Assembly: GCF_039905635.1 (NCBI RefSeq)
Contig: NZ_CP157000.1
Location: forward strand, 2,480,001 to 2,544,000
DNA: 64,000 nt
From: Microbacterium sp. ProA8
GTDB lineage: Bacteria; Actinomycetota; Actinomycetes; Actinomycetales; Microbacteriaceae
Direction: 5' to 3'
The notes beneath the pieces were generated by a model that worked only from the letters and a program-made list of their open reading frames with translations, did no database searches and had not been told where the DNA came from. Shown piece by piece: positions 1 through 64,000 of the stretch; the first letter of the stretch is position 1, and each line of letters begins with the position of its first letter. The position numbers and the translations under genes are program-made.

Positions 1-1238
<1,238 letters not shown>

Positions 1239-1246
1239 GCGCCAAT

Positions 1247-1263
1247 CATAAGCATTCGTTATG
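1247..1263. promoter_or_regulatory. Probable LysR operator (perfect dyad)
   Basis: CATAAGCATTCGTTATG is a perfect 5-bp inverted repeat with a 7-base centre. It contains the LysR-type core T-N11-A (TAAGCATTCGTTA). It lies in an AT-rich patch between the divergent LysR gene (start 1238) and aminotransferase gene (start 1320). Position and symmetry are seen directly; binding is inferred. Confidence 0.65.
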
Positions 1264-1319
1264 TGCGGCATGGAACACCTGCCGTAGACGTGCGCAATAG
1301 CGACCTCCACGCTGGAGTC

Positions 1320-2387
1320 ATGCCCACGATCGCCGATTCTCCCGCCCTCGTCGCCGCGCGGCGCGAGTTCGACGGGGGCCGCGACTACCTCGCCGCGTGC
1401 ACGGTCGGCCTGCCCAGCCGAGCGACGCGGCGTGCCGTGATCGCCGACCTCGACGCCGCCGCGTCCGGTCGCCCCGACCTCGCCGCCTACTGTGCGGCAG
1501 TGGAGCGCTCGCGCGGGCTGTTCGCCTCTCTCGTCGGCATCGGCGCCGAACGCGTGGCGATCGGCTCGCAGACCTCCGTCGCTGCGGGGATGGTGGCGTC
1601 GGCGCTGCCCGACGGCGCCGAGGTGCTCGTGCCCGACGGCGAGTTCTCGTCGATGGTGCTGCCGTTCGTGCACTCGGGCCGCGGTCTCGTGGTGCGGACC
1701 GCTCCCCTGCGCGACCTCGCCGCACACGTCCGCCCCCGCACGGCACTCGTCGCCTTCTCGGTCGTGCAGTCCGCCACCGGCGAAGTGGCGGATGCCGCGG
1801 CCATCGTGGCCGCCGCCGCGCAGCACGGCGCACTCACACTGTGCGACGCGACCCAGGCCGTCGGCTGGCTCCCGGTCGAGGCATCCGACTTCGATGCCGT
1901 GGTCTGCCATGCGTACAAGTGGCTCTGCGCGCCGCGCGGAGTGTCGTTCCTCACGGTGTCCGACCGGCTCGCCGCCCGCATGACGCCGGTCAACGCGGGC
2001 TGGTACGCCGGCGACGACCCGTGGGCGTCGTGCTACGGCGGCGAGGTGGAGCTCGCCCCCGACGCGCGCCGGTTCGATGTGTCGCCGGCCTGGCAGGCGT
2101 TCGTCGGCGCCGCACCGGCGCTCGAGCTGTTCGCCGCGCTCGACCCGTTCGAGCTGCACGCCCACTCCACGGGGCTCGCGGCCGCGTTCCGCGCCGGGCT
2201 GGGCATCGCGGAGCCCGAACGCCCGTCGGGGATCGTCACGTGGGACGATCCGGAGGGCAGCGCGCTCGCGCGGCTCGGCAGCGCGGGCATCACGGCATCG
2301 GGGCGGTCGGGGCGGGCGCGCGTCGCGTTCCACGTCTTCAACGACGAGGACGACGTCGACCTCGCGCTCGCAGCTCTCGGGCACTGA
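1320..2387 (+). CDS. Class V PLP-dependent aminotransferase
   Basis: Protein of 355 residues in the fold-type I aminotransferase class V family (relatives include isopenicillin-N epimerase-like and cysteine-desulfurase-like enzymes). Motifs seen: an early SQTSVAAGM stretch that would contact the cofactor phosphate, LCDATQAVGWLPV with the PLP-contacting Asp, and HAYKWLCAPRG, where Lys200 is the expected Schiff-base lysine. The C-terminal small domain ends with RVAFHVFNDEDDVD. The ATG at 1320 follows the LysR operator by 56 bases. It is the first gene of a plus-strand set that includes an N-acyl-D-amino-acid deacylase, RidA and a D-serine-dehydratase-like enzyme. A role in D-amino acid or related amino-group metabolism is therefore inferred. 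The exact substrate cannot be read from sequence. Confidence 0.8.
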   Translation: MPTIADSPALVAARREFDGGRDYLAACTVGLPSRATRRAVIADLDAAASGRPDLAAYCAAVERSRGLFASLVGIGAERVAIGSQTSVAAGMVASALPDGAEVLVPDGEFSSMVLPFVHSGRGLVVRTAPLRDLAAHVRPRTALVAFSVVQSATGEVADAAAIVAAAAQHGALTLCDATQAVGWLPVEASDFDAVVCHAYKWLCAPRGVSFLTVSDRLAARMTPVNAGWYAGDDPWASCYGGEVELAPDARRFDVSPAWQAFVGAAPALELFAALDPFELHAHSTGLAAAFRAGLGIAEPERPSGIVTWDDPEGSALARLGSAGITASGRSGRARVAFHVFNDEDDVDLALAALGH

Positions 2388-2460
2388 CGCCGGCGACGGC
2401 ACGGACTGCGTAGAATTCCCCCGCGGGTCAGCCGGGGCCCGCGCTCCCACGGAGGCCGCG

Positions 2461-4125
2461 ATGACCGCCCACCCCGACCGCACGGTGCTGCGCGGCGGAA
2501 CGGTGATCGATGGAACGGGCGCACCGAGGTACGACGCCGACGTCGTGATCGTCGGCGACAGGATCGGTCACATCGGCGAGGTCGCTCCTCGAGCCGACGA
2601 TCGCACCGTCGACTGTCGCGGCCGCTTCGTGATGCCCGGCTTCATCGACGCCCACGCGCACGCCGACGGAGCCGTGTTCGACAGCGACGTGCAGCTCGCA
2701 CTGCTGCGCCAGGGGATCACGACGGTCGTCGGCGGCCAGGACGGCGTCTCATACGCCCCCGGCTCCGGCGCGTGGGCGACCCGCTACTTCGCGGCGATCA
2801 ACGGCCCGCATCCGACCTACGCGGGTGGCGGCGTCGGCGAGCTGCTGCACTCGTACGACGCCGCCACGCCCGTCAACGTCGGCTATCTCGTCCCCGCCGG
2901 AACGGTGCGCCACGAGGTGATGGGCATGGACCGCGGACGGGCGGATGCCGCGCAGCTCGCCCGCATGAAGCAGCTCGTGGCCGACGGGCTCGCCGCCGGG
3001 GCACTGGGGCTTTCGAGCGGGCTGGACTACGTCCCCGGGATCTTCGCCGGCACCGCCGAGCTCGCCGAGCTGTGCGCCCCGGTCGCCGCGGTGGGCGCGC
3101 TGTACGTCACCCACATGCGAGGCGGTTACGAGACGAACACGGCGGCCGGTCTCCGCGAGGTCGTCGCGATCTGCGCCCCGGGTGAGGCGCACGACGGTGT
3201 GCGGGGCCACGTCTCGCACCTGCATGTGGATGCTGACGAGGCCGAGCGCCTTCTCGCCGAGGCTGCGGCGTCCGGAGCCGACCTCTCGTTCGACATGTAC
3301 CCGTACACGCGCGGCTGCACGCTGGTGTCGATGGCGGTGCTCCCACCGGAGTACAGCGCCCTGGACCCCGACGACGCCGTCGCGCTGCTGTCGGACCCGG
3401 CGCAGCGCGCGCAGCTGCGGGAAGAGTGGTTTCCCGCCGTCGCGCACAAGCCCAGCCTCGGGCCCGACTGGCCGACGATGATCCGCGTCGCGCACACCCC
3501 CGCCGATGACTGGGCGTGGGCGGCCGGGCTCACGCTGGCGGAGATCGCCGGGCGGCGCGCCACTTCGGTCGAGGACGCGACACTGGATCTCCTGATAGCC
3601 GGGCGCCTCGAGGTCAGCGCCGTGATGGCGGTGCGCGAGGAGCGATCGGTCGAGAACCTCGCGCGCCTGTTCGCGCATCCCGCCCACATCGGGGGCTCGG
3701 ACGGCATCTTCGTCGGCGCCGTCCCCCACCCGCGCGCGTGGGGCGCCTTCGCCCGCTTCCTCGGCACCTATGTCGGCCGGTCCTTCTCGTGGGAAGACGC
3801 GGCCGTCCACCTCTCTGCCCGCACCGCCGCGCGCTTCGGACTGCACGAGCGCGGCATCCTTCGCCCGCGTAACGTGGCCGACATCGCCGTGGTCGATCCT
3901 TCGACCGTCACGGATGCCGCCACCTACGACGAGCCACGTCAGCCGGCCCGCGGGATCGACGATGTGTTCGTCAACGGCCGGCAGGTCTTGCGGGGCGGCG
4001 AGCTCACGGGCATCCGCGCCGGTCGTGGTCTGCGCCGCTCCCCCGCCACGTCGCCCGAAACCGCCGCGGCGGAACCCCTGCCGCTGCAGACGAACAGTCA
4101 GAGTCCGACGAAAGGAACCGCATGA
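2461..4125 (+). CDS. N-acyl-D-amino-acid deacylase (D-aminoacylase, amidohydrolase family)
   Basis: Zinc amidohydrolase of 554 residues, expected to release free D-amino acids from N-acyl forms. The start has the usual small beta-sandwich segment (VLRGGTVIDGTGAPRYDADVVI), then the metal-binding HxH loop GFIDAHAHAD. Further on come GLSSGLDYVPG, a His-containing YVTHMRGG and HVSHLHVD, and the Asp motif HIGGSDGIF. The family is usually 480-550 residues, so length fits. A ribosome site (GGAGG, 6 bases before the ATG at 2461) supports the start. The stop overlaps the start of the RidA gene by 4 bases (ATGA), so the two are translationally coupled. With the downstream RidA and D-amino acid lyase genes it forms a plausible N-acyl-D-amino acid breakdown pathway. 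No signal peptide is seen, so it acts in the cytoplasm. Confidence 0.88.
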   Translation: MTAHPDRTVLRGGTVIDGTGAPRYDADVVIVGDRIGHIGEVAPRADDRTVDCRGRFVMPGFIDAHAHADGAVFDSDVQLALLRQGITTVVGGQDGVSYAPGSGAWATRYFAAINGPHPTYAGGGVGELLHSYDAATPVNVGYLVPAGTVRHEVMGMDRGRADAAQLARMKQLVADGLAAGALGLSSGLDYVPGIFAGTAELAELCAPVAAVGALYVTHMRGGYETNTAAGLREVVAICAPGEAHDGVRGHVSHLHVDADEAERLLAEAAASGADLSFDMYPYTRGCTLVSMAVLPPEYSALDPDDAVALLSDPAQRAQLREEWFPAVAHKPSLGPDWPTMIRVAHTPADDWAWAAGLTLAEIAGRRATSVEDATLDLLIAGRLEVSAVMAVREERSVENLARLFAHPAHIGGSDGIFVGAVPHPRAWGAFARFLGTYVGRSFSWEDAAVHLSARTAARFGLHERGILRPRNVADIAVVDPSTVTDAATYDEPRQPARGIDDVFVNGRQVLRGGELTGIRAGRGLRRSPATSPETAAAEPLPLQTNSQSPTKGTA

Positions 4126-4508
4126 CCAAGCACGCCGTGCTCATCGAGAACGCCCCCCGACCAGCCGGGCCCTACAGCCACGGCGTGGCCGCAGCGGGCC
4201 TGCTGTTCACGGCCGGCTTCGGCCCGCAGGATCCCGCGACCGGCGAGGTCGTGGCCGGCGGCGTCTACGAGCAGACGCAGCAGGTGCTGCGCAACGTCGG
4301 CAGCGTGCTCGCCGCCAAGGGCGCCTCGTTCGACGACGTCGTGAAGGTCACCGCCCACCTGCAGCACCTCAAGCGCGATTTCGCCGAGTACAACCGGGCC
4401 TACGCCGAGTTCTTCCGCGAGCCGTACCCCGTGCGCACCACCGTCGGCTCGGAGCTCTACGACATCCTCGTCGAGATCGACGTCGTCGCGGTCCTGCCCG
4501 GCGAATGA
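4122..4508 (+). CDS. RidA/YjgF/UK114-family enamine/imine deaminase
   Basis: Protein of 128 residues, typical RidA size. RidA proteins hydrolyse reactive enamines and imines such as 2-aminoacrylate to keto acids. Recognisable signature blocks are AGPYSHGV near the N-terminus, LLFTAGFGPQDPATGEV, NVGSVLAAKGASFDDVVKVT, and YPVRTTVGSELYDILVEID near the end. The usual PxR[ST] motif appears as PVRTTV, placing the substrate-binding Arg. The gene overlaps the deacylase before it and the lyase after it by 4 bases each (ATGA both times), so all three are one translationally coupled unit. This fits well: a PLP-dependent D-serine/D-threonine dehydratase produces enamine intermediates that RidA would clear. 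Confidence 0.9.
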   Translation: MTKHAVLIENAPRPAGPYSHGVAAAGLLFTAGFGPQDPATGEVVAGGVYEQTQQVLRNVGSVLAAKGASFDDVVKVTAHLQHLKRDFAEYNRAYAEFFREPYPVRTTVGSELYDILVEIDVVAVLPGE

Positions 4509-5767
4509 CGCTCGCTGCGCGCCGCGGGCCGGCGGGCCGTGTGCTCGAGACCGGCGACAGGGGGCTCCCCGCAGACGCCGCAGGCCTCACCGTCGCCGAG
4601 TTCCTCGCGCGGGAACCACGGCTCGCCGACCTCTGGACCCCTCTGCTCGTGATCGACGACGGGGCGCTCGACGACAACATCGCGTTCCTCGCCGGCTGGG
4701 TGGCCGAGCGCGGGCTCGAGCTGATGCCGCACGGCAAGACGACGATGGCGCCGCAGCTGTGGTGGCGCCAGCTGGACGCCGGCGCGACGGGCATCACGGT
4801 GGCCACGCCGTCGCAGCTGCGCGTCGCCGTGGAAGCCGGCATCCCCGCCGTCATGCTCGCCAACCAGCTGGTGCAGCCGGGGGCCATCCGCTGGACCGCC
4901 GAGGCCGTGGCGGCGGGCACCCGTGTGTGGAGCTGGGTCGACGACGTCGCCGGCATCGACGCGATCGAGCGCGCGCTCGGCGGCTCGCCCGCGCAGCCGC
5001 TGGAGGTGCTCGTCGACGTCGGGCGCCGGGGCGGGCGAACAGGCGCCCGCTCGCTGGAGGCGGCGGTCACCGTCGCGCGTCGTGCCGCGGCGTCGCCCGC
5101 CGTGCGGCTCGCAGGTGTGACGGGCTACGAGGGCTCGGTGGCGCACGGCCGCGGTGCCGAGGCACTGGCCTCGGCGCGCTCCTACGTCGACGAGCTCCTC
5201 GCCGTCCACGACGCGTTGGCGCCGCTGTACGACGACAGCGACGTGCTGGTGTCGGCCGGTGGCAGTGCCTACCCCGACGTGGTCGGCGCCGCGTTCGCCG
5301 CGGCATCCGTCGACGGCGACCGCACGCGGTTCGTGCTGCGGTCGGGTGCGTACGTCGTGCACGACCACGGCTACTACCGCCAGAACTCGCCGTTCGACGG
5401 TGCGGGGCTGCGCCCCGCGGCGCGCGGACTGGCCCGGGTCGTGTCGCGCCTCGATGCGGGGACCGCGATCGTCGACGCGGGCAAGCGCGACTTCCCGTTC
5501 GATGAGGGTCTGCCTGAGCCGCTGTACGCGATCGACGCCGCCGGAGAGCGGATGCCGCTCCCCGGCGCGGTGACGACGAAGCTCAGCGATCAGCACGGCT
5601 TCGTGCGCATCGCGCCGGACTCGCCGCTCGCGGTGGGCGACGTCGTGGTGTTCGGCCTTTCCCACCCGTGCACGATGTTCGACAAGTGGCGCCTGGTGCC
5701 TGTCGTCGACGCGTGGGGCGACCGGCTGGATGCCATCGTCACCGACCTCGTCGAGACGCGGTTCTGA
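4505..5767 (+). CDS. D-serine dehydratase / D-threonine aldolase-like PLP enzyme (alanine racemase fold)
   Basis: Fold-type III PLP enzyme of 420 residues. The N-terminal alanine-racemase barrel starts near residue 45 (TPLLVIDDGALDDNIAFL) and contains MPHGKTTMAPQLW, with Lys78 the expected Schiff-base lysine. The C-terminal beta domain ends with LSHPCTMFDKW; the His387-x-Cys389 pair matches the zinc ligands of eukaryotic-type D-serine dehydratases and related D-threonine aldolases. The enzyme would turn a D-hydroxy amino acid into a keto acid plus ammonia, or cleave it by an aldol reaction. The ATG at 4505 overlaps the RidA stop (ATGA). The last 29 bases overlap tail-to-tail with the convergent MFS gene. 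Substrate choice between dehydration and aldol cleavage is not resolvable here. Confidence 0.85.
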   Translation: MTLAARRGPAGRVLETGDRGLPADAAGLTVAEFLAREPRLADLWTPLLVIDDGALDDNIAFLAGWVAERGLELMPHGKTTMAPQLWWRQLDAGATGITVATPSQLRVAVEAGIPAVMLANQLVQPGAIRWTAEAVAAGTRVWSWVDDVAGIDAIERALGGSPAQPLEVLVDVGRRGGRTGARSLEAAVTVARRAAASPAVRLAGVTGYEGSVAHGRGAEALASARSYVDELLAVHDALAPLYDDSDVLVSAGGSAYPDVVGAAFAAASVDGDRTRFVLRSGAYVVHDHGYYRQNSPFDGAGLRPAARGLARVVSRLDAGTAIVDAGKRDFPFDEGLPEPLYAIDAAGERMPLPGAVTTKLSDQHGFVRIAPDSPLAVGDVVVFGLSHPCTMFDKWRLVPVVDAWGDRLDAIVTDLVETRF

Positions 5768-7106
5768 GCTTCAGCCCGTCTGACCGGCGGGGCCGAGCTC
5801 GGGAGGCGCGCCAGCCGAGCGGCGCGAGCAGCACCGAAGCCGCGACGAGCACCAGCACGACCAGGGCGAGGCCGCCGTAGCCGATCCAGCCGAGCAGGGC
5901 GCCGGCGATGATCGCGCCGAGACCTCCCACGATGCTCATCGTGAAGTCGCTGAAGCCCTGGCGTCGCGTGCGGAGCTCTTCGGAGGACGACTCGGTGAGC
6001 AGGGTCGAGCCCGCCACCGTCGACGCGCTCCATCCCAGGCCCAGCAGGACGAGTGCCACGGTCACCGCCGTCGTCGACGTCTGGCCGAACGAGGCGGTGA
6101 GCAGCGCCGCGACGAGAAGCGCCTGGCCGACCAGGATCGTCGGCACGCGTCCGACCCTGTCGGAGAGGATGCCGAAGACCGGCGAGAGCACGTACATGCC
6201 CACGATGTGCAGACTGATCGTCAAGCCGATGATCGACAGGGTCGCCGCCTCGGACGCCCCGTGCGTCAGGTGGGCCAGATGCACCGGTGTCATCGCCATC
6301 ACCGACACCATCGTGCCGTGGGCGGCCGCCACGGCGAAGATCGCGTACCGGGCTGCGACCGGCCGATCCGCCTTGGCGATCACGCGGCTGCCGGCCCGCG
6401 CCGAGGCGACCACCCGCTGCGCGAGCAGCAGCGGGTCGGGTCGCATCGCCACGAGGTAGAGCACGATCGCGAGCCCCTGCGCGACGAGGGTGAACAGGTA
6501 GGCCCCCGTCAGCGCGGGCATGCCGATCGCGCTGCCGAGCACCTCACCGGGTCCGGTGAGGTTCGGACCGAGAACCGCGCCCACCGTGGTCGCCCACACG
6601 ACGATCGAGAGATCGCGGCCGCGCGTGGCATCCGTCGCCAGATCCGCCGCGGCGAAGCGCGACTGCAGGTTGGCAGCCTGGCCCGCCCCGATGATGAAGA
6701 AGCCGACGAGCAGCAGCGGGAACGCGGCGAGGGCGACGGCGACGATCACCAGTCCGACGCCGACGAGGGCGACCGCCATGCCGGTGGTGAGCGACAGTCG
6801 CCGGCCGTGCCGGCGCGCGATCGCCGCCAGGGGCACCGCCGTCAGCGCGGTGCCGAAGGTCACGGCGGCGGCGGCGAGTCCCGAGAAGGCGTCCTCGCCC
6901 GAGATGTCGGCCGCGAGCACCGCACCGAGTGACAGCGTCGCACCGAAGGCGAGCCCGCCGAGCACCTGGCCGAGTGAGAGCACCCACACGGTGCGCCGCT
7001 GGACCGCGGCCACCTCTTCGGCGGTGGTCCCGCTGTCGGTCCTCACGCCGACGGCGTCGGCGTGAGGTGAGCTGCCGCCCTCGTCAGGCGTCACGGGCCT
7101 TGTCAC
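5739..7106 (-). CDS. MFS transporter
   Basis: Integral membrane protein of 455 residues with about 12 hydrophobic segments, starting after a ~35-residue hydrophilic N-terminus (first segment VWVLSLGQVLGGLAFGATLSL). The MFS loop 2-3 motif appears as AAIARRHGRRLSL and again in the second half as GILSDRVGRVPTI. It probably exports or imports a small molecule; substrate unknown. The GTG start at 7106 lies 15 bases after the stop of the FAH-family gene on the same strand, so the two are probably co-transcribed. Its 3' end overlaps the convergent D-serine-dehydratase-like gene by 29 bases. In Mycobacterium tuberculosis an MFS gene also sits next to the FAH-family gene near gltX (my recollection of that genome), so this may be an old neighbour. 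Confidence 0.85.
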   Translation of the reverse strand: MTRPVTPDEGGSSPHADAVGVRTDSGTTAEEVAAVQRRTVWVLSLGQVLGGLAFGATLSLGAVLAADISGEDAFSGLAAAAVTFGTALTAVPLAAIARRHGRRLSLTTGMAVALVGVGLVIVAVALAAFPLLLVGFFIIGAGQAANLQSRFAAADLATDATRGRDLSIVVWATTVGAVLGPNLTGPGEVLGSAIGMPALTGAYLFTLVAQGLAIVLYLVAMRPDPLLLAQRVVASARAGSRVIAKADRPVAARYAIFAVAAAHGTMVSVMAMTPVHLAHLTHGASEAATLSIIGLTISLHIVGMYVLSPVFGILSDRVGRVPTILVGQALLVAALLTASFGQTSTTAVTVALVLLGLGWSASTVAGSTLLTESSSEELRTRRQGFSDFTMSIVGGLGAIIAGALLGWIGYGGLALVVLVLVAASVLLAPLGWRASRARPRRSDGLKLRTASRRGR

Positions 7107-7121
7107 GCATCTCGAGCAGTG

Positions 7122-7889
7122 TCACGCGTCACGGGCAGTGTTGCGCAGGATGCCGAGGCCGGTGATCTCCACCTCGACCGTGTCGCCCGCGACGATCTGA
7201 CCGACGCCTGCGGGGGTGCCGGTGAGGATCACGTCGCCGGGCAGCAGCGTGAAGGCCGCGGACGCATAGGCGATCACGTCGGCGAGCGAGAAGATCATGT
7301 CGCTGATCGGGCCCTGCTGGCGCACTTCGCCGTTCAGCCGCGTCGTGATGACGGCGGGGCCGTCGACGTCGAAGTCCGTCTCGATGGCGGGGCCGAGCGG
7401 GCAGGACGTGTCGAAGCCCTTCGCTCGGGCCCACTGACCGTCGGACTTCTGCCAGTCGCGGGCCGTCAGGTCGTTGGCGATCGTGTACCCGAAGACGTAG
7501 TCGAGGGCATCGGCGGCCGGCACATTCTTGGCGATGCGACCGATGACGGCGGCGAGCTCGCCCTCGAAGCTGATGAAGTCCGAGCCCTTCGGCAGCACGA
7601 CCGCGTCGCCGGGCCCGACAACGGTGGTGTTGGGCTTGAAGAACAGCATCGGCGCGGTCGGCACGTCGTTGCCGAGCTCCGCGGCATGGTCGCGGTAGTT
7701 GCGGCCGACGCAGACCAGCTTCGAGCGCGGGATGACCGGGGCGAGAAGGGCGACATCGCCGAGCGGCACGCGCTCCCCCGTCGTGTCGTATCCGGCGAAC
7801 ATCGGGTCGCCGGCGAGGACGACGAGTTCTCCTTCGTCGACGATTCCGAACTTGATGGCGTCGTTGTGGCTGAAGCGCGCGATCCTCAC
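7122..7889 (-). CDS. Fumarylacetoacetate hydrolase (FAH) family protein
   Basis: Protein of 255 residues with an N-terminal cap (MRIARFSHNDAIKFGIVDEG) and the FAH catalytic fold. Key motifs: KLVCVGRNYRDHAAELG, then DFISFEGELAAVIG with the two metal-binding acidic residues, TIANDLTARDWQ with the third (Asp), KGFDTSCPLGPAI and GDVILTGTPAGVG. Members hydrolyse or decarboxylate acylpyruvate-type compounds with a divalent metal (fumarylpyruvate, oxaloacetate, homoprotocatechuate intermediates). Motifs alone do not fix the substrate. The gene sits between ilvE and the MFS gene; in many actinobacteria an FAH-family gene precedes gltX, which here has been pushed about 7 kb away by the D-amino-acid cluster. 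Confidence 0.88.
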   Translation of the reverse strand: MRIARFSHNDAIKFGIVDEGELVVLAGDPMFAGYDTTGERVPLGDVALLAPVIPRSKLVCVGRNYRDHAAELGNDVPTAPMLFFKPNTTVVGPGDAVVLPKGSDFISFEGELAAVIGRIAKNVPAADALDYVFGYTIANDLTARDWQKSDGQWARAKGFDTSCPLGPAIETDFDVDGPAVITTRLNGEVRQQGPISDMIFSLADVIAYASAAFTLLPGDVILTGTPAGVGQIVAGDTVEVEITGLGILRNTARDA

Positions 7890-7957
7890 CGGATCAGCCT
7901 AGCCACAAGCACCGACGCAGGTCTCGGCGTCCGCGCCCCCTCGCTTTGGCAGCCGAT

Positions 7958-8026
7958 GTCCCGCTTTCTCGCCGTCGTGTCCCGTTTCCAACCACTCGGG
8001 GTCCCGGGAACGGCAGAAAGTGGGAC
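7958..8026. repeat. Imperfect long hairpin between FAH gene and ilvE
   Basis: The left arm GTCCCGCTTTCT pairs with AGAAAGTGGGAC (one G-T wobble). After a one-base bulge GCCGT pairs with ACGGC, then TCCC with GGGA. The whole forms a 69-base folded unit outside any gene. It may be a REP-like dispersed element or an RNA processing site. No tail of T residues is present. Confidence 0.45.
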
Positions 8027-8061
8027 GCGCATCGTCGTCGGTGGCGCTGCCCGGACGGCGG

Positions 8062-8093
8062 AACGGACGGATGCCGCAGCATCCGTCCGTTCT
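8062..8093. terminator. Perfect 14-bp hairpin after ilvE
   Basis: Arms GAACGGACGGATGC and GCATCCGTCCGTTC are perfectly complementary around the loop CGCA. The hairpin starts 18 bases beyond the ilvE stop on the minus strand. There is no U tract, as is common for high-GC actinobacterial terminators. Confidence 0.7.
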
Positions 8094-8111
8094 CGAACCT
8101 CCCGCAGAGGC

Positions 8112-9224
8112 TCAGCCGTCGAGACGCATCAGCCAGCCGTGGCGATCGGCCACACGCCCATACTGGGTGCCGGTGAGCTCCTCGCGCAGCGACATCGCCA
8201 GCTCGGACGCCGCGTCACCCTCGTGCACGATCTCGTAATCGTCGGCGACGAGCTTGCCGATCGGCACGATGACCGCGGCCGTGCCGCAGGCGAACGCGCC
8301 GACGATGGAGCCGGATGCCGCGCCCTCGCGCCACTCTTCGATCGAGACCTTGCGCTGCTCGACGACGAGCCCGCGGTCCTCGGCGAGCTGCAGCACCGAC
8401 GCGAGAGTGATGCCCTCGAGGATCGACTCGGACTGGGGCGTGATGAGCCGGCCGTCGTTCGTGACGAGCACGAGGTTCATGCCTCCGAGCTCCTCGATGT
8501 AGCCGTCGTCGAGGAACAGCACCTGCTGGCAGCCCTTCTCGTACGCCTCGGCCTGCGGCAGCAGGCTCGACGCGTAGTTGCCGCCGGTCTTCGCGGCGCC
8601 GGTGCCACCCCGGCCTGCGCGCGCGTAGCGCGTCGACAGCGCGATGTTCACCGGCTGGACGCCGCCCGGGAAGTAGGCGCCAGCGGGGCTCGCGATGAGG
8701 TAGTACCCGACCTTCTTCGCGGCCCGGACGCCGAGGAAGGCCTCCTTGGCGAACATGAAGGGCCGCAGGTACAGGCTCGTCTCGGGTGCCGTGGGAACCC
8801 ACGCGCCATCCACTGCGACCAGCTGGCGGAGCGACTCGAGGAAGTACTCGCTGGGCAGCTCCGGCAGCGCCAGCCGCTGCGCCGAGCGCTGCAGGCGAGC
8901 AGCGTTGCGGTCGGCGCGGAAGGTCCAGATGGACCCGTCGGCGTGACGGTAGGCCTTGAGCCCCTCGAAGATCTCCTGCGAGTAGTGCAGCACGGCCGCC
9001 GCAGGGTCCAGCGGGATCGGACCGTAGGGCTGCACGCGGGGACGGTGCCATCCGCCCTTCTCGGACCAGCAGATGTCGACCATGTGGTCGGTGAAGTGCT
9101 GCCCGAAGCCCGGGTCGGCGAGGATCGCCTCGCGCTCGGCATCCGGAGTCGCCTCGGTGTTCCGAGTGACGTTCCAGACGAGGCCTGCGGCCGAGGGCGC
9201 CTGGAGGGGAAGGTCGATGGTCAT
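8112..9224 (-). CDS. ilvE: Branched-chain amino acid aminotransferase
   Basis: Fold-type IV PLP aminotransferase of 370 residues, the last step of valine, leucine and isoleucine synthesis (keto acid plus glutamate) and the first of their breakdown. Motifs: VLHYSQEIFEGLKAY, YLRPFMFA, and GTGAAKTGGNYASSLL with Lys212 as the Schiff-base lysine, followed by EELGGMNLVLV and LEGITLASVLQLAEDRG. This is the long IlvE type II form usual in actinobacteria. It lies 39 bases downstream of leuB on the same strand, and the perfect hairpin at 8062-8093 ends the transcript. It works with ilvD, ilvB, ilvN, ilvC and leuB elsewhere in the window. Confidence 0.96.
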   Translation of the reverse strand: MTIDLPLQAPSAAGLVWNVTRNTEATPDAEREAILADPGFGQHFTDHMVDICWSEKGGWHRPRVQPYGPIPLDPAAAVLHYSQEIFEGLKAYRHADGSIWTFRADRNAARLQRSAQRLALPELPSEYFLESLRQLVAVDGAWVPTAPETSLYLRPFMFAKEAFLGVRAAKKVGYYLIASPAGAYFPGGVQPVNIALSTRYARAGRGGTGAAKTGGNYASSLLPQAEAYEKGCQQVLFLDDGYIEELGGMNLVLVTNDGRLITPQSESILEGITLASVLQLAEDRGLVVEQRKVSIEEWREGAASGSIVGAFACGTAAVIVPIGKLVADDYEIVHEGDAASELAMSLREELTGTQYGRVADRHGWLMRLDG

Positions 9225-9263
9225 GGGTGGAATCCTCTGTCGGTAGGACGACGTGATCTCAGA

Positions 9264-10325
9264 TTACGCCTGGAGCCGGGCGACGATCGCGTCGCCGATC
9301 TGCGTCGTCGTGCGGGTCGCGCCCGCGTCGGCGCCGCGTGCGGCCAGATCCTCCTCGACCGCGGTCGTGACGCGGCGAGACTCGTCCGGGAGCCCGAGAT
9401 GGTCGAGCAGCAGTGAGACGGAGAGGATCGCGGCCGTGGGATCGGCCTTCTGCTGGCCTGCGATGTCGGGCGCCGATCCGTGCACGGGCTCGAACATCGA
9501 AGGGAACGCGCCGTCGGGATTGATGTTCCCCGAGGCGGCGAGGCCGATGCCACCGGTGACGGCGCCGGCCAAGTCGGTGAGGATGTCGCCGAAGAGGTTG
9601 TCGGTGACGATCACGTCGAAGCGGCTCGGGTTCGTGACCAGGTAGATGGTGGCCGCGTCGACGTGGACATAGTCTACGGTCACGTCCGGGTGCTCGAGCG
9701 CGACCTCGTCGACGACGCGCTTCCAGATGCCGCCGGCGTGGACGAGCACATTCGTCTTGTGCACCAGCGTGAGCTTCTTGCCGCGACGCTCGGCCAGATC
9801 GAAGCCGTAGCGCACGAGGCGCTCGACGCCGAACGCGGTGTTGACCGACGTCTCGTTGGCGACCTCGTGCGGCGTGCCGGTGCGGATCGACCCGCCGTTG
9901 CCCACGTACGGACCCTCGGTTCCCTCGCGGACGACGACGAAGTCGACATCGCCGGGTGCGGCCAAGGGCCCGGGCACGCCCGGGTAGAGCTTCGACGGCC
10001 GCAGGTTGACGTAGTGGTCGAGCTCGAACCGCAGCTTCAGCAGCAGGCCGCGCTCGATGTTCGCGTTCTTCAGGCGAGGATCGCCGGGGACTCCCCCGAC
10101 CGCTCCGAGCAGGATGGCGTCGTGCGCCTTGATCGCCTCCAGGTCGTCGCTGGTGAGCGTGTCGCCGGTGTCGAGGAAGCGGCCGGCGCCCAGCGAGAAC
10201 CGCGTCTTGTCGAAACGGATGCCGCTGCCCGCGGCCGCCGCATCCAGCACCTTCTCCGCCTCGGCGATGACCTCGGGACCGATGCCGTCACCCGGGATGA
10301 CGGCCAGCTTCACGACACGCGACAT
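9264..10325 (-). CDS. leuB: 3-isopropylmalate dehydrogenase
   Basis: NAD-dependent oxidative decarboxylase of the leucine pathway, 353 residues, the usual length. Motifs: [22 protein letters not shown] at the N-terminus, [22 protein letters not shown] with the substrate-binding arginines, [20 protein letters not shown], and the metal-binding [15 protein letters not shown] with its Asp pair. The NAD-binding stretch [19 protein letters not shown] follows. The start lies only 7 bases after the stop of the DHA2 MFS exporter on the same strand. That exporter is probably an insertion upstream; leuB may then depend on read-through or an internal promoter. ilvE follows after 38 bases. Confidence 0.97.
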
Positions 10326-10332
10326 AGTGCTC

Positions 10333-11874
10333 CTACGACTTCTGGCGGGACTCTCCCAGGGTAGTGGCCGCGATGACCCCCGCGACGACGACCAGGGCGG
10401 CGCCGATGAGCGCGGTGACCGTCACGCCGGCATCGAACGCCGTCGCCGCCGCCTCGAACAGCGCCTCGCCCGCGGTGCCGCCGATCTCGCCCGCCGCGTG
10501 CATCGCACCGGCGAGGGTCTCGGACGCGGCCGCGGCCGCGGCATCCGGGATCCCCTCGGGGACGACCAGATTCGTGCGATAGAGCGCTGTGAGGATGCCG
10601 CCCAGCACGGTCGTGCCGAGCACCGCGCCCAGCTCGTACGCCGTCTCGGAGACGGCGCTCGCGGCGCCGGCCTTCGCCGGCGGCGCGCTGGAGAGCACCA
10701 GCTCGTTCGAGACGGTCTCGGCGGCGCCGATGCCGATGCCGAGCGATATGAAGGCCGCCACCAGCGCGCCGATGCTCTCGGGTCCGGTGGCGAAGGCCAC
10801 CGTGATGTACCCCGCGACGGAGAACACCAGGGCCACCGGCACCACGACGCGAGCAGGCCACCTCTTCGAGATCGGCACGACCACGAGTCCGGCCACGATC
10901 ATCATCGCGAGGCCCGGCACCAGCGCGAGACCCGCCTGCATCGGCGAGAGGCCGACGATGAGCTGCAGGTGCTGCGCGACGAAGAACAGGAACCCCACGA
11001 GCGCGATGACGCTGAGGAGGTTCACCAGGAGCGCGCCGCTGAAGCTTCCCCGGCGGAACAGGCGCATGTCGAGCATCGGCGTGCGGGCGCTCAGCTGGCG
11101 CCGCACGAAGAGCACGCCGAAGGCCAGCCCGGCGAGCATCGGCAGCCACGCCGCGACGGCGAAGCCGTGCACCGCGAGTTCCTTGATGCCGTAGACGATG
11201 GGGATCATCGTCGCCATCGAGAGGGCGATGCTGAGCGGGTCGATGCGGCCCGGCTTCGGATCGCGGCTCTCGGGCACGAGCAGGGGCGCGAGCACCAGGA
11301 GCGGGATGAGCACGGGCACCGAGAGCAGGAACACGGATCCCCACGAGAAGTGCTCGAGCAGGAGTCCGCCCACGATCGGGCCGAGCGCCGCGCCGGCCGA
11401 GAACATCGCCGCCCACACGGCGATCGCGAGCCGGCGCTGGTCGCGGTCGGTGAAGATGCTGCGCAGCAGCGACAGCGTCGAGGGCATCAGCATCGCGCCG
11501 AACACGCCCATGGCGGCGCGCGCGACGATGAGCCACCCCGCGCTCGGAGCGAAGGCGGCGAGCACGGAGACCGCCGCGAAGCCGGTGGCGCCGATGAGCA
11601 GCATCCGTCGCCGTCCGAACCGGTCGCCCAGCGTGCCCATCGTGACGAGAAGCCCTGCCAGCACGAGCGGGTAGGCGTCGATGATCCAGAGCTGCTGGGC
11701 GCTCGAAGGCCCGAGCTCGAGCGCGATCGACGGCAGCGCGAAGCTCAGCACCGTGTTGTCGACCGAGACGAGCAGCACCGGCAGCATGAGCACGACGAGC
11801 GCAGCCCAGCCGCGCCAGCCGACCTTCCGTCCCTGGGCGTCGGCGAGCGAGAGTTCTTGAGTGAGAGTCATCAT
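10333..11874 (-). CDS. MFS multidrug exporter, DHA2 (14-segment) family
   Basis: Integral membrane protein of 513 residues from the first of two adjacent ATG codons (11874; the second is 11871). The hydrophobic segments fit the 14-TMS drug:H+ antiporter type ([25 protein letters not shown]; motif [18 protein letters not shown]; motif C-like [12 protein letters not shown]). The [13 protein letters not shown] motif is typical of DHA2 proteins such as EmrB, QacA or LfrA. It faces a TetR gene across a 63-base gap containing a palindromic operator, the classical repressor/efflux pump arrangement. The substrate is probably a lipophilic cation or other toxic compound, unknown. It sits directly upstream of leuB (7 bases), which breaks the serA-leuB neighbourhood. 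Confidence 0.88.
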
Positions 11875-11876
11875 TT

Positions 11877-11898
11877 CTATACCGTCCAGCCGGTATAG
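11877..11898. promoter_or_regulatory. Palindromic TetR operator
   Basis: Perfect inverted repeat: CTATACCG, a 6-base centre, then CGGTATAG. It abuts the MFS start codon (2 bases upstream on the minus strand) and lies 39 bases before the TetR start. Binding there would block the exporter start region and probably both promoters. Confidence 0.75.
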
Positions 11899-11937
11899 TA
11901 ACAGGATACGGCCGCCCCTGTCGATACGATCGACGCC

Positions 11938-12483
11938 ATGAGTCGCCCTCCCCTCGCCCGCGAGAAGGTGCTCGACGCGTTCGAGCAGATCCTCATCGAA
12001 GAGGGCGAGCGCGCTGCGACGATGGATGCCACCGCCAAGGCGGCCGGCGTGTCCAAGGGCGGTCTGCTGTACCACTTCGGCACCAAAGAGGCCCTGGAAT
12101 CAGCGATCATCGACCGCTTGCGGACGCTGGTGGCCGACGATGTCGCCGTGATGATCGCTGCCCCGGAGGGGCCGATCGCGTACTTCCTGCGCACGTCGGT
12201 CATGGCGAACGACCCCATCGACCGCGCGATCCTCGCGACGTCTCGCCTCGCGCAGGGTGGCGACGCCGTGGCGAGCAATGCACTGCGCGACGTGCGGGAG
12301 CAGTGGGCCGCGGCTCTCCGGCCGCACACGAAAGACGCGGTCGCGCTCGACCTGGTGATGCTCGTGAGCGACGGGCTGTACTTCAACAACGCGCTCTCGG
12401 GCGGCTCGATCCCGGGGCCGGTCCCCCGCGGTCCGGCGCTCGACGCGCTCATCGCCCTCGTCGAAGCCGCGACGAGGGTCTAG
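11938..12483 (+). CDS. TetR-family repressor of the adjacent DHA2 exporter
   Basis: Regulator of 181 residues. The N-terminal HTH is clear: VLDAFEQILIEEGERAATMDATAKAAGVSKGGLLYHFGTKEAL, with recognition helix SKGGLLYHF at about residues 40-48. The C-terminal ligand domain (about residues 55-181) is hydrophobic and variable, as usual. It is divergent from the exporter gene and shares the palindrome at 11877-11898, so it most likely represses the exporter and itself until a drug-like ligand binds. It ends 11 bases before the convergent DUF2867-like gene. Confidence 0.9.
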   Translation: MSRPPLAREKVLDAFEQILIEEGERAATMDATAKAAGVSKGGLLYHFGTKEALESAIIDRLRTLVADDVAVMIAAPEGPIAYFLRTSVMANDPIDRAILATSRLAQGGDAVASNALRDVREQWAAALRPHTKDAVALDLVMLVSDGLYFNNALSGGSIPGPVPRGPALDALIALVEAATRV

Positions 12484-12494
12484 ACCCCCTCGTC

Positions 12495-13007
12495 TCAGCC
12501 GTGCCGGGCGAGGGCGCGGCGCGTACGCCGGAGCATGGCGTGGACGACGAGCGGGTGCGCCAGCGAGACCGGCGTGAAGTACACCCGGCCGCGCCAGTCG
12601 TTGAAGGTGACGACCGCGGTGACGCGCACGACGGCGGCCGCGGCATCCACCCCCACTCCGCAGCGGAAGGTGAGGTGCTTGTCGGCGTACTCGATGAGCG
12701 CCTCGTCTCCGACCACCCGGCGCACGTCGAACACCCCGCGCGGCGCGGCCTCCAGTCCGAGAAGCGGGGCGAGCGCCATGCGCACGCCCATCGCGGCCTT
12801 CACCCACGCGGGCGCGGACGACGGCCGGAACAGCGTCTCGGCCCAGACGCGAGGGTCGTCGGTGCTGCGCGGCGGCTTGGACGCGAGGATCACGTCGCCG
12901 TAGTCGAAGCGCGACAGACCCTCGAACGCGAGGCTGCGGAAGACGGGGCCGCCGCCGGACGCGGGCACGGGAGCGGCAGCCTTCGCGGATGCCTCCCCCG
13001 GTGCCAT
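12495..13007 (-). CDS. DUF2867-like conserved protein
   Basis: Protein of 170 residues with no signal peptide or membrane segment. The conserved-looking part runs from about residue 25 (LAFEGLSRFDYGDVILASKPPRS) to the end. The ending VTFNDWRGRVYFTPVSLAHPLVVHAMLRR resembles DUF2867 proteins, whose C-terminal HP-type motif ends a lipocalin- or SRPBCC-like fold. Function is not known. It starts 3 bases after the serA stop on the same strand, so it is probably co-transcribed with serA. The family call is from pattern recognition only. Confidence 0.6.
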   Translation of the reverse strand: MAPGEASAKAAAPVPASGGGPVFRSLAFEGLSRFDYGDVILASKPPRSTDDPRVWAETLFRPSSAPAWVKAAMGVRMALAPLLGLEAAPRGVFDVRRVVGDEALIEYADKHLTFRCGVGVDAAAAVVRVTAVVTFNDWRGRVYFTPVSLAHPLVVHAMLRRTRRALARHG

Positions 13008-13010
13008 CGC

Positions 13011-14615
13011 TCAGTCCTCGGTGACCTCGATGCGGCGGAACAGGTCGGCGCCCACCGCTTCGCGCATCTCGTCGAGGAGATCCTCGGGCACCGGCGAATC
13101 CACCGTGAGCACCGAGAGCGCGCGGCCGCTGGCGTCGGCCTGCGCCACCTGGAGCCCCGCGATGTTGATGCCGGCGCTGCCGAGCTTCTGGCCGTAGATC
13201 GCGACGATGCCGGGACGGTCGGCGTACCGCATGACGAGGTGGTGCCGCTCGATCGGCACCTCGATCTCGTAGCCGTTGATGCCGACCACCTTCGGCACCA
13301 TGCGCGTGCCCGCGAGGGTGCCGGCGATCGTGAGCACCGAGCCGTCGGCGAGGGTGCCGCGGAGGATCGTGATGTTGCGGTAGAGCGGGCTCTCGGACTC
13401 GACGATCAGTCGTGTCTCGATCCCGCGCTGCTCGGCGAACAGCGGCGCGTTGACGTACGAGACGTTCTCGCTGACGACGTTGGCGAGGATGCCCTTGAGC
13501 GCCGCCAGGCGGTAGACGCTGACGTCGTACGCCGCGAGCTCGCCGCGCACCTCGATGTCGAGGCTCGTGAGGGCGCTGTGGGCGAGGCCCGTGAAGAACT
13601 GGCCGAGCTGCTCGACGAGGGAGATTCCCGGGCGCACGAACGGGTCGATGACGCCGCCGGCGACGTTCACCGCGTCGGGCACGAGGTCGCCCTCGAGGGC
13701 GAGCTTGACCGACTTCGCGACCGAGACGCCCGCCTTCTCCTGCGCCTCGTCGGTCGAGGCGCCGAGGTGCGGCGTGACGACGACGTTCGGCAGGCTCAGC
13801 AGCGGGAAGGCGGTGCCGTCGGCGGCCGGCGGCTCGCTCGTGAACACGTCCAGGCCGGCCCCCGCGATCTCGCCCTCGGTCAGCGCGGTGTACAGCGCCT
13901 CCTCGTCGATGAGGCCGCCGCGTGCGACGTTGACGACGAACGCCGTCTTCTTCATGAGGCGGAACTGCTCGGCGCCGATCATGCCGGTCGTCTCGGGCGT
14001 CTTCGGCATGTGGATCGTGACGAAGTCGCTCTGCGCGAGCAGCTCGTCGAGGTCGAGCAGCTGCACGCCGAGCTGCTGCGCGCGGGTCGGCGTGACGTAG
14101 GGGTCGTAGGCGACGACCGAGACGCCGAACGCCTGCAGTCGCGCCGCGATGAGGGCGCCGATGCGGCCGAGGCCGATGATGCCGACCGTCTTCTCGAACA
14201 GTTCGGTGCCGGTGTACGAGCTGCGCTTCCAGGCGCCGCCCGAGAGCGACGCGTGAGCCGCCGGGATGCGGCGGGCGAGGCTGAGGATGTGCCCCACGGT
14301 GAGCTCGGCCGCCGAGATGATGTTCGAGGTCGGCGCGTTCACGACCATGACGCCCGCGGTGGTGGCGGTCTTGATGTCGACGTTGTCGAGGCCGACGCCG
14401 GCGCGGGCCACGACCTTGAGCACGGGGGCCGCCGCGATCGCCTCGGCGTCGACCTTGGTCGCCGAGCGGATCAGCACCGCGTTGGCGTCGGCGAGGGCCG
14501 CCAGCAGCGCCGGCCGGTCGGTGCCGTCGACGTGACGCACGTCGAAGTCGGGCCCCAGGGCGTCGATCGTGGCGGGAGAGAGCTCTTCGGCGATGAGGAC
14601 GACAGGCTTCGGCAC
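13011..14615 (-). CDS. serA: D-3-phosphoglycerate dehydrogenase
   Basis: First enzyme of serine synthesis, 534 residues, the long type I form with four parts: a split substrate domain, a Rossmann NAD domain (KTVGIIGLGRIGALIAARL, about residues 145-163), an intervening domain starting near 320 (GGVIDPFVRPGISLVEQLGQ), and a C-terminal ACT domain (about 460-534, RPGIVAIYGQKLGSAGINIAGLQV) that usually mediates serine feedback. Catalytic motifs: VNVARGGLIDEEAL, and TPHLGASTDEAQ with the catalytic His. The GTG start at 14615 has AAAGGA upstream at a normal distance. The gene sits in the ilv-serA-leuB backbone seen in other actinobacteria. Confidence 0.97.
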   Translation of the reverse strand: MPKPVVLIAEELSPATIDALGPDFDVRHVDGTDRPALLAALADANAVLIRSATKVDAEAIAAAPVLKVVARAGVGLDNVDIKTATTAGVMVVNAPTSNIISAAELTVGHILSLARRIPAAHASLSGGAWKRSSYTGTELFEKTVGIIGLGRIGALIAARLQAFGVSVVAYDPYVTPTRAQQLGVQLLDLDELLAQSDFVTIHMPKTPETTGMIGAEQFRLMKKTAFVVNVARGGLIDEEALYTALTEGEIAGAGLDVFTSEPPAADGTAFPLLSLPNVVVTPHLGASTDEAQEKAGVSVAKSVKLALEGDLVPDAVNVAGGVIDPFVRPGISLVEQLGQFFTGLAHSALTSLDIEVRGELAAYDVSVYRLAALKGILANVVSENVSYVNAPLFAEQRGIETRLIVESESPLYRNITILRGTLADGSVLTIAGTLAGTRMVPKVVGINGYEIEVPIERHHLVMRYADRPGIVAIYGQKLGSAGINIAGLQVAQADASGRALSVLTVDSPVPEDLLDEMREAVGADLFRRIEVTED

Positions 14616-14783
14616 GGGTGGTTCCTTTGGGGGCGGTGCGCGAGCGCGCGGAGCAGGGCAGACCGGATGCCGCGCCGCACGCCGTCGGGGGCGAGGCCTG
14701 TGCCAGCCTACCGCCCGTGCGGTGACCCGCCCGACCGTGTGACGGCCGACGGGCTGGACTCGGCGGCCTCAGCCCTCGGGGAC

Positions 14784-15218
14784 TCAACCCAGGAAGGATG
14801 CCGAGTTGAGCGTCGTGTAGGCCACGACGTTCAGCCAGAACACAGCGACGAGCGCGAGTCCGGTGAGCATCACGAGCAGCAGCTCGTGCGGCGCGCGCCG
14901 GTACCCGATCGCGAAGGCGGCGCCCCACACGATCAGCGGGAACACTGCGGCGAAGATCCAGATGAACCACCCGAACGCGTTGAGGGTGAGTCCCGCTCCG
15001 GCGAACACCTGGAGGGTGGCGACGAGGTTGCCGATCGCATTCCAGACGGCGTACGCGTAGAAGAGGCCGACGACGCCCGCGATCGCGGCCACGAGCCAGG
15101 TGGGCGTCCTCCCCCTCCGCGCCCCGGATGCCGCGGCGGGGGTCCCGCGCCCTGAGGCATCGCGCGACGCGGGGCCGTCGTCGGGTGAGGGCGTGGGCGC
15201 CATGACGTCGTCGCTCAT
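14784..15218 (-). CDS. Hypothetical membrane protein, partner of the upstream gene
   Basis: Protein of 144 residues from ATG 15218. The first ~45 residues are hydrophilic and rich in Ser, Pro, Gly and Arg. Three hydrophobic segments follow: WLVAAIAGVVGLFYAYAVWNAIG, FGWFIWIFAAVFPLIVWGAAF and ELLLVMLTGLALVAVFWLNVVAY. No family is recognised. The start overlaps the stop of the gene at 15215-15766 (ATGA), so the two are translationally coupled. Both have an acidic or disordered cytoplasmic N-terminus and a small multi-pass membrane domain, which suggests that they act together. Confidence 0.7.
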   Translation of the reverse strand: MSDDVMAPTPSPDDGPASRDASGRGTPAAASGARRGRTPTWLVAAIAGVVGLFYAYAVWNAIGNLVATLQVFAGAGLTLNAFGWFIWIFAAVFPLIVWGAAFAIGYRRAPHELLLVMLTGLALVAVFWLNVVAYTTLNSASFLG

Positions 15219-15766
15219 TGTCCGATCGCCCCGATCATCACGAAGGGCCAGGGCAGGAGCAGCACCACGCCGACCGCCAGCCACGCGAACCTGACCCACG
15301 CGCGCGAGCGGCGGGTGAGGAGGAAGGTCGTCGCGAACCACAGCAGCGGTGCGAGCACGGCGAGCCACAGGCTCCCCTGGTACATGACGTCGAGCACGAG
15401 GTACTGGGCCCGACCCTGGAGGCGCAGGCCGCCGATGATCCAGCCGATCGCGTAGAGCGCGTACACACCGCCCAGCACGCCCAGCGCGACGAGGGCGCCG
15501 TCGCCGAGGGGCCGCCGCTCCGTCGCGATCGCGTCGCGGTCGGCAGGCGCGGATCGTTCGACGGATGCTGCACCCGGCGCATCTGCGGAGGCCACCGTGT
15601 CGCTCCCCTTGCCGACGGCGGTGTAGCCCTTCGGAAGCCCCTCCGCCGGAGCCGGGGCCGGGACTTCGGGCTCGGGGGCGACGTCGGTTCCGGCCGCTCC
15701 GACATCGAGCGTGGGGTCGTCGTCACCGTCCCAGGTCAGGGCGTCGTCGTCGCGTCCGGTCGTCAC
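15215..15766 (-). CDS. Hypothetical membrane protein with acidic disordered N-terminus
   Basis: Protein of 183 residues. The first ~85 residues are acidic and Pro/Ala-rich (TTGRDDDALTWDGDDDPTLD, then PEPEVPAPAPAEGLPKGY), so probably disordered. Three hydrophobic segments follow (ALVALGVLGGVYALYAIGWII, SLWLAVLAPLLWFATTFLL, WLAVGVVLLLPWPFVMIGAI). No enzyme motif is seen. The alternating acidic/proline stretch can look like low-complexity regions of unrelated proteins, so similarity searches may mislead. It is first of a two-gene coupled pair with the gene ending at 14784. Confidence 0.7.
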   Translation of the reverse strand: MTTGRDDDALTWDGDDDPTLDVGAAGTDVAPEPEVPAPAPAEGLPKGYTAVGKGSDTVASADAPGAASVERSAPADRDAIATERRPLGDGALVALGVLGGVYALYAIGWIIGGLRLQGRAQYLVLDVMYQGSLWLAVLAPLLWFATTFLLTRRSRAWVRFAWLAVGVVLLLPWPFVMIGAIGQ

Positions 15767-15796
15767 GGTCTCAGAGTAGTGCCGCCGTGCGAGGCG

Positions 15797-15831
15797 GCCG
15801 AGAGCCGACCGGCGTTGCGGCGGCTCTCGGC
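15797..15831 (-). terminator. Hairpin after the peptidoglycan-binding repeat gene
   Basis: Perfect 11-bp stem GCCGAGAGCCG / CGGCTCTCGGC with a 13-base loop. It starts 10 bases past the stop of the gene at 15842-16696. No U tract. Confidence 0.6.
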
Positions 15832-15841
15832 GCCCCGCCGC

Positions 15842-16696
15842 TCAGTCGAACAGGCGCATCATCAGCGTGTGCCAGGTCTCGTGGCCGACGATGCCGTCGG
15901 CGGGCGGCAGGAAGACGCCCTGGAACTCCCGGACCGCCGCGTCGGTCTGCGGGCCGAAGTCCCCGTCGACGGTCACGCCGGCCAGCAGCGTCTGCACCGC
16001 ACGGACAGCCTCGCCCTTCGCACCCGCCGGACCGTCGCCCTGCTTCACGGTGATGATGAGGCTCGGCCAGTCCAGCTGGCCAAGGGTGGTCGAGATCTCC
16101 ACCGCGCGCAGCGTCTGCTGGAAGGCGCGCGCGGCCTGGCCGCTCAGCGGTCCGAAGGCGCCGTCGGCGACGATCGTCGCCCCGTGCGCACGCAGCAGAT
16201 GCTGAGCCGCGAGCACGCGCCAGTTCGTCGCCTGCGACGAGCCCTGCTTCACGAGCGCCCACGGCCGGTCGCCCGGCACGAACGTGCTGAAGAACGACCA
16301 GGTCTCGCGTCCGGCGACGCCGTCGAGCGAGAGGCCCCACGACTCCTGGAAGAACTCGACACGCTCCTTCGTCATGGGGCCGAAGTCACCGTCGACCACG
16401 AGGGGCGTATCCCCGGGCGAGCGCAGCAGTCCGAACTGCTGGACGGCGCGAACGGCGTCACCGGTCGACCCCTGCTGCACGGCGATGACGAGGCGGGGCC
16501 AGGTGATGGGCCCGACGATCCCGTCGGACGGCACGCCCTGCGCCGTCTGGAAGGCGCTGACGGCGGCGGCTGTCGCAGGCCCGTACGCGCCGTCGACGGC
16601 CACGGCGTGGCCGTGCGCCCGCAGCAGGTACTGGATGCCGGGGACGATCGCGGCAGACGATCCCACTCCGACGGTGCTCCACGGTTCGACGTTCAT
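15842..16696 (-). CDS. Protein of four tandem peptidoglycan-binding (PG_binding_1) repeats
   Basis: Protein of 284 residues made almost wholly of PG_binding_1-like units. Repeated landmarks are an N-terminal VPGIQYLLRAHGHAVAVDG type helix, then DGAYGPATAAAVSAFQ, DGDFGPMTKERVEFFQ, DGAFGPLSGQAARAFQ and DGDFGPQTDAAVREFQ, each followed by a conserved IVG..TW segment (DGIVGPITW, DGVAGRETW, DGIVGHETW). No catalytic domain, signal peptide or membrane anchor is visible, so how it would reach the cell wall is unclear. A good ribosome site (AGGAG) precedes ATG 16696. Such arrays usually target peptidoglycan hydrolases to the wall; a free-standing array is unusual but known. Confidence 0.85.
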   Translation of the reverse strand: MNVEPWSTVGVGSSAAIVPGIQYLLRAHGHAVAVDGAYGPATAAAVSAFQTAQGVPSDGIVGPITWPRLVIAVQQGSTGDAVRAVQQFGLLRSPGDTPLVVDGDFGPMTKERVEFFQESWGLSLDGVAGRETWSFFSTFVPGDRPWALVKQGSSQATNWRVLAAQHLLRAHGATIVADGAFGPLSGQAARAFQQTLRAVEISTTLGQLDWPSLIITVKQGDGPAGAKGEAVRAVQTLLAGVTVDGDFGPQTDAAVREFQGVFLPPADGIVGHETWHTLMMRLFD

Positions 16697-16800
16697 GACG
16701 GCTCCTCTGATCGGTGTCCGATGCGGGGCTTCCGCCCCACTCGAATCCGAGGTGCCGCCGACGCACCGTGATACGTCCGCCCGGAAACGCGCGACGGATC

Positions 16801-17517
16801 TCAGCCGGCGGCCGCGACCGCCTCTGCCACGATTCCGGGGTCGGTGACGTCGTGTCCCGCAGAGCCGCCGCCCGGCCCGGACGGCGCGTCGTGGCCTGTG
16901 CGGGAGCGCGCCGACAGGTGCACGGCATCGACGCCGGCGGCGAAGAGCGCGGGGATGTCGGAGGGCTGCACACCGCCGCCGGCCATGACCTCGACGGCAC
17001 CCGACCGGGCGCTGAACGCGGCGAGCGCGGCGACGCCGTCGATGGACCGGGGCGAGCCGCCGGAGGTCAGCACGCGGTCCACGCCCTCCGCCACGAGCGC
17101 GTCGAAGACCTCGGCCGGGTCGGCGGCCGCGTCGACGGCGCGATGGAACACGAGCGTGGCGGGGCCTGCGGCATCCCGCCATCTGCGGAGTGCGTCGACG
17201 TCGAGGCCTCCGGCCGGTGTCAGCGCGCCGACGACCACGCCGCCCGCGCCGCGATCGATGCAGGCGCGGATGTCGGCAGCCACCAGGGCGATCTCCTCGG
17301 GGCTGTACACGAAGCCGCCGCCACGGGGACGCACGAGGACGTTCACCGTCGACGGGTCGACCGCGGCCAGGACCCCCTCGAGGACCGCCAGCGACGGTGT
17401 GAGCCCGCCGACGTCGAGCGCCTGGCACAGTTCGAGTCGCGCCGCCCCCGCGCCGATAGCGGCGCGGGCACCGGCGGGGTCTTGGACGGCGATCTCGACG
17501 GGACGACGTGCGGGCAT
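16801..17517 (-). CDS. cutC: CutC family protein
   Basis: TIM-barrel protein of 238 residues, the usual CutC length. Motifs: RLELCQALDVGGLTPSLAVLE, VNVLVRPRGGGFVYSPEEIALVAADI, VVVGALTPAGGLDVDAL, TLVFHRAVDAAADP, RVLTSGGSPRSIDGV and VEVMAGGGVQPSDIPAL. The family was first linked to copper homeostasis; a direct copper role is doubtful, and an enzymatic role is suspected. The C-terminus has a Gly-rich tail (SGPGGGSAGHD) not seen in most members. The gene stands between the peptidoglycan-binding protein and a small protein gene, all on the minus strand. Confidence 0.93.
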   Translation of the reverse strand: MPARRPVEIAVQDPAGARAAIGAGAARLELCQALDVGGLTPSLAVLEGVLAAVDPSTVNVLVRPRGGGFVYSPEEIALVAADIRACIDRGAGGVVVGALTPAGGLDVDALRRWRDAAGPATLVFHRAVDAAADPAEVFDALVAEGVDRVLTSGGSPRSIDGVAALAAFSARSGAVEVMAGGGVQPSDIPALFAAGVDAVHLSARSRTGHDAPSGPGGGSAGHDVTDPGIVAEAVAAAG

Positions 17518-17564
17518 GCCGCGAGCCTAGCCGGGCGCGTCCTCGGGGCAACCCCAGACATGGT

Positions 17565-17595
17565 GAGACCCGCCGCTCCCCGGGCGGCGGGTCTC
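17565..17595 (-). terminator. Perfect 12-bp hairpin
   Basis: GAGACCCGCCGC and GCGGCGGGTCTC are perfectly complementary with a 7-base loop. It lies 8 bases after the stop of the small gene at 17603-17809. Confidence 0.7.
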
Positions 17596-17602
17596 CACGG
17601 AT

Positions 17603-17809
17603 TCATGAGAATCGCAGCGGACGCGGCCTCGTGAAGAGGCCGCGGAACCACACGCCGGCCCTGGCGACGGCATGTGCCGACGGGCTCTCCGGTGTGATCG
17701 TGGCGCCGCGATCGGCGATGCTGCGCAGAATCTCGTTCTCGCGGTTCAGGCTGGCCGCCCGCTCGCGATCGAGCCGGTCGGCCGTGAATGTGAGGGTGTT
17801 CCCGTCCAT
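17603..17809 (-). CDS. Hypothetical small protein (68 aa)
   Basis: Small hydrophilic protein starting MDGNTLTFTADRLDRERAA and ending RGLFTRPRPLRFS. No family is recognised. It is supported as a gene by a strong ribosome site (AAAGGAA, 5 bases before the ATG), by GC-rich third positions, and by a perfect terminator hairpin right after the stop. No transmembrane segment is present. The basic C-terminal tail (RGLFTRPRP) is the only notable feature. Confidence 0.6.
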   Translation of the reverse strand: MDGNTLTFTADRLDRERAASLNRENEILRSIADRGATITPESPSAHAVARAGVWFRGLFTRPRPLRFS

Positions 17810-18017
17810 GGCCGTTCCTTTCGTGGTGATCGCCGGTTCGGGCGATGCTGTGAGGGTGAGAGCGAAGCCTCGCCCCAGGTGATACGTGAGGCGCGCCGCA
17901 GAAGGGCGACACCTGCGCGGGAGTCGGGACCCGTGGCATCCCGTGTGCGCGACCTCCTCGGGGCGCGACACCGATGGCCCGGCCCCCGCCCGAGGGAGCC
18001 GGACCATCGCCACCGGA

Positions 18018-19865
18018 TCAGAAGACCGGCGTACCGGCCCGCACGAGCCTCCAGTTCACGACATGGAAGTCCGTGGGGTCGATGACTCCCGTCGCCGACG
18101 CGTAGGCCACGATCGCCTCGCGGATGGCGACCTGGGCGTTGTAGACGACCGGCGCGGCCGCGATGTGCGGGAAGCCGCCGCCGCCGGACTGCCGGTAGTT
18201 GTTGACGGCGACCACGAAACGCTGGTCGGCGGCCACCGGAGTGCCCTCCCACGCCAGGTTCACGATGCGCGAGCCCTGCGGCTGAGAGATGTCGATGTCG
18301 TATGTGACGCCCGAGAACTGGTCGAAGTTGTAGTCCGGGGTTCCCTGCGCGTTGGTCCAGGTGGCGGGAGCCACCGGCGCGCCCGGCGCGACGGTCAGGA
18401 AGTACTTCGCGGAGTACTCGAGGTAGTCCTTGATCTGGGCTCCGGTCAGCACCGAGCCGAGCAGCGTGTTGTCGTAGATGTACAGACCCGCGACATCCTT
18501 GATCGTCACCTGCCCCGCCGGGAAGGTCGCCGCACGGTTGAACGGCGCCGCGAGCGAGATGATCGGAAGGGATGCCTCGGCCGTCCCCGCGATCGCCTTC
18601 GAGACCACGTCGATCTGCACGTGGTTCACGTAGTCGAGGATCGCGGTGTCCTTCCAGCAGGACTCGGCCGCGGCGAGCGTCTCAGACGACGTCGCGACGG
18701 GCGTGTTCACGTAGGCGACGACGGCGTCGTGCTGCGCCTGGACGACCTGCACCAGTGCCGGATCGTCGGCGACGGTGTTGGTGTTCAGCGTGAGCGACCT
18801 CGCGGTGGCGACCCCCCACTGGCCCCGCTCCATCGTGAGCTCCAGATCGAACACGCTGAGCCGCTGGCCCCAGTTCTTCGGTTCGCTCATCACGACCTCT
18901 TTGCCGGTGACCCTGTTCGTCACCCGTACCTCGGGCTTGTCGAGGTGCGCGTGCCCGAACAGGATCGCATCGATGCCGGGCACCTCCTCGGCGAGCATTC
19001 GGGCCGCGTTCTCGACGGGGATGTCGCTGCCGTAGGACGACAGGCCGCTGTCGCCGGCATGCACGCTCACGACCACGACATCCACGCCCTCGGCGCGCAT
19101 GACGGCGACCCAGCGTGCCGCGCTCTCCACGACATCGAGCACGTCGACGCGGCCGCTGACATTGCTCTTGTCCCAGATCACCACGCCGGGGTTGGTGAGC
19201 CCCAGGACGCCGACGCGGATCGGCTTGTACCCGGGCACGTGCATCTTCTTGACGACGTAGGGCTGGAACGCCGGCTCCGTGGTGCCCGCATGCACGGCGT
19301 TGGCGGCCAGCGCCGGGGCATCCAGCTGCGAGATCCAGTAGTCGAGGAACTCGAGCCCGTAGTTGAACTCGTGGTTGCCGAGCGCCACGGCGTCGTACCC
19401 GATCGCATTGAGCCCCGCTGCGACCGGGTGCACGGCGCCGGACTCCGTCACCGGGTCGACGGTCGCGTAGTAGAACCCGAGCGGAGAGCCCTGGATCGTG
19501 TCGCCGGCATCGAAGAGCAGCGTGCGCTCGCGGCCGCGGTCGGCGCGGATCTGGTTGACGAGGCTCGACACGCGCGCCAGGCCGATGGTGTTGCCGGCGC
19601 TGTCGCCGTAGGCCGCGTCCTTGTAGTAGTCCCAGTTGAGCACGTTGGCATGGATGTCGGAGGTGCCCATGATCGTGATGGTGACGGACTTGCCTCCGCC
19701 GGCCGCCACTGCCCGCGGCGTCTGCACCCACCCCGCCGCGGCGAGCACGCCGGCTGCCGAGGCGCCGACGAGGAAGTTCCGTCGGCTGAGGCCCGACCGC
19801 GGCGGGGTGTCCGCCAGAGGGGGCATGTCGCGGTCGGATTCGTGGTCGGATGCGTGATCAGGCAT
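18018..19865 (-). CDS. Tat-exported 5'-nucleotidase / 2',3'-cyclic phosphodiesterase-like protein
   Basis: Secreted metallophosphoesterase of 615 residues. The N-terminus carries a twin-arginine signal (SRRNFLVGASAAGVLAAAGW, then AVA), so it is folded in the cytoplasm and exported. The catalytic domain starts TITIMGTSDIHANVLNWDYY, followed by LLFDAGDTIQGSPLGFYYA, DAVALGNHEFNYG, VVVVSVHAGD and DAILFGHAHLDKP: the full set of dinuclear-metal ligands. The C-terminal nucleotide-binding domain includes YIYDNTLLGSVLTGAQIKDYLEYSAKYF and FSGVTYDIDISQPQGSRI. ATG 19865 is chosen because GGGAG lies at the right distance; a second ATG at 19877 has no such site. It probably scavenges phosphate or nucleosides outside the membrane. 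Confidence 0.9.
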   Translation of the reverse strand: MPDHASDHESDRDMPPLADTPPRSGLSRRNFLVGASAAGVLAAAGWVQTPRAVAAGGGKSVTITIMGTSDIHANVLNWDYYKDAAYGDSAGNTIGLARVSSLVNQIRADRGRERTLLFDAGDTIQGSPLGFYYATVDPVTESGAVHPVAAGLNAIGYDAVALGNHEFNYGLEFLDYWISQLDAPALAANAVHAGTTEPAFQPYVVKKMHVPGYKPIRVGVLGLTNPGVVIWDKSNVSGRVDVLDVVESAARWVAVMRAEGVDVVVVSVHAGDSGLSSYGSDIPVENAARMLAEEVPGIDAILFGHAHLDKPEVRVTNRVTGKEVVMSEPKNWGQRLSVFDLELTMERGQWGVATARSLTLNTNTVADDPALVQVVQAQHDAVVAYVNTPVATSSETLAAAESCWKDTAILDYVNHVQIDVVSKAIAGTAEASLPIISLAAPFNRAATFPAGQVTIKDVAGLYIYDNTLLGSVLTGAQIKDYLEYSAKYFLTVAPGAPVAPATWTNAQGTPDYNFDQFSGVTYDIDISQPQGSRIVNLAWEGTPVAADQRFVVAVNNYRQSGGGGFPHIAAAPVVYNAQVAIREAIVAYASATGVIDPTDFHVVNWRLVRAGTPVF

Positions 19866-19971
19866 GTGTTCTCCCATGGCGAGGATCACACCACGCGCGC
19901 GTCGCCGCGACAAGGACCGGCGCATGAGGAAACTCTCAGCAAGACTCCGACCGGGTCTGCGCGCAAACGGA

Positions 19972-20001
19972 AGTGCCCGGCCCTTTGCAGGGCCGGGCAC
20001 T
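19972..20001 (-). terminator. Rho-independent type hairpin after ilvC
   Basis: Perfect 13-bp stem AGTGCCCGGCCCT / AGGGCCGGGCACT with a 4-base loop, 36 bases past the ilvC stop, followed on the minus strand by a T-rich patch (TTCCGTTT). It separates the ilv operon from the nucleotidase gene. Confidence 0.85.
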
Positions 20002-20037
20002 CGGTGCCGCGCGGAATGAGCGCGGCAGAAGGGTCGA

Positions 20038-21613
<1,576 letters not shown>

Positions 21614-21617
21614 GGCC

Positions 21618-23423
21618 TCAGTCCTCCTGCTCGTCGAAGGCGGGCGAGTGATCCCGCGCGTACTGGACGTAGCTGTTGCTGACGCCCTGGGGCACCATCG
21701 GCCACACCATCGCGTCGGCGCTCACGACGAAGTCGATCACGACGGGGCGATCGTTGGTCTCGAGGGCGGTCTGGATCGCGGCATCCACGTCCTCCTCCTT
21801 CTCGACGCGGATCGCGAGGCACCCGTAGGCCTCCGCCAGCTTCACGAAGTCGGGGATGCGCACGGTGCCATGACCCGTGTTGAGGTCGGTGTGGGAGTGG
21901 CGGCCGTCGTAGAACAGCGTCTGCCACTGGCGCACCATGCCCAGCGACGAGTTGTTGATGATGGCGACCTTGATCGGGATCTTGTTGATCGCGCAGGTGG
22001 CGAGTTCCTGATTGGTCATCTGGAAGCACCCGTCGCCGTCGATCGCCCACACGTGGCGATCGGGCTCGGCGACCTTCGCACCCATGGCGGCGGGCACCGA
22101 GTAGCCCATGGTGCCGGCGCCGCCGGAGTTCAGCCAGGCGTTCGGACGCTCGTACTTGATGAACTGCGCGGCCCACATCTGGTGCTGGCCGACGCCCGCG
22201 GCGTAGATGCCCTCGGGTCCGGTCAGCTCGCCGATGCGCTTGATCACGTACTGCGGCGACATGAGGCCGTCGGTCGGCTGGGTGTAGCCGAGCGGGAACT
22301 CGTCGCGGAGGCCGTCGAGGAACGACCACCACTCTCCGATATCGGGAGTGGAGCCGTCGCTCACCGCACGGAAGGCGGCATCCAGGTCGACGAGCACGTC
22401 CTTCAGGTCGCCGACGATCGGGACGTCGGCCGTGCGGATCTTCGAGATCTCCGCCGGGTCGATGTCGACGTGCACGACCTTGGCGTTCGGCGCGAACAGC
22501 GCCGCCTTGCCGGTGACGCGGTCGTCGAACCGCGCGCCGAGGGCGACGAGCAGGTCGGCCTCCTGCAGCGCGAGCACGGCGGGGACGGTGCCGTGCATGC
22601 CGGGCATGCCCAGATGCTGCGGGTGCGAGTCGGGGAACGCGCCGCGTGCCATGAGCGTGGTCACGACGGGTGCGCCGGTCGTCTCGGCGAGCGCGCGCAG
22701 CTCGGCGGACGCCCGCGAGCGGATCACACCGCCGCCGACGTACAGCACCGGCTTCTTGGCGTCGGCGATCAGCTGCGCCGCCGCCTGGATCTGCTTGCCG
22801 TGCGCCTTGGTCACCGGCCGGTAGCCGGGCAGGTCGATCTGCGGCGGCCACACGAAGGGCGCCTCGGCCTGCTGGGCGTCCTTCGTGATGTCGACGAGCA
22901 CGGGACCGGGGCGACCGGTCGACGCGATCTCGAACGCCGCGGCGATCGCGCCGGGGATGTCCTCGGCGCGCTTCACCAGGAAGGAGTGCTTGGTGATCGG
23001 CATCGTGATGCCGACGATGTCGGCCTCCTGGAAGGCATCCGTGCCCATGAGGGTCGAGAACACCTGACCGGTGATGCAGACGATCGGCACGGAGTCCATG
23101 TAGGCGTCGGCGATCGCGGTGACGAGGTTGGTGGCGCCCGGACCGGAGGTCGCGAGGGCGACGCCGACGCGACCGGATGCCGCGGCATAGCCCTCCGCGG
23201 CGTGACCGGCGCCCTGCTCGTGACGGACGAGGATGTGACGCACCGACTCGTCGTCCATGAGGGGGTCGTAGACGGGCATGATCGCTCCGCCGGGAAGACC
23301 GAAGACGTCGGTCACCCCCAGCAGGTCGAGGGAGCGGACGACCGCTTCCGCGCCCGTGAGCACGGGCGTCGAGGCGGTGCGGGCGGGCGGCCGGGGAACG
23401 GCCGCGGCGGTGTCGGCTGACAT
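21618..23423 (-). CDS. ilvB: Acetolactate synthase large (catalytic) subunit
   Basis: ThDP- and FAD-dependent enzyme of 601 residues that makes acetolactate and acetohydroxybutyrate. The ThDP catalytic Glu is in [18 protein letters not shown]. Other motifs: [58 protein letters not shown], and the ThDP/Mg motif [35 protein letters not shown] 23423 is chosen over upstream starts because AGGAA lies 7-11 bases before it. ilvD ends 47 bases upstream on the same strand, leaving no room for a long leader or attenuator before ilvB. Confidence 0.97.
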
Positions 23424-23470
23424 GGTGAGATTCCTCACAGATGGGTCGGACGGGATGCCGGAAACCAGGC

Positions 23471-25189
23471 TCAACCGGTGGTCGCGCCCTCCGCAGCGGA
23501 GCGCACGAGTCGGGAGTACTTGGCAAGAACGCCACGGGTATAGCGCGGAGGAAGCGGCTCCCAGCCAGAGCGGCGGGAGTCAAGCTCAGCCTCGTCGACG
23601 AGTAGGTCGAGAGTGCGAGCCGCGATATCGACCCGTATCAGATCACCATCGCGCACGAAGGCGATGGGACCAGCGTCCACCGCTTCGGGTGCTATGTGGC
23701 CGATGCACAGGCCGGTTGTGCCGCCTGAGAATCGTCCGTCCGTCAAGAGTAGTACATCTTTTCCGAGCCCAGCGCCCTTGATGGCCGCGGTGATGGCGAG
23801 CATCTCGCGCATGCCGGGGCCGCCCTTGGGGCCCTCGTAGCGGATCACTACGACGTCGCCCGCCTGGATCGCTCCGGCCTCGAGGGCGTCCATGGCGGCG
23901 CGCTCCCGCTCGAACACACGGGCCGGCCCTTCGAACACATCGGCGTCGAAGCCGGCCGACTTCACGACGGCGCCTTCGGGGGCGATCGAGCCGTGCAGGA
24001 TCGTGATGCCGCCGCTCGCGTGGATCGGGTTGTCGAACGTGTGGATCACGGTGCCGTCGACCGGGTCGGGGTCCAGGTCGGCGAGGTTCTCGGCGAGGGT
24101 CTTGCCGGTGACGGTGAGCGCGTCGCCGTGCAGCAGGCCCTCGTCGAGCATGGCCTTCATGATCACCGGGATGCCGCCGTGACGGTCGACGTCGTTCATG
24201 ACGTACTTGCCGAACGGCTTCATGTCGGCCACGTGCGGAACCTTGTCGCCGATGCGGTTGAAGTCGTGCAGGCTCAGGTCGACGTCGGCCTCGCGCGCGA
24301 TGGCGAGGAGGTGCAGCACGACGTTGGTGGAGCCGCCGAGCGCCATCGCGAGGGCGATGGCGTTCTCGAACGCCTCCTTGGTGAGGATGTCGCGCGTCGT
24401 GATGCCCTGACGCAGCAGGTTGACGACGGCCTCGCCCGAACGGTGCGCGAAGTAGTCGCGGCGGCGGTCGGCCGAGGGCGGCGCGGCGGAGCCGGGAAGG
24501 CTGAGGCCCAGCGCCTCGGCGACCGAGGCCATCGTGTTCGCGGTGTACATGCCACCGCACGCTCCCTCACCGGGGGCGATGGCGCACTCGATGCGCTTGA
24601 GGTCGGCCTCGCTCATCTTGCCCGCGAGGCAGGCGCCGACGGCCTCGAACGAGTCGATGATCGTGACGTCCTTCTCGGTGCCGTCCGAGAGCTTGACCCA
24701 GCCGGGCGCGATCGAGCCGGCGTAGAGGAAGACGCTCGACAGGTCGAGGCGGGCGGAGGCCATCAGCATGCCCGGGATCGACTTGTCACAGCCGGCGAGG
24801 AGCACCGACCCATCGAGGCGCTCGGCCATGATCACCGTCTCGACCGAGTCGGCGATGACCTCACGCGAGACGAGCGAGAAGTGCATGCCCTCGTGGCCCA
24901 TCGAGATGCCGTCGGACACCGAGATCGTGCCGAACTGCAGCGGGTACCCGCCGCCGGCGTGCACACCCTCCTTGGCGCCCTGCGCGAGCCTGTCGAGGCT
25001 GAGGTTGCAGGGGGTGATCTCGTTCCAGCTCGACGCGATGCCGATCTGCGGCTTGTCCCAGTCAGCGTCCCCCATGCCGACCGCGCGGAGCATGCCGCGC
25101 GAGGTCGTGGCTTCGATGCCGTCGGTGACGACGCGGCTGCGGGGCTTGATGTCGATGGTGTTGTCAGCGGGCGAATGGGGCTGGGCCAT
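23471..25189 (-). CDS. ilvD: Dihydroxy-acid dehydratase
   Basis: Fe-S dehydratase of 572 residues, making the 2-keto acids of valine and isoleucine from dihydroxy acids. Cys ligands of the cluster and active-site motifs are seen: [51 protein letters not shown], and [25 protein letters not shown] with the catalytic Ser. It lies 47 bases upstream of ilvB. The last ~100 codons (about 23471-23790) use codons that are rare elsewhere here (GTA, CTA, TTG, AAA, ATA, TCA, CGA, GGA), while the first 470 codons are typical. This suggests replacement of the 3' end by recombination; the protein still looks intact. Confidence 0.97.
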
Positions 25190-25236
25190 TGTTGAAGTCT
25201 ATTCCCGCGGCTCGGCCCGCTCGCCCGGCATGACGT

Positions 25237-26031
25237 TCACCCGCGAGCGCGCGTCCGCTCCGTCGCCAGCACCGTGAGGAGGTCGGCGAGGGCGGCGATG
25301 TCGGGCACGCGCACGGCGGCCGCTGTCGGCCCGTCGCCGACCCGCACGCCCAGATCACCCGCGCCCAGGCTCGCCAGGGCGTCCTCGTCGGTGACGTCGT
25401 CACCCGCGAAGAGCACGGCCGTGGCACCCAACCGCTCGCGCAGCTCCGCGATCGCGGAGTCCTTGCCCTCGTGGCGGAAGGCGAACTCGACGATGTTGTG
25501 TCCGGTGCGCCGTCGCCAATGCGGGGCCTCCGCCGCGACGATCTCATCCGCCAGTCGGTTCGCCTCTGCGGCGGCCTCGGCGGTGGCACGTCGGGTGTGC
25601 ACGCCGAACCCGAAGGTCTTCGGCTCGATCCAGACGCCCTCCAGGTGCGCGGTCGCGGCCTCGGCGTGCGCCCGCATCGCGTCGCGCAGCGTCACATCGC
25701 CCTCGTCCTCGCCGTGGGTCCGCAGCCCCTCGTCCGGGCTCCAGAACTCGGCACCATGGGATCCGGCGAGAAGCACGCGCGAGGCGTCGTCGTGCTCGGC
25801 GATCACCCGCAGGTCGACGAGGCTGCGCCCCGAGACCAGCGCCACGACGGTGTCGGGTGCGGCGACCACGGCACTCACCGCCTCGCGCGCGGCAGGCAGC
25901 ATCCGTGCCGCCATCGGGTCGTCCGCGAGCGGTGACAGGGTGCCGTCGAAGTCCAGCGCGACGAGCAGGAGATCGGATGCCGCGACGCCGGCGATCGCCT
26001 CGCGCACGTCGTCGGCGAGATCGAGCGTCAT
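25237..26031 (-). CDS. otsB: Trehalose-6-phosphate phosphatase
   Basis: HAD-superfamily phosphatase of 264 residues that releases trehalose from trehalose-6-phosphate. Motif I is LLLVALDFDGTLSPLADDP with the nucleophile Asp, motif II lies around VVALVSGRSLVDLRV, and motif III/IV include HEGKDSAIAELRERLGATAVLFAGDDVTDEDAL. The OtsB-type cap (LEGVWIEPKTFGFGVHTRRA) lies between. Length fits the family. Its ATG overlaps the otsA stop (ATGA), so the two steps are coupled. Confidence 0.95.
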   Translation of the reverse strand: MTLDLADDVREAIAGVAASDLLLVALDFDGTLSPLADDPMAARMLPAAREAVSAVVAAPDTVVALVSGRSLVDLRVIAEHDDASRVLLAGSHGAEFWSPDEGLRTHGEDEGDVTLRDAMRAHAEAATAHLEGVWIEPKTFGFGVHTRRATAEAAAEANRLADEIVAAEAPHWRRRTGHNIVEFAFRHEGKDSAIAELRERLGATAVLFAGDDVTDEDALASLGAGDLGVRVGDGPTAAAVRVPDIAALADLLTVLATERTRARG

Positions 26032-27509
26032 GCGTTCGCCTCCGCAGCCCGGTTGAGGGCGGGGAACCTGTTGCGTTCGCGTGCGCCGTCGAGGGCGTCG
26101 AGGAAGGACCGCGACCAGCGCGCGACGTCGTTCTCGACCACCTTCCGGCGCAGTGCCCGCATGCGGCGGCCCTGTTCGGCGGACGGCATGTCGATGGCAC
26201 GCATGATCGCGTCCTTCATGCCGTCGATGTCGTGCGGATTGATGCGCACCGCGCTCGGCAGCTCATCGGCGGCGCCGGCGAACTCGCTCAGCACCAGCAC
26301 ACCGCGGTTGTCGATGCGGGAGGCGACGTACTCCTTGGCGACGAGGTTCATGCCGTCGCGGAGCGCGGTGACCAGCATGACGTCGGCGGCGAGGAACAGC
26401 GCCACCATCTCTTCGCGGGGGTAGGCCTGATGGAGGTAGCGGATCGCGGTGTGGCCCATGGTGTCGTGGTCGCCGTTGATCCGGCCGACGGTGAGCTCGA
26501 TCTCGTCGCGAAGCTGCATGTACGCCGCGACGCGCTCCCGGCTCGGGCTCGCGACCTGCACGAGGGTCACCTCCTCGACGGCGATCTTGCCGTCCTCCAG
26601 CAGCTCGCCGAAGGCCTTCATGCGGTGGCGGATGCCCTTGGTGTAGTCGAGCCTGTCGACGCCCAGCAGGATCTTCTTCGGGTTGCCCAGACTCTCGCGG
26701 ATCTCCTTCGCCCGAGCACGCACGTCGTCGCGCCGGGCGAGCTCGATGTAGGACGAGGCGTCGATGGAGATGGGGAACGCCTTCGCCAGGGCCCGCCGGC
26801 TGGTGCCGTTCGCGCCGGGGACGGTGATGCCCGAGGCCTTGGTGTCGTAGCGCAGCTGGCGACGCACGGCTCGAGCGAAGTTGCCCGCATCTGCGACGCG
26901 CTGGAAGCCGATGACATCCGCGCCCAGCAGCCCCTCGAGCACCTGGCGGCGCCACGGCAGCTGCGAGTAGAGCCCGTATGCCGGGAAGGGAATGTGGTGG
27001 AAGTAGCCGATGGTGAGGTCGGGGCGCGCGTCGCGCAGCATCTGCGGGACGAGCTGCAGCTGATAGTCCTGCACCCACACCGTCGCGCCGTCCGCGGCGA
27101 CCGCTGCGGCGGCTTCGGCGAAGCGACGGTTCACCTTGACGTACGCGTCCCACCACACGCGGCGATACCGCGGCTCGGCGATGACGTCGTGGTACAGCGG
27201 CCAGAAGGTGTCGTTCGACATGCCCTCGTAGTAGAGCTCGACGTCTTCGGAGGTGAGCATCACCGGGACGAGATGCGTGCCCTCGAACTCGAACGGGTCG
27301 ACCTCGATGTCCGGCTGGCCGGGCCATCCCACCCACGCGCCGTCCGCCCGTCGCATGACCGGCTCGAGAGCGGTCACCAGCCCACCGGGCGAGCGCCGCC
27401 ATCCTGCCTCGCCGTCGCCGTCCACGACGCGATCCACGGGAAGGCGGTTGGCGACGACGACCAGTTCGGCGATGCGCTCGGGTGGGGCGGGAGGGTGGGG
27501 GTCCGTCAC
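26028..27509 (-). CDS. otsA: Trehalose-6-phosphate synthase
   Basis: GT20 glycosyltransferase of 493 residues that joins UDP- or other NDP-glucose to glucose-6-phosphate. Motifs: ELVVVANRLPVDR at the N-terminus, WRRSPGGLVTALEPV, VWVQDYQLQLVPQML, IGYFHHIPFPAYGLYSQLPWR, LLGVDRLDYTKGIRHRMKAF, and LRDGMNLVAKEYVASR with the sugar-nucleotide contacts. GTG 27509 is chosen because AGGAG lies 6-10 bases before it; upstream residues are not family-like. It heads the otsA-otsB operon and is divergent from a small membrane protein gene. Trehalose serves as a stress protectant and, in some actinobacteria, as a cell envelope sugar. Confidence 0.96.
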   Translation of the reverse strand: MTDPHPPAPPERIAELVVVANRLPVDRVVDGDGEAGWRRSPGGLVTALEPVMRRADGAWVGWPGQPDIEVDPFEFEGTHLVPVMLTSEDVELYYEGMSNDTFWPLYHDVIAEPRYRRVWWDAYVKVNRRFAEAAAAVAADGATVWVQDYQLQLVPQMLRDARPDLTIGYFHHIPFPAYGLYSQLPWRRQVLEGLLGADVIGFQRVADAGNFARAVRRQLRYDTKASGITVPGANGTSRRALAKAFPISIDASSYIELARRDDVRARAKEIRESLGNPKKILLGVDRLDYTKGIRHRMKAFGELLEDGKIAVEEVTLVQVASPSRERVAAYMQLRDEIELTVGRINGDHDTMGHTAIRYLHQAYPREEMVALFLAADVMLVTALRDGMNLVAKEYVASRIDNRGVLVLSEFAGAADELPSAVRINPHDIDGMKDAIMRAIDMPSAEQGRRMRALRRKVVENDVARWSRSFLDALDGARERNRFPALNRAAEANA

Positions 27510-27575
27510 GCGGTCTCCTGACGGTTCGTGGACTCGGCAACGGCCCCAGGCTAACAGCGCGCCCCTCCGGCCCGA

Positions 27576-27615
27576 GCGCCCTTGACGTGCGAGGCGTGCC
27601 CATGTCAAGGGGCGC
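27576..27615. promoter_or_regulatory. Inverted repeat in the otsA / small-gene divergent region
   Basis: GCGCCCTTGAC faces GTCAAGGGGCGC with one extra G in the right arm and a 17-base centre. Both arms contain a TTGAC-like element in opposite directions, so it could hold divergent -35 boxes or be an operator. Seen by eye only. Confidence 0.35.
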
Positions 27616-27647
27616 GTCCGTCACCGGTCCCGCGCTAACGTGGCCTC

Positions 27648-27902
27648 ATGCGCAAGTACGTCTTCGGCACCGGCATCCTCACCGCATTCACCGGCGGGCT
27701 GACGCTGTTGAGGGGCCTTCGCGAGCACGAGCCGTTCACCTGGCGCATGGCGCTCGGGTGGCTCAGCTGGGGCATCACGCTGGCCCTCGCGATCGGCGCG
27801 ATCGTCGACGTGCGCCGGGCGTCGCGCGGCGAGGTCATCGCGAACGACTCCCCCGTCCACGGCCGCGAGAAGAAGCTGCTCAAGCGCCGCGTCGACCGCT
27901 GA
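27648..27902 (+). CDS. Hypothetical small membrane protein (84 aa)
   Basis: Protein starting MRKYVFGTGILTAFTGGLTLLRGL with a second hydrophobic segment WLSWGITLALAIGAIVDVRRA, then a basic C-terminus (HGREKKLLKRRVDR) that would lie in the cytoplasm by the positive-inside rule. About two membrane segments, no known family. It faces the thiolase gene tail-to-tail, separated by a bidirectional hairpin. Confidence 0.65.
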   Translation: MRKYVFGTGILTAFTGGLTLLRGLREHEPFTWRMALGWLSWGITLALAIGAIVDVRRASRGEVIANDSPVHGREKKLLKRRVDR

Positions 27903-27928
27903 CCCCGAGCCTGGCCGCCGGCAGCGCG

Positions 27929-27974
27929 AGAGGGGAGACGTCGGCGTGTTCGACGTGCGGACATCTCCCCTCTC
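27929..27974. terminator. Bidirectional hairpin between convergent genes
   Basis: Outer stem GAGAGGGGAGA / TCTCCCCTCTC (11 bp, perfect) encloses a second small stem CGTCG / CGACG. It lies between the plus-strand gene ending at 27902 and the minus-strand thiolase ending at 27996, so it can serve both. Confidence 0.75.
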
Positions 27975-27995
27975 GGGATCGCCGGGGAAGCCGGG

Positions 27996-29180
27996 TCAGC
28001 GCGTGAGGATCAGCGCGTCGCCCTGACCTCCGCCGCCGCACAGAGCGACCACCGCCGTGCCGCCGCCTCGACGGACCAGCTCGTGCACCGCGTGGACGAC
28101 GAGGCGGTTGCCGGATGCCCCGATCGGATGCCCGATCGCGATGCCGCCGCCGTGCGGGTTGACGATGTCGTCGGAGAGTCCGAGCTCGGCCTGCGAGCGC
28201 GCGACCACGGCCCCGAAGGCCTCGTTGATCTCGACGAGGTCCAGGTCGGACGCCGCGATGCCCTGCTTCGCCAGCGCCTTCTCGATCGCCCGTGCCGGCT
28301 GCGCGTGCAGTGAGTTGTCGGGGCCGGCGACCTGACCGGACGCTCCGACGGCGGCGAGGACGTTCCAGCCGTTCTCGTCGGCGTGGGACCGCGTCGTGAG
28401 CACGACAGCCGAGGCGCCGTCCGAGATCTGCGACGAGTTGCCCGCCGTGATCGAGCCGCCCTGTGCGAAGGCCGGCCGCAGGCCCGCGAGGGTATCGACG
28501 GTCGTCTCGGGCCGGACGCCCTCGTCCTTCGTCACGACGACCGGGTCGCCCTTGCGCTGCGGGATCTCGACGGGCACGATCTCGGCGTCGAACACGCCGT
28601 CCGCCTGCGCCGCTGCGGCCCGCTGGTGCGAACGTGCGGCCACGGCATCCTGTGCCTCGCGGCTGATCTCGAACCGCTCGTTGTGCCGCTCCGTCGACGC
28701 GCCCATGCTCTCGCGGTCGTAGGCGTCGGTGAGTCCGTCGTGCGCCATGTGGTCGAGCACCTCGATCGAGCCGTACGCCCAGCCGTCGCGCGAGCCCATC
28801 AGCAGGTGGGGCGAGCGGGTCATCGACTCCATACCGGCGGCCACCACGACGGTCGCGTCACCGAAGGCGATCATGCGCGCACCGTCGATGATGGCGGTGA
28901 GCCCCGAGAGGCAGACCTTGTTGACCGACCCGGAATGGACCTCCCACGGGATGCCGGCACCCACCGCCGCCTGGCGCGCGGGGTTCTGCCCGCTGCCCGC
29001 GGCGAGCACCTGACCCACGAGCACGGCATCGACGGCGTCGGCCGGGATGCCGCCCTGCTCGAGCGCGCCGCGGATCGCGGCGCTGCCCAGCTGCACCGCG
29101 GTGAGCGGAGCGAGCTGGCCCTTCAGTCGCCCCTGCGGAGTGCGCGCGGCGGCGACGATGACGACGTCGTCGTGGTTCAT
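27996..29180 (-). CDS. Acetyl-CoA acetyltransferase (thiolase)
   Basis: Thiolase of 394 residues that splits acetoacetyl-CoA into two acetyl-CoA (or the reverse). The nucleophile Cys90 is in [14 protein letters not shown], the catalytic His351 in [18 protein letters not shown], and the second Cys381 in [23 protein letters not shown] is also as expected. The start overlaps the scoB stop (ATGA). With the CoA-transferase genes just upstream it completes acetoacetate -> acetoacetyl-CoA -> acetyl-CoA. A 3-oxoadipyl-CoA thiolase is an alternative, because pca operons have the same gene order. No other protocatechuate gene is in the window, so the acetoacetate role is preferred. Confidence 0.9.
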
Positions 29181-29830
29181 GCTTCCACCTTAAGTTCATC
29201 CGAGACCAGGAGCTCCGGCTCGGTCGCCGCGACGACCTCTGCCACGGTCACACCGGGGGCCGTCTCGACCAGCACGAGTCCGGCATCCGTCACATCGATG
29301 ACCGCGAGATCCGTGATGATGCGGTCGACGACGCCCCGCCCGGTGAGGGGCAGCGAGCACTCGTTCACGATCTTGGCCGAGCCGTCCTTGGCGACGTGCT
29401 CCATCAGCACGATCACCTTCGCGGCGCCGTGGACGAGGTCCATCGCTCCGCCCGGGCCCTTCACCATCTTTCCCGGGATCATCCAGTTCGCCAGGTCACC
29501 GCCGGCAGACACCTGCATGGCGCCGAGGATGGCGGCATCGATCTTGCCGCCGCGGATCATGCCGAAGCTCGTGGCCGAGTCGAAGAACGCGGCGCCCGGG
29601 AGCGTCGTCACTGTCTCTTTGCCGGCGTTGATGAGGTCGGGATCGACGTTCTCCTCGGTGGGGTACGGCCCGACGCCGAGGATGCCGTTCTCGGACTGCA
29701 GCACCACCGTGACGCCGTCGGGCACGAAGTTCGGCACCAGCGTCGGCAGCCCGATGCCCAGGTTCACGTAGGCGCCGTCGGCGAGCTCCTGCGCGGCGCG
29801 CGCCGCCATCTCGTTGCGGGTGAGCGGCAT
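29177..29830 (-). CDS. 3-oxoacid CoA-transferase subunit B
   Basis: Beta subunit of 217 residues. It carries the catalytic glutamate in [11 protein letters not shown] (Glu47), which forms the glutamyl-CoA thioester. Other motifs: [41 protein letters not shown], and [24 protein letters not shown]. It starts 1 base after the scoA stop and overlaps the thiolase start, so scoA-scoB-thiolase are one operon. It works as a heteromer with the next entry and moves CoA from succinyl-CoA (typically) to acetoacetate or a similar 3-oxoacid. Confidence 0.92.
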
Positions 29831-29831
29831 G

Positions 29832-30632
29832 TCAGGCTCCTTCGGGCATCTCGCGGGCGGCGGCCTGGGCCACGGAGACCGTCCGTCGTTCGATGCGCTT
29901 CTCGATGTCGGATCCGACCTCCACGATGCGATGCACGTAGATGCCGGGGAGGTGGATGCTGTCGGGGTCGAGTCCGCCCGGCTCCACGAGCTCCTCGACC
30001 TGGGCGATGCAGACGCGACCCGCCATCGCGGCGAGCGGATTGAAGTTGCGCGCCGCCTTGTTGAAGACGAGGTTGCCGTGGCGGTCGCCCTTGAGCGCGT
30101 GCACCAGCGCGAAGTCGGTGACGATCGCCTCTTCGAGGACGTACGGGCGACTCGTGCCCGCGACGTCGAAGGTGCGGACGTCCTTCACGGGTGAGGCCAC
30201 GGCGATGCTGCCGTCCGCGGCGTAGCGCCGCGGAAGCCCGCCCTCGGCGACCTGCGTGCCCACGCCGGTCTGCGTGTAGAAGGCCGCGATGCCCGCGCCG
30301 CCGGCCCGCAGCTTCTCGGCGAGGGTGCCCTGCGGCGTCAGCTCGAGCTCCAGCTCGCCGGAGAGGAACTGCCGCTCGAACTCCTTGTTCTCGCCCACGT
30401 ACGACGACGTCATCTTGCGGATCCGCTGGGCGTTCAGCAGGATGCCGAGGCCCCAGTCATCCACGCCGCAGTTGTTGCTCACGATGCTGAGGTCGCTCGT
30501 GCCCTGCGCGAGCAGCGCCTCGATGAGCGCGATGGGGTTGCCCGAGAGCCCGAACCCTCCCACCGCGAGAGACGCCCCGTCGGGGATGTCGGCGACCGCT
30601 TCGGCCGCCGAGCCCCAGGTCTTGTCGATCAT
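29832..30632 (-). CDS. 3-oxoacid CoA-transferase subunit A
   Basis: Alpha subunit of 266 residues from ATG 30632, which has a near-perfect ribosome site (AAGGAG, 4 bases of spacing). The CoA-binding motif is [22 protein letters not shown] near the N-terminus; [39 protein letters not shown] and [21 protein letters not shown] also match acetoacetate:succinyl-CoA transferases. The C-terminal part ([13 protein letters not shown]) fits. It is the first gene after the inverted-repeat region that faces an IclR regulator, so it is probably controlled by it. Confidence 0.92.
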
Positions 30633-30663
30633 TCTGCTCCTTCGCATGAACCGGCCGTGATGA

Positions 30664-30755
30664 CGTCTGCAGAACTCCACGGGCTGGTCGCACCGAGTGA
30701 CCGCTCCGGCGCGATCGCCGACTCAGGACGCGATAAGCGTGGAGTTCTGCAGACG
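30664..30755. promoter_or_regulatory. Two-arm operator between scoA and iclR (18-bp perfect inverted repeat)
   Basis: Left arm CGTCTGCAGAACTCCACG (30664-30681) and right arm CGTGGAGTTCTGCAGACG (30738-30755) are exact reverse complements. Starts of the arms are 74 bp apart, about seven helical turns, so proteins on both arms would face the same side of DNA. Each arm contains its own small palindrome CTGCAG. IclR-family binding, with looping, is inferred. Confidence 0.65.
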
Positions 30756-30830
30756 ATCCTCCGCTCGATCCGCTTCTCCCGCCAGATCGGCACTTGCCAT
30801 GTGGAGCTTTGGCGGCTTAGCGTCCATATC

Positions 30831-31619
30831 GTGGACACCGAGCCAAAACGCACCATTCCCGGAGCCCAGTCGATCGCGCGGGCCGCGCAGCTGCTGCGGC
30901 TGGTGACGTCGGCCGGGAGCGACGGGATGCCGACGGCCGAGCTCGCACGCCGCGCCGACCTCACCCGGCCCACCACGCACCGGCTTCTCACGGCCCTCCG
31001 TCACGAAGGACTCGTCGACCAGGACGATCGCACCGGACGCTGGATGCCGGGACCGGAGCTGTTCCTGATGGGAACGGTCGCGGCATCCCGGTACGACATC
31101 ACGTCCCTCGCCCGCGACATCGTGCGGTCCCTCGCGGTGCGGACGGAGGAGAGCGCGTTCCTCTCGGTGCGCCGCGGCGACGAGACGGTCTGCCTGCTGC
31201 GCGAAGAGGGCAGCTTCCCGATCCGCTCGTTCGTGCTGTCGGAGGGCGTGCGCTTCCCGCTCGGCGTGGCGTCGGCCGGGCTCGCGATCCTCGCCTTCCT
31301 GCCTCCCCACGATGTGGACGCCTACTTCGAGCGACACGCAGACCTGCCTCGCGAATGGGGCGCCTCGCACAGCGAGCCCCGCCTGCGCGCACGCCTGCGC
31401 GACACGAAGGAACGCGGCTACGCCGTGAACCCCGGTCTCATCGTCGAGGGGTCGTACGGCATCGGCGCGGCGGTCTTCACGCGAGAGGGCCACCCGCAGT
31501 GGGCGCTGAGCCTGACCGGGGTGGAGTTCCGGTTCGGCCCCGAGCGCCTCCCCGAACTCGGTCGCACCCTCCTGGCCCACGCCCACCAGCTGACCACCCG
31601 CATCGCGGCCGCCCGCTGA
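30831..31619 (+). CDS. IclR-family transcriptional regulator
   Basis: Regulator of 262 residues from GTG 30831, the usual IclR length. The N-terminal winged HTH is seen at about residues 8-75 (IPGAQSIARAAQLLRLVTS, then MPTAELARRADLTRPTTHRLLTALRHEGLVDQDD). The C-terminal effector domain follows (ESAFLSVRRGDETVCLLREEG, then LSEGVRFPLGVASAGLAILAFLP, ERGYAVNPGLIVEGSYGIGAAVF). Upstream in-frame starts would cover the operator region, so they are less likely. It is divergent from the scoAB-thiolase operon and probably regulates it in response to a catabolic intermediate such as acetoacetate or 3-hydroxybutyrate. Confidence 0.88.
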   Translation: MDTEPKRTIPGAQSIARAAQLLRLVTSAGSDGMPTAELARRADLTRPTTHRLLTALRHEGLVDQDDRTGRWMPGPELFLMGTVAASRYDITSLARDIVRSLAVRTEESAFLSVRRGDETVCLLREEGSFPIRSFVLSEGVRFPLGVASAGLAILAFLPPHDVDAYFERHADLPREWGASHSEPRLRARLRDTKERGYAVNPGLIVEGSYGIGAAVFTREGHPQWALSLTGVEFRFGPERLPELGRTLLAHAHQLTTRIAAAR

Positions 31620-31625
31620 CGTCGA

Positions 31626-31689
31626 GGATTCAGGATCCTTGCACCGAGAGCAGCCCTCAGTGGCGGTGGACCGCGTTTCTCCTGAATCC
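31626..31689. terminator. Inverted repeat between convergent iclR and hydrolase genes
   Basis: GGATTCAGGA (31626-31635) and TCCTGAATCC (31680-31689) are perfectly complementary with a 44-base loop. It lies between two convergent stop codons (31619 and 31706), so a bidirectional terminator is likely, though the loop is long. Confidence 0.4.
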
Positions 31690-31705
31690 CTGACGCGGGC
31701 GCCGG

Positions 31706-32623
31706 TCAGACGGCCGCCGCGAGCTCCTCGCGAGCGGCGGTGGCCACGACGTCGGCACCCGCCGGCGACATGACGATCGTGTAGTGGTTGAAGCCGTCGA
31801 CCCGCTCATGCTGCACGCCGGGGTAGGTGGCGAGCAGCCGCTCGAGGTGTGCGGGGGCGTACAGCCCGGGAGGCTCGTTCTGGAGTCCTCGCGGCACGGT
31901 GAGGAGGCGGGCGGGATGCTGCAGCCCGGCCAACGCGTCGGGCAGCGACGTTCCCGCATTCATGTCGAGGGTGTCGTCGGCGGTCGTCTCATAGCTCGTC
32001 GCCGGCCGGTATGCCCCGGCGCCGTCCTCGACGAGGTCGTAGGCGAGATACCGCTCCAGCTCGGGAGTCCACGCGCCGTCGAAGGCGGGATGCCGCCGCC
32101 AGAAGTCGAGGTACTCCCCCGCGTCCGCGAACCTCATGGACAGCCGCGCGGCCGTCGGTCCGAGGATGCCGGCGACGAGCTGGTCCGTACTGAGCCCGGC
32201 CGGAACGTCGAGCGGCAGCCCGCCGTCGACGAGCAGCAGACGCGCGACGCGCTCCGGGTGCCGGTGGGCGAAGACGACCGAGACGAAGCCGCCCATCGAG
32301 TGCCCCACCACGAGGGTCCGCTCGATTCCGAGCGCATCGAGCAGCGCGGCGAGATCGTCGGCGTGGGCGGCCATCCCCGCCGGACCCGCGATGCCGTTGC
32401 TCCGCCCGCGGCCGCGCAAGTCGGGCGCCACGATGCGCACTCCGGGCAGGCGGTCCACGACGAAAGGCCACGCGAGGTGCGAGGCGGTGACCCCATGCAC
32501 CACCAGTGCCGTGGGCATGTCGGGCCGCGCATCCGCCGGTTCCCAGACGCCCGCATGCAGCATGCCGCCCGCGACGGGGACGTCGATCTCGCGATAGCGG
32601 TGCCCTGCGGTCTCGTCACTCAT
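31706..32623 (-). CDS. Alpha/beta hydrolase
   Basis: Cytoplasmic hydrolase of 305 residues. Oxyanion region ALVVHGVTASHLAW; nucleophile elbow LVVGHSMGGFVSVVF with Ser109; VDGGLPLDVP; and C-terminal DGFNHYTIVM with the expected catalytic His. APDLRGRGRS is typical of esterases, lactonases and C-C hydrolases in this superfamily. Its ATG overlaps the stop of the 3-hydroxybutyrate dehydrogenase gene (ATGA), so it is the last gene of the long catabolic array. An esterase that releases 3-hydroxybutyrate from an ester or oligomer would fit its neighbours, but the substrate is not visible from sequence. A 3-oxoadipate enol-lactone hydrolase is an alternative. Confidence 0.85.
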   Translation of the reverse strand: MSDETAGHRYREIDVPVAGGMLHAGVWEPADARPDMPTALVVHGVTASHLAWPFVVDRLPGVRIVAPDLRGRGRSNGIAGPAGMAAHADDLAALLDALGIERTLVVGHSMGGFVSVVFAHRHPERVARLLLVDGGLPLDVPAGLSTDQLVAGILGPTAARLSMRFADAGEYLDFWRRHPAFDGAWTPELERYLAYDLVEDGAGAYRPATSYETTADDTLDMNAGTSLPDALAGLQHPARLLTVPRGLQNEPPGLYAPAHLERLLATYPGVQHERVDGFNHYTIVMSPAGADVVATAAREELAAAV

Positions 32624-33372
32624 CGGGCCGTCCATCCGCCGTCCATCGTGTACGAGGCACCGGTGACCATGCCGGCCTTCTCCGACGCCAGCCACCCGGC
32701 GAGCGAGGCCACCTCGTCCGCCTCGACGAGGCGCTTGACAGCGCTCTCGGTGAGCATGATCTTCTCCACGACCTCGCTCTCGGGGATGCCGTGCACCTGC
32801 GCCTGGTCGGCGATCTGCTTCTCGACGAGGGGCGTCCGCACGTAGGCGGGGTTGATGCAGTTGCTCGTCACGCCGTGGGCAGCACCCTCCAGCGCCGTCA
32901 CCTTCGACAGGCCCTCGAGCCCGTGCTTCGCCGAGACGTAGGCGGACTTGAAGGCGCTCGCGCGCAGCCCGTGGGCGCTCGAGATGTTGATGATCCTCCC
33001 CCAGCCCCGCTCATACATCGCCGGCAGGGCCGCCCGGATCAGGAGGAACGGCGACTCCAGCATGAGGCGCACCAGCAGGCGGAACGCCTCGGGATCGAAC
33101 TCCGTGATCGGCGAGACCCGCTGGATACCGGCGTTGTTGACGAGGATGTCGACGTCGAGAGTGAGCTCGTCGAGCCCGCGGGTGTCGGCGAGGTCGACGA
33201 CCCAGGACTCGCCGCCGACAGCGGCGGCGGCATCCGTCGCGGCATCCGCGTTCAGGTCTGCGATGGTGACGTGCGCGCCACGCGCCGCGAACTCGTGCGC
33301 ACAGGCGAGGCCGATGCCGCTGGCGCCGCCCGTGATCAGCGCGCGCTTGCCCGCGAGGTCCTGCTCTGCCAT
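32620..33372 (-). CDS. bdhA: 3-hydroxybutyrate dehydrogenase (SDR family)
   Basis: Short-chain dehydrogenase of 250 residues that oxidises D-3-hydroxybutyrate to acetoacetate with NAD. Cofactor motif ALITGGASGIGLACAHEFA, then DILVNNAGIQRVSPITEF, and the catalytic set IINISSAHGLRASAFKSAYVSAKHG with Ser132, Tyr145 and Lys149. NPAYVRTPLVEKQIADQA and the ending GMVTGASYTMDGGWTA are characteristic of bacterial 3-hydroxybutyrate dehydrogenases. It overlaps the TetR stop by one base and the hydrolase start by four. Its product, acetoacetate, is the substrate of the CoA-transferase encoded 2.8 kb away. Confidence 0.9.
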   Translation of the reverse strand: MAEQDLAGKRALITGGASGIGLACAHEFAARGAHVTIADLNADAATDAAAAVGGESWVVDLADTRGLDELTLDVDILVNNAGIQRVSPITEFDPEAFRLLVRLMLESPFLLIRAALPAMYERGWGRIINISSAHGLRASAFKSAYVSAKHGLEGLSKVTALEGAAHGVTSNCINPAYVRTPLVEKQIADQAQVHGIPESEVVEKIMLTESAVKRLVEADEVASLAGWLASEKAGMVTGASYTMDGGWTAR

Positions 33373-34049
33373 CAGTCGTCCTCCCCCGCCCGCGGGGCGA
33401 GCGCGTTGTCGATGAACCGTGTCATGCCGGCGAACACCACCGGGTCGAGTTGTGCGGGCGGCTTGCCGTCGGCGTCGCGCTCCCACAGCAGGAACCTCAT
33501 GCCGATGAGCTCACCCATGCCCATGAGGGCCCAAGCCGTCGTCTCCGGATCGAGGCCGCGGTCGACATCGCCCGCCGACTGCGCCGCACGCAGCCCCGCT
33601 TCGTAGCCTTCGACGATGCGCGTGTAGTGCGTTCGCAGCACTTCGGGCGAGACGAACTCGGCCTCGCGGACCACCCGATACAGCGCCGGGTGCTCCGCGG
33701 TGAACCGGAAGAACCCCGCGAAGCCCGCTCGTTCGGCTTCCAGCCGTGACGAGGCCCCGGTCATCGCCTCGGACATCGAGTGCCGCACTCGGCGGTTGAG
33801 ATCGAGCACGAGCGCTTCGAAGATCGCCTGCTTGCTGTCGAAGTACAGGTAGAACGTGCCGAGGCCGATGCCTGCTCGCTCGGTGATCTTGACGATGGAT
33901 GCCTCGTGGTAGCCCTGCTCTGCGAACACGAGCTCCGCGGCCTCGAGCAGGCGGCGCCGGGTCGCCTCGCCGCGCTTGGTGAGTGGCCGCCCGGTCGCAG
34001 ACGAGACCAGCTCCTCCTCGTGTTCGACGAGTTCGTCGGACATGCTCAT
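33372..34049 (-). CDS. TetR-family regulator inside the importer/ligase array
   Basis: Regulator of 225 residues with HTH at about residues 30-75 (RRRLLEAAELVFAEQGYHEASIVKITERAGIGLGTFYLYFDSKQAIFEAL). The C-terminal domain contains FTAEHPALYRVVREAEFV and a helical bundle typical of fatty-acid- or acyl-CoA-sensing TetR proteins. ATG 34049 overlaps the ligase stop (ATGA); a second in-frame ATG lies at 34043. Unlike most TetR genes, it is in the middle of the operon and not divergent, so its own level follows the pathway. It probably senses the CoA-ester made by the neighbouring ligase (inference). Confidence 0.88.
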   Translation of the reverse strand: MSMSDELVEHEEELVSSATGRPLTKRGEATRRRLLEAAELVFAEQGYHEASIVKITERAGIGLGTFYLYFDSKQAIFEALVLDLNRRVRHSMSEAMTGASSRLEAERAGFAGFFRFTAEHPALYRVVREAEFVSPEVLRTHYTRIVEGYEAGLRAAQSAGDVDRGLDPETTAWALMGMGELIGMRFLLWERDADGKPPAQLDPVVFAGMTRFIDNALAPRAGEDD

Positions 34050-35671
34050 CGAGATTCCCCCTTCGTGGGAGCGCCGCTGACGGCGCGACCGCTCTTCCCC
34101 TGCGCGCTCTGCTGCGAGGCGCTCACCAGATTCCGGGCCCGCTCGCGCAGCCGCGAGCGGGCGAGCTTCTCGATCGTCGAGCGCGGGAGCGCATCGACCA
34201 GTTCGACGTGCACCGGGATCTTGAACGCCGCGAGGTTGCGACGCGCGTGGGCGAGCAGCTCGTCCACCGACAGTGCAGCTCCGGCCATAGGCACGACGAA
34301 CGCGACGCCGCGCTCGCCCCAGACGTCGTCGGGCACGCCCACCACGGCGGCTGCCTCCACCAGCGGGTGCAGGCAGAGCGCGTACTCGACCTCGGCCGGC
34401 GCGACGTTCTCGCCGCCGGAGATGAAGATGTCCTTGAGGCGGTCCACCACACGGAAGATGCCGTCCGCGTCACGCGACACCAGGTCGCCGGTGCGCAGCC
34501 ACTCACCGCTCATCGCCCGCGCCGTCGCGGCGTCGTCACCGAGATATCCGGCGAACACGCTGGGCCCGCGCACCCAGAGCTCACCGGTGGCCGCGCCGTC
34601 GAGCGGCAGCTCCGAAGAAGGGTCGACGACGCGCACCGCCACGTGCGGGTAGGGCCGTCCGACGGCGCCGGGAGCGCTCGCCGCCTCGGTCGCTGGAAGA
34701 TGCAGCACGTTCGGCGCCGCCTCGGTGAGCCCGTAGCCCTGTGTCAGCGTGATGCCGCGCGCCGTCCACGTGTCCTGCAGCGCGACGGGCATGGTGGCCC
34801 CGCCGACCAGTGCGAGGCGGAGGGATGCCGTGTCGGTCGTCGCCCATTCGCGGTCGTCCGCGAGCATCCGGTACTGCGTCGGCACGCCCATCATCGCGGT
34901 GACCCGCCGGTCGGCGATCAGCTGGAGCACCCGCGTCGGCTGGAACGACCGCTCGAGCACGACCGTCGCGCCGACCCACCAGGCGAGCAGCGGCTGGCAG
35001 TTCCAGGCGGCGACGTGGAACTGCGGGAGCATCGCGAGCACGACGTCGTCCTGGCTGAGCGGCAGCGCCTGCGCGAGGGCGAGGTTGTTCCAGAAGCAGT
35101 TCGCGTGGGTGAGCACGACGCCCTTCGGCGCGGCCTCGCTGCCGGACGTGAAGATCACGAGCAGCGGGTCGTCGTCGCGCACCGGCCGTCGCGGCCTGGG
35201 GCGAGCCGCGCGCGGGACCGCCGCCTCGACCCCCGTGGTGCCGAGAACGGCGACAGGAGCGGCGGCGAGGCCATCGGCGACGCGCAGCGCCTCGCCGGCG
35301 AGCGCGGCGTGCTCGTCTTCGATGAGCACCAGCGCGGGCGCGGAACGCGTCAGCACGTCGGCCAGCTCGCGCGGCGTGAGCCGCCACGACAGCGGCACGA
35401 ACGCGATGCCCGCGATGGCGCACGCGAAGAAGGCGACGACGTGGTCGGTCGAGTTGCCCGACACGGTAGCGATGCGATCGCCCGGACCGTAGCCGGCGCG
35501 ACGCAGGCCGTCTGCGAGCTCGGTCGCGCGGCCGGCGAGCGTCGCGTAGTCGGTCGTCACGCCGCGGTCGTCGACGGCGATGCGCTCGGGCGAGCGCGCC
35601 GCGCGGTCGACGATCCAGCGGCCGATCGTGTGGGGCCCGTCGTCGATGTCGGGGTCGGCGTTCCAGGTCAT
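34046..35671 (-). CDS. Acyl-CoA synthetase / AMP-binding ligase
   Basis: ANL-superfamily ligase of 541 residues, which activates a carboxylic acid with ATP and joins it to CoA. Motifs in order: LLVIFTSGSEAAPKGVVLTH (ATP loop), LPQFHVAAWNCQPLLAWWVG, LTQGYGLTEAAPNV, GELWVRGPSVFAGYLGD, EWLRTGDLVSRDADGIFRVVDRLKD, GENVAPAEVEYAL, and PRSTIEKLARSRLRE with the C-terminal catalytic Lys. It overlaps the livM stop (ATGA) and the TetR start (ATGA), so it is translated as part of the importer operon. This suggests that it activates the imported acid. A medium-chain or hydroxy fatty acid is plausible; specificity is not readable. Confidence 0.9.
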   Translation of the reverse strand: MTWNADPDIDDGPHTIGRWIVDRAARSPERIAVDDRGVTTDYATLAGRATELADGLRRAGYGPGDRIATVSGNSTDHVVAFFACAIAGIAFVPLSWRLTPRELADVLTRSAPALVLIEDEHAALAGEALRVADGLAAAPVAVLGTTGVEAAVPRAARPRPRRPVRDDDPLLVIFTSGSEAAPKGVVLTHANCFWNNLALAQALPLSQDDVVLAMLPQFHVAAWNCQPLLAWWVGATVVLERSFQPTRVLQLIADRRVTAMMGVPTQYRMLADDREWATTDTASLRLALVGGATMPVALQDTWTARGITLTQGYGLTEAAPNVLHLPATEAASAPGAVGRPYPHVAVRVVDPSSELPLDGAATGELWVRGPSVFAGYLGDDAATARAMSGEWLRTGDLVSRDADGIFRVVDRLKDIFISGGENVAPAEVEYALCLHPLVEAAAVVGVPDDVWGERGVAFVVPMAGAALSVDELLAHARRNLAAFKIPVHVELVDALPRSTIEKLARSRLRERARNLVSASQQSAQGKSGRAVSGAPTKGESR

Positions 35672-36792
35672 GCGCGGACCCTGTCGGACGCGGCGGTGCC
35701 GGCGGCGACCGCCTCGGGGGTCTCGCCCGCATCGTCGAGCTGACGCAGCGCGCCGCGCACCTTCTCGCCGCGCCGGCGGCGGGCGGCGGCGTCGATCGTG
35801 CCGGCGATCCCGCCCGGGAGGAACATCACCACCACGATGAACAGCACGCCGAAGAGGAAGAGCGGCTCCGACAGCGGCACACGCAGCCAATCGGGAAGCC
35901 CGGCGATGGCATCTGAGCCGGCGAGCACGGTGAGTCGCTGATCGAGCAGCGTGTAGAGCACACCGCCCACGATCGCACCCCACCGGAATCCGACGCCACC
36001 CAGCACGACCATCACGAGCACCGTGATCGTCAGGTCGGCCGACACCGAGCGCGGCACCGTGCCGGACTGCAGCAGCATGTAGGCGACGCCGGCGAGGCTC
36101 GCCAGGCCGGCGGCGATGACGAAGACGATGAGCCGCACGCGGTAGGGCGACAGTCCGAGCACGCGGACGCGCTGCTCGTTCTCGCGCGTCGCACGGGCCA
36201 GATGGCCGAGACGCGAGGTGTCGACCCACAGGGTCACGAGGTACACGACGACGAGCACCGCGAGCGCGAACCAGTACAGATTCCGTGTGTTCACGACGCC
36301 GATGAGGAAGTCCGGCACCTGATCGGTGTTGAGGCTCAGCCCCTCCTCGCCGCCGGTGACCTGCGAGTTGCGGCGCACGAGCACAGATCCCGCCTGCGCG
36401 AACGCCAGTGTGACCATGGCGAAGGGGATGCCCGAGACACGCATCGACACGGCCCCGGTGACCAGTGCGATCACCATGCCGCCGATCAGGGCGATGAAGA
36501 CTCCCGGCCACAGCGGCACGCCGAAGTGCTCGAGCGCGATGCCGAGCCCGTATGCGCCGGCGCCGAAGTAGAGGGCGTGGCCGAAGGACAGCATCCCGCC
36601 CGATCCGAGCAGCAGGTTGTACGACAGCGCGAGCGCGGCGAACACCATGCAGAGCGACAGCAGCGCCAGCGTGCCCGGCATGTACGTGGGCGTCGGGAGG
36701 ATGCCCGGCAGCGACAGGTTCAGCAGCGGCAGCAGGGCCATGAAGACCACCAGTGCCGCGCCGACGATGGCAGGAACGTAGCGACGCATCAT
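35668..36792 (-). CDS. Branched-chain-type ABC importer permease, LivM family
   Basis: Inner-membrane permease of 374 residues with about 9-10 hydrophobic segments. Family motifs: LLGSGGMLSFGHALYFGAGAYGLG, RVSGIPFAMVTLAFAQ, TGGEEGLSLN, LGHLARATRENEQRVRVLGL (the ATPase-contacting EAA-like loop), and VLGGVGFRWGAIVGGVLY. A basic hydrophilic C-terminal tail of about 45 residues follows. ATG 36792 overlaps the livH stop; its stop overlaps the ligase start. With LivH, LivG, LivF and the binding protein it makes a complete importer. Such systems carry amino acids, but also aromatic and other small acids, so the ligase neighbour argues for an organic acid. Confidence 0.93.
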   Translation of the reverse strand: MMRRYVPAIVGAALVVFMALLPLLNLSLPGILPTPTYMPGTLALLSLCMVFAALALSYNLLLGSGGMLSFGHALYFGAGAYGLGIALEHFGVPLWPGVFIALIGGMVIALVTGAVSMRVSGIPFAMVTLAFAQAGSVLVRRNSQVTGGEEGLSLNTDQVPDFLIGVVNTRNLYWFALAVLVVVYLVTLWVDTSRLGHLARATRENEQRVRVLGLSPYRVRLIVFVIAAGLASLAGVAYMLLQSGTVPRSVSADLTITVLVMVVLGGVGFRWGAIVGGVLYTLLDQRLTVLAGSDAIAGLPDWLRVPLSEPLFLFGVLFIVVVMFLPGGIAGTIDAAARRRRGEKVRGALRQLDDAGETPEAVAAGTAASDRVRA

Positions 36793-37664
36793 GCCTTCCT
36801 CCCGAGAAGTCCGGCCGGGCGTACCAGCAGCACGAGCGCCAGGAGGATCACGACGATGAAGTCGCCGGTGCCGCCGAGGTAGAAGTTGGCGAACTGCTGG
36901 AGTACCGCCACGAGCACCGACGCGACCGCGGCGCCGGTGAGCGAACCGAGGCCGCCGACGACCGTGACGATGAACGCGAAGATGAGGAGCGTCTGCCCCA
37001 GGTGGGCCGAGACGAACGTGGAGTAGTGCATGGCCAGCACCCCGCCGATGCCGGCCGCCGCCCCGCCGATCGCGAAGACGAGGGTGAACGAGCGCCGCAC
37101 ATCGATGCCGAGCGCCGTCACCATCGACCGGTTCTCGACCCCGGCGCGGATGATCATGCCGTAGCGCGTCTTCTGAAGGAACAGCACCAGCGCGGCGAGC
37201 ACGAGCACGGCGGCGATCATCAGCACCCAATACGTGTTCGGGATGCGGGCGCCGAGCACCTCTGTCGTCTGCTTCAGCCAGGGCGGCCCGGCGATGTGGA
37301 TGGGATCGGTGCCCCAGATCCCCTCGAAGAGCGCGACGGCCGCGAACGACAGGCCGACGGTGACCAGCACCTGCTCGATGTGGCGCTCGTACAGCGGGCG
37401 GATCAGCACGAGCTCGGTCAGCGTCGCGAAGACGGCGCCGACGCCGGCGCCGGCGAGCACCGACAGCAGGAACGATCCCCACGAATCCGTGCCCAGCGCC
37501 TGCGCGACCATCCAGCCCATGAACGCGCTCAGCGTCAGGAAGGCGCCGTGCGCGAAGTTGAGCACGTGCATCAGCCCGTAGATGAGGCTCAGGCCGCTCG
37601 CGACGAGGAAGTAGAGGGCGCCGAGGCCGACGCCGGTGATGAGGGTCAGGACGAGGGTGCTCAC
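36789..37664 (-). CDS. Branched-chain-type ABC importer permease, LivH family
   Basis: Inner-membrane permease of 291 residues with about 8 hydrophobic segments. Motifs: GLGALYFLVASGLSLIYGLMHVLNFAHGAFLTLSAF near the N-terminus, TRYGMIIRAGVENRSMVTALGIDV (ATPase-contacting loop), and FIVTVVGGLGSLTGAAVASVLVAV, all typical of LivH. GTG 37664 overlaps the livF stop (GTGA). It partners with the LivM-type permease. Confidence 0.93.
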   Translation of the reverse strand: MSTLVLTLITGVGLGALYFLVASGLSLIYGLMHVLNFAHGAFLTLSAFMGWMVAQALGTDSWGSFLLSVLAGAGVGAVFATLTELVLIRPLYERHIEQVLVTVGLSFAAVALFEGIWGTDPIHIAGPPWLKQTTEVLGARIPNTYWVLMIAAVLVLAALVLFLQKTRYGMIIRAGVENRSMVTALGIDVRRSFTLVFAIGGAAAGIGGVLAMHYSTFVSAHLGQTLLIFAFIVTVVGGLGSLTGAAVASVLVAVLQQFANFYLGGTGDFIVVILLALVLLVRPAGLLGRKA

Positions 37665-37687
37665 TTCGACTCGCTCCGCTCGCTCAG
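37661..37687. repeat. REP-like GC-rich element used as the C-terminal codons of livF
   Basis: Read on the minus strand this is CTGAGCGAGCGGAGCGAGTC followed by GAAGTGA. It is a partial self-complement of the CGAG/CTCG type that is common between genes in actinobacteria. Here it encodes LSERSESK and the stop codon of livF. A related CGAGCGCAGCGAG repeat is found at 39291-39345. Confidence 0.4.
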
Positions 37688-38440
37688 CGCATCGCCTGCT
37701 TCTTCGTGCTCCACGTGGACGCCGAGGAGGCGGCGGGTGAGGTCTTCGTCGTCGAGGATGTCGCGAGCGCGCCCGACGTGTGCGACGCGTCCGCCGGCGA
37801 TGACGATGGCGTCGTCGGCGAGGCGTCGCACGACCTCGAGGTTCTGCTCGACGAGGAGGATCGGGACGGTCTTGGACGCCTCCTGCAGGGCGTCGGCGAC
37901 CTCGGCGACGATCTTCGGCGCGAGGCCCTTGGTGGGTTCGTCAACCAGGAGCAGCATGTTGTCGTTGATCAGCGCTCGCGCGACCGACACCATCTGCTGC
38001 TGGCCGCCCGAGAGGGTGCCCGCCTGCTGGTCGCGCCGGGCGACCAGGTCGGGGAACAGCTCCGCCACGAAATCTCGGCGAGGCTGACGCTGCCGTTCGG
38101 CGAGCGCGAGGTTCTCGGCGACCGTGAGCTTCGCGAAGACCTCGCGGTCTTCCGGCACATAGCCGACGCCCCGGCGCACGATCTTGTGGGTGGGCAGCCC
38201 GTCGATGCGCTCGCCGGCGAGGCGCACCTCGCCGCGGCGCGCGATGAGACCGAGGATGCCGCGGAGGGTCGAGGTCTTGCCGACGCCGTTGCGCCCCAGC
38301 ACCGCGGTGATGCCGGTGGCGGGGACGTCGAACGAGACGTCTTCGACCACCTGCTGGCCGGCGATGGTGCAGCGGAGGTTCCGCACGGTGAGGACGGGTG
38401 ACGCCGAGGTCCGGCCGCCTCCGGGAGGTAGTGCGCTCAT
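37661..38440 (-). CDS. ABC importer ATPase, LivF family
   Basis: Cytoplasmic ATPase of 259 residues. Walker A GRNGVGKTSTL, signature GTLSGGQQQMVSVARAL, Walker B NMLLLVDEPTKGLAP, and the H-loop position has Gln-Asn (LLVEQNLEV), as in LivF proteins. The C-terminus ends GDALSERSESK. This tail is encoded by a sequence that looks like a common actinobacterial GC-rich repeat (CGAGCGGAGCGAGTC) and not by LivF itself; the family normally ends near GVHV. The start overlaps livG (ATGA) and the stop overlaps livH (GTGA). Confidence 0.93.
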   Translation of the reverse strand: MSALPPGGGRTSASPVLTVRNLRCTIAGQQVVEDVSFDVPATGITAVLGRNGVGKTSTLRGILGLIARRGEVRLAGERIDGLPTHKIVRRGVGYVPEDREVFAKLTVAENLALAERQRQPRRDFVAELFPDLVARRDQQAGTLSGGQQQMVSVARALINDNMLLLVDEPTKGLAPKIVAEVADALQEASKTVPILLVEQNLEVVRRLADDAIVIAGGRVAHVGRARDILDDEDLTRRLLGVHVEHEEAGDALSERSESK

Positions 38441-39252
38441 GCGGCCTCCGTCCCCGTCGATCCGCTGCCGAGGTATGCGCTCTGCACGAGAGGGTCCTCC
38501 ATGATCCGCTGGGGGGTGTCGTAGGCGATGATCGTGCCGAAGTACATGACGGCGACCTTCTCGACGAGACCCATCAGGACGTCGATGTGGTGCTCGACCA
38601 TCAGCAGAGTGCAGCCCTTCTCCCGCTGCATGGCCCGGATGTTCTCGACCAGGCCCGGCACGTCGCCGGAGCCGACTCCCGCCATCGGCTCGTCGAGCAG
38701 CACGATGCTCGAGTCCGTCGCCAGCAGCACCGCGATCTCGAGTTTGCGCTTGTCGCCGTGCGAGATGTCGCCCGCGTACGCGTCGCGCATGTGCCCGAGC
38801 CCGACGACGTCGAGCTTCGCCAGCGCGACCTCGGTCGCGGCATCCGTCCGTCTCGGGAAGCTGAACAGAGACCCCGACCCGCCCAGCGACACCTGTGCCG
38901 CCAGGCGCACGTTCTCGAGCACGGACAGCTTCGGGAAGAGGCTCGCCGTCTGGAAGGTGCGCCCCAGTCCCGCCCGGGCCCGCGCCGGCACGGATGCCGT
39001 CGTGATGTCGCGGCCATCGAGCAGCACGCGTCCGGCGGTGGGCTTCATCAGCCCCGAGATGACGTTGAAAAGCGTGGTCTTGCCGGCGCCGTTCGGGCCG
39101 ATGACGCCCACCAATGACCCGGCGGCGATGTCGAGCTCGACGTCTTTGAGGATCGTCGCGCCGCCGATCTGCAGGCCGAGACCTTCGATGCGCAGCGGAG
39201 AGCCGCGGCGGACTGCGTCCGGGGCGGGCGCGGACGGGACGGACGTGCTCAT
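38437..39252 (-). CDS. ABC importer ATPase, LivG family
   Basis: Cytoplasmic ATPase of 271 residues. Walker A GPNGAGKTTLFNVISGL, Walker B VLLDEPMAGV and H-loop MVEHHIDVLMGL are clear. The signature reads DISHGDKRKLEIAVLL instead of LSGGQ, which is normal for LivG-type urea/branched-chain ATPases. LGRTFQTASLFPKLSVLENV is typical. It heads the overlapping livG-livF-livH-livM-ligase-TetR-bdhA-hydrolase array. The binding-protein gene lies 120 bases upstream. Confidence 0.93.
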   Translation of the reverse strand: MSTSVPSAPAPDAVRRGSPLRIEGLGLQIGGATILKDVELDIAAGSLVGVIGPNGAGKTTLFNVISGLMKPTAGRVLLDGRDITTASVPARARAGLGRTFQTASLFPKLSVLENVRLAAQVSLGGSGSLFSFPRRTDAATEVALAKLDVVGLGHMRDAYAGDISHGDKRKLEIAVLLATDSSIVLLDEPMAGVGSGDVPGLVENIRAMQREKGCTLLMVEHHIDVLMGLVEKVAVMYFGTIIAYDTPQRIMEDPLVQSAYLGSGSTGTEAA

Positions 39253-39290
39253 GGGCTGAGTGCCTCTCGTAGTGCCTGATGGCCGGGTGC

Positions 39291-39345
39291 CGAGCGCAGC
39301 GAGCCGACGGAACGCGCTGTCGCGCCGTGCGTCTCGCTGCGCTCG
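39291..39345. terminator. Inverted repeat between livK-type gene and livG
   Basis: CGAGCGCAGCGAG (39291-39303) and CTCGCTGCGCTCG (39333-39345) are exact reverse complements with a 29-base loop. It lies after the binding-protein stop (39373, minus strand). It could attenuate transcription so that the binding protein is made in excess over the membrane components, as is common for ABC importers. Confidence 0.55.
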
Positions 39346-39372
39346 ATCACGCCGGTGCTCGGGACGGCGGTG

Positions 39373-40572
39373 CTACTCGGCTTCGGCCGGCGCGACGTCG
39401 TCCGCGGAGACCGTGTCGACCAGCTCGGGCACGAACGTGCCGTCCTGAGCGACGAGCTTCGCCTGGTACATCTCCTGGATGAGGGCGTGGTCGCTCTCGC
39501 GCACCGTCATCGCGCCCTTCGGCCCCTCGAACTCGAAGCCTTCGAGCGCGGAGACCATCGCGTCGACGTCACCCTGCCCCTCCTTGATGGCCTGGACGAT
39601 CATGATGGCCGCGTTGAACCCGTCGGGGCTGAACAGGTCGGGGGTGCCGCCGGCCTCCTCGATCGCCTCGACCATCGCGGTGTTCACGTCGTTGTCGGAC
39701 GCGCCCGGGAAGTAGTGGTTGAGGAAATTGATCTTCTCGGATGCCTCGCCGTAGGCGCCGAACGTCGCGGAGTCGCCGAGGCCGGTGACGACCGGGATCT
39801 CGTCGAGCACGCCCTGCTGGCTCATCGCCTGCCACATCGCACCCGAGGTGGCGCCTGCCCACGCCACGAAGACGAGGTCGGGGCTGCCGGCGAGCACCTG
39901 CTGCGCGAACGGCGTGAACTCGGTGGCGTCCTCGGCGACGAGCACGGAGTTGACCGTCGCACCCTTGCCGCCGAGGATCGCCTCGACGGCGGCGACGTTG
40001 CCCTGGCCGAACGCGTTGTCCTGCGCGAACACCGTCACGGTCTTGCCTTCGATGTCCTCGAGGAAGGTGCCCGCGGTGGCGACGTCCTGCGCGCTCTGGC
40101 GCCCGGAGCGGAACGTGTAGTCGTTGATGCCGGTGACGGCGTCAGCAGCGGCGGGCCCCGAGATGTAGAGCACCTTGTTCTGCTCGGCCTGCTCGGCGAC
40201 GGCGAGCGCGACGCCGGACGATGCCGTGCCGGCGATGATGTTCACGCCCTCGCCGATGAGCTCCTTCACGGCGGTGACCGCCTTGTCGGGGTCGCCCGCG
40301 TCGTCGCGGTTCTCGATGGTGATCGTCGTGCCGTCGATCTCGCCCGTGCCGTCGGTGGCGTAGTCGAGCCCGGCCTCGAAGCCGTCGAGGTACTGCTTGC
40401 CGTAGCCGGCGAGTGGACCGGACTCGCTCGTGACGATGCCGACGGTCACCTCTTCGAGCCCGCCGCCGTCCGTGGCCTCACCGCTCGGTTCGGCCGACGG
40501 CGCGCATGCCGCCAGGGCCAGCGCTGCCGTGACGACCACGGAGCCCAGGAGCAACTTCTTCGTAACCCGCAT
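39373..40572 (-). CDS. ABC importer substrate-binding lipoprotein, LivK family
   Basis: Secreted lipoprotein of 399 residues. The signal peptide MRVTKKLLLGSVVVTAALAL ends with the lipobox LAAC (Cys23). A linker follows (APSAEPSGEATDGGG), then a periplasmic-binding fold type I (VTVGIVTSESGPLAGYGKQYLDGFEAGLDY, then GVNIIAGTASSGVALAVAEQAEQNKVLYI, TVTVFAQDNAFGQGNVAAVEAIL, PDLVFVAWAGATSGAMWQAMSQQGVLD). ATG 40572 is chosen because AAAGG lies 8-12 bases upstream. It binds the substrate outside the membrane and hands it to LivH/LivM. The substrate may be an amino acid or an organic acid. Confidence 0.92.
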   Translation of the reverse strand: MRVTKKLLLGSVVVTAALALAACAPSAEPSGEATDGGGLEEVTVGIVTSESGPLAGYGKQYLDGFEAGLDYATDGTGEIDGTTITIENRDDAGDPDKAVTAVKELIGEGVNIIAGTASSGVALAVAEQAEQNKVLYISGPAAADAVTGINDYTFRSGRQSAQDVATAGTFLEDIEGKTVTVFAQDNAFGQGNVAAVEAILGGKGATVNSVLVAEDATEFTPFAQQVLAGSPDLVFVAWAGATSGAMWQAMSQQGVLDEIPVVTGLGDSATFGAYGEASEKINFLNHYFPGASDNDVNTAMVEAIEEAGGTPDLFSPDGFNAAIMIVQAIKEGQGDVDAMVSALEGFEFEGPKGAMTVRESDHALIQEMYQAKLVAQDGTFVPELVDTVSADDVAPAEAE

Positions 40573-40738
40573 GTGCGTGCCTTTCCCCATTGGAAGGATC
40601 TGGTGCCTCGAATCGATGCTTCGTCTCAAACATGAGATCCGATTCAGGTTCTTGCAATCTAGGCAAGCGCGTGGCGTCCGCGCAAGTCAGGAGCGCTGCC
40701 CGTGCCACGTCGTTACCCAATCGGGACGATCTGACATT

Positions 40739-40768
40739 GCATACCTGTGATATATACCAACGGTATGC
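40739..40768. promoter_or_regulatory. Probable MarR operator
   Basis: Perfect 7-bp arms GCATACC (40739-40745) and GGTATGC (40762-40768) with a 16-base AT-rich centre, 7 bases before the MarR GTG start. A TTGACA-like CTGACA lies just upstream at 40731. It probably lets the regulator control its own operon. Confidence 0.6.
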
Positions 40769-40775
40769 TTACTCC

Positions 40776-41231
40776 GTGACCCACGACCAAGACATCGAGA
40801 CCCTCATCGTCGCCGCGCACGCACTCACCCGCGTCGCCGCGCTCGAAACCGCGAACGACGCCCCCGCCGCACAGTGGCGCACGCTCACGATCCTGCGCGG
40901 CCACGGCGCACTGCGCATCGGCGAGCTCGCGCGACTCAGCCGTGTGACGCAGCCGGGCATGACACGCCTGGTCGGCCAGATGGCCGACCAGGGCCTGGTG
41001 GTGAAGACGACGGATGCCGCGGACTCGCGTGCGACGGTCGTCGAGGCGACCGCGCTGGGTCTCGAGGCACTCCAGACCTGGATGCTGCAGCTGACCGCCG
41101 CCCTGGCGCCGCACTTCGACGACCTCGAGCCCGAAGAGTGGGAAGCACTGCGCACGACGGCCGCCGTCCTCACACGAAAGCTCGATCGCACTCGCGGCGA
41201 CGTCACCGCGACCGCGGAGGCGATCCGATGA
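40776..41231 (+). CDS. MarR-family transcriptional regulator
   Basis: Winged-helix regulator of 151 residues from GTG 40776. HTH region: WRTLTILRGHGALRIGELARLSRVTQPGMTRLVGQMADQGLVVKTTDAADSRATVVEATALG, matching MarR (recognition helix around SRVTQPGMTRLV and the DxRxxxV wing). N-terminal and C-terminal helices would form the dimer. Its stop overlaps the start of the MFS gene (ATGA), so regulator and transporter are one operon. It most likely represses this operon through the palindrome at 40739-40768 and is released by a toxic or aromatic ligand. Confidence 0.9.
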   Translation: MTHDQDIETLIVAAHALTRVAALETANDAPAAQWRTLTILRGHGALRIGELARLSRVTQPGMTRLVGQMADQGLVVKTTDAADSRATVVEATALGLEALQTWMLQLTAALAPHFDDLEPEEWEALRTTAAVLTRKLDRTRGDVTATAEAIR

Positions 41232-42460
41232 GCGCTCACGGCCACAGCGCGGGTTCAGTCTGGCGTCAGCCGGCCCAGGTGTGGGCGGTCGCATTCGCGT
41301 GCGTCGTCGCCTTCATGGGAATCGGCCTCGTCGACCCGATCCTCCCGGCGATCGCCGAGTCGCTGCAGGCGAGCCCGGTGCAGACCGAACTGCTGTTCAC
41401 GAGTTATCTGCTCGTCACCGGCCTCGCGATGCTCGTCACCAGCTGGATCTCGAGTCGCATCGGCGCGAAGGCGACCCTGCTCATCGGACTCGGTCTCATC
41501 GTCGTGTTCGCGCTGCTGTGCGCGCTCAGCGGCAGCGTCGACGCGATCATCGGGTTCCGTGCCGGCTGGGGCCTCGGCAATGCGCTGTTCATCTCGACCG
41601 CGCTCGCGACCATCGTCGGCGCCGCGTCCGGCGGCAGCGGGGCGGCCATCGTCCTGTACGAGGCGGCTCTCGGCCTCGGCATCGCGATCGGTCCGCTTCT
41701 CGGCGGGCTCCTCGGCGAAGTGAGCTGGCGCGGTCCGTTCTTCGGCGTCGTCGTGCTCATGGCGATCGCGTTCCTGGCGGTGCTCGTGCTCCTGCGCGGA
41801 CCGAGCGAGAAGCCCGCGCCCGTGCCGCTGTCGGCGCCGTTCACGGCGCTGCGCACGCCGTCGCTCGCCGTGCTGGCCGTCACCGCGCTGTTCTACAACA
41901 TCGGCTTCTTCGTGCTGCTGGCGTTCTCTCCGTTCCCGCTCGGGTTCGGCGCGATGGGCATCGGCTTCACGTTCTTCGGCTGGGGCGTCGCCCTCGCCAT
42001 CACGAGCGTGTGGGTGGCGCCGCTGATGATGCGCCACCTGGCGCGCACGACCGTCATGCTGATCACACTCCCGCTGCTCGCCATCGACCTGATCGCCGCG
42101 GGACTCCTCGTCGAGGATGCCGCCGCACTCGTCGTGTGCATCATCGTCGGCGGGCTGCTGCTCGGCGTCATGAACACCGTGCTGACGGAATCCGTCATGG
42201 AGGCCACCGACCTCCCTCGCTCGGTCGCGTCGTCGTCGTACTCCGCGGTGCGGTTCCTCGGCGGCGCCGCCGCTCCCCCGGTCGCCGCGCTGCTCTGGCA
42301 CCTCTACGGACCGACCGTGCCGTACGTCTTCGCCGCGGCATCCGTCGTCATCGCCACCGCGACGATCCTCTTCGGCCGCCGTGCGCTCGCCCGCATCGAC
42401 GAGCGTGAAGCGGATGCCGCCGACGAGGCCGCAGCCGTGCTCGTCGGCGACGCCGCCTGA
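41228..42460 (+). CDS. MFS efflux transporter (DHA1 type)
   Basis: Integral membrane protein of 410 residues with about 12 hydrophobic segments (first: VWAVAFACVVAFMGIGLVDPILPAIAESL, as in drug:H+ antiporters). The GLVDPILPAIA motif and the loop ISSRIGAKATLL are typical of DHA1. A motif C-like glycine-rich segment is seen at YEAALGLGIAIGPLLGGLLG. It is translationally coupled to the MarR gene before it (ATGA), so a drug or toxin efflux role is likely; substrate unknown. The C-terminal ~30 residues are acidic and Ala-rich. Confidence 0.9.
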   Translation: MSAHGHSAGSVWRQPAQVWAVAFACVVAFMGIGLVDPILPAIAESLQASPVQTELLFTSYLLVTGLAMLVTSWISSRIGAKATLLIGLGLIVVFALLCALSGSVDAIIGFRAGWGLGNALFISTALATIVGAASGGSGAAIVLYEAALGLGIAIGPLLGGLLGEVSWRGPFFGVVVLMAIAFLAVLVLLRGPSEKPAPVPLSAPFTALRTPSLAVLAVTALFYNIGFFVLLAFSPFPLGFGAMGIGFTFFGWGVALAITSVWVAPLMMRHLARTTVMLITLPLLAIDLIAAGLLVEDAAALVVCIIVGGLLLGVMNTVLTESVMEATDLPRSVASSSYSAVRFLGGAAAPPVAALLWHLYGPTVPYVFAAASVVIATATILFGRRALARIDEREADAADEAAAVLVGDAA

Positions 42461-42497
42461 CGCGGACGCCCGTCGCAGCGCACGCCTCGGAAACAGC

Positions 42498-42527
42498 AGA
42501 AGGGCGGTCCGTGAGGACCGCCCTTCT
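42498..42527. terminator. Strong hairpin between the MFS gene and tRNA-Lys
   Basis: Perfect 13-bp stem AGAAGGGCGGTCC / GGACCGCCCTTCT with loop GTGA. It lies 37 bases after the MFS stop and directly after the 3' CCA of the minus-strand tRNA, so it can end both transcripts. Confidence 0.85.
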
Positions 42528-42532
42528 CGTGG

Positions 42533-42605
42533 TGCACCCCCTGGGACTTGAACCCAGAACCCACTGATTAAGAGTCAGTTGCTCTGCCGATTGAGCTAGA
42601 GGTGC
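42533..42605 (-). tRNA. tRNA-Lys (anticodon CTT)
   Basis: On the minus strand the acceptor arm GCACCTC pairs with GGGGTGC (one T-G pair), the anticodon stem ACTGA pairs with TCAGT, and the loop CTCTTAA gives anticodon CTT, reading AAG lysine codons. The D-arm AGCTCAATCGGCAGAGC and T-arm GGTTCAAGTCC are standard. A terminal CCA is encoded at 42532-42530. Length 73 bases without CCA. No integrase gene or direct repeat of the tRNA end was noticed nearby. Confidence 0.97.
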
Positions 42606-42699
42606 GTAGTTCACAACGAGGCGAACCGAGGACCAACATTAGCATCACGATCGCGTCTCGTGAAATCGAGACGGGAGTGCCGCCGCTATCCTGGATCCT

Positions 42700-43527
42700 G
42701 TGACCACCCCTCTCCCCGCAGCGACGTTCGACACGCCGTTCGAGGGAGACCTTCGCGCCGATCTCGAGCTCGCTCTGCGGCTCGCCGACGCGGCGGATGC
42801 GGCATCCATGTCCCGCTTCGACGTCGAGGATCTCGACATCCAGGTGAAGGCCGACAGCACTCACGTCACCGAGGCCGATCTCGCCACCGAGCGGGCTCTC
42901 CGTGCTGTGCTCGAGACGGAGCGTCCCGCTGACGGCATCTTCGGCGAGGAGTACGGCGTCACGGGCGATTCGAACCGGCAGTGGATCATCGACCCGATCG
43001 ACGGCACGGCGAACTACCTCAAGGGCATCCCGATGTGGACGACGCTCATCGCCCTCGCGATCGACGGGGTGCCGCGCGTCGGCGTGGCCAGCCAGCCGGC
43101 GATCGGCCGGCGCTGGTGGGCCGCCACGGGCCTGGGCGCCTGGACCAACACGCCATCTGGCGAGGCACGACGCCTCCGCGTGTCGACGGTGGATGCGATC
43201 GCCGAATCCAGCGTGAGCTTCCAGAGCATCGGGCAGTGGCGGGATGCCGGCAAACTCGGCGCCCTCGAGCGTCTGACGTCGTCTGTGTGGCGCGACCGCG
43301 GGTACGGCGACGCGTGGCCGTACATGCTGCTGGCCGAGGGGCGCCTCGAATTCGTCGCCGAGTTCGGCGTGAAGGAGTACGACATCGCCGCGCTCGCGCC
43401 CATTGTGACCGAGGCGGGCGGCAGGTTCACGTCGTTCGACGGCCGCGACTCGCTGTCGGAAGGCTCCTCCCTCGCGACGAACCGCGTGCTCCACGACGCG
43501 TATCTCGACCTGCTCCACTCCTCCTGA
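42700..43527 (+). CDS. hisN: Inositol monophosphatase-family protein, probable histidinol-phosphatase
   Basis: Mg-dependent phosphatase of 275 residues from a GTG start. Motif set: VKADSTHVTEADLATERAL, the metal-binding GIFGEEYGV, the double motif IIDPIDGTANYLKGIPMWTTLIAL, and the C-terminal GVKEYDIAALAPIVTEAGGRFTSF. The YLKGIP form and the length fit the actinobacterial HisN branch, but a general inositol monophosphatase cannot be excluded. It is upstream of a lipoprotein gene on the same strand, with a 60-base gap. Confidence 0.82.
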   Translation: MTTPLPAATFDTPFEGDLRADLELALRLADAADAASMSRFDVEDLDIQVKADSTHVTEADLATERALRAVLETERPADGIFGEEYGVTGDSNRQWIIDPIDGTANYLKGIPMWTTLIALAIDGVPRVGVASQPAIGRRWWAATGLGAWTNTPSGEARRLRVSTVDAIAESSVSFQSIGQWRDAGKLGALERLTSSVWRDRGYGDAWPYMLLAEGRLEFVAEFGVKEYDIAALAPIVTEAGGRFTSFDGRDSLSEGSSLATNRVLHDAYLDLLHSS

Positions 43528-43587
43528 CCTTCGCTCCGCTCGCCCCATCCCACCCCGACCGCCTCCTATCCCCCACGGAGACTCCCG

Positions 43588-44166
43588 ATGCCTGCCCCCC
43601 GCATCCTCGGCACCGCTGCCGCCCTCGTCCTGTCCGCGGTTCTCCTCTCGGCGTGCGCCGGCACGCCTGAGGCCGCCCCAGAAGAGACGGGCAACGCGGC
43701 GACGCCGACGACCGCCGCTCCCGAGCCCTCGGCGACCCCGGAACCCGAGCCCGCAGCCGTCGAAGACCCGACGTGCGAGACGATCATCGGCGAATCGGTG
43801 GTCGCGGACTTCGAGAGCCTCGGCTGGACCTCGCAGGCGTCGCCCCTCTACATCGGCAGCACCGAGGTCGAGGGCGGCCTCCAGTGCATGTGGGCCGACT
43901 TCGAGGGTCCTGCCGGTGACCACGGGCAGATGTTCGGCTGGGCGGCGCTCTCGGAAGACGAGGCCGCCGACGCCCAGGAGGAGCTCATCGCCCAGGGCTG
44001 GGTGCCCGAAGAGGCTCCTGAGGGCCTCTACGTCACCGAAAGCGCCGACACGGCGATCGCGACGGATGCCGAGGGCTACGGCATGACGTACCTCTTCGCG
44101 AACGGGCAGGTGACGGTGGCCGACACGAAGCAGGGCCTGCTGCTGATCGAGTGGCCGAAGGGCTGA
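43588..44166 (+). CDS. Hypothetical lipoprotein
   Basis: Secreted lipoprotein of 192 residues. The signal peptide ends in the lipobox LLSAC (Cys23). A Pro/Glu/Thr/Ala-rich spacer follows (TPEAAPEETGNAATPTTAAP, then EPSATPEPEPAA), then a compact domain of about 120 residues with two Cys (DPTCETIIGESVV and GGLQCMWADFEGP) that could form a disulfide. Trp and acidic residues are frequent. No family is recognised. It may be a cell-surface binding protein; neighbours do not reveal a role. Confidence 0.75.
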   Translation: MPAPRILGTAAALVLSAVLLSACAGTPEAAPEETGNAATPTTAAPEPSATPEPEPAAVEDPTCETIIGESVVADFESLGWTSQASPLYIGSTEVEGGLQCMWADFEGPAGDHGQMFGWAALSEDEAADAQEELIAQGWVPEEAPEGLYVTESADTAIATDAEGYGMTYLFANGQVTVADTKQGLLLIEWPKG

Positions 44167-44223
44167 CACGACCTCCGCCGCACGAAGCGGCGATCACGTC
44201 GCGCGGCGCACCGCCTCAAGGGC

Positions 44224-44637
44224 TCAGCGCACGCCCACCAGCGTGAGCAGGCTCTCGAGTCCCTGAGGTGTGCCCGGCCAATGCCGCTCGATCGCCGGCC
44301 GCCCGGCCGTGCGGATCGTGTAGCGCAGCGCGATCGCGACGATGATGGCGTCGTCGGCGTACCCGAGCACCGGGATGAAGTCCGGCACCAGATCGATCGG
44401 CAGCAGCAGGTATACGAGCAGCCCGCCCAGCCACCACCGCGTCCCGCGGGGTACCTCGGGATCGGCGACCAGCCGGCGCAGCAGCACCACGACATCGGCG
44501 ACCAGCCGCATGATCTGACGCCAGTTCACGTCGCGCCCGGCGCGACGGGCCTGCACCCACAGGATCAGCAGCAGCGCCGCCCAGAGCACCAGCACTCCCG
44601 CGAGCACCGAGAGAACGGCGATCGCCCAGTCCGGCAT
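44224..44637 (-). CDS. DUF1232 (YkvA-family) membrane protein
   Basis: Protein of 137 residues. The N-terminal membrane segment IAVLSVLAGVLVLWAALLLILWV is followed by RQIMRLVADVVVLLRRLVADPEVPRGTRWWLGGLLVYLLLPIDLVPDFIPVLGYADDAII. The LLPIDLVPDFIPVLGYADD part is the DUF1232 signature. Function unknown. It is convergent with the lipoprotein gene and divergent from the YaeQ-like gene. Confidence 0.88.
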   Translation of the reverse strand: MPDWAIAVLSVLAGVLVLWAALLLILWVQARRAGRDVNWRQIMRLVADVVVLLRRLVADPEVPRGTRWWLGGLLVYLLLPIDLVPDFIPVLGYADDAIIVAIALRYTIRTAGRPAIERHWPGTPQGLESLLTLVGVR

Positions 44638-44732
44638 CCGCCGACTGTAACACCGGTGCCGGAGCCGCTGCGGGCGATGGGCGACCGCGCAGGGCGATGG
44701 AACCGCGCGCGGACGGCGTAGGCTCGAACGCT

Positions 44733-45272
44733 ATGGCGATCGGCGTGACGATGTACACCTTCGACATCCAGCTGGCCGACGTCGATCGGGGCGTCTACGA
44801 GGACCTGTCGGTGCGCGTGGCGCGGCATCCGTCCGAGACCGACGCCTTCATGCTGACCCGCGTGCTGGCGTACTGCCTCGAGTACGAGGAGGGCATCGCC
44901 TTCAGCGAGGGCGTCTCGGCCACCGACGAGCCCGCGGTGCTCGTACGCGACCTCACAGGTGCCCTCGTCGCCTGGATCGAAGTGGGGGCTCCGGATGCCG
45001 CGCGGCTGCACACCGGCAGCATGCAGGCCGAGCGCACTCGGGTCTACACGCACCGTGATCCGGGGAAGGTCGCGGCACCGTGGGCCGGTAAGCGGATCCA
45101 CCGCGGCGACGAGATCCTGCTGAACAGCTTCGACCCCGGCTTCGTCGACGCCGTCACCGCTGTGCTCGCGCGCCGCAACACCATGACCGTCTCGATCACC
45201 GAGCGGCGGATGTACCTCGACCTCAACGCGACGAGCTTCGAGACCGACATCCACACCCAGACCGCCGCCTGA
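44733..45272 (+). CDS. YaeQ-family protein
   Basis: Protein of 179 residues, the usual YaeQ length. Landmarks: TMYTFDIQLADVDRGVYEDLSVRVARHPSETDAFMLTRVLAYCLEYEEGIAFSEGVS, then EPAVLVRDLTGALVAWIEVGAPDAARLH. The E..D..W.E pattern belongs to the PD-(D/E)XK nuclease-like fold of YaeQ. Enterobacterial YaeQ affects RfaH-linked haemolysin expression in some reports, but the molecular role is unknown. The ATG at 44733 begins right at the family-conserved part. Confidence 0.88.
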   Translation: MAIGVTMYTFDIQLADVDRGVYEDLSVRVARHPSETDAFMLTRVLAYCLEYEEGIAFSEGVSATDEPAVLVRDLTGALVAWIEVGAPDAARLHTGSMQAERTRVYTHRDPGKVAAPWAGKRIHRGDEILLNSFDPGFVDAVTAVLARRNTMTVSITERRMYLDLNATSFETDIHTQTAA

Positions 45273-45292
45273 CCCGGGCGGCGTCGGGCGGC

Positions 45293-45709
45293 TCAGCGCG
45301 GCAGGAAGTACTCGCGCGCGAGCGGCGCGATCTCGAGATGCTCGGCGTCCGCCCGCGTGATCCACCGCAGCTCTTCGATCTCCGCCCCGATGACCGGCTG
45401 CTGGGCTCCGATGTCGGTCGCGAAGACATCGGCCACCACGAGGAAGCCCGGCTCGTTCGCTGCGGCGGCGGTGTAGGAGCCGAGAGGACGCAGCTGCTCG
45501 GCATCGACGGAGAGGCCGAGCTCCTCGAGCAGCTCGCGGCTCAGCGTCTGGCTCGGCGACTCCCCCGGTTCGGGCTTGCCGCCCGGCTGCATGAACGCCG
45601 TCGTGCCGGCCTTGCGCACCAGCAGCAGCTCGCCGCGCTCGTTCACGATGACCGCGGCGGAGACATGGATGCTGCGGGTGCGGGTCGGGGCGGCGTCCGA
45701 GGTGGTCAC
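45293..45709 (-). CDS. NUDIX hydrolase
   Basis: Protein of 138 residues with a perfect Nudix box at residues 44-65: G-x5-E-x7-RE-x2-EE-x-G, read as GKPEPGESPSQTLSRELLEE then LG. Preceding VSAAVIVNERGELLLVRKAGTTAFMQPGG fits the MutT-like subfamily. It hydrolyses a nucleoside diphosphate linked to another moiety; substrate unknown. Divergent from the zinc-ribbon SDR gene. Confidence 0.92.
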   Translation of the reverse strand: MTTSDAAPTRTRSIHVSAAVIVNERGELLLVRKAGTTAFMQPGGKPEPGESPSQTLSRELLEELGLSVDAEQLRPLGSYTAAAANEPGFLVVADVFATDIGAQQPVIGAEIEELRWITRADAEHLEIAPLAREYFLPR

Positions 45710-45758
45710 GATGGCACGCTAACAGGTACCGCGCATTCGGCCCGGCGTAGAATCACGT

Positions 45759-47240
45759 GTGCTTCCCGATTCCGCCATCCCTTCCGACCTGCCGCCGAGC
45801 GGCATCGACCCGGACGACCTCGCGACCACTCTGCGCGTGCTCGACAACATGGCGGGGCTCGACGAGACGCACCCCGACTTCGTGGCCGTCCGGCGCGCGA
45901 CCGCTGCCATGTTCAAGGCCGTGAAGAAGGTTCGCCGTCGCGAGATCCGCGAGGCGATCGCCGAGGCAGACCGCGCTGTCGTCGCGGCCACGGCCACCGG
46001 AGCGCCCGACCGGATCGACGACGAGACGCGCGGCATCCCGATCTCCACCGCGACGACCGCGCCCACCGCGGGCACCCTGATCAAGGCGCGCGGCTGCTAC
46101 ATCTGCAAGCAGCCGTACACGGTGGTCGACGCCTTCTACCACCAGCTGTGCCCCACGTGCGCGGCGATGAGCCACGCCAAGCGCGAGGCCCGCACCGACC
46201 TCACGGGCAAGCGCGCGCTGCTCACCGGCGGTCGCGCCAAGATCGGCATGTACATCGCGCTGCGTCTGCTGCGCGACGGCGCCCACACGACGATCACCAC
46301 CCGGTTCCCGCGCGACGCCGTGCGCCGCTTCAGCAGCCTGCCCGATGCTCCCGAGTGGATCGACCGCCTCAAGGTGGTCGGCATCGACCTGCGTGATCCC
46401 GCGCAGGTGATCGGCTTGGCGGAGGATGTCGCCGCCGCCGGCCCCCTCGACATCCTCATCAACAACGCCACCCAGACGGTGCGCCGCTCCCCCGGCGCCT
46501 ATCAGCCACTCGTGGACGCCGAGCTGGCGCCGCTCCCTGACGGACCGCTGCCCGAGCTGATCACGTTCGGCCACACCAACGACCGCCACCCCCAGGCGCT
46601 GGAGCGTTCGGTCACCGCCCATCCGATCCTCGCTGCGGCCGCCGCCCGCGCCGACGAGCTCACCGAGCAGGCCATGGCCGCGGGGTCCAGCTCGCTCGAG
46701 CGCCTCGCCGCAGGTACCGCGATCGACGCCGGCGGCCTCATCCCCGACCTGGACCACTCCAACTCGTGGGTGCAGAGCGTCGACGAGGTCGACCCGCTCG
46801 AGATGCTCGAGGTGCAGCTGGCCAACACGACGGCGCCGTTCCTGCTCGTCTCGAAGCTGCGTCCGTCCATGGCTGCGAGCAGCGCCCGTCGCACGTACAT
46901 CGTCAACGTGAGCGCGATGGAGGGCGTCTTCAACCGCGGGTACAAGGGTCCGGGGCATCCGCACACCAACATGGCCAAGGCCGCCGTCAACATGCTCACG
47001 CGCACGAGCGCCCGCGAGCTGTTCGAGACCGACCGCATCCTGATGACGAGCGTCGACACCGGCTGGATCACCGACGAGCGCCCGCACCCGACCAAGGTGC
47101 GGCTCGCCGAGGAGGGCTTCCACGCACCCCTCGACCTCGTCGACGGCGCCGCGCGCGTCTACGACCCGATCGTGCGCGGCGAGGCGGGCGAAGACCTGTT
47201 CGGCGTGTTCCTCAAGGACTACGCCCCCGGCGCATGGTGA
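45759..47240 (+). CDS. Atypical SDR-family oxidoreductase with zinc-ribbon-like N-terminus
   Basis: Protein of 493 residues from a GTG start, about twice the length of a classical SDR. The first ~145 residues are helical and include a four-cysteine motif CYIC (113-116) and CPTC (131-134), spacing 14, likely a zinc ribbon. The SDR core follows: KRALLTGGRAKIGMYIALRLLRDG (about 151-175), DILINNATQTVRRSPGAY, and RTYIVNVSAMEGVFNRGY. At the place of the YxxxK pair it reads HPHTNMAKAAVNMLTRT: Lys407 is present but the position of Tyr is Thr403. The central part also has an insertion (ELITFGHTNDRHPQALERS). Activity may therefore be altered. The stop overlaps the next small gene by 7 bases. Confidence 0.8.
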   Translation: MLPDSAIPSDLPPSGIDPDDLATTLRVLDNMAGLDETHPDFVAVRRATAAMFKAVKKVRRREIREAIAEADRAVVAATATGAPDRIDDETRGIPISTATTAPTAGTLIKARGCYICKQPYTVVDAFYHQLCPTCAAMSHAKREARTDLTGKRALLTGGRAKIGMYIALRLLRDGAHTTITTRFPRDAVRRFSSLPDAPEWIDRLKVVGIDLRDPAQVIGLAEDVAAAGPLDILINNATQTVRRSPGAYQPLVDAELAPLPDGPLPELITFGHTNDRHPQALERSVTAHPILAAAAARADELTEQAMAAGSSSLERLAAGTAIDAGGLIPDLDHSNSWVQSVDEVDPLEMLEVQLANTTAPFLLVSKLRPSMAASSARRTYIVNVSAMEGVFNRGYKGPGHPHTNMAKAAVNMLTRTSARELFETDRILMTSVDTGWITDERPHPTKVRLAEEGFHAPLDLVDGAARVYDPIVRGEAGEDLFGVFLKDYAPGAW

Positions 47241-47449
47241 ACCTGCCCGAACCGGGTCACCGGGTGGTCGTGCGGTACCTGCTGCCGAGCGGGCAGGCGA
47301 CGGATGCGCTCGGCGAACTGCTGAGCGCGGATGCCGAGACCGTCGTCGTCGACGGCAAGCGCGGCGTCGAGCGCATCCCGCGCGGCGCGATCATCGCCGC
47401 CAAGGAAGTCCCCCCGCCGCCCGCGCCGCGGCGGGCTGCGGGGATCTGA
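47234..47449 (+). CDS. Small beta-barrel (SH3-like) domain protein, 71 aa
   Basis: Protein reading MVNLPEPGHRVVVRYLLPSG, then QATDALGELLSADAETVVVDGKRGVERIPRGAIIAAKEVPPPP. This closely resembles the N-terminal SH3-like domain found before the GNAT acetyltransferase domain in several actinobacterial proteins (for example Rv0428c-type), but here it stands alone. It overlaps the SDR stop by 7 bases, so it is probably co-translated with it. Function unknown; a role in binding or regulating a partner is possible. Confidence 0.6.
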   Translation: MVNLPEPGHRVVVRYLLPSGQATDALGELLSADAETVVVDGKRGVERIPRGAIIAAKEVPPPPAPRRAAGI

Positions 47450-47466
47450 AGGCCCAGGGCGCGACG

Positions 47467-48444
47467 TCAGAAGCGGAGCAGCACCTTGCCGGCTCGTCCT
47501 GGGACGGCGCTCGCTGCTGCGGCGGCCCTGGCCTCCTCGAAGGGGTAGACCGCGTCCACGGGGAGTCTCACCTCGCCCGACCCGATGCGCTGCACCAGCT
47601 CGGCGAACAGCGCACCGCGGGCGGCGGCATCCATCGTCCGGCTCACCGTGCTGCCCCAGAAGCCCTTCACGGTCGCCTGCTTGAAGATCAAGTCGCCCGC
47701 CGACAGCTTCAGAGTGCTCGACGCCATCGAGCCGAACGACACGAGCGTGCCGCCCTCGCCGAGGAGTGACAGCAGGTCGCCGGCCGCCGTGCCGCCGACC
47801 GAGTCCACGGCTGCCCGCGGCGCGTTCTCGCCCAGGATGTCCGCGACGCGCTCGCGCCAGCCGTCGGACTCGGTCGAGACGACATCATGGATGCCGAGCC
47901 CGGCCAGCTCCTCGACGCCGGCATCGCGCCGCACGAGGCCCAGCACGTGCACGCCGCGGGCGGCGGCGAACTGCGCCACCAGTTTGCCGACGGCGCCGTT
48001 GGCGGTGTTCTGCACGATCCAGTCACCCGGCTTCACGTCGAGGAAGTCGAGCAGGCTCAGCGCACTGAAGGGCATGGAGATGAGCTGTGCGGCCGTCTCG
48101 TCGTCGATGCTGTCCGGAACGGGGACGAGCCCCGCCGCCTTGGCGACGAAGTACTCGCTCCACACGCCGAAGGTACCGCCGGTGGCCACACGCTGCCCCA
48201 CCTGCAGCGAGTCGACGCCCTCGCCGAGAGCGTCGACGACGCCGTACGCCTCGGTGCCGGAGCCGGCCGGCAATTCGGGCTTGAAGCCATACGTGCCGCG
48301 GATCGTCCACAGGTCGTGGTTGTGGATCGGCGAGAGCACGGTGCGCACCCGCACCTGACCGGCCGCCGGTTCGGGGAGCGGTCGCTCCGCAACCTCGAGA
48401 ACCTCGGTCGCGTCGCCGAAGGTGGAGTGGATGAGTGCGCGCAC
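47467..48444 (-). CDS. Zinc-independent MDR-type alcohol dehydrogenase / quinone oxidoreductase
   Basis: Medium-chain reductase of 325 residues from GTG 48444, which has AAGGAG upstream; upstream in-frame ATG 48489 lacks a site. Motifs: VRTVLSPIHNHDLWTIRGTYGFKPELPAGSGTEAYGVVDALGEGVDSLQVGQRVA, WIVQNTANGAVGKLVAQFAAARGVHVLGLVRR (NADPH-binding, ANGAVG), and VDAVYPFEEARAAAAASAVPGRAGKVLL. The structural zinc cysteines are absent, so it belongs to the enoyl-reductase/quinone oxidoreductase branch. Substrate unknown. It is convergent with the small gene at 47234-47449. Confidence 0.87.
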   Translation of the reverse strand: MRALIHSTFGDATEVLEVAERPLPEPAAGQVRVRTVLSPIHNHDLWTIRGTYGFKPELPAGSGTEAYGVVDALGEGVDSLQVGQRVATGGTFGVWSEYFVAKAAGLVPVPDSIDDETAAQLISMPFSALSLLDFLDVKPGDWIVQNTANGAVGKLVAQFAAARGVHVLGLVRRDAGVEELAGLGIHDVVSTESDGWRERVADILGENAPRAAVDSVGGTAAGDLLSLLGEGGTLVSFGSMASSTLKLSAGDLIFKQATVKGFWGSTVSRTMDAAARGALFAELVQRIGSGEVRLPVDAVYPFEEARAAAAASAVPGRAGKVLLRF

Positions 48445-48676
48445 GGTGGTGCTCCTTACGAGATTCATGGCCGGCGGGAGCGCAGCCACTCGGTGTTACA
48501 GCCCAGCATCCCCCGAACGCATTCCCCCTCGCATATCGGCTGTCGGTGCGGTGCCCGCGGTCTGCGCCGGGCCCAGCGGCGGTTAGCCTGGGAGCGAACC
48601 ACGAGAGGCGCCCGGGGATGCGCACGCAAGACAGCGACGACAGCAGGCGCGCAGGCGCATTCAGGACGGGATCCGC

Positions 48677-48994
48677 ATGAGCACCACCGGCACCGCCACG
48701 CGCCGCATCGAGCTGACGCTGCACCGGCCCTGGTTCGCGCTCTACGCCCGCGTGAGGCCGACGCTCGTGATCGCGGGCCGTGGCCAGCCGGTGCAGTGGG
48801 GCCTCGGCACGTGGCAGGTTCCGGCCGATCAGACGGTCGTGGTCGGGGTGTTCCTCTTCAACCGCATGTGGCGGTTCGGTCAGGCCGAGTTCGCCCTCGA
48901 GCCGGGGCATCCGCCCGCACTCCTCTACAGGGCTCCCGCGCTGCCGTTCGTCCGCGGTCGGATCACCGTCACCGACCACACCCGCGCCGCCTAG
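48677..48994 (+). CDS. Hypothetical protein (105 aa)
   Basis: Protein starting MSTTGTATRRIELTLHRPWFALYARVRPTLVIAGRGQPVQWG and ending VRGRITVTDHTRAA. No signal peptide or membrane segment is clear. Regular alternation of hydrophobic residues suggests a small beta-sandwich. It shows typical GC-rich third positions. No family is recognised. It is preceded by a 20-codon reading frame (48618-48680) that overlaps it, which is probably not translated as a separate gene. Confidence 0.6.
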   Translation: MSTTGTATRRIELTLHRPWFALYARVRPTLVIAGRGQPVQWGLGTWQVPADQTVVVGVFLFNRMWRFGQAEFALEPGHPPALLYRAPALPFVRGRITVTDHTRAA

Positions 48995-49299
48995 CGAACA
49001 GCCGCGCCCCCCGGGCGACCGCTTCCGGGGCCTGCGACCACACCCGTGAGCCGCCGAACGCGGCGCTCGCCCCCCCGTCCACAGGTCAACCGGCCTTCCA
49101 CAGGAGATCGAATCGTTTCATCGTCCTGGGCAACCGCGGTTGACCTGTTGAACGCCGAGGTGAACCGGACGGCGCGGAGGAGGAAGCCACGCACGCTGCG
49201 ACATCCAGGGATCCTCAATCCCCGGATGAGCGCGCCCTGAATCCCCCGCCGCGCTCCCCACAGCATGGAGGCATTCCCATCGAACAAGGAGCCGCCCTC
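48995..49299. other. 305-bp intergenic region with a 12-bp inverted repeat
   Basis: No gene is supported here on either strand. ACAGGTCAACCG (49081-49092) and CGGTTGACCTGT (49137-49148) are exact reverse complements with 44 bases between. The centre is AT-richer (ATCGAATCGTTTCATCG) and could hold a promoter for the SDR gene at 49300. A regulatory region for the SDR-XRE pair is the best guess. Confidence 0.5.
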
Positions 49300-50238
49300 A
49301 TGCCGAAGATCCTCGACATCCCCGTTCCCGATCTCACCGGAAAGCACGCCCTCGTCACCGGCGCGAGCGACGGCGTCGGGTTCGAGATCGCCGCGCGCCT
49401 GGCGCGAGCCGGCGCCGACATCCTCATGCCGGTCCGCAATACGCAGAAGGGCGAGGCCGCGGCCGCGCTGATCCGTGAGCGGACTCCGGATGCCGTCATC
49501 CGTGTCCTGCCGCTGGATCTGTCGTCGCTCGAATCGGTGGCCGCGCTCGCCGAGCAGGTTTCGGGCGAGGGTCGGCCGATCGACATCCTCATCGCGAATG
49601 CCGGAGTGATGAACCCGCCGACACGGCAGCTCTCCGCCGACGGGTTCGAGCTGCAGCTCGCGACCAACCACCTTGGGCATTTCGCACTCGTCGCTCGACT
49701 GCTGCCGCTCCTGCGTGAAGGACGCGCACACGTGACCAGCCAGGTCAGCATCGCGGCGGATCAGGGCGCGGTGAACTGGGACGACCTCAACTGGGAGCAC
49801 GGGTACGACCCGATGAAGGCGTACAGCTCGTCGAAGATCGCGTTCGGCCTCTTCGCGATGGAACTGCAACGGCGATCGGATGCCGCGGGCTGGGGTATCC
49901 GCAGCAACCTCTCCCATCCCGGCATCACGCCCACCAACCTCCTCTCGGCGCAGCCCGGGATGGGCCGCCCCGACGACACCACGGCAGTCAAGGTGATCCG
50001 CACGCTGTCGCGGCTCGGCATCCTGGTCGGCACTCCGTCGTCGGCGGCCCTGTCCGCGGTGTATGCGGCGACGAGCCCCAACGCACAGGGCGGCCACCTC
50101 TACGGACCGAGGGGCCCTCGTCATCTGGGCGGGCTGCCGGCGGAGCAGCCGGTGTACTCGCGCCTGCGGAGTGAGGCCGATGCCCGGCGGACCTGGGAAC
50201 TTTCGGAGCAGTCGACCGGCGTCCGCGTACCCGCGTGA
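49300..50238 (+). CDS. SDR-family oxidoreductase (retinol-dehydrogenase-like)
   Basis: Short-chain dehydrogenase of 312 residues. Cofactor motif [32 protein letters not shown]; then [49 protein letters not shown] and the catalytic YSSSKIAF (Tyr/Lys pair). The Ser is in [16 protein letters not shown]. The C-terminal part ([11 protein letters not shown]) is normal. A 49-base gap separates it from an XRE regulator on the same strand. SDR genes next to MmyB-type XRE regulators are frequent in actinobacteria, with the regulator controlling the dehydrogenase. Substrate unknown. Confidence 0.9.
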
Positions 50239-50287
50239 GCGGCCGGGCCGAGGGAGGGATCTCGGATCCCTGGCTGAGGAATGACGG

Positions 50288-51151
50288 ATGCCGCAGACTC
50301 GGGTGATGGACAGAGCTCAGCTGGCCGACTTCCTGCGCCGCCGCCGAGCCGCGCTGCAGCCGGAGGATGTGGGGCTGCGGCGGGGTTCTCGGCGCCGCAC
50401 CTCGGGTCTGCGCCGGGAGGAGGTGGCCGCCCTCTGCGACATGTCCGTCGACTACTACAGCCGGCTCGAGCAGTCGCGCGGTCCGCAGCCGTCTGAGCAG
50501 ATGCTGGCCGCGATCGCCCGCGGCCTGCGGCTCACGCTCGATGAGCGCGACCACCTGTTCCGGCTCGCCGGCCATACGGCGCCGACGCGCGCGCTGCGCA
50601 GCGAGCACGTCTCGCCGGGTCTCATGCGCGTGCTCGACCGGCTCGCCGACACCCCCGCGCAGGTCATGACCGAGCTCGGTGAGACGCTCGCGCAGACGCC
50701 CGCTGCGCGGGCGCTGTTCGGCGACGAGACCCGCTTCGACGGCTACATGCGCAGCGTCGGCTACCGGTGGTTCATGGATCCCCGGGCGCGCGATGTCTAC
50801 CCCGCCGACGACCATCCCCTGCACTCACGGGCATTCACCGCCGATATCCGCACGGCGTACGCGAAGTTCGGCGCACGGTCGCGCGCCGGCGCGATGGTCG
50901 AGGCTCTGCTGGCCGAGAGTCCGGAGTTCGCGGAGTTGTGGCAGGAGCACGAGGTGCGCGGAACCCACTCGCGCGAGAAGCTGCTGCAGCACCCCGAGGT
51001 CGGCGTGATGCAGATGCAGTGCCAGTTCCTGATCGATCCCGAGCAGGGTCAGACCCTCCTCGTGCTCACCGCGACGCCGGGCACCGAGAGCTACGAACGG
51101 CTGCAGCTGCTCTCGGTGATCGGGACCCAGGAGATCACCGCGGGGCGGTGA
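50288..51151 (+). CDS. XRE-family regulator with MmyB-like ligand-binding domain
   Basis: Regulator of 287 residues. HTH at about residues 9-85 (LADFLRRRRAALQPEDVGL, RTSGLRREEVAALCDMSVDYYSRLEQSRGPQPSEQMLAAIARGLRLTLDERDHLFRLAG). The rest matches the MmyB-like domain (PARALFGDETRFDGYMRSVGYRWFMDPRARDVYPADDH, then AYAKFGARSRAGAMVEALLAESPEFAELWQEHEVR, and HPEVGVMQMQCQFLIDPEQGQTLLVLTATPGTESYERLQLL). MmyB domains resemble PAS domains and bind small, possibly lipid-like molecules. The GAGGA before ATG 50288 supports this start over ATG 50306. It likely regulates the SDR gene upstream. Confidence 0.92.
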   Translation: MPQTRVMDRAQLADFLRRRRAALQPEDVGLRRGSRRRTSGLRREEVAALCDMSVDYYSRLEQSRGPQPSEQMLAAIARGLRLTLDERDHLFRLAGHTAPTRALRSEHVSPGLMRVLDRLADTPAQVMTELGETLAQTPAARALFGDETRFDGYMRSVGYRWFMDPRARDVYPADDHPLHSRAFTADIRTAYAKFGARSRAGAMVEALLAESPEFAELWQEHEVRGTHSREKLLQHPEVGVMQMQCQFLIDPEQGQTLLVLTATPGTESYERLQLLSVIGTQEITAGR

Positions 51152-51170
51152 TCGGCGGCGGTGCGCCGGC

Positions 51171-52682
51171 TCAGCGGTGCTGCTCGCCGTTCTCGTGTCG
51201 GGCGAAGATCCGGCGGGTGGTGAGGTCTGCCCCTGTGAGGATGCCCGCACGGCCGAGGAGACGCCCGTTCTGCCAGTTCGACAGGCCCAGCTCCGGCTGA
51301 CGCAGCGCGTACTGCCCGTCGGCCCAGCGCGTGAAGCCGTCGCCGGCGAACGGCGCGTTCACGGTCTCTCGGAACCGCGCCTGCGCAGCCGGGTCCTCCG
51401 AGATCAGCGCCGCGACGAACTGCGGGCTGTAGTCGTTGAAGAGGCGTACGGCCTCGTCGGCGTCCTCGACCACGACGATGCTCAGCTCGGGGGTGTCCTC
51501 CCACTCCCACTCCGTGCCGAGCTGCTCGGCGTCGAGCAGCGTCGCACGGGGCTCGAGGACCACTCCCTCGGCGCGGCGCACCTCGATCGAGCGGTCGAAG
51601 TCGGTGCCCGGCAGCCAGGACTCGCTTCCGTTGACCACATGGACGCGCGCGACGCCGCCGCGGGCCGCGGCCGCCTCGTCTGCGGCGGCCAGTACCAACG
51701 GGACGAATTCGTCGGCCCGCTCGCGGACCACGGCGGCGACGTTGAGGGTGTTGCACACCTTGCGATCGAGCGAGTTCCGCACGACGCCGGACAGGCGGTG
51801 CGGGTCGGCCGTGCCGTCGGCGATCAGCCAGGCGCCGCCGGTGCCATGAGAGCTGACAGGGATGCCGCTCTGCCGAGCGACGCTGCTCAGCTCGGTCACC
51901 GCCGAGCCGGAACCGCGCACGACGGCGAGCGCCAGACGCGCATCGCTGAAGAGCGCCCATCCGGCTGAGCGTTCGCGCACCGGGACGAGGCTGACGGCAC
52001 CGTCAGGCATGCCGGAGCTCTCCAGCGCGGGGCTCAGCGCGTGCTCCTCGATGGCTTGTGCCGTCCCGAGCGCGTCACCCCCGATGCGCAGGACGGCGGT
52101 GTTGCCGGTGGCGAGCACGCCGGCGGCGTCGGCGAAGACGTTGGGGCGCCCCTCGAACACGAACGCGATCACGCCGAGTGGTGCGGTGACGGTCTCGACG
52201 ACCCAGTCGTCGTGCTCGACACGAGAGACGACGTCACTCGCCGGCGCGCTCTGGACGTGCGCCGCCCAGCCGCGCAGTCCGTCGATCATGTCCTGCCGCA
52301 TGCGATCGGACACGCGAAGGCGGGTCGTCGATCGGCCCAGCGACTCCGCACGCGCGACGTCGGCCGCGTTCGCCTCGGTGATGCGTGACCAGACGTCGTC
52401 GTCAGCCAGCGCGTCGGCGAACGCGACATAGAAGGCGTGCACCGGCCCGCACTCGGCCGCCCGGAGCCGTTCGAACGCCGCGACGGCCGCATCCACCTGC
52501 TGTTCGACGGCGTCCCGCACCGCCGCCGGCACGTGGAGCAGAGCACCCGTGGTCTGCACGACGTGGAGGTGATCGCCGGGCTGGAACGCGGCGGCCAGGT
52601 CGGCAGGGACCGTGGTGAAGCGGTCGCCGCCGAAGGGGATGACGGCGCCGGCGTCGAGGTGGGTGAGCGTGCCAGCAGTCAT
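51171..52682 (-). CDS. ProA-like aldehyde dehydrogenase (glutamate-5-semialdehyde dehydrogenase paralogue)
   Basis: Protein of 503 residues, about 85 longer than standard ProA. Aldehyde-dehydrogenase features of the ProA branch: APLGVIAFVFEGRPNVFADAAGVLATGNTAVLRIGGDALG, and RNSLDRKVCNTLNVAAVV, with Cys310 as the expected nucleophile. C-terminal NAPFAGDGFTRWADGQYALRQPELGLSNWQNGRLLGRAGI corresponds to the ProA C-terminus. The extra N-terminal part (residues 1-78, LDAGAVIPFGGDRFTTVPADLAAAFQPGDHLHV) looks like a small beta-rich domain. It is probably not the biosynthetic ProA, which usually lies with proB. Substrate unknown. Confidence 0.8.
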   Translation of the reverse strand: MTAGTLTHLDAGAVIPFGGDRFTTVPADLAAAFQPGDHLHVVQTTGALLHVPAAVRDAVEQQVDAAVAAFERLRAAECGPVHAFYVAFADALADDDVWSRITEANAADVARAESLGRSTTRLRVSDRMRQDMIDGLRGWAAHVQSAPASDVVSRVEHDDWVVETVTAPLGVIAFVFEGRPNVFADAAGVLATGNTAVLRIGGDALGTAQAIEEHALSPALESSGMPDGAVSLVPVRERSAGWALFSDARLALAVVRGSGSAVTELSSVARQSGIPVSSHGTGGAWLIADGTADPHRLSGVVRNSLDRKVCNTLNVAAVVRERADEFVPLVLAAADEAAAARGGVARVHVVNGSESWLPGTDFDRSIEVRRAEGVVLEPRATLLDAEQLGTEWEWEDTPELSIVVVEDADEAVRLFNDYSPQFVAALISEDPAAQARFRETVNAPFAGDGFTRWADGQYALRQPELGLSNWQNGRLLGRAGILTGADLTTRRIFARHENGEQHR

Positions 52683-52778
52683 CGCGGCCTTCCGGGTGGA
52701 GTCTGGGACGTGGCCCATCCTAAAGCGATCCTCCCCGACCGGATCGTCGAGCGGTGGGCTCGCGGCCGCACATGACAA

Positions 52779-52815
52779 GGGGGCCCGGGGCGCCGAGTGG
52801 CGCGACCGGGCCCCC
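52779..52815 (-). terminator. Hairpin after the first NmrA-like gene
   Basis: GGGGGCCCGG / CCGGGCCCCC perfect 10-bp stem with a loop that contains a second GGCGCC pairing. It lies 8 bases after the stop of the gene at 52824-53582. Confidence 0.7.
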
Positions 52816-52823
52816 GCCGCCCG

Positions 52824-53582
52824 TCAGCCCCGCGGCGGGTTCGCCGGAAGCCACTCCTCCAGAGTCGTCTCGAAGTGCTGCGCACCGTCCACCGGCATCA
52901 GTGTCCGCTCCTCCATCCGCGCGCCGAAGTACGGCGCATCCGGATCGGTCACGACCTCGCGCTGGTCGCCGCGGAAGGTGAGCCCGCGCCGCACCATCTC
53001 GTCGAGCCCCATGACCTCGGGGCCGGCGATCTCCACATCCGCATTGAGCGGCGCACCGGCCGCAGTACGGGCGACGGCGGTGGCGACATCCTCCGCCGCG
53101 ATCGGCTGAACGAGGTTCCCCGGAAGGTGCAGCGCGTCACCGTTGGTCGAGACGGCCGCGATGCCGGTGATGAACTCGAAGAACTGCGTCGCGTGGACGA
53201 TCGAGTACGGGATGCCCGACTCGCGGATCAGCTCCTCCTGAGCCGTCTTCGCCGCGAAGTACGAGATGGTGTTCGGGCGGTTCGTGCCGACCACGGTGAG
53301 GGCGACGTAGTGCCCCACGCCGGCATCGCGTGCAGCGGCGATGAGGTTCTTCGTCGAGGTCGTGAAGAACTCCATCACGTCGTCCGGCGCGAACGACGGC
53401 GAGTTCGACACATCGACGACGACGTCCGCCCCCTGTAGCGCGTCCGCAAGGCCCTCGCCGGTGATCGTGTTGACGCCGGAGTTCGGCGATGCCGGGACGG
53501 CCTCGTGCCCGTGGTCGGTGAGCTTCGCGACGACCTTCGAGCCGATCAGTCCGGAGCCGCCGATGACGACGATCTTTGCCAT
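52824..53582 (-). CDS. NmrA-like NAD(P)-binding oxidoreductase/epimerase 1, predicted ECF41 target
   Basis: Atypical SDR of 252 residues. Cofactor motif KIVVIGGSGLIGSKVVAKLTDHGH; then DVVVDVSNSPSFAPDDVMEFFTTSTKNLIAAARDAGVGHYVALTVVGTNR, YFAAKTAQEELIRESGIPYSIVHATQFFEFITGI, and GPEVMGLDEMVRR. It lacks a classical YxxxK but keeps YFAAK at the same place (Tyr, Lys). Close paralogue of the gene at 55043-55837 (same NSP/NSS, ATQFFEFI and ITGEGL/FTGEGL segments). NmrA-type oxidoreductases are the 'O' of the COE genes that accompany ECF41 sigma factors. It has its own ECF41-type promoter at 53631-53657. Confidence 0.88.
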   Translation of the reverse strand: MAKIVVIGGSGLIGSKVVAKLTDHGHEAVPASPNSGVNTITGEGLADALQGADVVVDVSNSPSFAPDDVMEFFTTSTKNLIAAARDAGVGHYVALTVVGTNRPNTISYFAAKTAQEELIRESGIPYSIVHATQFFEFITGIAAVSTNGDALHLPGNLVQPIAAEDVATAVARTAAGAPLNADVEIAGPEVMGLDEMVRRGLTFRGDQREVVTDPDAPYFGARMEERTLMPVDGAQHFETTLEEWLPANPPRG

Positions 53583-53630
53583 GATGAGCCTTTCGTTCAG
53601 GGAGCGCGGGGAGGTGCGCTCACCAGCTAC

Positions 53631-53657
53631 GACAGGACAGCCGCCGGATCTGTGACG
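53631..53657 (-). promoter_or_regulatory. Predicted ECF41 sigma promoter of NmrA-like gene 1
   Basis: On the minus strand: CGTCACA (53657-53651), 17 bases, GTC (53633-53631). The ATG is 48 bases downstream. It aligns with the promoter of the paralogue at 55888-55914, including identical GAT and AGCTGGTGA stretches in the same places. The -35 deviates in one base from TGTCACA. Confidence 0.7.
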
Positions 53658-53694
53658 GCGCGCCCGCAGGGCGGGTGCTGGTTCGGCGCCACAC

Positions 53695-54114
53695 TCACTC
53701 CACGTCCCAACCCGTGAGCTTGTCGGGGTTGACGACGAGCCACGCCTGCACGATCCGGCGGCGCCGGAGACGGATGCCGAGGATCCCGGTCACCTTCCCG
53801 CCGCGGCACACGACGACCCCGGACATCCCGTTCACCGACGCGACACGCAGCGTCGCCGCCGGATCCAGCAGCACACCGGAGAGGTAGCGACCCACCTCGG
53901 ACGCACCGCTCAGCGCCGATCGCGGCGCGGGCACCTTGCCGCCGGCGTCGACGGTGAGCTCGACGCCGGGGTGCAGGATCCGCCCCACGGCGCGCGGATC
54001 TGCGGAAGCCGCAGCCGCGACGAGCGCCTTCGCCACGCGGTCATGCTGCACGGCGCTCGACTGCGAGCTCCGCGGTGAGAAGTGCAGCCACGACGCGCGG
54101 TGCCGCCGGGTCAC
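53695..54114 (-). CDS. Stand-alone SnoaL-like protein resembling the ECF41 C-terminal regulatory domain
   Basis: Protein of 139 residues from a GTG start that overlaps the ECF sigma stop (GTGA). From about residue 22 it reads as an NTF2/SnoaL fold (HDRVAKALVAAAASADPRAVGRILHPGVELTVDAGGKVPAPRSALSG, then GRYLSGVLL) and ends VVNPDKLTGWDVE. DAGGK (56-60) and NPDKL (129-133) correspond to the DGGGK and NPDKL motifs of the C-terminal extension in ECF41 sigma factors. The upstream sigma factor has its own extension with weaker motifs. This protein could therefore act in trans on the sigma factor, as a split or duplicated regulatory domain. That function is inferred. It has no sigma region 2 or 4. Confidence 0.75.
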   Translation of the reverse strand: MTRRHRASWLHFSPRSSQSSAVQHDRVAKALVAAAASADPRAVGRILHPGVELTVDAGGKVPAPRSALSGASEVGRYLSGVLLDPAATLRVASVNGMSGVVVCRGGKVTGILGIRLRRRRIVQAWLVVNPDKLTGWDVE

Positions 54115-55016
54115 GCCCCCACCGGAGCGACATGGCCGAGCTTGCCGGGGCTCATGATCCAGTGGATCTGACGGATGCCGTCATCCGACGCCGTGATCAT
54201 CGCGACGGTCGTGACGACCCCATCTTCCGAGACGGTCGCTGCAGGCTGTCCGTTGAGTTCGGCCCATCCGATCGTCTTGCCGATCCAGAAGTGACTCGAG
54301 AACGCGGCGACGAACTTGGCGACGCGACTGCGTCCGGCGACCGGGATGCGCGCGGCGAGCTTGACGCCGTTGCCGTCGGTGGTGCTCACCACGTCCTCGG
54401 CGAACAACCGCTCGAGGGCGCTCACGTCGCCTTTCTGCGCGGCGACGAGGAACGCCTCGAGCAGCCGCCGCTGCGCGCTGGCCGCCACTTCCGCTTTGCG
54501 CGCCGACTCCAGGTGCTTGCGCGCACGGCTGACCAGCTGACGCGCGCTCGCCACGGTGGCGCCGATGACGTCGGCGATGCGCTCATACGGGTAATCGAGC
54601 GCTTCGCGCAGGATGTACGCGGCGCGCTCGGTCGGCGTCAGCTTCTCGAGCACGAGGAGGATGGCGAACTGCAGCGCCTCGCCCCGCTCGGCGCCCAGGG
54701 CCGGGTCGGCGTCGGTGTTGACCGGCTCCGGCAGCCACGGGCCGATGTAGGTTTCGCGGCGGGCGTGCGCGGACTGGGTCGCGTTGATCGAGAGCCGCGT
54801 GGCGACCGTCGCGAGGAAGGCGCCCGGCTCGCGGATGTCGACGCGATCGGCGTTCTGCCAGCGGATCCACGTCTCTTGCACGATGTCTTCGGCGTCGGCC
54901 ACGGTGCCGAGCATGCGGTACGCGATGCCGAAGATCCGACGCCGGTGCTCGTCGAAGACGGCGAGCGCCAGCGTGATGTCGTCCTGCTCGTTTCCAAGCC
55001 GTGTGGTATCGCCCAT
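54111..55016 (-). CDS. ECF41-family (SigJ-like) RNA polymerase sigma factor
   Basis: Sigma factor of 301 residues. Sigma-2 at about 16-85 (LALAVFDEHRRRIFGIAYRMLGTVADAEDIVQETWIRW); then the ECF41 linker motif WLPEP at 94-98; sigma-4 at about 110-175 (LTPTERAAYILREALDYPYERIADVIGATVASARQLVSRARKHL). A SnoaL-like C-terminal extension follows (180-301), the feature that replaces an anti-sigma factor in this group. Its two usual motifs are changed: DGNGVK (214-219) for DGGGK and SPGKL (289-293) for NPDKL. It lies between two NmrA-like genes. It is 26 bases after NmrA-like gene 2, so it is probably transcribed from that gene's ECF41 promoter, giving positive autoregulation. Confidence 0.93.
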   Translation of the reverse strand: MGDTTRLGNEQDDITLALAVFDEHRRRIFGIAYRMLGTVADAEDIVQETWIRWQNADRVDIREPGAFLATVATRLSINATQSAHARRETYIGPWLPEPVNTDADPALGAERGEALQFAILLVLEKLTPTERAAYILREALDYPYERIADVIGATVASARQLVSRARKHLESARKAEVAASAQRRLLEAFLVAAQKGDVSALERLFAEDVVSTTDGNGVKLAARIPVAGRSRVAKFVAAFSSHFWIGKTIGWAELNGQPAATVSEDGVVTTVAMITASDDGIRQIHWIMSPGKLGHVAPVGA

Positions 55017-55042
55017 TCCGGCTGCCGCTCCGTTCGCCGCGC

Positions 55043-55837
55043 TCAGCGTACGCCCGCGGCGGAAGGGAGAAGCGCCGCGTCGCTCTCGCGCGGCATCACC
55101 TGCCAGTCGTGGAATCGCGTCGGCGCGATGGTCGCGCCGGGCGCGGGCAGCAGTTCCCAGCGGTCGAGCTGCGCCCCGAAGTAGGTCGCGAGCGGGTCGG
55201 CGACGACCTCGCGCTCGTCGCGGCGGAACCGGAGCTCGCGCTGGGCGAGGAAGCCGAGTTCGAACACTTCGGGCCCGGCGTGCTCCGTGATCGCACCGGT
55301 CGGGCGCGCGAGAGCGGCCCGTGCGACAGCGGCGGCCACATCGTCGGCGGCCATGGGCTGGATCAGAGCATCCGCCAGGTGTGCGATGCCGCTGCGGGTG
55401 GCGGCATCCGTGATGCTGCGGATGAATTCGAAGAACTGCGTGGCATGCACGATCGAGAAGGGGCGACCGGATGCCGTCAGCAGGCGCTCCTGCTCGGCTT
55501 TGGCCTGGAAGTAGCCGCCCTCGGAGCGGGCGAGCCGGTCGGTGCCGACGACCGACAGCACGACGTGGTGGCGCACCCCGGCGGCGGCGCCGTACGTGAG
55601 CAGGTTGAGCGTCGAGCCCGAGAAGAACTCGCGGGCGCCCGCCTCGTCGGTGTACGACGAGTTCGACACGTCGACGATGGTCTCGACTGCCTCGAGGGCC
55701 TGCTCGAGGCCTTCTCCCGTGAACGAGTCGACGCCGACCGCGCGCGCCACCACGACGACGTCGTGCCCTGTGGCCGCGAGTGCCGCGACGACCCTCGAGC
55801 CGATGAGTCCCGTCCCCCCGATGACCGCGATGCGCAT
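55043..55837 (-). CDS. NmrA-like NAD(P)-binding oxidoreductase/epimerase 2, predicted ECF41 target
   Basis: Atypical SDR of 264 residues. Motifs: RIAVIGGTGLIGSRVVAALAATGHDVVVVAR, ETIVDVSNSSYTDEAGAREFFSGSTLNLLTYGAAAGVRHHVVLSVVGTDR, YFQAKAEQERLLTASGRPFSIVHATQFFEFIRSI, MAADDVAAAVARAA. A paralogue of the gene at 52824-53582. ATG 55837 is chosen because AGAGGGG lies 6 bases upstream; the in-frame GTG at 55858 is less likely. It heads the NmrA-sigma-SnoaL operon, preceded by an ECF41-type promoter. It may reduce or epimerise a quinone or nucleotide-sugar-like compound; substrate unknown. Confidence 0.88.
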   Translation of the reverse strand: MRIAVIGGTGLIGSRVVAALAATGHDVVVVARAVGVDSFTGEGLEQALEAVETIVDVSNSSYTDEAGAREFFSGSTLNLLTYGAAAGVRHHVVLSVVGTDRLARSEGGYFQAKAEQERLLTASGRPFSIVHATQFFEFIRSITDAATRSGIAHLADALIQPMAADDVAAAVARAALARPTGAITEHAGPEVFELGFLAQRELRFRRDEREVVADPLATYFGAQLDRWELLPAPGATIAPTRFHDWQVMPRESDAALLPSAAGVR

Positions 55838-55887
55838 GACGACCCCTCTCTGCTTCACCGCGCGTGGGCACGCGCGTCACCAGCTGA

Positions 55888-55914
55888 GACCGGATGCCCC
55901 AGCCATCTGTGACA
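55888..55914 (-). promoter_or_regulatory. Predicted ECF41 sigma promoter of the NmrA2-sigma-SnoaL operon
   Basis: On the minus strand: TGTCACA (55914-55908), 17 bases, GTC (55890-55888). The ATG is 50 bases downstream. The -35 matches exactly the TGTCACA reported for ECF41-dependent promoters. It implies autoregulation of the sigma gene. Confidence 0.75.
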
Positions 55915-55976
55915 CGAATTCCGAAGATGTGCAGAAAAGCCGGCGGCAGGGGGCACGCCGGACTCATCCGGGCATA

Positions 55977-56003
55977 TGTCACAACACCGCCGCCCGCCCG
56001 GTC
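55977..56003 (+). promoter_or_regulatory. Predicted ECF41 sigma promoter of the epoxide-hydrolase-like gene
   Basis: TGTCACA (55977-55983), 17 bases, GTC (56001-56003), then a 47-base leader to ATG 56051. It is back-to-back with the promoter at 55888-55914, so the sigma factor would drive both directions. Confidence 0.75.
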
Positions 56004-56050
56004 GTAGTTCACAACCGCAGGGTTCACGGTCCGAGTTCCGGGGAGCACAC

Positions 56051-56986
56051 ATGTCGAGCACTTCCTTTTCCACCCCGCTGCGCACCGTCGACGCCGGCGA
56101 ACTGTCCGTCGCGTACATCGACGCGGGCGATCCCGCCGCCGAGCCGGTCGTGCTCCTCCACGGGTTCCCGTACGACATCCACAGCTACGTCGACGTGCTG
56201 CCGCTGCTGACGGATGCCGGCTTCCGCGTGCTCGTCCCGTCCCTCCGGGGGCACGGCTCCACGTCGTTCCGCGACACGCGCAGCATCCGCTCCGGTCAGC
56301 AGGCCGCGCTCGGTGCCGACCTGCTCGCGTTCATCGACGCCCTGGCCCTCGAGCAGCCGATCCTCGCCGGCTACGACTGGGGCGCGCGCGCCGCCTGCGT
56401 CGTCGCCGCACTGTGGCCCGAGCGCGTGGGCGGGCTGGTGTCGGTGAACGGCTACCTGATCCAGGACATCTCGGCAGCCGGCATCCCGCTCACTCCGCCT
56501 CTCGAAGCCGGATTCTGGTACTTCTGGTACTTCGCGACCGAGCGCGGGCGCGCCGGCCTCTCCCGCGACGCGCGGGGCATCGCCGACGTGATCTGGCGCC
56601 GCAACTCCCCCGCCTGGGCCTACGACGCCGCCACCCTGGACCGAACCGCCGCCGCCTTCGACAACCCCGACTATGTCGACGTGGTCATCCACTCGTATCG
56701 CCATCGCCTCGGTCTCGAGCCCGGGGCGCCTGCGTACGTCGACCTCGAACGTCGCCTCGCCGCACTGCCGTCGATCACCGTGCCCACGATCACGCTCGAT
56801 GGCACGGCCGACGGCAATTTCCCCGCCACGGACGGATCGCAGCACGACCGCTTCTTCACCGGTCCGCGGCGGCACCGACGCGTTCCGGACGCCGGACACC
56901 ACCTTCCCGCCGAGGCCCCGCATGCGTTCGCCGAAGCGATCCTCGATATCGCCGAGCCGCCGGGCGACGGCGCGGGCACTCCCTGA
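56051..56986 (+). CDS. Alpha/beta hydrolase, epoxide hydrolase-like, predicted ECF41 target
   Basis: Protein of 311 residues. Oxyanion-hole motif VVLLHGFPYDIHSYVDVLPLLTDAGFRVLVPSLRGHG; nucleophile elbow LAGYDWGARAACVVAALWPERV with Asp109, so it belongs to the Asp-nucleophile group (epoxide hydrolases and haloalkane dehalogenases); catalytic His in VPDAGHHLPAEAP. The cap domain contains GFWYFWYFATERG. Ribosome site GGGAG lies before ATG 56051. Its promoter has the same -35/-10 pattern as the two NmrA-like genes, which places it in the ECF41 regulon. It could detoxify epoxides or halogenated compounds; substrate unknown. Confidence 0.88.
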   Translation: MSSTSFSTPLRTVDAGELSVAYIDAGDPAAEPVVLLHGFPYDIHSYVDVLPLLTDAGFRVLVPSLRGHGSTSFRDTRSIRSGQQAALGADLLAFIDALALEQPILAGYDWGARAACVVAALWPERVGGLVSVNGYLIQDISAAGIPLTPPLEAGFWYFWYFATERGRAGLSRDARGIADVIWRRNSPAWAYDAATLDRTAAAFDNPDYVDVVIHSYRHRLGLEPGAPAYVDLERRLAALPSITVPTITLDGTADGNFPATDGSQHDRFFTGPRRHRRVPDAGHHLPAEAPHAFAEAILDIAEPPGDGAGTP

Positions 56987-57131
56987 GGTCCGCGCGCCGC
57001 AGTCGGCAGCGAGGGCACGTCGGCGCCGGTGCCGAAGCCCCGAGCCGGCAAGCATCGGCGGCGCGTTGTCAACCCGGGAGCAGGAGCGCGTCCGCTGCGC
57101 CAGGCTGATCGTCTACGCAGAGGAGGACGCG

Positions 57132-57512
57132 ATGACCGACCCGAAGCGAGATGCGCACGGACCGATGCAGGTGCCCGATGAGCAGCCGCCGGTGATCCCG
57201 ACGGATGTGGGCGCTCAGCCGGCTCTGCAGGCCGGCGCGACGTCGCGGTGGACACTCCCGGCGGGTGTGCTGGCCGTCGTGGCCATCGTGCTCTACTGCT
57301 TCGCCTTCCAGATCCAGCTCGTGCTGCCTATCGTCGGCATCGTCTTCGTGATCGTGATGTGGCTGGTGATGTTCCTCGTCGCGCGCCGCGGCGGCGCCGA
57401 CAAACACACGAACCGTCGGCTGGCGTGGCTGATGGGCGGTATGGCGGCCGGCGCGCTGCTGATCGCGATCGGCATCTACATCGTCGAATCGACGCGACTG
57501 CCCTGGGCGTGA
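57132..57512 (+). CDS. Hypothetical membrane protein (126 aa)
   Basis: A hydrophilic, Pro-rich N-terminus (MTDPKRDAHGPMQVPDEQPP) is followed by three hydrophobic segments (AGVLAVVAIVLYCFAF, LVLPIVGIVFVIVMWLVMFLVARRGG, LMGGMAAGALLIAIGIYIV). The layout is common in small actinobacterial membrane proteins. No family is recognised. It is 31 bases upstream of the DUF1697 gene on the same strand, possibly an operon. Confidence 0.7.
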   Translation: MTDPKRDAHGPMQVPDEQPPVIPTDVGAQPALQAGATSRWTLPAGVLAVVAIVLYCFAFQIQLVLPIVGIVFVIVMWLVMFLVARRGGADKHTNRRLAWLMGGMAAGALLIAIGIYIVESTRLPWA

Positions 57513-57543
57513 TGCTGTCGGCCGGTCGCCCTACTCTCGGGGT

Positions 57544-58065
57544 ATGCGCTGCGTCGCCTTCATGCGGAATGTCAACCAGGGTCAACGCGGGCACCCCGCG
57601 ACCGCCGACATCCTGGCCGGCTTCGCGGACGCCGGTTGCTCCGACGCCCAGACCTTCCAGAGCAACGGCACGATCGTGTTCGATTCCGACGCACCGTCGG
57701 CCGTCGTCGAGCAGGCGGCTGACGCCATCGCGGTGAGGTCGGGCTACGACCGTGAGATCCTGTGGATCCCGTGGTCAGAGCTTCGTGCGGTGGTCGACGA
57801 GCACGGCGCCACGCCGGAGCCGCCCCGCTTCGAGCTCACGCTGCATAGCGACACGATCATCGATCGGGACGATGTCCGGGTGGTGAGCTGCGCCACCGAG
57901 CATCGCTGCTCCATCGTCGATGCCGGGCAAGGCTGGGCTCTGGTCCGCAACGACGTCCAGGGTGAAGGCCACGGGACCCCCCTGCTCGAGAGTCTGACGG
58001 GAAGGCCGGCGACTTCTCGCGGGCTGCCGACAGTGATCCGGCTGATCGCCCGCTTCGGTCGATGA
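57544..58065 (+). CDS. DUF1697 domain protein
   Basis: Protein of 173 residues, the usual DUF1697 length. RCVAFMRNVNQGQRGHPATADILAGFADAGCSDAQTFQSNGTIVFDSDAP is a variant of the family's conserved opening (usually LLRGINVG and QSGNVVF). The ending SRGLPTVIRLIARFGR corresponds to the usual R.W.T...L. The family is cytoplasmic with unknown function. It is convergent with the SRPBCC gene 3 bases away. Confidence 0.8.
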   Translation: MRCVAFMRNVNQGQRGHPATADILAGFADAGCSDAQTFQSNGTIVFDSDAPSAVVEQAADAIAVRSGYDREILWIPWSELRAVVDEHGATPEPPRFELTLHSDTIIDRDDVRVVSCATEHRCSIVDAGQGWALVRNDVQGEGHGTPLLESLTGRPATSRGLPTVIRLIARFGR

Positions 58066-58068
58066 GGC

Positions 58069-58596
58069 TCATCGCACCGGGGCTCGCCGGTACATGCTGG
58101 ACGTACCCCCGATGAGGTGATCTCGGCCTGGCCCGGCCGCCGCCGTTCTCTCTTCCGCGTCGAGGACACGGCTCAGCCCGCGGAAGTCCCGCAGCAGGAT
58201 GCGCCGGAGGACGAAGGTCGGCAGCAGGGCCACCAGCCGGAGCCAGCCCGCGACATCGCCCTCGTAGTCGGCGAGAACGCGGGTGCCGCCGCCGTCCGCC
58301 ACGCACACGTACTCCACCCGCGAGTTCCACGGCGACGTGGAGTGCCAGACCACGCGATGGCCGGGCTCGATGAGCTCGAGCACGTCGGCGAACCGCACTT
58401 TGAAGGGACCCCAGATGCGGTCGACCGCCCACCAGCGACTCCCGATCTCGGCCAGCCCCCCGTCGATCCGCTGTCGGAACTCGACGGCCGGTGCGAACTC
58501 CGGCCAGCGAGCCGGGTCGGCAAGGTACGGAAACACCCGCGCCGGAGGATGAGAGAGCCGAGCGTCCAGACTCACACGCCGCCACATCGTCGTCAC
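58069..58596 (-). CDS. SRPBCC-family (polyketide cyclase-like) protein
   Basis: Protein of 175 residues from a GTG that overlaps the hemerythrin stop (GTGA). The SRPBCC fold shows as VSLDARLSHPPARVFPYLADPARWPEFAPAVEFRQ, GSRWWAVDRIWGPFKVRFADVLELIEPGHRVVWHS, and DYEGDVAGWLRLVALLPTFVLRRILLRDF. It would bind a hydrophobic ligand in a deep pocket. No catalytic motif. It is translationally coupled to a hemerythrin-like protein, suggesting a joint role, possibly in stress response. An ATG at 58587 is an alternative start. Confidence 0.85.
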   Translation of the reverse strand: MTTMWRRVSLDARLSHPPARVFPYLADPARWPEFAPAVEFRQRIDGGLAEIGSRWWAVDRIWGPFKVRFADVLELIEPGHRVVWHSTSPWNSRVEYVCVADGGGTRVLADYEGDVAGWLRLVALLPTFVLRRILLRDFRGLSRVLDAEERTAAAGPGRDHLIGGTSSMYRRAPVR

Positions 58597-59327
58597 ACCA
58601 TCTCGGGCACCGGGCGGTGGGGGTAGAGCTCCTGCATCGCCTGGTCGTACTTGCGCTTCATCAGCAGGAGATACAGAAGCCGGATCGGCGCGGGGATGTT
58701 CTCGCGCATCCAATCCTCCCGCTCGTCCTCCGGCACACTCGCGATCAGCAGCCCGACCTGCAGCGCCATGACGTCCTTGCCGAGCTCCTTGCGGTGGGCG
58801 GCCAGGGTCTCGCGCGTGTGCTTCTCCATCCAGTCCCACTCCTGCTGCGACATCACGACCCCGGCGACCGGCATGATCTCGTCCTCCTCCTGCCGGAGAT
58901 GCGCCCCCAGGGTGTCGCGGAGCGTCTCGATGTCACCAGCCAGCGCATCGCGAAGACCGGGATCGGCGGTCGCAACCCAGGGAGCCAGCTGCGGCTCGAT
59001 GCGGGCGAGCTGTGCGGCTACCTCGGCATGCTGGGCGCGCATCTGATCGACGTGCAGCGTGCAGCCGGGATCCCGCGAAGTGAGCCGGTCCCACAGCGCG
59101 ATGTCCTCTGTCTCGTGATGCATGTGCAGCGCGTAGAAGTCGAGATGCGCATACCGGCCGACGATCGCCGCACGCGCGACATCTCCGGCATCCACCTCGC
59201 GGATCAGCAGCGGCAGCTCCCGGTAGAGCCAGCGCAGGATGCGGTGCACGAGGATCAGCCCCGACGTGTCGCAACCCGCGTGCTGCCCTTCCGGCAGCGC
59301 TCCTGACGACGGCAACTTGGCAGCCAT
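58593..59327 (-). CDS. Hemerythrin HHE domain protein
   Basis: Protein of 244 residues from ATG 59327 (GGGGG ribosome-like site 8 bases upstream). Helical bundle with histidines at the spacing of hemerythrin-like diiron proteins: LILVHRILRWLYREL, HLDFYALHMHHETEDIALWDRL, MRAQHAEVAAQLAR, and LGAHLRQEEDEIMPVAGVV. Such proteins bind two irons and react with oxygen or nitric oxide. The C-terminal part (SVPEDEREDWMRENIPAPIRLLYLLLMKRKYDQAMQEL) is longer than a minimal HHE domain. Together with the SRPBCC gene it probably senses or resists oxidative stress (inference). Confidence 0.88.
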   Translation of the reverse strand: MAAKLPSSGALPEGQHAGCDTSGLILVHRILRWLYRELPLLIREVDAGDVARAAIVGRYAHLDFYALHMHHETEDIALWDRLTSRDPGCTLHVDQMRAQHAEVAAQLARIEPQLAPWVATADPGLRDALAGDIETLRDTLGAHLRQEEDEIMPVAGVVMSQQEWDWMEKHTRETLAAHRKELGKDVMALQVGLLIASVPEDEREDWMRENIPAPIRLLYLLLMKRKYDQAMQELYPHRPVPEMV

Positions 59328-59462
59328 GTCGTACCCCCAGTCCCCCGCCCACGCGCGGCTCGTCGACAACGAGGCACGCAGACAGCCGCACGATACACCC
59401 GCGGGCGGAGGAGCACACCCTCCTCGCCTGCCGGCGCTCGGCCGACTGGTCCCGAGGTCCGG

Positions 59463-61130
59463 TCAGTGATTCTCGGTGACGCGACCGGCATCGACCCGCC
59501 AATGCCGGTCGAGCTGCACGGCGTCGAGCATGCGGCGGTCGTGTGTCACGAGCAGCAGCGTGCCCCGATACGACTCGAGTGCCTGCTCGAGCTGCTCGAT
59601 GGCCGCCAGGTCGAGGTGGTTGGTGGGCTCATCGAGCACCAGCACGTTCACGCCCCGCGCCTGCAGGAGCGCGAGCGCCGCCCGCGTGCGCTCGCCCGGA
59701 GAGAGTTCGTCGACCGGCCGGCTCACATGATCGGCCTTCAGGCCGAACTTGGCGAGCAGCGTGCGTACCTCACCGGACTCCATCGCCGGCACGAGCTCCT
59801 CGAACGCGGCGGCGAGGGGCCGTGATCCCACCAGCAGCGAGCGGGCCTGGTCGATCTCGCCGACCTCCACGTTCGCGCCGAGACTCGCTGTGCCCGCCGT
59901 CGGCGCCTGCCTGCCCAGCAGCGCCCGAAGGAGCGTCGACTTGCCCGCGCCGTTGTGCCCGGTGATGCCGATCCGTTCGCCCGCGTTCACCTGCACCGAC
60001 ACCGGCCCGAGCGTGAACGACCCCTGCTCGAAGACCGCGGAGCTCAGCGTCGAGACGACCGTGCTGGAACGCGGTGCGGAGCCGATGGTGAATTCGAGCT
60101 GCCACTCCTTGCGCGGCTCCTCCACCTCGTCGAGCCGCGCGATCCGGCTCTCCATCTGACGCACCTTCTGCGCCTGCTTCTCGCTGGACTCGGTCGCCGC
60201 TTTGCGCCGGATCTTGTCGTTGTCGGGCGACTTCTTCATGGCGTTGCGCACACCCTGGCTCGACCATTCCCGCTGGGTGCGCGCCCGCGCGACCAGATCC
60301 GCCTTCTTCTCGGCGAACTCGTCGTACTTCTCCCTCGCATGGCGGCGAACGGTGGCGCGCTCCTCGAGGTAGGCGTCGTAGCCACCGCCGTAGAGACGGT
60401 GGGAGTGCTGCGCCAGATCGAGTTCGAGGACGCGTGTCACGCTGCGCGCGAGAAACTCACGGTCGTGGCTGACCAGCACGACGCCGCCGCGGAGACCCCT
60501 CACGAAGGACTCGAGCCGCTCCAGGCCGTCCAGGTCGAGATCGTTGGTCGGCTCGTCCAGCAGCGCGATGTCGAACCGGGACAGCAGCAGCGCGGCGAGA
60601 CCGACGCGGGCGGCCTGTCCGCCCGACAGCGACGTCATGGCCGCCTCTTCGGCGGGCGCCCCGCCGAGGTCGAGTCCTAGATCGGCGAGGACGACCGGAA
60701 CGCGTTCGTCCAGGTCGGCGGCGCCGCTCGCCAGCCAGCGGTCCAGCGCCGTCGAGTAGGTGTCGGCGGGATCCACGCCGGTCGCGGACGGCGAAGGGTC
60801 GCCCAGCGCGGCGGCCGCGGCATCCATGTCCCTCGTCGCCTGAGCACAGCCGGTGCGACGGGCGATGTACTCGGCGACGGTCTCTCCGACGACGCGCTCG
60901 TGCTCCTGCGGCAGCCAGCCGACGAAGGCGTCGGCGGGCGAGAGCGTGATGCTGCCGGCCTGCGGTTCGTCGATCCCGGCGAGCAGCCGCAGCAGCGTGG
61001 ACTTTCCGGCCCCGTTGGCACCGACCACCCCGATGACATCTCCCGGCGCCACCGTCAGATCGAGCGAATCGAAGAGCGTGCGGTGGCCGTGACCGCCGGC
61101 CAGGCCGCGCGTCACGAGTGTTGCCGTCAT
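59463..61130 (-). CDS. ABC-F family ATPase
   Basis: Cytoplasmic protein of 555 residues with two ABC ATPase domains and no membrane domain. Domain 1: Walker A VGANGAGKSTLLRL, signature SLSGGQAARVGLAALL, DEPTNDLDLDGLERLE. A long basic linker follows (EERATVRRHAREKYDEFAEKKADLVARARTQREW, KKSPDNDKIRRKAATESSEKQAQKV). Domain 2: ITGHNGAGKSTLLRALLG, ELSPGERTRAALALL, DEPTNHLDLAAIEQLE. ABC-F proteins act on the ribosome; some give antibiotic resistance. This one resembles Uup/Ettl-like or resistance members, but the linker does not decide it. It is divergent from the oxidoreductase gene at 61257. Confidence 0.92.
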   Translation of the reverse strand: MTATLVTRGLAGGHGHRTLFDSLDLTVAPGDVIGVVGANGAGKSTLLRLLAGIDEPQAGSITLSPADAFVGWLPQEHERVVGETVAEYIARRTGCAQATRDMDAAAAALGDPSPSATGVDPADTYSTALDRWLASGAADLDERVPVVLADLGLDLGGAPAEEAAMTSLSGGQAARVGLAALLLSRFDIALLDEPTNDLDLDGLERLESFVRGLRGGVVLVSHDREFLARSVTRVLELDLAQHSHRLYGGGYDAYLEERATVRRHAREKYDEFAEKKADLVARARTQREWSSQGVRNAMKKSPDNDKIRRKAATESSEKQAQKVRQMESRIARLDEVEEPRKEWQLEFTIGSAPRSSTVVSTLSSAVFEQGSFTLGPVSVQVNAGERIGITGHNGAGKSTLLRALLGRQAPTAGTASLGANVEVGEIDQARSLLVGSRPLAAAFEELVPAMESGEVRTLLAKFGLKADHVSRPVDELSPGERTRAALALLQARGVNVLVLDEPTNHLDLAAIEQLEQALESYRGTLLLVTHDRRMLDAVQLDRHWRVDAGRVTENH

Positions 61131-61256
61131 GCTCCCATCCTCTCAGCGCGCGAGCGCGTGCTCGGCACGCTCCACCCACGCACCGCCGTAGAGGATCCGT
61201 CTGCCGGAGGCAAGAGGGATGCCGGTGCTGCGCGCCCGCACCTAGGCTCGCGGGGC

Positions 61257-62456
61257 ATGAGCACGAACACGCGTGACCACGACATCGTCCTCCTCGGCGC
61301 ATCCGGGTTCGTGGGCGGATTCACCGCACGGCACCTGGCGCGTTCGGCGCCGGACGGCGTGCGGATCGCCGTCGCGGGACGATCCGAGTCGCGTCTGCGC
61401 GGCGTGACGGAGCAGCTCGGCGTCGATTGGCCGAGGATCGTGGTCGACACCGGGGATGACGCGGCCGTTGCACGGCTCGCGTCCTCGACGTCCGTCCTCG
61501 CGACCACGGTCGGGCCATACCTCCGCTACGGCATGAGCGTTGCCGCGGCCTGCGCACGCGCGGGCACGTCCTACGCCGATCTGTCGGGTGAGAGCATCTT
61601 CGTCGCGCGCAGCATCCTGCAGAACCACGAGACGGCCGAAAGGACCGGCGCCAGGATCGTGCACTCCTGCGGCTTCGACTCGATCCCGTCCGACCTCGGT
61701 CTAGGGTTCGCGCATGCGGCCGCCGGCGGTATGCCCATCGTCGCGGCGACGCTGCGGGTGCGATCGCTGCGCGGTGGCATCAGCGGCGGAACGATCGACT
61801 CGCTGCGGCAGCAGCTGGCAGAGGCGGCGCAGGATGCCTCCGCCCGGCGCCTCCTCGGCGACCCCTACGCGCTCACGCCTGGGCCGTCCGTGCGACTGCC
61901 CGGCCACCGTGGCAGCCGATGGGGCAAGGAGCGCGGGGCGTGGCAGGCGCCGTTCATCATGGGCGCGTACAACCAGCAGATCGTGCAGCGGAGCAACTAC
62001 CTGACGGACTGGAGCTACGGGCAGCTCATGCGGTACCGCGAGGTCGTGGCCACCGGACGCGGGGCCGTCGGCTTCGCGCGTGCCGGCGCCGTCGCGCTCG
62101 CGACCGCAGGGTTCGTCGGGGCCCTGTCGTTCCCCCCGACGAGGGCGCTCCTGGATCGAGTGCTGCCTTCACCGGGCTCGGGGCCGAGCAGGGGCGCGAT
62201 CGAGCACGGCACGTTCGTCCTCGACGTCGATGCCTACCCCGTCGAGGGCTCACCCAGGCGAACGCGGGTGGCTGCCCCGTACGACCCGGGCTACGGCGGG
62301 ACCGGCGTGATGCTCGCCGAGTCGGCGCTGAGTCTCGCCCTCGATGAGCTGAGCGACCGGGCAGGCGTGCTGACCCCGATGGTGGCGATGGGCGAACGGC
62401 TGGCTGCCCGCCTGCGGGCTTACGGGTTCACCTTCGAGGTCGGCGAAGTCGACTGA
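61257..62456 (+). CDS. Saccharopine-dehydrogenase-like / trans-acting enoyl reductase family protein
   Basis: Protein of 399 residues. An N-terminal Rossmann fold (DIVLLGASGFVGGFTARHLARSAPDGVRIAVAGRSESRLRGV) is followed by TTVGPYLRYGMSVAAACARAGTSYADLSGE and RIVHSCGFDSIPSDLGLGFAHAAAG, which match actinobacterial trans-acting enoyl reductases (Rv2449c/Rv2953-like). The C-terminal part includes a membrane-like helix AGAVALATAGFVGALSFPP. In mycobacteria this family reduces intermediates of cell-wall lipid synthesis, but many homologues outside have unknown roles. No lipid gene is next to it here. Confidence 0.88.
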   Translation: MSTNTRDHDIVLLGASGFVGGFTARHLARSAPDGVRIAVAGRSESRLRGVTEQLGVDWPRIVVDTGDDAAVARLASSTSVLATTVGPYLRYGMSVAAACARAGTSYADLSGESIFVARSILQNHETAERTGARIVHSCGFDSIPSDLGLGFAHAAAGGMPIVAATLRVRSLRGGISGGTIDSLRQQLAEAAQDASARRLLGDPYALTPGPSVRLPGHRGSRWGKERGAWQAPFIMGAYNQQIVQRSNYLTDWSYGQLMRYREVVATGRGAVGFARAGAVALATAGFVGALSFPPTRALLDRVLPSPGSGPSRGAIEHGTFVLDVDAYPVEGSPRRTRVAAPYDPGYGGTGVMLAESALSLALDELSDRAGVLTPMVAMGERLAARLRAYGFTFEVGEVD

Positions 62457-62542
62457 GGGGTGCTTCGCCGCGAACGACGCACGACACCGGCGGTCACGTC
62501 AAGGGGGTGCGCGCGACATGGCCGCCGCACCAAGGTGAGCGC

Positions 62543-62764
62543 ATGGGCATCCACAACGAGAACCTCCACGTCGCGCTCGACGACGACCGCATCGAGACCA
62601 TCGAGCACGTCGTCGCCGAGGTGGAGGACGACATCCACCACGGCCGGGTGTCGGACGACGTCAGCCACGTGCTCGGGCAACGGCTCGAAGCCGCGGGCGT
62701 CTCGCTGGCCCCCGAAGCCGTCGACGATCTGGCCGAAGCCATCGAGAACGACGTCTCGCTCTAG
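62543..62764 (+). CDS. Hypothetical small acidic protein (73 aa)
   Basis: Small, very acidic, helical protein starting MGIHNENLHVALDDDRIETIEHVVAEVEDDIHHGRVSDDVSHVLGQRLEAAG and ending LAEAIENDVSL. No family is recognised. The site AGGTGA before the ATG, and typical codons, support it as real. It resembles short bundle-forming proteins by composition only. It stands alone between the reductase and the minus-strand membrane protein gene. Confidence 0.6.
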   Translation: MGIHNENLHVALDDDRIETIEHVVAEVEDDIHHGRVSDDVSHVLGQRLEAAGVSLAPEAVDDLAEAIENDVSL

Positions 62765-62902
62765 CTCTCGGGAACTGACCGATCACTTCGACATCTCGCA
62801 TGCGACCTTGTCATCGTCGCTGTGACGGAGACTGTGCTCTCGCCTCGGTCCCGACGCGGATCCCACAGCGGATAAGTCAGCGTCCGGGCATCTCGGTCGG
62901 CG

Positions 62903-63433
62903 TCAGGTGGAGGTCGGCTCGACTGCGAGCCAGGCGTTGATCTTCCGCGACGCGAGCGCCGTCGCCTCCCTCGTTCCCGTCGTCACGCCGAGAGGGAATC
63001 TCCGTCGCTCAGGGTTGCTCGGCGACAGCCAGACTGCGAAGGGTGCCGCATCAGTGCCTTGCCCCGAAAAGAACCCGTCGCTCATACGCATCACACCGGG
63101 AAGCGCTTCGGCCGCCGAGAGCTCGCCGCGCTCGAACGTCCGCGTGCGCCACCACGACACGACGATGAGCGCATCCCTCGTCAGGGTGAGCCCATACCGC
63201 CGGGAGCGGAACACCGCCGACAACACGATCGGCGCCATCAGCACAGCAGCCAGCAAGGCAAGAATCGGCAACCGGACCGGTGTCTCGGCCCCAAAAGTCA
63301 CCTCGACCCCCTGCGTGAACATCGACACCAGGATCAGCACGATGCACAGCAGCGCCACTGCCGCCAACACGCTCGCGGTTCGTCGTACCCGCCTGCGCTG
63401 AAAGGAGCCGAGCTCGGCGATGGGACCGAGCAT
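62903..63433 (-). CDS. Small membrane protein with PH-like domain
   Basis: Protein of 176 residues from ATG 63433 (an in-frame GTG at 63454 is a possible longer start). A basic N-terminal part (GSFQRRRVRRTA) precedes two hydrophobic segments (VLAAVALLCIVLILVSMFTQ and LPILALLAAVLMAPIVLSAVF), then RRYGLTLTRDALIVVSWWRTRTFERGELSAAEALPG and ASRKINAWLAV. This layout (two helices, then a small beta domain) is typical of bacterial PH-like (YdbT/YvbH-type) membrane proteins. Function unknown. Confidence 0.65.
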   Translation of the reverse strand: MLGPIAELGSFQRRRVRRTASVLAAVALLCIVLILVSMFTQGVEVTFGAETPVRLPILALLAAVLMAPIVLSAVFRSRRYGLTLTRDALIVVSWWRTRTFERGELSAAEALPGVMRMSDGFFSGQGTDAAPFAVWLSPSNPERRRFPLGVTTGTREATALASRKINAWLAVEPTST

Positions 63434-63603
63434 GTCGAAAGCTGTGGCGGGCACCCGCCCATCATCGCGGACCGAGAGCAACAGCACCCGTCGCCTGTGG
63501 ACGATCTGTCTCGCGGGCCGGGCGAAGGAATCTTCTCGGGCAGTCGAGCAGCACCGGCGGATCCGCCCGCGCGGGTGCGAATGCCCGCCAGTCCCGCGCG
63601 CGC

Positions 63604-63855
63604 CTAGTGTGCACAGACTTCGAACACCGCTCGCCCATCCACGCAAGGATGCGCAGCTGTCGGCGGCAATGCAGAGGCTGATGTTCGAACCCGGGATCCT
63701 CTCGGCAGAAGACGGCGGATGCGGTCGATGAGTCTCGGTCGATCGATGGTCGGTGCGTCTGGAAGCGCACTGAGCATGACGCTTCCGTCATATCGGCGCC
63801 CGTCATCGGTCGACATGGCCGCGAGCGCGGCACCCAGACCAGCGAGATTGTCCAT
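63604..63855 (-). CDS. Hypothetical small protein (83 aa)
   Basis: Protein starting MDNLAGLGAALAAMSTDDGRRYDGSVMLSAL and ending CVDGRAVFEVCAH. No family is recognised. ATG 63855 has a very strong ribosome site (AGGAGGGG, 6 bases upstream), which is the main support. It is divergent from the CGNR/ABATE-like regulator gene at 63948, with a palindromic region between them, so it may be its target. No membrane segment. Confidence 0.6.
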   Translation of the reverse strand: MDNLAGLGAALAAMSTDDGRRYDGSVMLSALPDAPTIDRPRLIDRIRRLLPRGSRVRTSASALPPTAAHPCVDGRAVFEVCAH

Positions 63856-63875
63856 GGTAAACCCCTCCTGCTCCC

Positions 63876-63910
63876 TGTTTCCAGCAAACGTGCTTATAGT
63901 GGAAACACTA
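63876..63910. promoter_or_regulatory. Palindromic region between the divergent genes at the right edge
   Basis: TGTTTCCA (63876-63883) is the reverse complement of TGGAAACA (63900-63907). The second copy lies within TAGTGGAAACACTA (63897-63910), which is itself a 5-bp inverted repeat around GAAA. Likely operator for the regulator encoded from 63948. Confidence 0.5.
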
Positions 63911-63947
63911 GAGAGGACCTCCGACATCGGCCCGACGAGAGGTAGGG

Positions 63948-64000
63948 ATGCACGCATCGGATGACGTGACCCGGATGCGTCTGGTCGGCGGCAACCTGGG
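63948..64000 (+). CDS. Probable CGNR zinc-finger / ABATE-domain regulator, N-terminus only
   Basis: Only 17 codons plus two bases are in the window: MHASDDVTRMRLVGGNL. MRLVGGNL followed by a hydrophobic residue and LDFxNT is the usual opening of actinobacterial ABATE-domain transcription factors with a C-terminal CGNR zinc finger. AGAGGTAGGG lies just before the ATG. The call rests on this short stretch and the divergent palindrome, so it is tentative. Confidence 0.5.
   Translation, partial: MHASDDVTRMRLVGGNL

Follow-up and report, generated by a model that had tools for sequence, protein, structure and literature searches.

The window is the whole stretch of 64,000 nucleotides from Microbacterium sp. 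ProA8 that was analysed. It contains a cassette of four genes arranged on the minus strand in the order epi1, sigma gene, small gene and epi2, in which epi1 would be the first gene of an operon epi1-sigma-small. The same order is found again in relatives, whose loci were examined as 3.4-kb pieces in which epi1 is often cut off. The genes, motifs and promoter-like sites are the following:

56051-56986, plus strand: alpha/beta-hydrolase-like gene behind the divergent site, named by eye, a possible third target
55977-56003, plus strand: third ECF41-type promoter-like site, divergent, TGTCACA-N16-GGTC (genome-wide pattern match)
55888-55914, minus strand: ECF41-type promoter-like site upstream of epi1, TGTCACA-N16-GGTC
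55043-55858, minus strand: epi1, NAD(P)-binding NmrA/epimerase-like gene (Pfam NAD_binding_10, NmrA, Epimerase), with a likely ATG start at 55837
54111-55016, minus strand: ECF41 sigma factor of class A, 301 aa (TIGR02957 330 bits, cut-off 323; Sigma70_r2 and r4_2; SigJ 5xe7 E 3e-45)
54723-54749, minus strand: linker motif YIGPWLPEP at the sigma2/sigma4 junction (sigma translation)
54129-54482, minus strand: cis SnoaL domain of the sigma factor
54366-54377, minus strand: cis motif DGNG of the sigma factor (translation, alignment)
54138-54152, minus strand: cis motif SPGKL of the sigma factor (translation)
54111-54114, minus strand: GTGA overlap of 4 bp, sigma stop and small-gene start
53695-54114, minus strand: stand-alone SnoaL/NTF2-like protein of class B, 139 aa, GTG start, proposed trans-acting regulator (fold, alignment, trees, census)
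53938-53949, minus strand: D-A-G-G motif of the small protein (D56, G58 and G59 invariant in 22)
53716-53730, minus strand: NPDKL motif of the small protein (N129, P130, K132 and L133 invariant in 22)
53631-53657, minus strand: ECF41-type promoter-like site upstream of epi2, CGTCACA-N16-TGTC (pattern match)
52824-53582, minus strand: epi2, second NmrA/epimerase-like gene, 48% identical to epi1 (Pfam, comparison with relatives)

The sigma factor contains the sigma2 and sigma4 regions (Pfam PF04542 and PF08281; TIGR02957 and NF007214, the SigJ model; all above cut-off), a linker with the ECF41 hallmark WLPEP and a large C-terminal extension with a SnoaL fold, whose secondary structure in the AlphaFold2 model resembles that of the small protein and whose match to SnoaL_2 (E 7e-4) lies under the Pfam cut-off. 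Both neighbouring epimerase-like genes are preceded by ECF41-type promoter-like sites, one or two letters off the consensus; epimerases are one of the neighbour types expected for an ECF41 gene, beside carboxymuconolactone decarboxylases and oxidoreductases. The NPDKL end motif was not found in this sigma factor, where the corresponding residues are SPGKL; since the family models still match the protein, SPGKL is regarded as a variant inside the ECF41 group. All 78 sigma factors of the main clade in the genus, defined below, read S/A/T-P-x-K-L at this position, and SPGKL itself is uncommon: SPDKL stands in its place in the nearest relative (L004), and one further SPGKL occurs among the 78 (L244).

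The small gene adjoins the sigma gene and overlaps its end. The sequence-only reading of the locus had described a sigma factor with a WLPEP linker and an own domain reading DGNGVK and SPGKL, together with a gene overlapping the sigma stop and encoding DAGGK and NPDKL, and the translations agree with it in each of these points; the SnoaL fold that it had attributed to the small protein is also the one predicted by AlphaFold2 (NTF2/SnoaL, pLDDT 85.3, pTM 0.78). No Pfam family matches the small protein, and in its 139 aa the sigma regions are absent (Pfam, profile search). It aligns with positions 154-290 of the SigJ NCBIfam model, SigJ is its best match among sequences with solved structures (E 2.8e-8), and its top two structural matches are sigma-factor domains, the margin of SigJ over other NTF2 proteins being small. 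The small protein is most likely derived from an ECF sigma factor without being one itself.

The residues M1, D56, G58, G59, G70, L78, N95, G96, W125, N129, P130, K132 and L133 are invariant in 22 of 22 small proteins; among the remoter stand-alone proteins, L121 reads SPQKL, L243 (Microbacterium) has no D-x-GG and L250 is short. The Nei-Gojobori dN/dS ratio is 0.20-0.39 in 7 chosen pairs of small genes, and the median pN/pS over all 136 pairs is 0.59, with silent sites near saturation. Divergence is faster in the small protein than in the sigma factor; in L005 it is 69% identical, against 90% for the cis domain. Among 5.8 billion proteins, a search restricted to about the same length found 14 relatives.

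The ECF41 promoter consensus is TGTCACA-n16-CGTC, and the neighbouring enzyme genes are the only targets detected according to the available part of PMC3426412. With a relaxed pattern, for which the chance expectation is about 0.006 per stretch, a predicted site lies 48-58 bp upstream of epi1 in 11 of 11 loci and 45-55 bp upstream of the epi2-like gene in 38 of the 39 loci where its start is visible, L077 being the miss; after removal of genomes fetched twice the latter count is 28 of 29. Relatives of the hydrolase gene occur at nine other loci: in L033 and L039 the motif is located 45-68 bp upstream, in L052 (28% identity) a weaker one is present, and at six of the nine no motif was seen, the start being out of view in L047.

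In the genus, the small protein finds a match of at least 100 bits in 18 of 366 genomes, the window's own included, which argues that the two-gene arrangement is not due to chance; at E 1e-3 the matching genomes are 195 of 366, many of the matches falling inside full sigma factors. The small gene was parsed by script in 22 of 23 loci, that of L015 being found by tblastn and hmmsearch, and 21 of the 22 parsed genes start in an ATGA/GTGA overlap; the one of L021 starts 8 bp past the sigma stop. A census based on a model of the class A cis domain (E 1e-25) gave 87 matches in 79 of 361 genomes, all of which were examined; the 78 sigma factors with a class A score of at least 160 bits are referred to as the main clade and the remaining 9 as the paralogous clade, and a small gene was counted as present when a stand-alone SnoaL domain started between 120 bp upstream and 500 bp downstream of the sigma end. 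A downstream small gene accompanies 73 of the 78 main-clade sigma factors against 1 of the 9 paralogous ones; the conservation next to ECF41 genes that the sequence-only reading required is upheld. It is split, broken or short in 3 of those 73 (L236, L241, L250) and absent at 5 main-clade loci (L223, L235 with a 47-aa stub, L237, L245, L252), in which the sigma stop is still within ATGA/GTGA; because of these absent and damaged or short copies, the small gene appears to be dispensable in some lineages. The sigma stop lies within ATGA/GTGA in 78 of 78 main-clade genes, the exact start of the small gene at this point having been checked in a subset. At L026 and L253 (G221 and G285) a class A SnoaL domain is found without an in-frame sigma part, together with a small gene; at L026 the class A sigma gene is split over two frames.

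The cis domain of the main-clade sigma factors is complete and conserved in the alignment. The first of its motifs is DGNG in 77 cases and DGDG in 1, and P-x-K-L is preceded by S in 69, by A in 8 and by T in 1; the paralogous clade has DGGG, with NP (8) or AP (1). The N of NPDKL is therefore missing in 78 of 78 main-clade sigma factors, and N-P-x-K-L is found in 22 of 22 small proteins, so that the sequence-only view of signature motifs better kept in trans is upheld; within the genus the contrast is a difference between two clades. The description of the cis motifs as degenerate is accurate as to the letters, but not as a defect of a single gene, since DGNG and S/A/T-P-x-K-L are the norm of the clade in the genus. 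The idea that the presence of a trans copy leads to decay of the cis motifs is not general: the 5 main-clade sigma factors without a partner keep DGNG/SP, and outside Microbacterium partner-bearing sigma factors often keep NP.

The descent of the small protein was examined in trees of SnoaL domains. In a tree of 62 rows, which were hand-picked after a first tree had been seen and whose groups were named after it too, a branch with 100/100 support separates class A from the rest, and the stand-alone rows need 6 changes, 5 of which are forced by well-supported branches. This tree omits L026_S2 and several long-branched stand-alone rows (L021, L024, L026_S1, L081, L120, L121, L130 and L136 among them). 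A single origin of all stand-alone proteins is rejected, as a tree that keeps them together is worse by 162 log units (p-AU 0.00056); judging from these alignments, the stand-alone state arose more than once. In a tree of 146 rows the stand-alone rows are 37 and the changes 8, both overstated by L026_S2, which is labelled stand-alone and is a frameshifted class A sigma. Here the stand-alone protein of Acrocarpospora is sister to fused B domains of Streptomyces and that of Kribbella has as its sister a B domain from Kribbella whose own sigma part is weak; among the 146 domains, the A and B trees agree on two locus groups, L045/L054/L077 and L052/L116/L118. The sequence-only reading had considered a split or duplicated sigma domain. 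Local duplication of the sigma factor's own SnoaL domain was set aside because the small protein groups with class B, and placing seven Microbacterium small proteins in class A is rejected in the 62-row tree at a moderate p of 0.028; the small protein thus belongs to class B and comes most likely from a second, adjacent sigma factor.

The genomes of 84,980 species were scanned once with a B-like pattern; 250 relatives were obtained, of which the best 80 were used. A SnoaL open frame without a sigma part is contained in 54 of 142 loci (some of them the same place twice), and 26 loci have two or more fused ECF41 genes (L117 repeats L052 and L091 repeats L087). In Herbiconiux (L052) a class B sigma gene of full length comes after the class A gene, the two meeting in a GTGA overlap, and L116 and L118, of the same family, show class A and then class B in the same way. 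In Streptomyces many B partners retain a sigma-like part without WLPEP, and in Kribbella and Acrocarpospora a bare SnoaL protein also stands after the sigma factor. Streptomyces A/B pairs in which B is devoid of WLPEP and of the core-binding motif are L048, L063, L066, L071, L074, L080, L085-L087, L093-L096, L099, L102, L103, L107 and others, many of them being convergent and not tandem.

The core motif of sigma region 2 is involved in binding to core RNA polymerase. It was sought as [DE]A[EDQ]D..Q, a looser version devised after a stricter one had missed 25 of 41 class A sigma factors. The loci L033-L112 contain 84 B domains, of which 41 share their locus with a class A sigma and 43 do not. 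Among the former, a sigma part is absent in 20 and present in 21, with the motif in 0 and WLPEP in 1 of these 21; the class A sigma factors of those loci have both the motif and WLPEP in 41 of 41 cases. Among the 43 B domains without class A, the motif is present in 29 and the motif plus WLPEP in 25. The two sets differ with a Fisher p of 4.6e-10 (motif plus WLPEP) and a Mann-Whitney p of 1.8e-9 (sigma score), values that overstate the difference because the rows are related, the pairing counts being phylogenetically non-independent and L087 and L091 identical in sequence. Sigma parts have decayed outside visible A/B pairs as well, since 14 of the 43 B domains without class A in the fetched locus (13 fused, 1 stand-alone) also have no motif. 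As these loci were chosen by a B-like pattern, the share of class A sigma factors with a partner is given by the genus census, which covers one genus. In a class-wide set of 394 genomes, a B-type domain is found in 8 of 30 fetched class A loci, a set that includes the window's own: L154, L155, L162, L165, L169, L172, L175 (weak sigma part) and L180 (about 0.9 kb away). In the other 22 no B-type domain lies within about 1.5 kb, and class A sigma factors without a B partner at this distance are common outside Microbacteriaceae.

The reading preferred here, with a probability of about 0.6, is that the small gene is what is left of another ECF41 gene, of class B, in tandem with class A, and that its product probably acts as an anti-sigma-like trans regulator of the class A sigma factor. 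A class B sigma would once have stood in tandem with the class A one; its sigma2 and sigma4 regions would have been lost and its SnoaL domain kept under purifying selection as a separate protein. The latter would bind the class A sigma factor, with the NPDKL end docking on the WLPEP linker normally held by the cis domain or, alternatively, through SnoaL-to-SnoaL pairing, and would hold it back until a small ligand binds; negative feedback would follow, since the sigma factor's own promoter type precedes epi1-sigma-small. Computation supports the fold, the descent, the conservation, the overlap, the repeated reduction and the autoregulatory-type promoter sites. NPDKL is said to make domain contact in the available parts of PMC8999054, PMC9023288 and PMC7730460, and an anti-sigma-like trans regulator is favoured because the small protein keeps this contact motif and the adjoining sigma factor's own copy is changed; moreover, the recurrence in several lineages suggests that the small protein controls the neighbouring sigma factor. 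Binding of the small protein to the class A sigma factor is quite probable and a regulatory effect is plausible; a negative sign of this effect is proposed tentatively, at slightly less than even odds.

The small NTF2-like protein could also be a ligand sensor or an enzyme acting on a substrate of both epimerase-like enzymes without any contact with the sigma factor. Both flanking genes encode NAD(P)-binding enzymes, and the NTF2 fold is often seen in isomerases and epoxide hydrolases, proteins that occupy the structural match lists beneath the sigma factors; however, the two best structural matches are sigma-factor domains (the SigJ margin being small), the conserved residues are the ECF41 signature motifs, and the gene stands beside a sigma gene here as well as after one in Kribbella and Acrocarpospora, so that this explanation is unlikely. 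A positive partner, i.e. a co-activator or chaperone giving in trans a part of the extension needed for ECF41 activity, is equally unlikely or slightly more so: according to the available part of PMC3426412, activity is lost when the ECF41 extension is wholly removed and raised when it is partly removed, and the main-clade cis domain has altered motifs, but this domain is complete and conserved and some sigma factors of its clade have no small gene. Decay of the small gene to a functionless remnant would fit its loss in 5 of 78 and its split, broken or short state in 3 of 78 main-clade loci, as well as its faster evolution; it is very improbable in view of the low dN/dS of the 7 pairs, the invariant motifs, the conserved overlap and the repeated origin of the stand-alone state.

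For the actinobacteria as a whole, a joint reading may be advanced with some hesitation, its chances falling a little below one half: a second ECF41 may repeatedly have lost its RNA-polymerase-binding and promoter-reading regions to become a dedicated anti-sigma-like regulator of its paralogue, the inhibitory contact having shifted in Microbacterium from the cis to the trans domain. If this is true, the intermediates would be the full-length altered B of Herbiconiux, the decayed sigma parts of Streptomyces and the bare SnoaL proteins of Microbacterium, Kribbella and Acrocarpospora, a series that shows how a transcription factor could become the regulator of its own paralogue.

The architecture, the WLPEP linker, the C-terminal extension, the epimerase-type neighbours and the TGTCACA-type promoter are shared with the fused ECF41 sigma factors (available part of PMC3426412; SigJ structure 5xe7), from which the present locus differs in the separate SnoaL protein of a second ECF41 class beside the sigma factor. 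In its available part, PMC3426412 reports no obvious anti-sigma gene nearby. ECF41 is a widely distributed group, and a regulatory domain that is naturally separate makes the effect of the domain testable in trans with the sigma factor uncut. In the open literature searched, no description of a stand-alone SnoaL protein beside an ECF41 gene was found; the 2017 SigJ, the 2021 reclassification and the 2019 ECF41/ECF42 papers may mention one. A SnoaL-bearing sigma factor can have a separate co-transcribed binding partner, as in Streptomyces tsukubaensis, in which SigG1 is bound by RsfG, its proposed anti-sigma factor; unlike the present ECF41 pair, SigG1 belongs to group ECF56 and has no NPDKL, and RsfG is described without a conserved Pfam domain (available part of PMC7730460). 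Two NTF2-like proteins in one complex are known from MonBI-MonBII, which by the titles of the structure matches are epoxide hydrolases of polyether synthesis and not sigma regulators. A part of a sigma factor works in trans as a separate protein also in PhyR, whose sigma-like domain acts as an anti-anti-sigma, and in the split sigma pair SigO-RsoA; both reuse the sigma-like part, whereas in the present case it is the regulatory domain that survives and the sigma part that has gone.

Over the whole genome, the exact pattern YGTCACA-N16-KGTC has 11 matches, 3 of them in this cassette, while the reversed pattern has 2. Two divergent ECF41-type promoter matches are located at 440563-440763 (L144/L145), one of them 116 bp before a short-chain-dehydrogenase-like gene (named by eye); tblastn gave no match to the sigma factor within the 3 kb fetched. 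Near 4123900 (L153), the other ECF41 of this genome is accompanied by a further one of the 11 matches, before a carboxymuconolactone-decarboxylase-like gene, named by eye, and this site is, at the level of sequence, internal support for the promoter motif.
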